Shown here one piece after another: positions 1 to 36,375 of a stretch of 36,375 nucleotides of DNA. This stretch comes from Methylocystis sp. (GTDB lineage: Bacteria > Pseudomonadota > Alphaproteobacteria > Rhizobiales > Beijerinckiaceae), in the NCBI GenBank assembly GCA_016177005.1, contig JACOWC010000054.1, positions 1-36,375 of the forward strand, read 5' to 3'. Every line of letters starts with the position of its first letter. Positions within the stretch are counted from its first letter, which is position 1. The position numbers and the translations under genes are program-made. A model generated the notes under the pieces. The model saw only the letters and a list, made by a program, of their open reading frames with translations. It was not told where the DNA came from and ran no database searches.

Positions 1-2
1 TC

Positions 3-110
3 GTCGGCGCCCTGCTCATCTTCACCGGCGTCGCATTCCTCACTGGCGGCGTGCAGGAGATGTCCTATTGGCTACTGGAGCTGTTTCCGGGCCTCGCCAA
101 GCTCGGATAA
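3..110 (+). CDS. C-terminal fragment of a CcdA-like cytochrome c biogenesis transmembrane protein (5' truncated by window)
   Basis: Open frame from base 3 to TAA at 108-110 translates VGALLIFTGVAFLTGGVQEMSYWLLELFPGLAKLG*, resembling CcdA C-termini. Confidence 0.6.
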   Translation, partial: VGALLIFTGVAFLTGGVQEMSYWLLELFPGLAKLG

Positions 111-1285
111 GCGAAACGAAAGATCCGCTTTACGACGAGCATCGTCTGCCGGAGATCGACCGGCTGCGCGGCCTCGTCATCATCCTTATGGCGCTCGATC
201 ATATGCGCGACTTCTTCGACGCGGATGCGATGCGCTTCTCGGCGACGGACCTGGATCACACCTATCCTTTTCTATTCTTCACGCGCTTTATCACGCATTT
301 CTGCGCGCCGACCTTCACCGCGCTCGCCGGCGTCGGAGCCTATCTCTATGGCGTGAAGGTCAAAGACTCCGCGACGCTTTCGAGATTTCTCGCAGCGCGC
401 GGCCTGTGGCTCATTCTGCTTGACGTCGTCGTCATCAGTCCGATCTGGAGCATGGGTTCGGGACGCATCGTGCTCGGGACGCTCTGGGCGATCGGCTGCG
501 GACTGCTGGCGCTCGCGGCGCTCTCGCGATTTTCGCAGCGAACCGTGCTTCTCGTAGGCGTCTCAATCATCTTCGGCCACAACCTCCTCGACGGCGTTCA
601 CGCCGCCGACCTTGGCGATTTCGGGCTGTGGTGGAATCTTCTGCACGAACAGGGCAAGCTGCCGCTCGATGCGCCCGGCGGCGTTATCTATCCCGCGCTT
701 CCCTGGATCGGCGTCGCCGCGCTCGGCTATGGAATCGGTCCGCTGTTCCTCGCGCCCGCGGCGTTGCGCGACCGCGCGCTCTATATCGCGGGCGGCGGAG
801 CGCTGACGCTTTTCGTCGCGCTGCGATTCTCAAATCTCTACGGCGATCCGCATCCCTGGAGCGCGCAGCGCGACGCGACATTCACCCTGCTCTCCTTTCT
901 CAACGTCACGAAATATCCGCCCTCGCTTCTTTATCTTTTGGCGACGCTCGGCGGCGCGGCGCTGGCGCTTCCAGCTCTTGAGTTGATAAAAGGATGGATC
1001 GGATCGGCGTTAACCGTCTTCGGCCGCACGCCGCTCTTTTTTTACGTCCTGCATCTTTACGTTGGGATCGCCGCCGCGCTGGCCTTCGTCGTGGCGCAAG
1101 GCTATTCACTGACGGAGATCGCCGACTGGGCGAAAGCCGGAGGCCCTCCGCCAGAATTCGGCGCGGGCCTCGCGGGCGCTTACGTCGCGTGGATACTGGT
1201 CGTTTTGGCGCTTTACCCGCTTTGCCGCTGGTTTGCTCAGGTGAAGCGCCGGCGCCGCGATCTTTGGTGGCTGACCTATTTGTGA
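68..1285 (+). CDS. DUF1624 / heparan-alpha-glucosaminide N-acetyltransferase-like integral membrane protein
   Basis: 405 aa multi-TM protein with the N-terminal motif EIDRLRGLVIILMALDHMRDFF. TTG start at 68 has GGAG upstream and overlaps the preceding gene. Confidence 0.75.
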   Translation: MATGAVSGPRQARISETKDPLYDEHRLPEIDRLRGLVIILMALDHMRDFFDADAMRFSATDLDHTYPFLFFTRFITHFCAPTFTALAGVGAYLYGVKVKDSATLSRFLAARGLWLILLDVVVISPIWSMGSGRIVLGTLWAIGCGLLALAALSRFSQRTVLLVGVSIIFGHNLLDGVHAADLGDFGLWWNLLHEQGKLPLDAPGGVIYPALPWIGVAALGYGIGPLFLAPAALRDRALYIAGGGALTLFVALRFSNLYGDPHPWSAQRDATFTLLSFLNVTKYPPSLLYLLATLGGAALALPALELIKGWIGSALTVFGRTPLFFYVLHLYVGIAAALAFVVAQGYSLTEIADWAKAGGPPPEFGAGLAGAYVAWILVVLALYPLCRWFAQVKRRRRDLWWLTYL

Positions 1286-1441
1286 CGAGATCGCATCATA
1301 TTGACGCATCGACTCGCAATTAAGGTTTTGGCGCAAGGCGCCTTGGTGGTCGCGCTGTGCGCTTGTATAGAGAAGCGCGACCGAAGAGCGCCGACTCCCG
1401 CGCCTATGAGGTCTTGTCGCCAAAAGGCGGGAAAAAACAGA

Positions 1442-4036
1442 ATGCTCGAAAAGCTGGTCGCCTTTTGCCTCCGCTGGCCGTGGACAGTGGTTCTGCTCAC
1501 TCTCGGTCTGACGGCGGGCGGCGTATATGTCACTGTCGAACGATTTGCGATCGACACCGAGACCGCCAATCTTTTTTCTCCGGACATCGCCTGGCGGAAG
1601 AACGAAGCGGCGCTTTACAAGGCCTTTCCGGATCTTCTCGACGTCATCGTCGTCGTTATCGACGCCAAGACGGGCGAAGAGGCTGACGACGCCGCGAAGC
1701 GTCTCAACGGCGCCCTGCAGGGGCAGCCGCTGTTCTCGCGGGTATGGCGTCCTGACGAGCACGAATATTTCCACAAGAACGGCCTGCTGTTCCTGCCAGT
1801 CGCCGACATCGAAAAGCATGTCGGCGTCATGATCGGCCAGCGCGACGTTCTGCAACCGCTTGCCGAGGATCCGAGTCTGCGCGGTCTGTCGACCGTGCTC
1901 GTCGGCAACTTCAAGTCCGCTTCCGGCAGCGAACGCGCCTTCAAAATGTATCTCGGCGGCGTCGAGGAGTTTTCCGCCGCCATTGAGGCGGCGCTCGCGG
2001 GAAAACAGCCGGAGGTCGACTGGGGCAAGCTGTTGGCCTCCGGCGGAAGCGCGCCCGCCGCGCCGGAACTGGACAAGCGACGCATCGTTATCGCCAAGCC
2101 GATCGTCGACTATACCGACCTGGAGCCGGGAGGCGACGCGATCGAGCTCGTGCGAAAGACGGCCGCGGATCTGCATCTCGACGAAGAGCATGGAATCAAG
2201 CTTCGTCTGACAGGTCAGATCCCGCTCGCCGCCGACGAATTCGCCACCATTTCGGAAAACATGGCCTTAAACACCACCGGCACGCTCGCCGTGGTGACGC
2301 TCATTCTCTTCGCGGCGCTGCGTTCGCCAAAGCTCATCCTCGCGGTGCTCATCACCCTGCTCGCCGGTCTCGCGATGACGTCGGGGCTCGGCATTTTGAT
2401 GATCGGCAGCTTCAATCTCATCTCGGTGGCCTTCGCCGCGCTGTTCATCGGGTTGGGCGTGGACTTCGGCATCCAGTTCGCGACCCGCTACCGCGAAGAA
2501 CGGCACAATGACGACGATCTCGAACGCGCGCTGCTCTCGGCGACCCGCGGCATCGGAAGCTCGCTCACCCTCGCCGCCGTGTCGCTGCTTGCCGGCTTCT
2601 TCTGCTTTCTGCCGACCTCGTTCAGCGGCGTCTCCGAACTCGGACTCATCGCCGGCGTCGGCATGATCGTCGCCTATATCGCAACGCTCACTTTCCTGCC
2701 GGCGGCGATCAAATTGCTGCGCCCGCGCGCGGAACATGTGCCGATCGCGACGGCGTCGCTCGCCGCCGTCGACCATTGGATCGCGCATCACCGCCCTTTC
2801 GTTCTGATCGCCACGGCGATGGTCGTGCTGGCCGGCATACCCGCGCTCATGCATCTGGTCTTCGACTCCAATCCGATGAATCTGCGCGACCAAAAGGTCG
2901 AATCGGTCGCGACCTTCCTCGATCTCTCCAAGGATCCGAAAACCGCGCCGAACAAGATCGAGGTGCTGGCGCCGTCGCTTGAAGCCGCGCGCGAATTAGA
3001 AAAGAAGATCGCCGCGCTGCCTGAAGTCGATCACGTCGACTCGATTGATTCCTTGATCCCCAAGGAACAGGACGACAAGCTGGCGCTCGTCGACATGGCG
3101 GTGTCACAATTGCGCGCCGTGCTGAGTCCAAAGATGAAATCGCCGCCAAATGACGCCGAGACCGTCAAAGCGTTGATCAACGCCGCCAAGGCGCTGCGCC
3201 GGGCGACTGCAAAGAAACCCGTGCCTGCCGTGACGCGCTTTGCCGACGGCCTCGACGCTCTTGCGAAAGCAAGCCCTGAGTCGCGCGCAAAGGCGCGCCA
3301 AGCGGTGTTTGGCGGCTTTGACAAGATGCTCGGCGAAATCCGTCAGGCGCTGCAAGCGCAACGCGTTACGATTGACACTCTGCCAGCGGATTTGCGTCGC
3401 GACTGGATTTCCGACGCGGGCATTGTCAGGGTCGAGGCGACGCCGAAAGGCGACAGCAACGACCGCATCATCATGACCAAATTCGCAGAGGCGATCCAGG
3501 CGATCGTGCCGGATGCGAGCGGCCCCCCGGTGATCGTGTCGGAAGCGCAAAAGACCATTACCCGCGCTTTTCTTGAAGCTGGACTCTACGCCTTCATCGC
3601 CATCTTCATCATCTTGGCGGTGGCTCTGCGCAATCCGATCGACGTCGCCTTGACATTGGGCCCGCTGGTGCTCGCAGGCGTCATGAGTCTTCAGGCCGCC
3701 GATCTGCTTGGCATGTCGCTGAATTTCGCTAACATCATCGCGCTGCCGCTGATGTTCGGCGTCGGCGTCGCCTTTCATATTTACTATGTTATCGCTTGGC
3801 GAAAGGGCGTCGTCGACATGTTGGCGTCAAGCCTCACCCGCGCGATTTTCTTCAGTTCGCTGACGACGGGCACCGCCTTCGGCAGCTTGATTTTGTCAAG
3901 TCATCCCGGAACGGCGAGCATGGGCCAACTTCTCGCCATCTCGTTGTTCTTCACTTTGCTCGCCGCGTTCATTATCGTGCCGGCTTTTCTCGGTCCGCCG
4001 CGCGAACCGAAAATGGACTCGACCGACGCGGCTTGA
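1442..4036 (+). CDS. hpnN: MMPL/RND-family transporter, hopanoid biosynthesis-associated HpnN type
   Basis: ATG at 1442 (MLEKLVAFCLRWPW...) is in frame with the supplied ORF. Two MMPL membrane blocks, e.g. GLGVDFGIQFATRYREER. Confidence 0.8.
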   Translation: MLEKLVAFCLRWPWTVVLLTLGLTAGGVYVTVERFAIDTETANLFSPDIAWRKNEAALYKAFPDLLDVIVVVIDAKTGEEADDAAKRLNGALQGQPLFSRVWRPDEHEYFHKNGLLFLPVADIEKHVGVMIGQRDVLQPLAEDPSLRGLSTVLVGNFKSASGSERAFKMYLGGVEEFSAAIEAALAGKQPEVDWGKLLASGGSAPAAPELDKRRIVIAKPIVDYTDLEPGGDAIELVRKTAADLHLDEEHGIKLRLTGQIPLAADEFATISENMALNTTGTLAVVTLILFAALRSPKLILAVLITLLAGLAMTSGLGILMIGSFNLISVAFAALFIGLGVDFGIQFATRYREERHNDDDLERALLSATRGIGSSLTLAAVSLLAGFFCFLPTSFSGVSELGLIAGVGMIVAYIATLTFLPAAIKLLRPRAEHVPIATASLAAVDHWIAHHRPFVLIATAMVVLAGIPALMHLVFDSNPMNLRDQKVESVATFLDLSKDPKTAPNKIEVLAPSLEAARELEKKIAALPEVDHVDSIDSLIPKEQDDKLALVDMAVSQLRAVLSPKMKSPPNDAETVKALINAAKALRRATAKKPVPAVTRFADGLDALAKASPESRAKARQAVFGGFDKMLGEIRQALQAQRVTIDTLPADLRRDWISDAGIVRVEATPKGDSNDRIIMTKFAEAIQAIVPDASGPPVIVSEAQKTITRAFLEAGLYAFIAIFIILAVALRNPIDVALTLGPLVLAGVMSLQAADLLGMSLNFANIIALPLMFGVGVAFHIYYVIAWRKGVVDMLASSLTRAIFFSSLTTGTAFGSLILSSHPGTASMGQLLAISLFFTLLAAFIIVPAFLGPPREPKMDSTDAA

Positions 4037-4097
4037 CCGTGTCGGCGTGCTAGCTTGAGCGAATCGCATTTATCGCAACAAACAGAGGTCTGGCGTC

Positions 4098-4673
4098 ATG
4101 AGAAAAGTGATTCTACGCGTCGCTATGGCGGCGGCCCTCTGCGCCCCAACGGCGGCGCACGCCGTCGACGCCATTTACGGCGTTTGGGTTCGCGAAGGAC
4201 ATCCCGACGACAAGCTGGAATTCTACGACTGCTCCGGCAAGCTTTGCGCCAAGGCAACCGAGCCCATGCCCGATGGCTCGCCGGCGCCGCAGGTGCTGAA
4301 GAACGCCGCCAAAACGACGCCCAACCATTGGGAGGGCGACATAAATGATCCCGAAAGCGGCAAGACCTATATCGGCAAGATCGCGCTCGAATCGCCGACC
4401 TCGCTGACGATGACGGGCTGCCTCGTCGCTTTCCTCTGCCAGAGCGAGACCTGGACTAAAGTTTCCGGCCCCACCAAGCCTGCGGCCGACGTTAAGCCCT
4501 CTGCGCAAGAGCCTGCCGCAAAAGCGGCGCCCGCGCCGGAGGCCAAGGAGCCGGCCGCAAAGGAGGCCCCCGCGCACGAGCCGGCGGCCAAGGAGACGTC
4601 GAAGCCGGCGGCCAAGGCGGCGCCAAAGCCGGTGAAGGGCAAGACGTCCGCTACGCCCCCCCAAGCGGAGTAG
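4098..4673 (+). CDS. DUF2147 domain protein with signal peptide and Ala/Pro/Lys/Glu-rich C-terminal tail
   Basis: Signal peptide MRKVILRVAMAAALCAPTAAHA, then IYGVWVREGHPDDKLEFYDCSGKLCAK; low-complexity EPAAK-like tail. Confidence 0.75.
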   Translation: MRKVILRVAMAAALCAPTAAHAVDAIYGVWVREGHPDDKLEFYDCSGKLCAKATEPMPDGSPAPQVLKNAAKTTPNHWEGDINDPESGKTYIGKIALESPTSLTMTGCLVAFLCQSETWTKVSGPTKPAADVKPSAQEPAAKAAPAPEAKEPAAKEAPAHEPAAKETSKPAAKAAPKPVKGKTSATPPQAE

Positions 4674-4953
4674 CGACGGGGTTTGGCGCGCCGACGCGGT
4701 GGGCCTTACCGATACGTAACTTGACCCTCGCGCCGCCCCGCGCGAGCTTCGCATTTACTGCTTTTCGCGCGTTGACGGCCAGCGCGCCTCCTCGCCGCCG
4801 CTCCAGAAGGCTTGCGAACCGACGCGCGTCAACCTCAGGCGAGCGTAAGGGACCGCAGGCGCAAGAGCGACAGGCCTTCCCCACGCCTCCACCGGCGCTT
4901 AAGGAAGGGGACGCTTAGGCCGTTCCCGCCGTCGCTCTGGAGACGTCTGTCAC

Positions 4954-6495
4954 TTGACCGCGCCCGCTCAGTCTCACTCTGCTCGCCCGGCGCTGGCGGC
5001 CGCGATGCTCGCTGCGGCGCTCGCCGGCTGTGATCTGAAGTGGGACAAGCCAGATCTCTCGGCGCCGCCGCCGGCGCGATTCGTGGAAGCGAAGCCGCAT
5101 CCGAAGCCGCCGATCTCCCGCGGAGGGGATTTCGCAAGCAAATTTGGTTCTGGGGAGCTGACCCAGCTCGTCGAGCGCGCGCTTGACGACAACCTCGACC
5201 TCGCCGCGGCGATCGCCCGCATCACCCAGGCCGACGCTCAGGCGCGCGTTTCAAGCGCCGCGCAATGGCCGTCGGTCTCCTTGACGGATATCGCCCGCAC
5301 GACGCGGACTCCCGGCACGACGATCAATGTCGGCTCCGCGAGCGGCGGATTTAATCCGGCGACCTCCAGCACCGGCACAACTTCGACTGCTCGCGCTCGA
5401 AATTTCGGCTTTTTCCAGCTTGGCCTTACCGCGAGCTATGAAGTGGACTTCTGGGGCAAGAACGAGGACGCCTCCAACGCGGCGCGCATCCTCGCCAACG
5501 CCTCGCGCTTCGATCGCGACGTCGTCGAAATCTCGACAGTCGCCGCCGTGCTGAACGCCTATTTCCAGGTGCTCACCGCGCAGGACCGTCTGCGCATCGC
5601 CCGCCAGAACGTCGCGATCGCGCAGCAGGTCATGGACGCCCTCAACGCGCGGCTCGAAGTGGGCACGGCGACGGTGCTCGACACTGCTCAGCAGGAAACG
5701 ATACTTGCTCAGCAGCGCGCATCCATTCCGCCGCTCGAACAGACGCTGCGCCAGACGCGCAACAACATCGCCGTGCTGCTGGGACAGACGCCTGAAAGCA
5801 TGACGATCAAGGGCGGCTCGCTGACTGCGCTGAAATATCCGCGCATTGCGCCGGGCCTGCCATCCGAGGTTCTCCTGCGCCGCCCGGACGTGGCCGAGGC
5901 GGAAGCGCGACTCGCATCGCAGGAATTTTCCGTACTGCAGGCGCGGGCGGCCTTTTTCCCGTCATTGACCCTGACCAGCCTCTATGGCTTCCAGAGCGCG
6001 CTGCTGTCGACGCTGCTGTTGCGGCCGGACGCCATCGCCTTGCAGCTCGCCGGCACGCTCACGCAGCCGGTGTTCGACGGATGGAGCCTGCAGGGCCAAT
6101 ATGACCAACAGAAAGGCCGCTATTCGGAACTCGCGGCGCTTTACCGCAAGCAGATCCTGACCGCTCTGTCCGATACTGAGAACGCGTTGATTGCAATACG
6201 CGAGACGGACCGCCAGATGAAGCTCCTGGGCGTCGCCGTGTCTGCGGCTCGGCGCGCCCTCGACGCCGCAGAGATGGTTCTGCGGGAAGGGACAATCGAC
6301 ATCGTGCAGCTGGCGCAGACGCAAACCAGTTATTTCCAGACGCAAGACCAGCTCGCCGTCGCGCGTCTCTCCTATTTTCAGGCGGCGACGAGCCTTTATC
6401 AGGCGCTCGGCGGCGGCTGGTCGCCTACGACCCGGGAAATCGAGATCGCACGCTCCAACGCCGCTTACGAAGCCGAGAGAGGACCTTGGCCATGA
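4954..6495 (+). CDS. NodT/TolC-family outer membrane efflux lipoprotein
   Basis: Lipobox LAGC; OEP-type repeats (ARITQADAQARVSSAAQWPSVSL, LPSEVLLRRPDVAEAEARL). TTG start with upstream GGAG. Stop overlaps next ATG as ATGA. Confidence 0.85.
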   Translation: MTAPAQSHSARPALAAAMLAAALAGCDLKWDKPDLSAPPPARFVEAKPHPKPPISRGGDFASKFGSGELTQLVERALDDNLDLAAAIARITQADAQARVSSAAQWPSVSLTDIARTTRTPGTTINVGSASGGFNPATSSTGTTSTARARNFGFFQLGLTASYEVDFWGKNEDASNAARILANASRFDRDVVEISTVAAVLNAYFQVLTAQDRLRIARQNVAIAQQVMDALNARLEVGTATVLDTAQQETILAQQRASIPPLEQTLRQTRNNIAVLLGQTPESMTIKGGSLTALKYPRIAPGLPSEVLLRRPDVAEAEARLASQEFSVLQARAAFFPSLTLTSLYGFQSALLSTLLLRPDAIALQLAGTLTQPVFDGWSLQGQYDQQKGRYSELAALYRKQILTALSDTENALIAIRETDRQMKLLGVAVSAARRALDAAEMVLREGTIDIVQLAQTQTSYFQTQDQLAVARLSYFQAATSLYQALGGGWSPTTREIEIARSNAAYEAERGPWP

Positions 6496-9400
6496 CTCGC
6501 GTCAGCCGAAGAGTCCTGCTTGCGGTCGGCGCGCTCGCGCTCGTCATGACCTTGGCCTGGACCTATCAGGCAGGCAAGCTTCCCGGTTTCGCCGCCAAGG
6601 ACCAAGGCCCCGACGGGGCGCGCTCCGGCGGCCCGCGGGGCGACCGTATGGTTACGGTGACGGCTGCGAAGACGCGTCTCGACGACGTGCCCGTGACCAT
6701 CGACGCCGTCGGCACCGTGCAGGCGCTCAACACGGTGACGATCCGCACGCAGGTGGATGGACGACTGTTGCGCCTCACTTTCACCGAGGGGCAGGACGTC
6801 CGCAAGGGCGACATGTTGGCCGAAATCGATCCGGCCCTCTATCAGGCGCAATATGATCAGGCGGTCGCCAAAAAAGCTCAGGACGAGGCGAATCTCGCCA
6901 ACGCCCGAGTCGATCTTACGCGCTATGAGAGACTCGTCGTCGGCAACTTCGCCTCAAAGCAGCAGCACGCCACTCAGAAGGCGACCGTCGCGCAGCTCGA
7001 GGCGCTGGTGCGCGCCGACAAGGCCGCGATCGACAACGCCAAAACGACGCTCGATTACGCGACGATACGCTCGCCGATCGACGGACGGGCCGGCATCCGT
7101 CTCGTTGACGTCGGCAATATTCTGCATGCCTCCGATCCGACGGGCATTGTCGTCATCACCCAACTCCAGCCGATCTATGTTGTGTTCACTTTGCCTCAGC
7201 AGGCGCTGCCGTCGGTGCAGAAAGCGCAGGCTCGTGGAAGGGCTGCGGTCTCGGCCCTTGGTCCGGACAACGCTACGCCGATCGAAACTGGAGAGCTGAG
7301 CGTCATCGACAACCAGATCGACCAGCAGACGGGGACGGTGCGCATCAAGGCGACCTTTGCAAATCCAAAGCTGTCGCTCTGGCCCGGCCAATTCGTCAAT
7401 GTGCGGCTGATGCTCGACACCTTGAAGAACGTGGTCGTGGCGCCGAGTCCGGCGGTGCAGCGTGGGCCGAACGGCGCTTTCGTCTATGTGCTGGGTCCAA
7501 ACAATATCGCAACCATGCGCGAGGTGACGACGGGCCGACAGGATGAGAAAATCGCGGTCGTCACGTCGGGGCTTCAGCCCGGCGAGGTCGTCATCACCAG
7601 CGGCTTCTCTCGCCTGTCGCAAGGCGCAAAAACTCAAGTCATGGACACGCCTTCGGCTGCAAGCGCCGACGCTGACGGCGCCGGCGGCGAAGACGAAAAG
7701 ATGAACGTATCCGCGCCCTTCATCCGCCGGCCGGTGGCGACGTCTCTCTTGGCGTTCGCCGTGCTGCTGTTTGGCGTAATGGGGTATATGCGGCTTCCGG
7801 TCTCGCCGCTTCCGCAGGTCGATTTTCCGACCATTCAGGTGACGACGCAACTCCCCGGCGGCAATCCCGATACGATCGCATCGCTGGTGACGGCGTCGCT
7901 CGAACGACAGTTCGGCCAGATCCCCTCGCTGACCAGCATGTCGTCGCAAAGCTCTTTCGGGCTTTCGCAGATCACGCTGCAGTTCGCTCTGGACCGCGAC
8001 ATCGATGCGGCGGCGCAGGACGTTCAGGCGGCGATCAACGCCGCCGCCTCGACGCTGCCGCGAAGTCTTCCCTATCCGCCTGTCTACGCCAAGGTTAACC
8101 CCGCCGACACGCCAATCCTGACGCTGACGCTGCGCTCAAAGACCGCCACGCTGCGCGATTTGAGCGATCGCGCCGATACGCTGATCGCGCCGCAGCTCTC
8201 GCAGGTCTCCGGCGTCGGTCGCGTGACGGTGCAGGGCGGCGTGCGCCCGGCCGTGCGCATTCAAGCCGATCTCGCCCGCCTCGCAGCCAATCGCATCAGC
8301 ATGGAGGATCTGCGCTTCGCCATAGCATCGGCAAACATCGCCGGCGCCAAGGGCTCGCTTGATGGCGGGCGCCAGTCGTACACGCTGGACGCCAACGATC
8401 AGATTTTGCGCGCACATCAGTACAACGACATCATCGTCGCTTGGCGCAGCGGCGCGCCGGTGATGCTGCGCGACGTCGCGCAGGTCGTCGACGGGCTGGA
8501 GAACGCGCGCGTCGGCGGCTGGCACGATGGCGAGAAGACGGTGGTTCTCGACGTGTTGCGCCAGCCCGGCGCCAACATCATCAACACCGTCGAGTTGGTC
8601 AAGAACGAACTGCCGCAGATTCAGCGGGCGCTCCCCGCCGGCATGTCTCTGGAGATCGTCAACGACCGCACCGTAACGATCCGCGCCTCAATTTTGGAGG
8701 TGCAGTTGACGCTTGTCATCGCCGCGGCCCTCGTCGTGCTTGTGGTGCAGATGTTTCTGCGGAGCTGGCGCGCCACGGTCATCGCCGGCGTCAGCCTGCC
8801 GCTCTCGATCATCGCCACATTCGCACTCATGTGGGCTGCGGGCTTTTCGCTCGACAATCTGTCGTTGATGGCGCTGACCATCGGCACCGGCTTCATCGTC
8901 GACGACGCGATCGTGATGATCGAAAACATCGTGCGCAACATCGAAGACGGCAAGGCGCCGCGTCAGGCTGCGCTCGACGGCGCGCGCCAAATCGGCTTCA
9001 CGGTGGTGTCTCTCACCGTCTCGCTCATCGCGGTGTTCATACCGCTGCTGTTCATGACCGGCATCGTCGGGAGGATGTTCCGCGAATTCGCGCTGACGCT
9101 GACAATGGCCGTCGTCGTCTCGGCGGCGATCTCCCTCACGCTGACGCCAATGCTTTGCGCGGCGCTGCTGCGGCTTGCGCCGCCGCCGGGGCGATCGCGA
9201 TGGGAGGAGCTCTCTTCGGCGCTTGATCGCGCTTATCACGCGTCGCTCGATTGGGCGCTCAAGCGCGAGACGTTCATGCTTGCGATCACCGTCGCGACGC
9301 TCGCGCTCACGATCGCGCTCTACATCGTCATCCCGAAAGGCTTTCTGCCGCGGCAGGACACCGGGGTGCTATCGGCGGTTCTGGAAGCTTCGCCCCACGC

Positions 9401-10835
9401 GTCCTTCGACAACATGACGGCGCTGCAAGCGAAGATCGCCGCGGAGTTTCGCCGCGACCCGGACGTGAAGGGCGTGACGTCGGTGCTGGGCGTCGGCCCC
9501 TTAAACGCGACGACCAATGTCGCGCGGCTCACCGTGATGCTGCAGCCGCGTAGCGAGCGCCGGGACAACGCCGACAAGATCGCCGACCGCCTGAAGGCGG
9601 CGGGCGAAAAAACCCCGGGCGTCACGCTTTACGTTCAGCCGGTTCAAGACATCCAGATCACCACGCGGCCGAGCCGGTCGCAGTATCAATATACGCTGAC
9701 CTCGGCCGACGGCGGGGAATTGCGGAGCTGGTCCAACCGATTGCTCGACCGCCTGCGCATGACGCCAGGCTTGCGCAACGTCGCCGCGGAAACCCAGGAC
9801 GGCGGTCTGCGCACGCTCATGCGAATCGACCGCGAGAAAATGGGGCGTCTCGGCATTTCGGCGCAAAATGTGGACGACGCGCTGAACGACGCTTTTGGGC
9901 AGCGGCAAATTTCGATCATTTACACCCAGTCGAATCAATATCGCGTCATTCTCGAAGCCGCGCCGCAATATCTGCGCGATCCGTCGGCGTTGGAGAAGCT
10001 TTATGTCGCGCCGCTTGGCGGCGGACCGCAAACGCCGCTTGCGGCTTTCGTGCGCCTGGAAAATCTCTCCGCGCCGCTTTCCGTCGCCCACCAGGATCAG
10101 TTTCCAGCCTCGACGATCAGTTTCGATCTTGCCGAGGGCTATTCGCTCGGCGACGCGGTGAAAATGATCGCCGACGCAGAAGCCGCGATCGGCATGCCGT
10201 CGTCGATCGTCGGCGTCTTCAGCGCAGACGCCGCAGAGTTCAACAAGTCGCTGGAAAGCGAACCCTGGCTCATTCTCGCGGCGATCGTGTCGATCTATGT
10301 CGTGCTCGGCGTTCTCTACGAGAGCTTCGCCCATCCCTTCACCGTCCTGACGACCCTGCCGTCGGCGGGCGTTGGCGCGCTGCTCGCTCTGCTCGCCTTG
10401 CACATTGAAATGTCGATTGTCGCGCTGATCGGCGTCGTGCTGCTGATGGGCATCGTCAAGAAGAATGCGATCATGATGATCGACTTCGCGCTTGACGCCG
10501 AGCGCGACGACGGACTGTCGGCGCATGACGCGATCGTGCGCGCCTGCCATCTGCGCTTCCGCCCGATCATGATGACGACGCTTGCGGCGCTATTCGGCGC
10601 TCTGCCGCTTGCGCTCTCACACGGGCCGGGAAGCGAGTTGCGCATTCCGCTCGGCGTCGCGATCATCGGCGGCCTGCTCCTCTCGCAGGCGCTGACGCTC
10701 TATACGACACCCGTCATCTATCTCGCCGTGGAGCGTCTGCGCGTTCGGCTGTCGCCGCCGGCCGAGCCGGGGTTCGCTGAGGAAAACGAGGTCGTCGAGC
10801 TGCCGAAAACGCCAACGCGCGAGGCCGCCGAGTGA
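6492..10835 (+). CDS. Apparent fusion of an RND periplasmic adaptor (MdtA-like, ~6492-7700) and an RND permease (MdtB-like, ~7701-10835)
   Basis: One open frame. Adaptor half has [27 protein letters not shown]; permease half begins [25 protein letters not shown] and contains [11 protein letters not shown]. Confidence 0.8.
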   Translation: [1447 protein letters not shown]

Positions 10836-13800
10836 ACGTCTCCGCGCCTTTCATCAAACGGCCGGTCGCGACGACGCTGCTTGCGGCGGCGCTGTTCCTC
10901 CTTGGCGCCGTCGCTTATTTTTTCCTGCCTGTCGCGAGCCTGCCGGCGGTCGATTTTCCGATCATCGGCATTGGCGCATTGCGGCCCGGCGCCGATCCGC
11001 AAACAATGGCGGCGTCCGTAGCGGCGCCGCTCGAACGGCGCCTCGCCACCATCGCGGGACTGAACGAGCTGACATCGGCTAATTCGCTCGGCTCGACGCA
11101 GATCATCGCCCAGTTCGACATCTCGCGGCCGCTCGACGGCGCGGCGCGCGACGTTCAGGCGGCGATCAACGCCGCGATCACCGACCTGCCGTCCGATCTG
11201 CCGACGTTGCCGACCTATCGAAAGGCGAGCCAATCCAGCATGCCCGTGCTCGTGCTGGCGATGACCTCCGACACCTTGCCGACAAGCGCAATTTTCGACG
11301 CGGCCGATTCCGTGATCGCGCAGCGCGTTTCTCAGGTTCCTGGCGTCGCTGAGGCGCGACTCGCCGGCGCCGAGCAGCCGGCGATCCGGGTCCAGGTCGA
11401 CAGCGCGCGGCTCGCCGCAATGGGGCTCGGCGTCGACGCCGTCGCCAATGCGCTCAACGCCGCCAACGCCCATTCCGCCGTCGGCGCGCTCGGCGGCGAT
11501 TCGCGCGAGGTCACGCTAGCGACGACCGATCAGCTATCGACGCCCGAAGACTATCGCAACATCGTCATCGCATCGCGCAATGGGGCGGTCGTCAAGCTCG
11601 GCGACGTCGCCACGGTCGAGCTCGGCGTCAAGAACCGAAACGCCGCCGGGTGGTTCAACGGCAAGCCCGCCGTCCTCCTGATCGTCACCAAACAACCCAA
11701 CGCCAATGTGATCGACACGGTCGATCAGATTAAGGCGCTGCTGCCGCGGCTTCAGGAATGGATTCCAAGCGGCGTCAAAATCAATGTCCTCGCCGACCGC
11801 ACGCAGACGATCCGCGCCAGCATTCATGACATTCAGCGCACACTGGCGATCTCCATCGTTCTGGTGATGATGGTCGTCTATGTGTTTTTGCGCCGCTCGA
11901 CTCCGGTCATAGCGGCCGGCGTCACCGTGCCGCTCTCTCTGGTGGGCACCTGCGCAGCGATGTGGGTGGCCGGCTTCTCGATCGACAATCTGTCGCTGAT
12001 GGCGTTGACGATTTCAGTCGGCTTCGTCGTCGACGACGCCATCGTCATGATCGAAAACATCCAAAGCAACTCTGAGCGCGGTCTGGGCCGCCTGGAAGCC
12101 GCGCTGGTGGGCGCAAGACAGATCGGCTTCACCGTCGTTTCGATCAGCCTGTCGCTCGTCGCCGTTTTCATTCCGCTCCTTTTCATGGAAGGCGTGATGG
12201 GCCGGCTGCTGCGCGAATTCTCCTGGACGCTGACGTTCGCGATTGCGATTTCGACGGTCATCTCCCTTACGGTGACGCCGATGATCTGCGCGCGACTGCC
12301 CGCGCCCCGTGAGAAGACGCCTTCGCGCTTCGACCGGATCATCGAGGGCGGTCTCGACCGGGTGGTGGACTTTTACGCGCGCAGCCTGCGGCCAGTGATC
12401 GATCATCCCTGGGCCACGCTCATTGTCGTGGTCATCTCGATCGCCTGGACGGCCCGTCTTTACGAGACGATCCCAAAAGGCACGTTGCCGCAGGACGATA
12501 TCGGCCTGATCAATGGAACGACCGAGGCCTCTGGCGACGTTTCGTTCACCGAGATGGCGCGTTTGCAGCGGCTCGCTTCCGAAACGCTGCTCGCCGATCC
12601 CGACGTCGTCAATGTCGGCTCCTTCATCGGCGCCGCGCATTTGACGGCCTCGATGAATCAGGGACGGCTGTTCGTCGCCTTGAAGCCCGCCGACGAGCGG
12701 CGCGCGTCGAGCAAGGAAGTGATCGCGCGCCTGCGCGGCGAATTCGCGAAAATCCCTGGCCTTAGCGTGTTTATGGTGCCTTCACAGGATTTGCGAGCGG
12801 GCGGTCGGCTGAGCAAGGCGCAATATCAGTTCACCCTGTCGAGCCCGTCTGTCGAGATTCTCGAGGCGTGGCGCGACAAGGTGCTGGAACGGCTGAAGAA
12901 GGCGCCGGAACTCATCGACGTGACGTCCGACCAGGAGCGCGGCGGCCTCCGCGCCAATGTCGTCATCGATCGCAACGCGGCCGCTCGCATGAACGTCCAG
13001 ATCGCCGCCATCGACGCGGCCTTGAATAGCGCTTTCGGCCAGCGGCAAGACGCGATTGTCTATACCCAGCGCAACCAGTATCGCGTCGTCTATGAGACGC
13101 CGCCTGAACGCCAGCGGGACATTCGCGACCTTGCTGGAATCTATGTCGCCTCGACGACCGGCGATCAGGTTCCGCTCACTGCGCTCGCGCATATCGAACG
13201 CAGCGCGACGCCGCTCGTCGTCCATCATCAGGGCGTCGTGCCGGCGACGACGATTTCCTACAATGTCGCGCCCGGCTACAGTCTCGACGCGACCGTCGCG
13301 GCGATTGAAAAGGCGATCGCGGAGCTCAATCCGCCGGGCGGTCTGCGCGCCGAATTCGCCGGCGACGTAGCGGACTTCCGTAAGATGGCGGCCGGAATGG
13401 CGGGGCTGATCCTCGCCGCCCTGCTCTCAGTCTACATCATTCTCGGCATTCTTTACGAAAGCCTCATCCATCCGATCACCATCATCTCGACCCTGCCATC
13501 GGCAGGCCTCGGCGCGCTGCTGTCGCTCGAACTGTTCGGCGTCGAATTCACCATCATGGCCTTTATTGGCATTTTACTGCTGATCGGCATCGTAAAAAAG
13601 AACGGGATCATGCTGGTCGACTTCGCCTTGCAGGCGGAGCGCGAAGGCGGCCTGTCCGTGCATGACGCGGCGCTCGAAGCGGCGCGCGAGCGCTTCCGCC
13701 CAATTCTGATGACGACGCTTGCGGCGACCTTCGGCGCGCTGCCGCTCGCCTTTGCGACCGGGATCGGGGCCGAACTTCGGCGTCCGCTCGGCATCACCAT

Positions 13801-13942
13801 CGTCGGCGGATTGCTGCTCAGCCAGGCGCTAACGCTTTATACGACGCCGGTCATCTATCTGCTGATGAGCAAGCTTCGGCGCAAAAAACCGGCCACGCCG
13901 GCGCATGAGCGCGTCACGCCGCTCAAAGCCCACGGCGCTTGA
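10832..13942 (+). CDS. RND efflux permease (MdtC-like)
   Basis: 1036 aa; [40 protein letters not shown]. Start GTG overlaps the previous TGA (GTGA at 10832-10835). Confidence 0.9.
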   Translation: [1036 protein letters not shown]

Positions 13943-13945
13943 AGT

Positions 13946-14063
13946 TAGAGCGCGGCTCGCGAAAAAGTGGACGCCGGTTTTTCGCGCAGCGCGCGCTCTA
14001 AGTTTTTGGAATCGATCACGTCATCTGCGTTTAGGCGATTCCGCCCAAATGCAGCGTGGTCTA
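13946..14063. repeat. RIME-like intergenic palindromic element, copy A (inverted relative to B and C)
   Basis: Reverse complement matches copy B: cacgctgcatttgggcggaatcgcctaaacgcagatgacgtgatcgattccaaaa...tagagcgcgc...gcgaaaaaccgg...ccactttttcgc. Confidence 0.85.
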
Positions 14064-14348
14064 GTGCGCCGGCGTCTGCGGCGTCTCGAAGAAGAAGCGC
14101 AGCACCTGGGCGGCGCCGCAATCCTCAATCGGCACATGCCAGAACTTCGAATCGAGATCGGGGAAGCGCTCCATCGGCAATTGAATCTGCGTCAGTCGCG
14201 CGTGATTGTCGAAGCCGCGCAGCATGGCGCGTTCGAACAATTTCAGGAGCTGCGCTTCGCAGTCTGGCACTTCGGTTACGGTGAGAATCGTGTTGTTGGC
14301 GAGGGGGAAGGCTTTTTCGAACAGCTGTTCCAAATTTACCGGCGCCAT
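14061..14348 (-). CDS. Small conserved-looking hypothetical protein
   Basis: MAPVNLEQLFEKAFPLANNTILTVTEVPDCEAQLLKLFERAMLRGFDNHARLTQIQLPMERFPDLDSKFWHVPIEDCGAAQVLRFFFETPQTPAH; well-formed composition, ATG at 14348. Confidence 0.5.
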   Translation of the reverse strand: MAPVNLEQLFEKAFPLANNTILTVTEVPDCEAQLLKLFERAMLRGFDNHARLTQIQLPMERFPDLDSKFWHVPIEDCGAAQVLRFFFETPQTPAH

Positions 14349-14494
14349 GTTCGCGTCTCCGACGCCCCGTGGGGCTTCGACCATCCGGCGTTCCTGATGC
14401 TCCAACCTTTCACGCGTCGCGCTGAAAAAACCAGCGCCGCTAAAAGGTCGTCTACAGTAGTCCACAGGAAAGCTCGGCCGAGCCTTTCAGCTAT

Positions 14495-15220
14495 TTAAGG
14501 CGGGTTTGTGGAAGCGGCCAGTTCTCCCCATCTGTCCTCGAAAATCAGATTCTCCAAAGGAAGCCGCGACGCCCAGCGCTTGACCTCGAGTTCTGGCGAT
14601 CTGTAGGCCTTCGCGACATAGCCGACGCAGAGATAGGCGATGATCGCTATCTCACTGGGAATATTGAAGATCTGGCGCAGGTCGTCTGCCCTGACGATGC
14701 TCACCCACCCCACGCCGACGCCTTCGGCGCGAGCCGCAAGCCATAGATTTTGCACGGCGCAGGCGGTGCTGAGAATGTCGGTGTCGGGCTGCTGGCTGCG
14801 CCCGAGCCCCGTCGCGCCGAAGCGGGCGCGGTCGCAGGTGACGCAAATATTGAGCGGCGCCTTCAAGATGCCTTGCAGCTTGAGGCTCCGGTAGAGCGAA
14901 CGCCGCTCCGGCTCCAACGCCTGTTCCTCCGCGTCACAGGCGCGCAAAAAGGCCTCGTAGGCTGCGCGCCGCTTCTCGATATTTCTGACAAGGATGAAGT
15001 TCCATGGCTGCATGAAGCCGACCGACGGCGCGTGATGCGCGGCGTCGAGGATTCGCAGCAGCACTTCGCGCGGCACATCGTCGGGAAGGAATTCATCCCG
15101 AACGTCGCGGCGCGCATGGATGACGCGATAGATCGCCGCCCGCTCGGCCTCGCTAAAAGCGGCGACCGGCGCCAGATCGTCCCGCGGCTCATCCGGCGAC
15201 TTCGGCGCATCAGCCGCCAT
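14495..15220 (-). CDS. bluB: 5,6-dimethylbenzimidazole synthase
   Basis: Nitroreductase-like BluB signature: RRDVRDEFLPDDVPREVLLRILDAAHHAPSVGFMQPWNFILV and CDRARFGATGLGR. ATG at 15220 (MAADAPK...). Confidence 0.9.
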   Translation of the reverse strand: MAADAPKSPDEPRDDLAPVAAFSEAERAAIYRVIHARRDVRDEFLPDDVPREVLLRILDAAHHAPSVGFMQPWNFILVRNIEKRRAAYEAFLRACDAEEQALEPERRSLYRSLKLQGILKAPLNICVTCDRARFGATGLGRSQQPDTDILSTACAVQNLWLAARAEGVGVGWVSIVRADDLRQIFNIPSEIAIIAYLCVGYVAKAYRSPELEVKRWASRLPLENLIFEDRWGELAASTNPP

Positions 15221-16238
15221 CGACGCTCTCCAGCGCTGCGGCGAGCCGCGCCCAGGCGGCGTCGCCGCCCGGCAGACCAAACCGCAGCCAGTGCGGTTTT
15301 TCGGCGAAGGCGCGCGTCAATATCCCGAGCGATGCAAGATGGGCGAACCGGCGCACGGCCTGCGGATGCGCCGCCAGCCGAAACAAGTTTGTCCCGCCCA
15401 CGATCTGAAAGCCCGCCCGCATCAGAAGCGCGTCGAGGCGCGCCGCGCCCCGCGCGCTCGCTTGCGCGGCGTTCGCGCGCCATGACTCGTCGGCAAGCGC
15501 GCGGGCCCCGATGGCGAGCGCCAGACCCGACACGGCCCAGGGTCCGAGCGCGGCGCGAAGCTTCGCCGCGCGGGCACGTGCGCAGATCGCGAAGCCAAGC
15601 CGCACGCCGGGGAGGCCATAGGCCTTTCCGAAGGACCGCAGCACGACGAGGGCGTTGTTGTTCGCCAAGCGCGCCACGCTGCGTTCCGGCGTGAAGTCCA
15701 TAAAAGATTCATCGACGATCAGCAGGCGGCCACGCTGCGACATCGGATTGGCCACGGACAATATCTCTCCGGGTTCGAGGAGCCGTCCGTCGGGATTGTT
15801 GGGATTGACGATCACGCCGACATCGGCGTCCGCAAGCGCATCCAAAGTTTCCACAACATCGACCTGCGCGCCCGAAGCGGTCCAGCAAACGGCGTGCTCC
15901 GCATAGGTGAAACCGAGGATCGCGACTCGCGTCGCCGGAAAAACGCGCGGCAGCAACTGGATGAAAGCTTGCGCCCCGCCGCCCGCGACGATTTCGACGC
16001 CGGCCGGAGCGCCATAGCTCCGGCGCGCCGCGCAGTCGAGCGCGGCGAAAGCGTCATCGTCGGGAAGTCGCGTAAAAACCTCGTCGGCGAGCGGCGGCGG
16101 CGGATAGGCGCGCGGATTGACGCCCGTCGACAAATCGATCCAGGGCTGCGGCGCGTCGGGATAGAGACGGCGCGCGGCGTCGAGTCGGCCGCCATGCGCG
16201 ACGATCGGCGGCGCGCCGATTGCAGAATGCGCCGTCAT
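15210..16238 (-). CDS. cobC: Threonine-phosphate decarboxylase (CobC/CobD type), PLP aminotransferase fold
   Basis: [13 protein letters not shown]...[45 protein letters not shown]-lysine region. Confidence 0.88.
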
Positions 16239-17692
16239 CGCGCCATCTCCCATAGCGCCTCGAGATTGATATGGCGCGCGCAATGCGCCGCAAGCGCATC
16301 GAGCGTTTCTTCGATCGACTCCTCATAGCGCAGCGGCGACGGCGGCGCGCCGAGCATGCGCAGCAGCGACCCGCGCAAAGAATCATCGGCGAATATCCCA
16401 TGTGCATAGGCGCCGACGACAAGGCCGTCGCGCGAGATCGCGCCATCGATGCGTCCGTCAGCAAGTCGCAACGCAGGCCGCTCGCAATCTGGACCGGAGG
16501 TTTCGCCGACATGCATCTCGTAGCCGCAAAAAGGCGCGTCGAAAATCGGCGCATAACCGCTGACTGGCGTTAGCGTCTTTTCTCCGGTCAGCGCGGTCTC
16601 AACGTCGAGGAGACCCAACCCTCGCGCGTCGCCGGCGGCGCCCTCGACGCCAAGCGGATCGCGAATGACGCGGCCGAGCATCTGATAGCCGCCGCAGACG
16701 CCGAAGACGCGGCCGCCGCGACGCACATGCGCGAGAATGTCGATGTCCCAGCCATTGGCGCGCAGCGCCGCGAGGTCTGCGATCGTCGCTTTCGATCCCG
16801 GCAGGATGACGAGTTGCGTCTCCGGCGGCAGCGGTTCGCCGTCCTTGAGGAAAATCACGCGCGCGCCGGGTTCGGCCTTCAGCGGATCGAGGTCGTCGAA
16901 ATTGGCGATATGCGGCAAGAGCGGAACGGCGATGACGACCCCGTCGCCAAGACCATGACTTTGTCCGCGCAACCCGAATGCGTCTTCGGCCGGCAGCCGC
17001 GCGGCGGCGTCGAAAAACGGCACGAGACCGAGCGATCGCCATCCGGTCCGCTGTTCGACAAAGCGCAGGCCATCGTCGAACAGCGATGCGTCGCCGCGAA
17101 ACTTGTTGACGATGAAACCCTCGATCATCGCCGCATCATCATCGTCGAGCGCCGCCTTGCAGCCGATGAGTTGCGCGATGACGCCGCCGCGGTCGATGTC
17201 GCCGACGAGCGCCACCGGCGCGTCGACTTCGCGAGCAAAGCCCATATTGGCGATGTCGTTCCTGCGCAGATTGACCTCGGCGGCGCTACCGGCGCCTTCG
17301 ACAATGACGATGTCGCTTTCCGCCTTCAGCCGCGCATAGCTTTCGAGCAAAGGCCGCATCAGGCGAGGCTTTAAATCCTGATAGTCGCGCGCCTTCGCCT
17401 GGCCGACAACGCGTCCCTGAACGACGATTTGGGCGCCAGAGGCGCCTTGCGGCTTGAGCAGCACGGGATTCATGTCGATACGAGGCGTAAGGCGCGCAGC
17501 GCGCGCCTGCAAGGCCTGGGCGCGGCCGATCTCGCCGCCGTCTATGGTCACGGCGGCGTTGTTCGACATGTTCTGCGGCTTGAAGGGCGCGACCTTGACG
17601 CCGCGATTGGCGAAGGCGCGCGCCAGTCCGGCGACGAGGAGCGATTTGCCGACGTCGGAGCCCGTGCCCTGGATCATCAGCGTGCGGCTCAT
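16235..17692 (-). CDS. cobQ: Cobyric acid synthase
   Basis: [44 protein letters not shown]...; C-terminal GATase [13 protein letters not shown]. Confidence 0.95.
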
Positions 17693-18408
17693 GAAGCGAG
17701 GAAAGCCATCGCCGCATCGATGTCATGCGTGGTGGCGGCGTCGCCGCTCACTGGGCGCGCAATCATGACGACTTCGAGACCGAGCGCGCGCGCCGCCTCG
17801 ATCTTGGCGTAGGCGAGCGCGCCGCCGCTGTTCTTGGTGACCATCATCTCGATGCGTCTGTCGCGCATCAGCGCGATCTCATCTTGCAGCGCGAAGGGAC
17901 CACGGCCGAAAATCACTTCGCATGAAGGCGGCAGATCATGCGCGTCCGGCGGTTCGATGACCCGCAGGACATAGTCGTGCTGCGGCGCGACGCGAAAATC
18001 GGCGACGCCCTGCCGGCCGATGGCGAGAAAGACCCGGCGCGGCGCCGCGCCGAGCGCGCGCGCGGCCGCTGGATTGTCCGCGACCTCAGTCCAGCGGTCG
18101 CCCTGCGCTGGGATCCATGGCGGGCGCGTCAGAACAAGCAGCGGCGCGCCGGCGGCGGCGCAGGCGGCGCGGGCGTTGGCGGAAATTCGCGCGGCGAAGG
18201 GATGCGTCGCGTCGACGACATGCGAGATTCGCTCTTCAACGAGATAGCGCGTCAATCCATCGACGCCGCCGAAGCCGCCTGTGCGAACCGGCAGATCATG
18301 CGCGAGCGGCGCGCTGGTGCGGCCGGCAAGCGAAATGACGCCTTCGAGTCGCGGATCGGCGGCGATGCGGGTCGCAAGAACGCGCGCTTCGCTGGAGCCG
18401 CCGAGCAC
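17689..18408 (-). CDS. cobK: Precorrin-6A reductase; start uncertain (GTG 18408 shown; ORF open to 18540 through a repeat)
   Basis: [32 protein letters not shown]...[36 protein letters not shown]. Confidence 0.88.
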
Positions 18409-18434
18409 GAGCGCGCGGCGACGGAGCGCGGCCT

Positions 18435-18518
18435 CGTCATTGCGAGCGGAGCGAAGCAATCCAGAATCGCGGCTCGAACTCTGGATTGCTTCGTCGGCTT
18501 CGCCTCCTCGCAATGACG
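18435..18518. repeat. Long imperfect inverted repeat of the widespread CGTCATTGCGAGCGGAGCGAAGCAATCCAG family
   Basis: Left arm cgtcattgcgagcggagcgaagcaatccag (18435-18464); right arm ctggattgcttcgtcggcttcgcctcctcgcaatgacg (18481-18518). Confidence 0.88.
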
Positions 18519-18552
18519 ACGGTTCCATGACGACACGCAACTGTTGAACGCC

Positions 18553-21500
18553 TCACTCTGCGGCAAGCTTCACGGCGGCCGGGTGGCGGTATTCGGCCAT
18601 CAGCCGCTCGCGCTCGGCGTCAACGGCCGCGATATGGCGCGCCTTGACGTGGCCGAAGCCGCGAATGTGCTCAGGCAGGCGCGCAAGCGCGACCGCGCCG
18701 GCATGGTTTTCCCGCGTGAGCGAAACGGAAAGCTCGTCAAGCAGCGCTTCATAGTCCGCAAGCAACCTTCGCTCGACCACGCGGTCATGGTCAAAGCGAA
18801 AGACATCGAACCATGTGTTGCGCAAGCTTTTCATCTTCGCGAGCACGCGCAGCAGCTTGAACATCCAGGGTCCGAAGGTGAATTTGCGCGAGCCGCCGAA
18901 GTCAGTCTTGCGCTGGAGCGAGGGGAAATTCGGCGCGAGATGCAATTCGAGCCGCAGGTCGCCCTCAAAGGTTTCGCCGAGCTGGCGCTGGAAGGCGCCG
19001 TCGGTGTAAAGCCGCGCGACTTCGTAATAGTCCTTCGCCGCCATCAGCTTGAAGAGGTAGCGCGCGACCGCCTCGGTCAATTCATGCGAACCCGGCGCCC
19101 GTGCGGCTTCGAGCCTTGCGATCTTCTCGACGCGGGCGCGATAGCGGGCCGCGTAAGCCTTGTCCTGGTAGTCGACCAGAAAAGTCGCGCGCTGTTCGAT
19201 GATCTCCTCGAGCGTCTTCGATCTATTGCGATTGGGCTGGCGCAGCGACTCGACGACGGCGAGCACGCTGTTGAGATCATGCGCGGCGCGTCGGCCCCAA
19301 AGAAAGGCCGAATGATTCATCGGCACGGATTCGCCGTTCAACTCGATGGCGCGCAGGAGCGCGGCGTCCGACAGCGGCAAATAGCCCTTCTGCCAAGCGT
19401 AGCCGAGGATGAAGATATTCGCGGCGATCGAATCGCCAAGCAGCGCCTGAGCGAGCGCCGTCGTATCGATGAAGGTCGACTCAGGGCCGCCGGCGCGGCG
19501 GATCGCCTGCTTGATGTCCTCTGACGGCAGAACGAAGTCGGGATTGCGTTCGATGTCGCCAGGAAACACCTCGGCGCAATTGACGAGCACCGCCGTCTTG
19601 CCGTGTTCGACGGCGGCGAGCACCTGCTTGGCGCCGGCGACGACGAGGTCGCAGCCCAGCATCAGATCGGCTTCGCCCGCGGCGATGCGGATGGCGTGCA
19701 CGTCCGCCGGCGTGCGGCCGATCTTCACATGGCAATAGACCGCCCCGCCCTTCTGCGCGAGGCCGGCCATATCGATGACGCCGACGCCTTTGCCCTCAAG
19801 ATGCGCGGCCATGCCGAGAATCGCTGAAACGGTGACGACGCCGGTCCCGCCCAACCCCGCAATGAGGACGCCATAGGGCAAGGCGCCGATCTCGGCGATG
19901 CGAGGCTCCGGCAGCGCGGGCTGGCCGTTGGCGTCTTCCTTCGAGGGCAGCGGCGCCTTTTTCATGCGCCCGCCATGTACGGTGACGAAGCTTGGGCAGA
20001 ATCCTTCGAGGCAGGAAAAATCCTTGTTGCAGGCGGACTGATCGATGCGCCGCTTGCGGCCGAACTCGGTTTCGACCGGCTGCACCGCGACGCAGTTCGA
20101 CGCCGTGCCGCAGTCGCCGCAGCCTTCGCACACGAGCTCGTTGATGATCACGCGCGAGTCGGGGTCGGGCATCAGCCCGCGCTTGCGCAAGCGACGCTTT
20201 TCCGTGGCGCAGGTCTGATCGTAGATCAGCACCGTGACGCCTTGCGTCTGCGCCAGCTCCCGCTGCACCTCGTTCAAGACGTTGCGATGATGAATCGTCA
20301 GGCCCGGCGGCCAGCCGATCGTCGGCGCATATCGGCCAGGTTCGTCCGTGACGAGCGCGATCTTCTTCACGCCTTCGGCCGCGACCTGCCGCGCGACGGC
20401 CTCGACCGTCAACTCGCCTTCATGCTTCTGGCCGCCCGTCATGGCGACGACGCCGTTGAAGAGAATTTTGAACGTGATGTTGGTGTTGGTCGCGACCGCG
20501 AAGCGGATGGCGAGCGACCCAGAATGATTGTAGGTGCCGTCGCCGAGATTTTGGAACATGTGCTTGCGCGTCGAAAACGGCGCCTCGCCGATCCAGTTCG
20601 CGCCTTCGCCGCCCATATGGGTGTAGCCCTCGGTCGAGCGGTCCATCCACTGCGCCATGTAATGGCAGCCGATGCCTGTATAGGCGCGCGAGCCTTCGGG
20701 CACATGGGTCGACGTCGAATGCGGACAGCCGGCGCAGAAATGCGGCACCCGAACGGTGACGTCGGTCATCGTCCGGCGGCGATCCTGCAGTCTTTCGAGC
20801 CGGCGCACGCGCGCCTCGAGATCCTCAAGCGGATGATATTTCAAAAGACGACGGCCGATGGCGATGGCGATGTCATTGGCGTCGAGCGCGCCCTTGACCG
20901 GAAACAGCCATTCGCCGCGCTCGTCCTTCTTGCCGATGCAGAGCGGCTGATGCGACGCGCCGTAGAGTTCCTCGCGCAACTGCACTTCGATCAGCGAGCG
21001 CTTCTCTTCGACGACGATGATGAGGTCGAGGCCGCGCGCGAATTCACGCAGACCTTGCGGCTCCAACGGCCAGGGCGCGGCGATCTTGTATAGGCGCAGA
21101 CCGAGATCATTCGCCTTCACTTCGTCGAGGCCGAGATCGTCCATCGCCTGGCGCACGTCGAGATAGGACTTGCCCACCGTGATGACGCCGATCTTCGGAT
21201 TGGCGCCGCCGGACGTGATGATGCGGTTCAGGCGATTGGCGCGAATGAAGGCGAGCATCGCGTCGCGCTTGCTCTCCTGCAATCGCTCTTCCTGAGCGAG
21301 AACCGGATCGCCGGGACGGATATTGAGACCGCCCGGCGGCATGAAGAAGTCCCGCGGCGCGATCGGCCGAACGCGATCGAGCGAACCGTCGATCGAGGCC
21401 GTCGACTCGACCGTGTCCTTAAGGAGCTTCAAGCCGACCCAAACGCCCGCAAAGCGCGACAGAGCGAAACCATAAAGCCCGTAGTCGAAGATTTCCTGCA

Positions 21501-22062
21501 CGCCGGCCGGCGACAGGATCGGAATCATCACGTCGACGAAATGATAGTCCGACTGATGGGCGGTGGTGGAGGATTCCGCCGTGTGATCGTCGCCCATAAG
21601 CGCCAGCGCGCCGCCGTAGCGCGACGTGCCGGCAAGGTTGACATGTCTGAACGCGTCGCCGCTGCGGTCAACGCCGGGACCTTTGCCGTACCACAGCGAG
21701 AAGACGCCGTCATATTTGCCTTCGCCGCGCATCTCGGCCTGCTGCGCGCCCCAGATGGCGGTCGCCGCGAGATCCTCGTTGAGTCCCGGCATGTATAGAA
21801 TATCATTGGCGTCGAACAGCGCCTTGGCCTTGTGCATTTGGGCGTCGACGCCGCCCAGAGGCGAGCCGCGGTAACCCGTCACAAATCCGGCGGTGTTCAG
21901 CCCGGCGCGGCGGTCCGCCTCTTTCTGCATAAGGAGCAGACGCACGATCGCCTGAGTGCCGGTGATCAGCACGCGCGATCGGTGAAGGTCAAATCGGTCT
22001 GAGAGCGACGCCTCGGCGAAGGCGGAGCCGGTCATTGCGTCGCCGGCGGCAACTTCCGCCAT
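18553..22062 (-). CDS. Fused indolepyruvate ferredoxin oxidoreductase (IorA-IorB type)
   Basis: 1169 aa; N-terminal TPP/PFOR-like FVTGYRGSPLGGVDAQM; cysteine clusters CEGCGDC and CNKDFSCLEGFCP; C-terminal gamma-type GLGGTGVVTVSAILGMAA. Confidence 0.9.
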   Translation of the reverse strand: MAEVAAGDAMTGSAFAEASLSDRFDLHRSRVLITGTQAIVRLLLMQKEADRRAGLNTAGFVTGYRGSPLGGVDAQMHKAKALFDANDILYMPGLNEDLAATAIWGAQQAEMRGEGKYDGVFSLWYGKGPGVDRSGDAFRHVNLAGTSRYGGALALMGDDHTAESSTTAHQSDYHFVDVMIPILSPAGVQEIFDYGLYGFALSRFAGVWVGLKLLKDTVESTASIDGSLDRVRPIAPRDFFMPPGGLNIRPGDPVLAQEERLQESKRDAMLAFIRANRLNRIITSGGANPKIGVITVGKSYLDVRQAMDDLGLDEVKANDLGLRLYKIAAPWPLEPQGLREFARGLDLIIVVEEKRSLIEVQLREELYGASHQPLCIGKKDERGEWLFPVKGALDANDIAIAIGRRLLKYHPLEDLEARVRRLERLQDRRRTMTDVTVRVPHFCAGCPHSTSTHVPEGSRAYTGIGCHYMAQWMDRSTEGYTHMGGEGANWIGEAPFSTRKHMFQNLGDGTYNHSGSLAIRFAVATNTNITFKILFNGVVAMTGGQKHEGELTVEAVARQVAAEGVKKIALVTDEPGRYAPTIGWPPGLTIHHRNVLNEVQRELAQTQGVTVLIYDQTCATEKRRLRKRGLMPDPDSRVIINELVCEGCGDCGTASNCVAVQPVETEFGRKRRIDQSACNKDFSCLEGFCPSFVTVHGGRMKKAPLPSKEDANGQPALPEPRIAEIGALPYGVLIAGLGGTGVVTVSAILGMAAHLEGKGVGVIDMAGLAQKGGAVYCHVKIGRTPADVHAIRIAAGEADLMLGCDLVVAGAKQVLAAVEHGKTAVLVNCAEVFPGDIERNPDFVLPSEDIKQAIRRAGGPESTFIDTTALAQALLGDSIAANIFILGYAWQKGYLPLSDAALLRAIELNGESVPMNHSAFLWGRRAAHDLNSVLAVVESLRQPNRNRSKTLEEIIEQRATFLVDYQDKAYAARYRARVEKIARLEAARAPGSHELTEAVARYLFKLMAAKDYYEVARLYTDGAFQRQLGETFEGDLRLELHLAPNFPSLQRKTDFGGSRKFTFGPWMFKLLRVLAKMKSLRNTWFDVFRFDHDRVVERRLLADYEALLDELSVSLTRENHAGAVALARLPEHIRGFGHVKARHIAAVDAERERLMAEYRHPAAVKLAAE

Positions 22063-22272
22063 TACTGCTCTCCTGCGCGAATTCGGCGAAGCGCGCTTGG
22101 GACTCCTGCGCTCACACGCTAAAAGACAAGGATCAACCCGTGAACGAATCCGGTTTAACGACCCAGCCGGTTGCGGCCTCCAGCCGCGCAGCGCCCGGCA
22201 GGCGCCGACTCTGCACCGTCCACCTTATGCCACAGGAAAGCGCCTTTTCAAGGACGGAAATCCTGGCGTGCA

Positions 22273-22305
22273 CAGGCTCGGAGCGGGAGCCTGCGCCGCG
22301 TTTTT
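22273..22305 (+). promoter_or_regulatory. Hairpin followed by short T-tract in leader of DUF1007/NicO operon (attenuator-like)
   Basis: Perfect arms CAGGCTC (22273-22279) / GAGCCTG (22287-22293), then cgccgcg and TTTTT (22301-22305). Confidence 0.35.
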
Positions 22306-22336
22306 GCCGCCTTCGCCGCCTAAGCGCGAGACTCGC

Positions 22337-22981
22337 ATGAAGCTGAAAATCAACTCGATTCTTATCCTTATCACGACAGTGACGGGAATTGGGACGGCGA
22401 CTGCGCACCCTCACGTATGGGTCGCGGCGCGAAGCGAAGTGGTGTTCGCGCCGGACGGCAGGATTGCAGGCATTCAACACGCCTGGGAATTTGACGAAAT
22501 GTATTCGGCCTATGCCGTGCAGGGGCTCGGCAAGGACGGAAAGCCGCCGACCCGCGAAGAACTTGCGCCGCTCGCCAAGACGAATGTCGAGTCGCTGGCC
22601 GAGTTTGAATATTTCACCTTCGCCAAGCACAATAGCGCCAAGCTCGCGTTCAAGCCGCCTGAAAAGGTGACGCTCGAAGCCAATGACAAAAAGATCGTCA
22701 CCATGCGCTTTTTCCTGCCGCTGGAAACGCCGGTCGCAGCAAAAAAACCGTTCTCCTTTCAGGTCTATGACCCGACATATTTCGTCTCCTTCGGACTGGA
22801 GAAGAAAGATCCTGTGACGCTTGCGGGCGCGCCGGCGGGATGTTCGCTCAGCCTGGTCGAACCTGCGCCGCTTCTTTCGACAGACAACCAGAAGCTGAGC
22901 GAAGCGTTCTTTCAGAACATGTCGCCAGGAGCCGATTTCGGCGTGAAGCTGGCGACTCGCGCGATCGTGGCCTGTCCGTGA
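22337..22981 (+). CDS. DUF1007 family periplasmic protein (Ni/Co transport-associated)
   Basis: Signal peptide MKLKINSILILITTVTGIGTATA, then HPHVWVAARSEVVFAPDGRIAGIQHAWEFDEMYSAYAV. Confidence 0.85.
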   Translation: MKLKINSILILITTVTGIGTATAHPHVWVAARSEVVFAPDGRIAGIQHAWEFDEMYSAYAVQGLGKDGKPPTREELAPLAKTNVESLAEFEYFTFAKHNSAKLAFKPPEKVTLEANDKKIVTMRFFLPLETPVAAKKPFSFQVYDPTYFVSFGLEKKDPVTLAGAPAGCSLSLVEPAPLLSTDNQKLSEAFFQNMSPGADFGVKLATRAIVACP

Positions 22982-23979
22982 AGATTGGGCGAAGGGTCGT
23001 TTGGATCGGCGCGGCGGCGGCGCTCGTCGCGATCGCGGCGTCGTCGGCGTGGTGCGCGCCCCGTCATCCCTTCGCGGTCGGCGCGCAAGAATCGGTCGGC
23101 GCGGCGACCGGCTTTGCGGGTCTCATTCTGGCCTGGCAGAGCAAGTTCCAGTCCGAGCTGCAAGCCGCCGTGCGGGCGCTAAAGACCGACTCTTCCGCTT
23201 TTTTCGCGCTCGCCGCGGCGAGCTTCGCCTATGGCGCTTTTCACGCCGCCGGTCCCGGCCACGGCAAGGCGGTGCTTGCATCTTACATGCTCGCCAACGA
23301 AACGGCGCTGAGGCGCGGTCTGCTGCTCGCGGCGCTCGCCGCGCTTCTGCAAGGGCTGGTCGCGATCGCCATCGTCGGCGCCGCAGCGGCGATTTTCCGC
23401 GCGACCGCTAACGAGATGAGCGAAGCGACGCGCATGATCGAGCTTGCAAGCTATGCGGCGGTCGCCGCGGTCGGCGCGCGTCTCGCCTGGGTCAAGGGCC
23501 GCGCGCTGTCGGCCGCCTTCGCCGCGCCTGCACTCGCGTCCACGACGCGCGGCTTCGTCTGCGAAGCGATCGACGATCCGACTCATGTGCATGACGAGAC
23601 CTGCCGCCACGCGCCGGACCCCTCGACCTTGACGGGGCCGAAGTTCCGCCTCGCCGACGCGGCGGCCACCGTCGTCGCCGCCGGCCTGCGCCCCTGCTCG
23701 GGCGCCATTCTCGTCCTGGCGTTCACCCTGTCGCAGGGACTCTTCGCCGCCGGCGCCGGCGCGGTCATCGCCATGTCGGCGGGGACCGCGATGACGACGG
23801 GCGCGCTCGCCGCGATGGCGGTTTACGCCAAGAGCGCGGCGGTGCGGCTTGGGGCGAAGGATTCGCGCCGCGCGATCATCATCGCGCGCGGCGGCGAGTT
23901 CATCGCCGCAATTCTGGTTCTGGCGCTCGGCCTCATGCTGCTCCTTGGCCTCGCGCCGATGTTCGCAGGCGCGGCGTGA
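22978..23979 (+). CDS. NicO-family nickel/cobalt transporter
   Basis: GTG start overlapping upstream TGA (GTGA); AYGAFHAAGPGHGKAVLASYMLANE; VAAGLRPCSGAILVLAFTLSQG; metal-ligand-rich loop THVHDETCRH. Confidence 0.85.
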   Translation: MKIGRRVVWIGAAAALVAIAASSAWCAPRHPFAVGAQESVGAATGFAGLILAWQSKFQSELQAAVRALKTDSSAFFALAAASFAYGAFHAAGPGHGKAVLASYMLANETALRRGLLLAALAALLQGLVAIAIVGAAAAIFRATANEMSEATRMIELASYAAVAAVGARLAWVKGRALSAAFAAPALASTTRGFVCEAIDDPTHVHDETCRHAPDPSTLTGPKFRLADAAATVVAAGLRPCSGAILVLAFTLSQGLFAAGAGAVIAMSAGTAMTTGALAAMAVYAKSAAVRLGAKDSRRAIIIARGGEFIAAILVLALGLMLLLGLAPMFAGAA

Positions 23980-24030
23980 CGCCGCTCGCAATGCAACATA
24001 AGGATTGCGGCCGGAGTGGCCTCATCCGCC

Positions 24031-24150
24031 TCTAGATCACGCCGCATTTGGGCGAAATCGCCCAAATGCAGATGACGTGATCGATTCCAAAAGTTTAGAG
24101 CGCGCTCTACGCGAAAAACCGGTTCCCACTTTTTCGCTGCGCGCTCTAGA
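24031..24150. repeat. RIME-like intergenic palindromic element, copy B
   Basis: tctagatcacgccgcatttgggcgaaatcgcccaaatgcagatgacgtgatcgattccaaaagtttagagcgcgctctacgcgaaaaaccggttcccactttttcgctgcgcgctctaga; two internal palindromic blocks. Confidence 0.9.
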
Positions 24151-24235
24151 CGCGCTATCTTGAACAGAAGCAGATAGGCGACGCGAACGATTCGCGATCC
24201 GCGATCATGCCCATTCGCGGAGGTCCAGGACGACA

Positions 24236-25993
24236 ATGACGAACGCGGAAAATCGAGAGGACCCTTACGCGAATTGGCCGTGGCTGTCGTCGTATCCCGC
24301 AGGCGTTCCGGCGGAGATCGATGAATCGTCCTATTCGACCCTGGTCGACGTATTCAATGCGAGCGTTGCGAAATTCGCCGATCGAACCGCGATGGAGAGC
24401 TTCGGCGCGACGCTCAGCTACGAGGAGCTCGGTCGCGCCGCCGTCGCGGTCGCCGCCTGGCTGCAGACGCGCGGACTGAGAAAAGGCGATCGGGTCGCGA
24501 TCATGTCGCCGAATGTCCTCGCTTATCCTGCGATCCTCTTCGGAGTCCTGCTCGCGGGCGGCGTCGTGGTGAACGTCAATCCGCTCTACACGCCGCACGA
24601 ACTCGAACATCAGATGAACGACTCCGGCGCGCGCTTCCTGTTCGTCTTCGAGAACTTCGCGCATACCGCCGCGGCCGCGTGGCCGCAAATGAAAATCGAG
24701 CGGGCGATCATCGTGAAGCCCGGCGATCTCATGGGTCTGCGCGGAACAATCGTCAATTTCGTTTCGCGTTGGGTCAAACGCATGGTCCCCGCCTATCGTC
24801 TGGCGGGATGCGTCGGATTTGCGCAAGTGCTGCAAGCGGGGGCCGAGGAGCCGTTCAAACCGCCGCCGGTGGCGCCGGACGACATCGCCTTTCTGCAATA
24901 TACCGGCGGCACGACCGGCGTCGCCAAAGGCGCGATGCTGCTGCATCGCAACGTCGCCGCCAATGTCGAACAGTCGTGGACCTGGTTGAAGCCCTATCTT
25001 GCGGACAAGCCGTTGATCATGGTGACGGCGCTGCCGCTCTATCACATTTTCGGCCTGACCGCCTGCCTGCTGCTAGTGGTGAAGGTCGGCGGTTGCTGCC
25101 TGCTCATCGCCAATCCGCGCGACATCAAGGGGCTCATCGCGACGCTGCGCAAATCGACGTTCACGCTGTTTTCCGGCGTCAACACGCTTTACGCGGCGAT
25201 CGCCGATCATTCGACGGCCAAGTCGGTCGACTACTCCAATCTTCTCCTCGCGATTTCGGGCGGCATGTCGACCCAGGAAATCGTGGCGCGGAAGTGGAAA
25301 GCATTGACCGGCAAGCCGATCGTCGAAGGCTACGGACTGACCGAAACTTCGCCGATCGTCACGATCAACAAGCCGACGATCTCCGAATTCACCGGCGCGA
25401 TCGGTTATCCCGTGCCGTCGACGGAAATCTCGTTGCGCTCGCCCGAAGGCGAGCCCGTTCCTGTCGGCGAACGCGGCGAACTCTGCGTCAAGGGGCCGCA
25501 ATTGATGAGGGGCTATTGGCGAAGGCCGGACGAAACCGCGAACGCGCTGACGGCCGACGGATTTATCAAAACCGGCGACATTGCCGTGATGGCGCCGGAC
25601 GGCCTGATCAAGATCGTCGATCGGCTGAAGGACATGATCCTCGTCTCGGGCTTCAACGTCTATCCCAACGAAGTCGAATCCGTGCTCGCCGAACATCCCA
25701 AAGTAAAGGAAGTCGCGGTCATCGGCGTGCCGCACGAACATTCCGGCGAAGCGCCGATGGCTTTTGTCGTCGCCCGCGATCCGAGCCTCACGCACGAAGA
25801 ATTGCGCGCGTTCGCGCATGAGCAGCTGACAAGCTACAAAATTCCGCGCAATTTCGAGTTTCGCGAGAGTCTGCCGAAGACCAATGTCGGCAAAATCCTG
25901 CGGCGCGCGCTGAAGGAACAATTTCTCGCGCGCAAGAAAACCGTCGCCGAGGAAGGACGCGAAAATAGCGAGCACAGCGATCTCGAAGGCTGA
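24236..25993 (+). CDS. fadD: Long-chain fatty-acid--CoA ligase (AMP-forming)
   Basis: LQYTGGTTGVAKGAMLLHRN; GYGLTETSPIVTINKP; AMP-binding C-domain VSGFNVYPNEVESVLAEHPKVKEVAVIGVPHEHSGE. Confidence 0.92.
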   Translation: MTNAENREDPYANWPWLSSYPAGVPAEIDESSYSTLVDVFNASVAKFADRTAMESFGATLSYEELGRAAVAVAAWLQTRGLRKGDRVAIMSPNVLAYPAILFGVLLAGGVVVNVNPLYTPHELEHQMNDSGARFLFVFENFAHTAAAAWPQMKIERAIIVKPGDLMGLRGTIVNFVSRWVKRMVPAYRLAGCVGFAQVLQAGAEEPFKPPPVAPDDIAFLQYTGGTTGVAKGAMLLHRNVAANVEQSWTWLKPYLADKPLIMVTALPLYHIFGLTACLLLVVKVGGCCLLIANPRDIKGLIATLRKSTFTLFSGVNTLYAAIADHSTAKSVDYSNLLLAISGGMSTQEIVARKWKALTGKPIVEGYGLTETSPIVTINKPTISEFTGAIGYPVPSTEISLRSPEGEPVPVGERGELCVKGPQLMRGYWRRPDETANALTADGFIKTGDIAVMAPDGLIKIVDRLKDMILVSGFNVYPNEVESVLAEHPKVKEVAVIGVPHEHSGEAPMAFVVARDPSLTHEELRAFAHEQLTSYKIPRNFEFRESLPKTNVGKILRRALKEQFLARKKTVAEEGRENSEHSDLEG

Positions 25994-26001
25994 CGACCGC
26001 T

Positions 26002-27273
26002 TTACGCAGATCCGCCAAAACGATCCGCCGCCGCGCTGATGGCGTCGTAAACGAGATCGAGCTCGGCTTCCTCGACGCAGTACGGCGGCAAGACATAGAT
26101 CGTCGGCCCGAGCGGGCGCAACAGCAGTCCGCGCTCATTGAAGAAGCGCATGAGATCGAGCGCGATCGTCGCAAGATAGCCGCCTTGCGCGACATTGAGA
26201 TCAAGCGCCGTGATCGTTCCAAGCTGACGGGCGTTGGAGAAGCGCGCGTCGCCGGCAAAGCGCGCAAGGCGTTTCGCCTGCATATCGCAAAGCGCCGCGA
26301 CTCTCGCGGCGGGTTCTCCCGTCGCCCAGATATCGAGATTGGCGAGCGCCGCGGCGCAGGCGATCGGATTGGCGGTAAAGGAGCTCGAGTGAAAAAAAGC
26401 GCGCGCGCGCTCCGGCGATAAATGCGCCTCGAAAATTTTGCGCCTGCACATGGTGACGGCGAGCGGCAGCGCGCCGCCGGTCAGGCCCTTGGCGTAGCAG
26501 ACGATATCCGGAACGACGCCCGCCTGCTCGCATGCGAAGAGCGTTCCCGTGCGTCCGAAGCCTGTCATCACCTCATCGGCGATGAACAGCACGCCGTAAT
26601 GTGCGCAGATGCGTTTCATCTCCGCCAGCGTATCGGCGCCGTAGATGAGCATGCCGCCTGCGCCAAGAATGAGCGGCTCGACAAGAAAGGCTGCGGGTCT
26701 CTCCCGACAGGCGCGCTCGAGCGCGTCGAGCGTCTCCTGCTCCCGTCCGCCTATGGGGAAGGGAATGCGCGACACCTCATAGAGCAGCGGCTCGTAGGGC
26801 GCGTTAAAAGGCGAGCGCGCGCCGGCGGACATCGTTCCGATCGTATCGCCATGATAGCCGTGTTCGAGCGCGACGATGCGTGTGCGCGCGTCCTGACGAT
26901 TGCGCCAGAAGCCGAGCGCCATCTTGATCGCCACTTCGACGCAAGTGGACCCGCTATCGGAATAAAACACATAATCGAGCCCCGGCGGCGTCAGCGCCAC
27001 GAGCCGCCGCGCAAGGGCTTCCGCCGGTTCGTGGGTAAAGCCAGCGAAAATCACCTGATCGAGCCGTTCGGTTTCCTCGCGGATCACTTGCATGATCGCC
27101 GGATGGCGATGGCCATGGGTGATCACCCACCAGGACGAGATGGCGTCGAGAAAGCGCCCGCCGTCGTCGGCTTCGAGCCAAGCGCCTTCGGCGCGCGCGA
27201 TCTTGAAGGCGCCCGGTTGCAGCGCATGCTGGGTGTACGGCCGCCAGATCGGCGAGTCGATGACGAAGCTCAC
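26002..27273 (-). CDS. bioA: Adenosylmethionine-8-amino-7-oxononanoate aminotransferase
   Basis: IWRPYTQHALQPGAFKIARAEGAWLEADDGGRFLDAISSWWVITHGH; GTLFACEQAGVVPDIVCYAKGLTGG. Confidence 0.95.
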   Translation of the reverse strand: MSFVIDSPIWRPYTQHALQPGAFKIARAEGAWLEADDGGRFLDAISSWWVITHGHRHPAIMQVIREETERLDQVIFAGFTHEPAEALARRLVALTPPGLDYVFYSDSGSTCVEVAIKMALGFWRNRQDARTRIVALEHGYHGDTIGTMSAGARSPFNAPYEPLLYEVSRIPFPIGGREQETLDALERACRERPAAFLVEPLILGAGGMLIYGADTLAEMKRICAHYGVLFIADEVMTGFGRTGTLFACEQAGVVPDIVCYAKGLTGGALPLAVTMCRRKIFEAHLSPERARAFFHSSSFTANPIACAAALANLDIWATGEPAARVAALCDMQAKRLARFAGDARFSNARQLGTITALDLNVAQGGYLATIALDLMRFFNERGLLLRPLGPTIYVLPPYCVEEAELDLVYDAISAAADRFGGSA

Positions 27274-27905
27274 CCGCCGCTCCCAAAGGCGTCGCGCGCG
27301 ATCGCGGCGTTAAACGCCGCGCGAAGCGTGTTCTGATTCAAAGGATCAAGTTTCGGCAGCCGGCCGAGAATGCGTGCGCCGCCGATCGTCTCGATGGAGC
27401 GTTGCGCGTCGGCGTCGGCCGCGCCGGAAAAAACGATGCCCGTTATCGGAATCGACCGTCTGCGCAAGGCTTCGAGCGTGAGCAGGCTGTGACTGATCGT
27501 GCCAAGACTCGTGCGCGCGACGAGAATGACAGGAAGCCGCCAGCGCTCGAGCACATCGATCGTCAGCGCACGATCGCTGAGCGGCGTCATCGCGCCGCCC
27601 GCCGTCTCGATCACGAGAAGACCGCCGCACTGTGGCGGGGTCAATGCGGCGGCGTCGATTTCGACGCCCTCGTCGCGCGCGGCAAGGTGGGGGGAAGCGG
27701 CTCGACGCAATCGCCAGGCTTCGGGGAAAATGCGCGCGGTGGGCGCGCCCGAAAGCCGCGCGACAATTTGCGAGTCCGTCTCGCCGTCGAGGCCCGCCTG
27801 CACCGGCTTCCAATAATAGGCGTCAAACGCGCCGACGATCGCTGCGGCGACGATGGTCTTGCCGACGCCGGTGTCCGTTCCGACGATCACGACCGGGCGG
27901 TTCAT
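27270..27905 (-). CDS. bioD: Dethiobiotin synthetase
   Basis: VIVGTDTGVGKTIVAAAIVGAFDAYYWKPVQAGLDGETDS; ETAGGAMTPL; four-base overlap with bioA. Confidence 0.93.
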   Translation of the reverse strand: MNRPVVIVGTDTGVGKTIVAAAIVGAFDAYYWKPVQAGLDGETDSQIVARLSGAPTARIFPEAWRLRRAASPHLAARDEGVEIDAAALTPPQCGGLLVIETAGGAMTPLSDRALTIDVLERWRLPVILVARTSLGTISHSLLTLEALRRRSIPITGIVFSGAADADAQRSIETIGGARILGRLPKLDPLNQNTLRAAFNAAIARDAFGSGG

Positions 27906-29035
27906 GATTTAAGTCTCGACAACTCTTCGCCAAGATGCGCGATCATGCGCGCAACGTCTTCCTTGCGCGTATTGAGCGTCAGGGCGATGCGCAGCCGGGC
28001 CGAGCCCTCCGGCACCGTCGGCGGACGAATGGCGCGAATATCATAGCCATGCGCCTGCAGGCGCGACGCCAACGTCGTCGCGCGCACGTCGGCGCCGACG
28101 ACGATCGGTTGAATCTGGCTTCCCGACGGCTCCATCGCGCAAAGCCGGCGCAGCTCGGCGCCGGCGAATTCGACTCGCGAGATCAGCTCGGCGCGCCGGT
28201 CGTCGGCAGCCTCGATGATTTTGAGCGCCGCGCGCACGCAAGCAGCGACAATGGGCGAAGGCGCCGTCGCGAAAATGAACGGCCGGCAGCGGTTGATCAA
28301 GAAATCGCGCAAGACGCGCGGCACACAGAGGAGACCGCCCGCCACGCCCATCGCCTTGCCGCAGGTGTGCAAGGTGATGACATTGTCCGCGCCTTCAAAA
28401 CGCGCGGCGAGGCCACGGCCGCCCGGACCGTAGACGCCCGTCGCATGCGCTTCGTCGATCAGCAGAAAGGCGTCGCTCTTTGCGGCGAGCGCATAGAGAT
28501 CGTCGAGCGGCGCCTTGTCGCCATCCATGCTGTAAAGGCTTTCGACCACGATCCAGACCTGCCCGCGTCCGCCCTTTGCGCGCCAGGCGCGGATCGCGTC
28601 TTCCGCGGCGCCGGCGTCATTATGAGCAAAACTCGCATTCGGCGCACGCGCCAATCGCATGCCCTCATGAGCGCTGGCGTGCGCGAGCGCATCATAGAGA
28701 ATAAGATCCTCGCGCTGAGGCGCAGTCGAAAGCAGCGCCTCATTGGCGGTAAAGCCGGCGCTGAAGTAAAGCGCGCTGTCAGCGCCAAAGAAGCGCGCGG
28801 CCTCCTCTTCCAAAGCCTCATGCTCCGGATGATTGCCGCGCAAGAGCCGTGAGCCGCCGGCGCCGATGGGAACGCCGCGGGCGAGCGCAGCATTCGCGGC
28901 TGCGGCGAGTTCCGACGATTCGGAAAGCCCCAAATAATCGTTAGACGCGAAATCCAACCCGACCCGCGGCGCCAGCATGCGCAATCTGCCGCGCGCCGCG
29001 AGGCCGGCGAGATCCCGCGTATAGCGATCGAACAT
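27902..29035 (-). CDS. bioF: 8-amino-7-oxononanoate synthase
   Basis: FASNDYLGLSESSELAAAANAALARGVPIGAGGSRLLRGNHPEHEALE; IDEAHATGVYGPGGRG. ATG at 29035 (MFDRYTRDL...) preferred. Confidence 0.93.
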   Translation of the reverse strand: MFDRYTRDLAGLAARGRLRMLAPRVGLDFASNDYLGLSESSELAAAANAALARGVPIGAGGSRLLRGNHPEHEALEEEAARFFGADSALYFSAGFTANEALLSTAPQREDLILYDALAHASAHEGMRLARAPNASFAHNDAGAAEDAIRAWRAKGGRGQVWIVVESLYSMDGDKAPLDDLYALAAKSDAFLLIDEAHATGVYGPGGRGLAARFEGADNVITLHTCGKAMGVAGGLLCVPRVLRDFLINRCRPFIFATAPSPIVAACVRAALKIIEAADDRRAELISRVEFAGAELRRLCAMEPSGSQIQPIVVGADVRATTLASRLQAHGYDIRAIRPPTVPEGSARLRIALTLNTRKEDVARMIAHLGEELSRLKS

Positions 29036-29052
29036 GAAGGATCGATCCTGTA

Positions 29053-29397
29053 TCAGGAGAACCGCTCCCATGCCGCTTGGCGGGAGACGCCCAAAGCCTT
29101 GCCGATCGCCGTCCAGCTGACCTCGCGTTTGCGAAGCGCCGCGACTTGCGTGTGGATGAAGGAATGCAGCGCCGCGACGCTCGCCTCGCTCGCCTTGATC
29201 GAAGAAAGCAGCTGCTCGTCAGAAAGATCGTCCCAGCTTTTGAAAGGCGAAGGCGCTGCGTCAAGGATTTTGTTGCACACGCCGACGCAGTCTTCGCAAA
29301 TGTAGCCGCCGGCGGCGCCGCCGACGAGTCGCGAAACCTGGGTCTCCGCCTTTCTGCAAAAGGAGCAGCGCAGTTTGCGTTTGGGCAGGGCCAGCAT
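29053..29397 (-). CDS. Small ClpX-type C4 zinc-finger protein with C-terminal helix-turn-helix-like segment; first gene of the bio operon
   Basis: CSFCRKAETQVSRLVGGAAGGYICEDCVGVCNKIL (C-x2-C ... C-x2-C as in ClpX ZBD) and VSWTAIGKALGVSRQAAWERFS (HTH-like). SD-like GAGGG before ATG at 29397. Confidence 0.85.
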   Translation of the reverse strand: MLALPKRKLRCSFCRKAETQVSRLVGGAAGGYICEDCVGVCNKILDAAPSPFKSWDDLSDEQLLSSIKASEASVAALHSFIHTQVAALRKREVSWTAIGKALGVSRQAAWERFS

Positions 29398-29410
29398 CGC
29401 AGTCCCTCTT

Positions 29411-29429
29411 TGTCAAGCTTGACTTGACA
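29411..29429. promoter_or_regulatory. Putative operator palindrome 1: TGTCAAG-CTTGA-CTTGACA
   Basis: Perfect 7-bp inverted half-sites separated by 5 bp, 14 bp upstream of the zinc-finger/HTH gene start. Confidence 0.6.
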
Positions 29430-29443
29430 TACGAAGCTGGTCT

Positions 29444-29462
29444 TGTCAAGCATTCCTTGACA
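29444..29462. promoter_or_regulatory. Putative operator palindrome 2: TGTCAAG-CATTC-CTTGACA
   Basis: Same half-sites and 5-bp spacer as palindrome 1; starts exactly 33 bp away. Confidence 0.6.
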
Positions 29463-29512
29463 GGCGACTTGAAACCGTCACGATGAAACGCGATTTAGTC
29501 AAAGTGTGTATT

Positions 29513-29548
29513 GGAGCGTTTCCTGGAGCGTCTCTTGCAGCGTTTCTT
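29513..29548 (+). repeat. 12-bp imperfect tandem repeat, three units (GGAGCGTTTCCT / GGAGCGTCTCTT / GCAGCGTTTCTT), followed by partial GGAGCAG
   Basis: Read directly from sequence between ATG 29483 and ATG 29561. Confidence 0.8.
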
Positions 29549-29560
29549 GGAGCAGCCGTC

Positions 29561-30046
29561 ATGACCGCGCCGATGCGCGAGGATGCGTCGCCTTCCCGCA
29601 TTCCCTGGCCCCCGATTTTGATGGGGCTGACGCTCGCGGCCGGGCTGGCGCTCGACGCCGCGACTCAGACGTCGCTCATTGATCGGGCGTCCTCTTCTTT
29701 CATACAAGCCGCAGGCGCAGCGATCGTCGTCCTGGCGCTCGCTAATGATGTCTGGTGCTTTCGCATTTTCTCGCGCCATCAAACTACGATCATGCCGCAC
29801 CGCGCCGCGTCCTTTCTCGTCACCGAGGGACCGTTCCGCTTTTCGCGCAATCCGATCTATGTGTCTCATGTCGCTTTGATCTTTGGACTGGGTCTGTTCC
29901 TCGGCTCGCCCTTCACGCTGCTGTTGACGCCGGTTCTTGCGGTTGGCCTGACCAAGCTCGCCATCAAGCCCGAAGAGCGGCGCCTTCTTGAGAAATTTGG
30001 CGACGACTATCGGTCCTATGTGGCGCGCACGCGGCGGTGGCTTTAA
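29561..30046 (+). CDS. Isoprenylcysteine carboxyl methyltransferase / phospholipid methyltransferase-like membrane protein (start 29483 or 29561)
   Basis: [33 protein letters not shown]...[29 protein letters not shown] 29561 preceded by GGAG at 29549. Confidence 0.8.
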
Positions 30047-30083
30047 ACTGATGGGCGCGGGCGTTGTGAACGAGGCGGCAAGT

Positions 30084-32840
30084 ATGAACGCTCAAATTCC
30101 TTTACCGGGCGTCGAACGCCTTGACTTCACCGTCCGGGGCATGACCTGCGCCTCTTGCGTGTCGCATGTCGAAAAAGCGCTTGCCCGTACGCCGGGCGTA
30201 GAGGCCGCCAGCGTCAATCTCGCCACTGAACGGGCTGAGGTCTCGCTGGCGCCGGGCGCCAGTCTCACGCAACTTGTGAAATCAGTCTCGGACGCGGGCT
30301 ACGAACCGGTGGTCGAGACGATTGAGATCGGCGTCGGCGGCATGACCTGCGCCTCCTGCGTCGCTCATGTCGAAAAGGCGCTGAGCGCCGTTCCAGGCGT
30401 GATCGAGGCGAAGGTCAACCTTGCGACCGAGCGCGCTTCCATGCGCGCGCTCTCCGGTCCTGGCCTGACCGATCGCCTGCGCCGCGCCATTTCGCAGGCC
30501 GGCTATGAGCCGCGAGCCATCGAAACCGATTCCGGCGGCGCCGATCGCGAGCGGGCGCGACGCGAAGAGGAAATGCGCGCATTGCGTTTCCGCCTCATCG
30601 TCGCCGCCATTTTGACGGCGCCGGTCTTTGCGGTGGAAATGGGCGGGCACCTCATCCCCGCCGTCCACCACTGGGCCATGGCCACGATCGGCGAGGCAAG
30701 GATTCGCGAGATTTCCTTCCTGCTGACGAGCGTCGTGCTGTTCGGTCCCGGCCTGGTGTTCTTCCTCAAGGGCATTCCGTCGCTGTTGCGGCGCCAGCCC
30801 GACATGAACGCGCTCGTCGCCATGGGCACGCTGAGCGCATACCTCTATTCCGTCGTGGCGACTTTTACGCCCAGCGCGCTTCCGGCGGGCTCGGCGCATG
30901 TCTATTACGAAGCGGCGGTCGTCATCGTCACTTTGATCCTCTTTGGCCGCTTTCTCGAAGCGCGCGCCAAGGGCCGCACGTCGGAAGCGATCCGCGCCCT
31001 GGCGAAGCTTCAACCGAAGACCGCCAGAGTCGAACGCGACGGCGCGACCGTAGATGTCGATATCGACGAGGTTCGCGTCGGCGAAATCGTTCTGGTTCGG
31101 CCGGGCGAGCGCATTCCGACCGACGGCGTCGTCACGCAGGGCTCGTCCCATGTCGACGAGTCGATGGTCACAGGCGAACCGACGCCCGTCGCAAAAAGGC
31201 CAGGCGCCGCGGTCACCGGGGCGACCGTCAACGGCTCCGGCGCGTTCTCGTTTCGAGCGACCCGGGTCGGCGCGGATACGACGCTCGCCGGCATCATCCG
31301 TATGGTCGAGCAGGCGCAGGGCGCGAAACTGCCGATTCAGGCGATGGTCGATAGCGTCACCGCCGTCTTCGTCCCCGCCGTCTTTGCGGTCGCGGCGTTG
31401 ACCTTCGTCATTTGGATGCTGATCGGACCGGAGCCGCGCCTCACTTATGCGCTCGTCAACGCGGTCGCCGTGCTCATTATCGCCTGTCCCTGCGCCATGG
31501 GACTGGCGACGCCGGCGGCGATCATGACCGGCACCGGCCGCGCGGCGGAGCTTGGCGTGCTCTTTCGCAAGGGCGAGGCGCTGCAGACGCTGCGCGACGT
31601 GACGCTCATCGCTTTCGACAAGACCGGCACGCTGACCCATGGCAAGCCGCGCCTCACCGATCTTATCGCGATGCGCGGCAAGAAGGAGACGGATCTGCTG
31701 CGTCTCGCCGCAAGCGTCGAGGCGCAGTCGGAGCACCCCGTAGGCGCCGCTCTGGTCGCCGCCGCCAGGGCGGCGGACCTCTCGCTTGCCCTATGCGCCG
31801 ACTTCAAATCCATCGCCGGCATGGGGGTTACCGGAATCGTCGACCGCAAGGCCGTCGCCGTCGGCGCCGAGCGCTTCATGGCGACGCTCGGCGTCGACGC
31901 CGCGCCCTTCGCACAGGACGCCCAGAGGCTCGCTGAACAAGGCAAGACGCCGCTTTACGTCGCGGTCGGCGGCAAGCTTGGCGCCATACTGTCCGTCGCC
32001 GACGATCTGAAGCCGACAAGCCGAGCGGCGATCGACGCGATTCATTCGATCGGCGTGACAACGGCGATGATCACCGGCGACGACGAGCGCACGGCAAGAG
32101 CGATCGCCCGAAGGCTTGGAATCGACGAGGTGATCGCCGGCGTTCTCCCCGATGGAAAAGTCGCCACGCTCGAGCGCCTGCGCGAAGCAAATAAAATCGC
32201 TTTCGTCGGCGACGGCGTGAACGACGCGCCGGCGCTCGCCGCCGCCGACGCCGGCATCGCCATCGGCACGGGAACCGACATTGCGATCGAAGCCGCCGAC
32301 GTCGTGCTGATGTCGGGCGATCTCGCCAAGGTGCCGGCGGCGCTTTCCGTCTCGCGGGCGACGATGCGCAACATTAAACAGAATCTGTTCTGGGCTTTCG
32401 GCTATAACGTGCTGCTCATCCCCGTCGCGGCGGGCGTTCTTTATCCAGTCAACGGCATGTTGCTCTCGCCGATGTTCGGCGCGGCGGCGATGGCTCTGTC
32501 GAGCGTCTTTGTCCTCACCAATGCGCTGCGCTTGCGCGGTTTCGAACCGCCGGTCGTCGTTGCGAGGGCCGATGGCTCCGGGCGAGCGGCGCCAATCGAA
32601 ACGAAAACGGCGGATGAGGAAATCAAGGAGGAAACGATGACGACATTCAACGTGAAGGATATGACCTGCAATATGTGCGTGAAGCATGTCACCAAGGCGG
32701 TGCAATCGGTCGAGCCGAACGCCGACGTCAAAGTCGATCTCGCGACCGGCAAGGTCGACGTCACCCCTACGCCGAAGGACGCGGCGGCGCTCGCCAAGGC
32801 GATCACCGAAGCCGGCTATCCGGCGCAGGTCGCCGCGTGA
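30084..32840 (+). CDS. copA: Copper-translocating P1B-type ATPase with two N-terminal HMA domains and one C-terminal CopZ-like HMA domain
   Basis: GMTCASC twice at N-terminus; [55 protein letters not shown]-terminal [15 protein letters not shown]. Confidence 0.93.
32637..32840 (+). CDS. Candidate internally initiated CopZ-like copper chaperone (67 aa) nested in frame at the 3' end of copA
   Basis: AAGGAGG at 32625-32631, 5-nt spacer, ATG at 32637: [67 protein letters not shown]. Confidence 0.55.
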
Positions 32841-32898
32841 GGCGCCGCGCTTTTTCGGGGACGATGAACGGCGCAAGCGCGCCATTGCTGCGTCCACA

Positions 32899-33786
32899 AT
32901 GGCGCCCATGATGACGCGCTCGCTCGCCGGCAAGACGCTCTTCATCACCGGGGCGAGCCGCGGCATCGGCCTCGCCATCGCCCTGCGCGCGGCGCGCGAC
33001 GGCGCCAATGTCGTCGTCGCGGCCAAGAGCGTGACGGAAAATCCAAGAATTCCGGGCACGATCTATACCGCCGCGGCGGAGATCGAAGCGGCGGGCGGGC
33101 AGGCGCTCGCCGTCCCCTGCGACATTCGCTTCGAAGATCAGGTTGAAGCGGCGGTCAGTCAGGCCGCATCCTGCTTTGGCGGGATCGATATCCTCGTCAA
33201 CAATGCGAGCGCCATCGATTTGCGCGGCATCGACGCGCTCGAGATGAAACGCTTCGATCTCATGCATCAGATCAATGCGCGCGGAACCTATCTTTGCTGC
33301 AAGGCGGCGCTGCCACATCTGCGCAAATCCGCCAATCCGCACATCTTGACGCTCTCGCCGCCGTTGGATTTGAACCCGAAGTGGTTCTCTCCCAACCTCG
33401 CCTACACACTGTCGAAATATGGAATGAGCCTGGTGACGCTTGGGCTCGCGAGGGATATCGAAGGCGACGGCGTCGCCGTCAATTCCCTGTGGCCCGAGAC
33501 CGCGATCGCGACGGCCGCGGTCGCCAATCTGCTCGGCGGCGACGCATTGCTGCGCCGTTCGCGTAAGCCGGAGATCGTCGCCGACGCGGCGCACGCCATC
33601 CTTGTTCGCCCCGCAAAGAGCTGCAGCGGCAATTTCTTCATCGACGTCCGCGTGTTGGCGGAAGAAGGCATGACCGACTTTTCAACCTACGCCGTCGATC
33701 CGAAAGTCGACGCTGTCCTCGACTTTTTTCTCGATGCGCCGATCACCGCCAAGGTGACCAAATCGGCGTTTGACCTCGATAGATAG
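32899..33786 (+). CDS. SDR-family oxidoreductase (HSDL2-like)
   Basis: KTLFITGASRGIGLAIALRAARDGANVVVAAKSV (TGxxxGIG); VNNASAI; YTLSKYGMSLV catalytic YxxxK. ATG at 32899. Confidence 0.9.
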   Translation: MAPMMTRSLAGKTLFITGASRGIGLAIALRAARDGANVVVAAKSVTENPRIPGTIYTAAAEIEAAGGQALAVPCDIRFEDQVEAAVSQAASCFGGIDILVNNASAIDLRGIDALEMKRFDLMHQINARGTYLCCKAALPHLRKSANPHILTLSPPLDLNPKWFSPNLAYTLSKYGMSLVTLGLARDIEGDGVAVNSLWPETAIATAAVANLLGGDALLRRSRKPEIVADAAHAILVRPAKSCSGNFFIDVRVLAEEGMTDFSTYAVDPKVDAVLDFFLDAPITAKVTKSAFDLDR

Positions 33787-34677
33787 TTACGCCAATCCGG
33801 CGGCGCCGGACGCAATCGTTAGGGCGCCGATGACGGCGACGAGCGCGCCGGAAAGATAGGGCGCGCGCGCTGCAAAGGCTTCAAACCCCGGCCAGCGCGA
33901 GACGGCGTGACGCAGACCTAGCGCCGCCGCCACGCCGACCAGCACCAGCGTCAGCGCGAGACCGACGCTGAAGCACAGCACGAGCAGCGCGCCCAGTCCA
34001 ATGCGCCCGACCTGCAGACACAGAAGCAACACGGTGATCGACGCCGGACAGGGAATGAGTCCCCCGGTCAGCCCGAAGAGAATGATCTGTCCGGTCGTCA
34101 CGCGCCGATTGGCGAAGCGCCGATCGATGTCCAGCGCGTGTTCGCGTTCATGCGCGTCAGCGTAAACGCTTCGATCGACGTCGAGGAGTTGGCTTTCAAA
34201 TTCCTCTTCCTGATGGCTGTGGGGAATGCCGGCGTCATGCGCATGAACATGCCCGGCGTGGGCATGGCTCCTGGCCGAGCGCGCGCCTACGCCATGGCCT
34301 TGCGCCGATGCAGTCTCGACGCGGCTGACGGCGACGTCACGCCAGCTTCGCCAGATCATCCAAAAAGCGATGACGAGAATCAGCGTCCCCGAAACGATCT
34401 GCAGATAGGGTTCATTGGCTTCGACGTTGAGTCGCGCGCCGAAATAGAGTCCCGTAAGGGCGATCGCCCAAACAATCGCCGTGTGCGAGATCGTCGCCGC
34501 GAGCCCAAGCAACACCGCCTGCGCCACCGTGCCGCGAATCGCAATGATGAACGCCGCCATCATCGTTTTCGAGTGGCCGGGTTCGAGTCCGTGCAGCGCG
34601 CCCAACGCCACCGCGCTCGGCGCGAATATCCAGGCGTTCGCCGCGCCGGCGCGGAAGACTTCGGAAAGATCGGACAT
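33787..34677 (-). CDS. rcnA: RcnA/NicO-like nickel/cobalt efflux transporter with His-rich loop
   Basis: LGALHGLEPGHSKTMMAAFIIAIRG; HAHAGHVHAHDAGIPHSHQEEE; LTGGLIPCPASITVLLLCLQ. ATG at 34677; upstream ORF extension runs into repeat copy C. Confidence 0.85.
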   Translation of the reverse strand: MSDLSEVFRAGAANAWIFAPSAVALGALHGLEPGHSKTMMAAFIIAIRGTVAQAVLLGLAATISHTAIVWAIALTGLYFGARLNVEANEPYLQIVSGTLILVIAFWMIWRSWRDVAVSRVETASAQGHGVGARSARSHAHAGHVHAHDAGIPHSHQEEEFESQLLDVDRSVYADAHEREHALDIDRRFANRRVTTGQIILFGLTGGLIPCPASITVLLLCLQVGRIGLGALLVLCFSVGLALTLVLVGVAAALGLRHAVSRWPGFEAFAARAPYLSGALVAVIGALTIASGAAGLA

Positions 34678-34693
34678 TGAGGCGGCGCGGGCT

Positions 34694-34814
34694 CCTGGAT
34701 CACGCTGCAATTCGACGGAAAAGCCCAACTGCAGATGAATTGATCGATCCTTAAAGCGTAGAGCGCGCTCTACGCGAATAGCGGGGTTCCACTTTTTTTG
34801 CAGCGCGCTCCAGG
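34694..34814. repeat. RIME-like intergenic palindromic element, copy C (degenerate)
   Basis: cctggatcacgctgcaattcgacggaaaagcccaactgcagatgaattgatcgatccttaaagcgtagagcgcgctctacgcgaatagcggggttccactttttttgcagcgcgctccagg aligns with copy B. Confidence 0.8.
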
Positions 34815-35126
34815 GCGCAGTGTCAAAGGCGGAAAGAGAATGGAGAAAGACTTTACGGGCGTCGGCGGCTCCGCCGATCTCCAGGGTCCGGCCATTTTAT
34901 AATGAGCGCAGCCGGACGAAACAAGCGCAGGAGAAAACGAGACAAAAATCGAGCCATCTCCCAAGGGGAACGACGATCGCTTTGAATGCATTCCAACTCA
35001 CGCCAACCAGCTCGCGTCAAGATTCTTCGCGCCTACAAGGTTCGTCGCGCCGCGATCACGCCGAACGTCAGTCATTCTGAATGAGCGGCGCATCGCGTTG
35101 ATGTAGGGCTTCGTAGCGCTTCCCGC

Positions 35127-35163
35127 AAAAAAACCCCCGGCTTTTGGGCCGGGGGCTGTTTTC
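35127..35163 (-). terminator. Rho-independent terminator downstream of pmoB (possibly bidirectional)
   Basis: Stem CCCCCGGC (35134-35141) / GCCGGGGG (35148-35155), with A7 at 35127-35133, i.e. U7 on the minus-strand transcript. Confidence 0.9.
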
Positions 35164-35183
35164 TTTCAATCCGTCAGTTTCGC

Positions 35184-36375
35184 TTAGGGCATGTCGCCGG
35201 CGACGAACTTCGGAATGACCGGACCGATGACCGGACCGCCGATTTCGGCCGCGAAGCGGCGTCCCGACGGCGAGAAGAACATCAGCAAGCCGCCGATCTG
35301 GCTGTCGGTGTCGTAAGCCAGGTCAGACAGACGCTCGATGTCCCAACGCGCGTCCTGCACCTTGACCGCGATTTCCTTGGTCTCGCCCGGCGCGATCGGC
35401 GTCGGGTCCGTCGACAGACCGCGGTCGGCCAACAGATAGTCCGGGAAGTCGGGCTTGGTCGTGAACACGTCAGGGTTCAGGAAGCGCAGGCCGGCCGTGG
35501 TGTATTCGCCAAGACGCAGCGGCTCAGAGGTCGAGTTCGTGACCTTGACGTTGATCGTCAGCTCACGGCCCGGAACCTTGTAGACGCCGCCATCCAGCTC
35601 GCTCGTCACCCGCTCCTTGCCGACGCCCGCCGTGCCTTCCGTCACGATCGGCGTCAGAGGCTTCTGCAAGCCGGCCTGAAGCGGAATCGTGCGCGGGAAC
35701 GTCGAGTTCGTCACCGCATAGCCGACAATCGTCGCCAGAATGGTCAGCGCCAGAACGATCGCGCCAATCCGCTTGTCGTCGTCCGTCATCTGCTCGTCCA
35801 CCTTGCCGGTGGCCACACGCAGATAAGAGGCGATGATGCCCTTGCGCACGAACCAGAACAGGATCCACGCCGCGCCGACCGCAAGCCACGGCAGAATGCC
35901 ACGCATAAACGCGGCTGATGCCATAGGTCTCGAGGTCGACCGTCGAGCCGTCAAGCAACGTCACCGGATCGGTGAAGTCCTTCATGTCGCCCTTGATCTC
36001 AATCCACTGGCCCGGGCCGATGATCGGTCCGCCGCCCTCGACGTTGATCTGCGCATGAACATGCCAACGGCCGGCGCGACGACCGCGCAGGTTGATCGAG
36101 AAGGCGTAGTCGTTGCCAGGAACAAGCGACACCGAACGTGGCGCAAACTGCTCGCCAATAAACTGCGCCGTGCGAACCAGAACCGGGCCGGGCTCGCCGG
36201 CGTTCAGGAACGACACGCGCGGATTGGCGACCGCCTGCGGCCAGGCCGAGAACACATGGATCTTGCCCGACAGCACCATCTCTTCATTGACGTTCACCGT
36301 CGTCTTCGACCACGAAACGTCATACCAGTTCAACGTGCGCATCCGAAGAAACGCCTGCTGAGACTTCTCGCCGTG
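35184..36375 (-). CDS. pmoB: Particulate methane monooxygenase subunit B, truncated by the window edge and interrupted by an apparent one-base frameshift near 35895
   Basis: HGEKSQQAFLRMRTLNWYDVSWSKTTVNVNEEMVLSGKIHVFSAWP...RWHVHAQINVEGGG...YGISRVYAWH | LPWLAVGAAWILFWFVRKGIIASYLRVATGKVDEQ...IPKFVAGDMP. Confidence 0.93.

Follow-up and report, generated by a model that had tools for sequence, protein, structure and literature searches.

The window analysed here, a contig of 36,375 nt (G000:C161), belongs to a Methylocystis MAG of 2.06 Mb that is 65% complete. Its minus strand carries a gene with an ATG start (29053..29397) for a 114-aa protein which, as the first-pass annotation had recognised, combines a ClpX-type zinc finger with an HTH domain. 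The gene indeed heads a tight minus-strand run of bioF (27902..29071; 8-amino-7-oxononanoate synthase family, TIGR00858 E 5e-102, under its curated cutoff), bioD (27270..27905; Pfam AAA_26 E 3.6e-57 and synteny) and bioA (26002..27273; Pfam Aminotran_3 E 7e-96 and synteny). The bioF-bioD and bioD-bioA junctions are ATGA/GTGA overlaps, and bioFDA is presumably co-transcribed with the regulator gene. For bioF, an ATG at 29035 is a more likely start than 29071, since the alignments of sister BioF proteins begin at residues 8-17. On the other side a PEMT/ICMT-type methyltransferase gene diverges on the plus strand (29483..30046; assigned by Pfam and synteny); its true start is probably at 29561, because the alignment with most orthologues begins only near residue 24.

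The zinc-binding domain (ZBD) of the small protein is a clear zf-C4_ClpX match in Pfam (residues 10-46, 29260..29370 on the minus strand; E 3.2e-14, 53 bits versus a cutoff of 27), and its four cysteines (Cys11, 14, 34 and 37) are invariant in an alignment of 39 family members. The family finger stays near the ClpX consensus (CSFCGK...AGPGVxICDxCV), from which the Methylocystis finger has drifted at the AGP position (VGGAAGGYIC), so that binding of ClpX ligands may be weaker here. In the AlphaFold model (mean pLDDT 86.8) the finger superposes on the ClpX ZBD structures 2ds5 and 2ds8, the latter a ZBD-XB complex, with 0.8-0.9 Å over 40 residues. It is also the sole part of ClpX that was matched: Pfam and TIGR profiles found no AAA+ domain in the protein, and the genome's own ClpX is encoded elsewhere (G000:C41). 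The remainder, about residues 50-113 (29059..29250, minus strand), was assigned by profile search to a RelI/ClpC2-type helical dimerisation and HTH domain, with a predicted recognition helix RQAAWERF (residues 106-113, 29059..29082, minus strand) that is near-invariant family-wide. Pfam itself gives only sub-threshold matches for this segment (HTH_AsnC-type 0.003, HTH_23 0.022), and with the full model as query Foldseek returned convincing matches for the ZBD only, so the kinship of the HTH rests on sequence profiles. Profile searches detected no GntR, biotin-ligase or TetR domain (biotin-ligase profile TIGR00122: 11.7 bits, cutoff 70), and the defence libraries gave no match to the regulator.

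Upstream of the regulator gene lie two predicted operators with the exact sequence TGTCAAG-N5-CTTGACA, a proximal one at 29411..29429 and a distal one at 29444..29462, which end 13 and 46 nt before the ATG and start 33 bp apart. These twin palindromes had already been reported in the first pass, and they turned out to be conserved upstream of homologues. Taking GTCARG-N5-CYTGAC as the family site and accepting upstream sites with at least 11 of the 12 conserved bases, we found that 74 of 95 non-redundant homologues carry a site directly upstream; two sites are usual, and some homologues have three (range 1-3). Exact sites precede all 17 close orthologues and 46 of 74 distant homologues, as against 3 of 4638 background 200-bp windows, a figure that likewise counts exact sites. 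Three homologues obtained after the motif had been defined all have twin sites (L201 and, from another sequence collection, L258 of Nonomuraea and L259 on a Streptomyces zaomyceticus plasmid). The recurrence of twin sites in orthologues and distant homologues argues that the palindromes are not due to chance. Accepted sites are missing from 18 Nocardioides homologues, one of Chloroflexota, one on a short contig, and L202; in most Nocardioides ZBD-HTH homologues (L093-L112, L114) the roughly 260 bp ahead of the gene contain nothing recognisable as an operator, and the 18 site-less ones nonetheless keep SRQAAWERF. The Chloroflexota homologue (L092) does have two sites, but with N4 instead of N5 spacers, CGTCAGGTAGTCTTGACG and CGTCAAGGTATCCTGACA. 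The idea that the 33-bp distance represents three helical turns was not borne out as a rule: site-to-site spacing is 33 bp in Methylocystis and ranges from 18 to 48 bp across the family, which rules out a fixed helical phasing.

A genome scan for further palindromes, suggested in the first pass, yielded no exact copy beyond the two described in this 65%-complete MAG. Genome-wide, the excess of exact sites over a reversed-pattern control is barely larger than the regulator's own pair, and in one Methylocystis genome (G078) the own two are the only ones. Therefore, the comparison points to a local autoregulator and not to the master of a regulon; exact sites beyond the own promoter are near background, which speaks against a wider regulon, and a site recurring at a distance of about 27 kb in part of the Methylocystis genomes falls inside long ORFs. 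No consensus sigma-70 promoter is found between the regulator gene and the divergent methyltransferase gene. By eye, a TTGAAA-type -35 element for a divergent PEMT-copA promoter can be placed in window 29465-29500, a few bases off the distal operator, and owing to this proximity the regulator could also affect the PEMT-copA side. In several relatives, the TTGACA of the distal site and a TAYCYT within the proximal site, likewise placed by eye, could serve as -35 and -10 elements, similar to the report for clpC2.

The linkage to the biotin genes has a much narrower distribution than the operators. Orthologues with 89-100% identity occur in 17 of 39 genomes of the same GTDB genus; all 17 lie directly upstream of bioFDA, and opposite PEMT-copA wherever the contig extends that far. 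A homologue with 68% identity in a further Methylocystis MAG likewise heads bioFDA. In 13 orthologue-less sister genomes examined, the locus is otherwise the same, with copA-PEMT diverging from bioFDA; both the regulator gene and the palindromes are absent from it, and bioF stands behind a short TTGAC-type promoter. Four of these 13 genomes carry a distant paralogue (about 41% identity) elsewhere, together with its own operators. Most simply, the gene would have entered the PEMT-bioF gap jointly with its operators; loss in the sisters is the alternative. Relatives outside this clade (36-60% identity) were found in Alphaproteobacteria, Actinomycetota, Myxococcota, Chloroflexota and Binatota, none of them near bioF, bioD or bioA, an outcome that the first pass had itself listed as counting against its proposal. 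Their neighbour genes are unrelated from one genome to the next: no conserved partner gene emerged, and downstream we encountered an AMP-ligase, a hydrolase, a PLP enzyme, an RsgA GTPase, a convergent glutamine synthetase and others. Profile searches by class and order at E 1e-15 retrieved mostly ClpX itself, with very few full-length members of the family, which makes the family distribution patchy. Judging from these comparisons, the bio linkage is restricted to one Methylocystis clade, and the operators go with the regulator gene rather than with the bio genes. Of the initial proposal of an autoregulated bio repressor or sensor, autoregulation via the twin palindromes is thus very probable, whereas a dedicated biotin role finds no backing.

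The best solved-structure match of the C-terminal domain is RelI (Rv2664, PDB 9sdc; profile E 8e-12), a toxin antagonist that, unlike our regulator, has no zinc finger. Fusions to DUF3887 and DUF2812 are reported, with an occurrence almost limited to Actinomycetes, and inverted repeats were not found upstream of RelI (PMC13284704). A RelS-type toxin gene is absent next to the regulator, whose neighbours are bioF and PEMT here and varied elsewhere. A second, modest match is the N-terminal domain of ClpC2 (PDB 8ada; E 0.0036), which is partial as the crystal chain goes no further than residue 72. In mycobacteria and other actinobacteria, ClpC2 (Rv2667) dimerises via this domain, represses itself through CGTCAAC-n5-GTTGACG, often in two copies that can be bound at once, is released by cyclomarin A bound to its ClpC1-like N-domain and, once induced, titrates cyclomarin A off ClpC1 (PMC10030653). 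Both proteins therefore share a dimer/HTH domain fused to a Clp-ATPase N-domain and an operator plan GTCAA-S-N5-S-TTGAC, usually in two copies directly upstream, and by analogy self-repression would be expected here as well. However, in ClpC2 the Clp_N domain (the ClpC1 N-domain) follows the HTH, whereas here zf-C4_ClpX precedes it; the half-site is GTCAAC versus GTCARG, the helix QKR/QQR versus WER, and in Methylocystis the regulator heads bioFDA. As Clp_N is absent, the 114-aa regulator is not a ClpC2 member.

The ClpC2 authors assign the DNA contact to the C-terminal Clp_N domain, namely R185 and R189 (PMC10030653). In six ClpC2-type proteins (L260-L265) we found, past residue 72, a TKQAAQKRF-type sequence in register with SRQAAWERF; all six genes have twin CGTCAAC-type sites, and the two proteins checked by Pfam both carry Clp_N. 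Arthrobacter phage PeggyLeg03 gp35 (L266:1498-1692; 64 aa) consists of the HTH only and has twin CGTCAAC-N5-GTTGACG sites, while Microbacterium phage PensacolaC28 gp19 (L267:1471-1782) has a helix with QERY and one TGTCAGG-N5-CCTGACA. Both phage genes adjoin tyrosine integrases, and their products are possible phage repressors of this class. Since an HTH-only phage protein and ClpC2-type proteins share the twin sites, the operator appears to go with the HTH and not with Clp_N. Besides, the sixth base of the half-site tracks the helix (G with WER or QER, C with QKR or QQR), a correlation with few independent origins behind it. Contrary to the R185/R189 assignment, we thus infer that the HTH is the specific DNA reader, and that of ClpC2 is probably its HTH continuing past residue 72. 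Resolution is poor in a tree of 38 HTH rows, which gives no proof that the ZBD fusion arose only once.

Taken together, we consider it likely that the regulator parallels ClpC2 on the ClpX side, as a self-repressor that uses the ClpX ZBD as a sensor, a decoy or both. The first-pass alternative of a ClpX adaptor or decoy came closer to this than the biotin sensor, the DNA-binding domain being that of ClpC2, a self-repressor and decoy. According to this model, the protein would dimerise via the helical/HTH domain at its C-terminus, possibly with a contribution of the ZBD, each HTH would read one GTCARG half-site with one dimer per GTCARG-N5-CYTGAC palindrome, and two dimers on the twin operator would shut the promoter of their own gene. 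The ZBD would be the input by binding some usual partner of the ClpX N-domain, the candidate classes being adaptors or substrates, phage proteins and small molecules; the bound ligand would free the operator, and the induced regulator would then also sequester that ligand as a decoy or buffer. Its own gene would be its only target in most genomes. In the one Methylocystis clade, with gene and operators between the PEMT-copA side and bioFDA, transcription of bioFDA behind the regulator would tie biotin synthesis to the same signal. The parts of this model differ in strength. Comparison across genomes establishes the family, its conserved operators, the HTH homology and the lineage-specific bio linkage, and strongly supports operator recognition and autoregulation; dimeric DNA binding, repression, derepression by a ClpX N-domain ligand and decoy action are modelled on ClpC2. 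Repression rather than activation is likewise an analogy with ClpC2, as the window yielded no consensus promoter. The best hint for the decoy role comes from four Candidatus Binatia (Binatota) genomes, in which a 62-aa ZBD-only gene (L061:5971-6159, L064:5989-6177, L066:2766-2954, L067:5989-6177) directly follows the twin operators and overlaps the ZBD-HTH gene behind it, an arrangement that would fit the finger itself being the wanted product. Counting against the model are the Nocardioides homologues without sites, the Clp_N assignment of the ClpC2 authors, the drifted Methylocystis finger and the fact that RelI, which matches more closely in sequence, is an antitoxin for which operators were not detected.

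A serious rival, although in our view an unlikely one, is an autoregulator whose finger only dimerises in a zinc-dependent manner or senses zinc or redox state and is unconnected with ClpXP. Control by zinc or redox state is frequent in regulators of this type, the four cysteines are all invariant, and in phage the HTH and its operator exist without any sensor domain. A finger of this kind does not account well for the retained ClpX fold and near-consensus sequence, for the ZBD-only partner proteins in Binatota or for the ClpC2 precedent, in which the same HTH is joined to a Clp N-domain. Improbable is a dedicated biotin regulator repressing bioFDA in response to biotin, biotinyl-AMP or an intermediate of the pathway, in spite of the strict linkage within the clade, a bioF that is single-copy in nearly all Methylocystis genomes compared and the lack of a BioR box (TTATCTATAA-like) in front of bioF in the sister loci. 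Beyond the clade, relatives have the same architecture and operator without bio neighbours, which rules this reading out as the main one; the sister genomes have bioFDA without the regulator gene, and profile searches found no biotin-binding domain. Likeness to BioR, BirA or BioQ is confined to an implied control of biotin genes, drawn from operon position only; these proteins have a GntR, biotin-ligase or TetR domain, and the operator described here is unlike TTATCTATAA. The first pass, too, saw neither a BioR nor a BirA signature, and BioR-type control of the locus was rejected, as the sister bioF loci lack its box and genome counts of the box fall under the reversed-pattern control.

Very improbable is a ClpXP adaptor or antitoxin-like protein that acts mainly through protein-protein contacts and, as has been suggested for RelI, does not use its HTH fold on DNA. 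In its favour, RelI, the nearest relative of solved structure, binds a toxin with the same fold; the operators co-conserved with the gene, the near-invariant recognition helix and the lack of a conserved downstream toxin partner speak against such a role. We see the slimmest chance for palindromes that serve as sites of an unrelated factor or merely as promoter -35 elements. The half-site does include TTGACA and overlaps plausible -35 boxes, but both arms, the N5 spacer and the tandem copies are conserved across phyla together with the regulator gene, and the palindromes are absent from sister bioF promoters that retain one TTGAC.

In the literature searched we found no description of regulators with a ClpX finger and an HTH, and database annotation of the family is generic ("ClpX C4-type zinc finger protein"); apparently undescribed, the family has ClpC2 as its closest described system. 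ClpX itself shares the fold and the C4 motif of the finger (2ds5-2ds8, 1ovx) and has an AAA+ unfoldase, whereas here the finger is fused to an HTH. Clp-ATPase N-domains are docking sites of adaptors, substrates and antibiotics, and ClpC2 is the described self-repressed decoy of ClpC1. If a ClpX version does exist in several phyla, "Clp N-domain + HTH + twin operator" would be a general design, pointing to natural ClpX ligands still to be found. More tentatively, and with somewhat less than even confidence, we envisage a widespread family of self-repressed ClpX N-domain decoys or sensors that would buffer ClpXP against N-domain-binding inhibitors, phage proteins or adaptors and, in Methylocystis, couple ClpXP status to biotin synthesis. 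A corollary would be that ClpC2 reads its operator via an HTH whose recognition helix the crystal structure lacks. This offers a testable correction for ClpC2, with the HTH as reader and the base after GTCAA following the helix (G for WE/QE, C for QK/QQ), and the Methylocystis locus makes a link between ClpXP and biotin control testable as well.

Apart from the bio locus, pmoB at the contig end (window 35184-36342, minus strand) is split over two reading frames, with positions 11-160 of the Monooxygenase_B profile in one ORF and 161-377 in the other; the split is a frameshift, which may be genuine or stem from misassembly.
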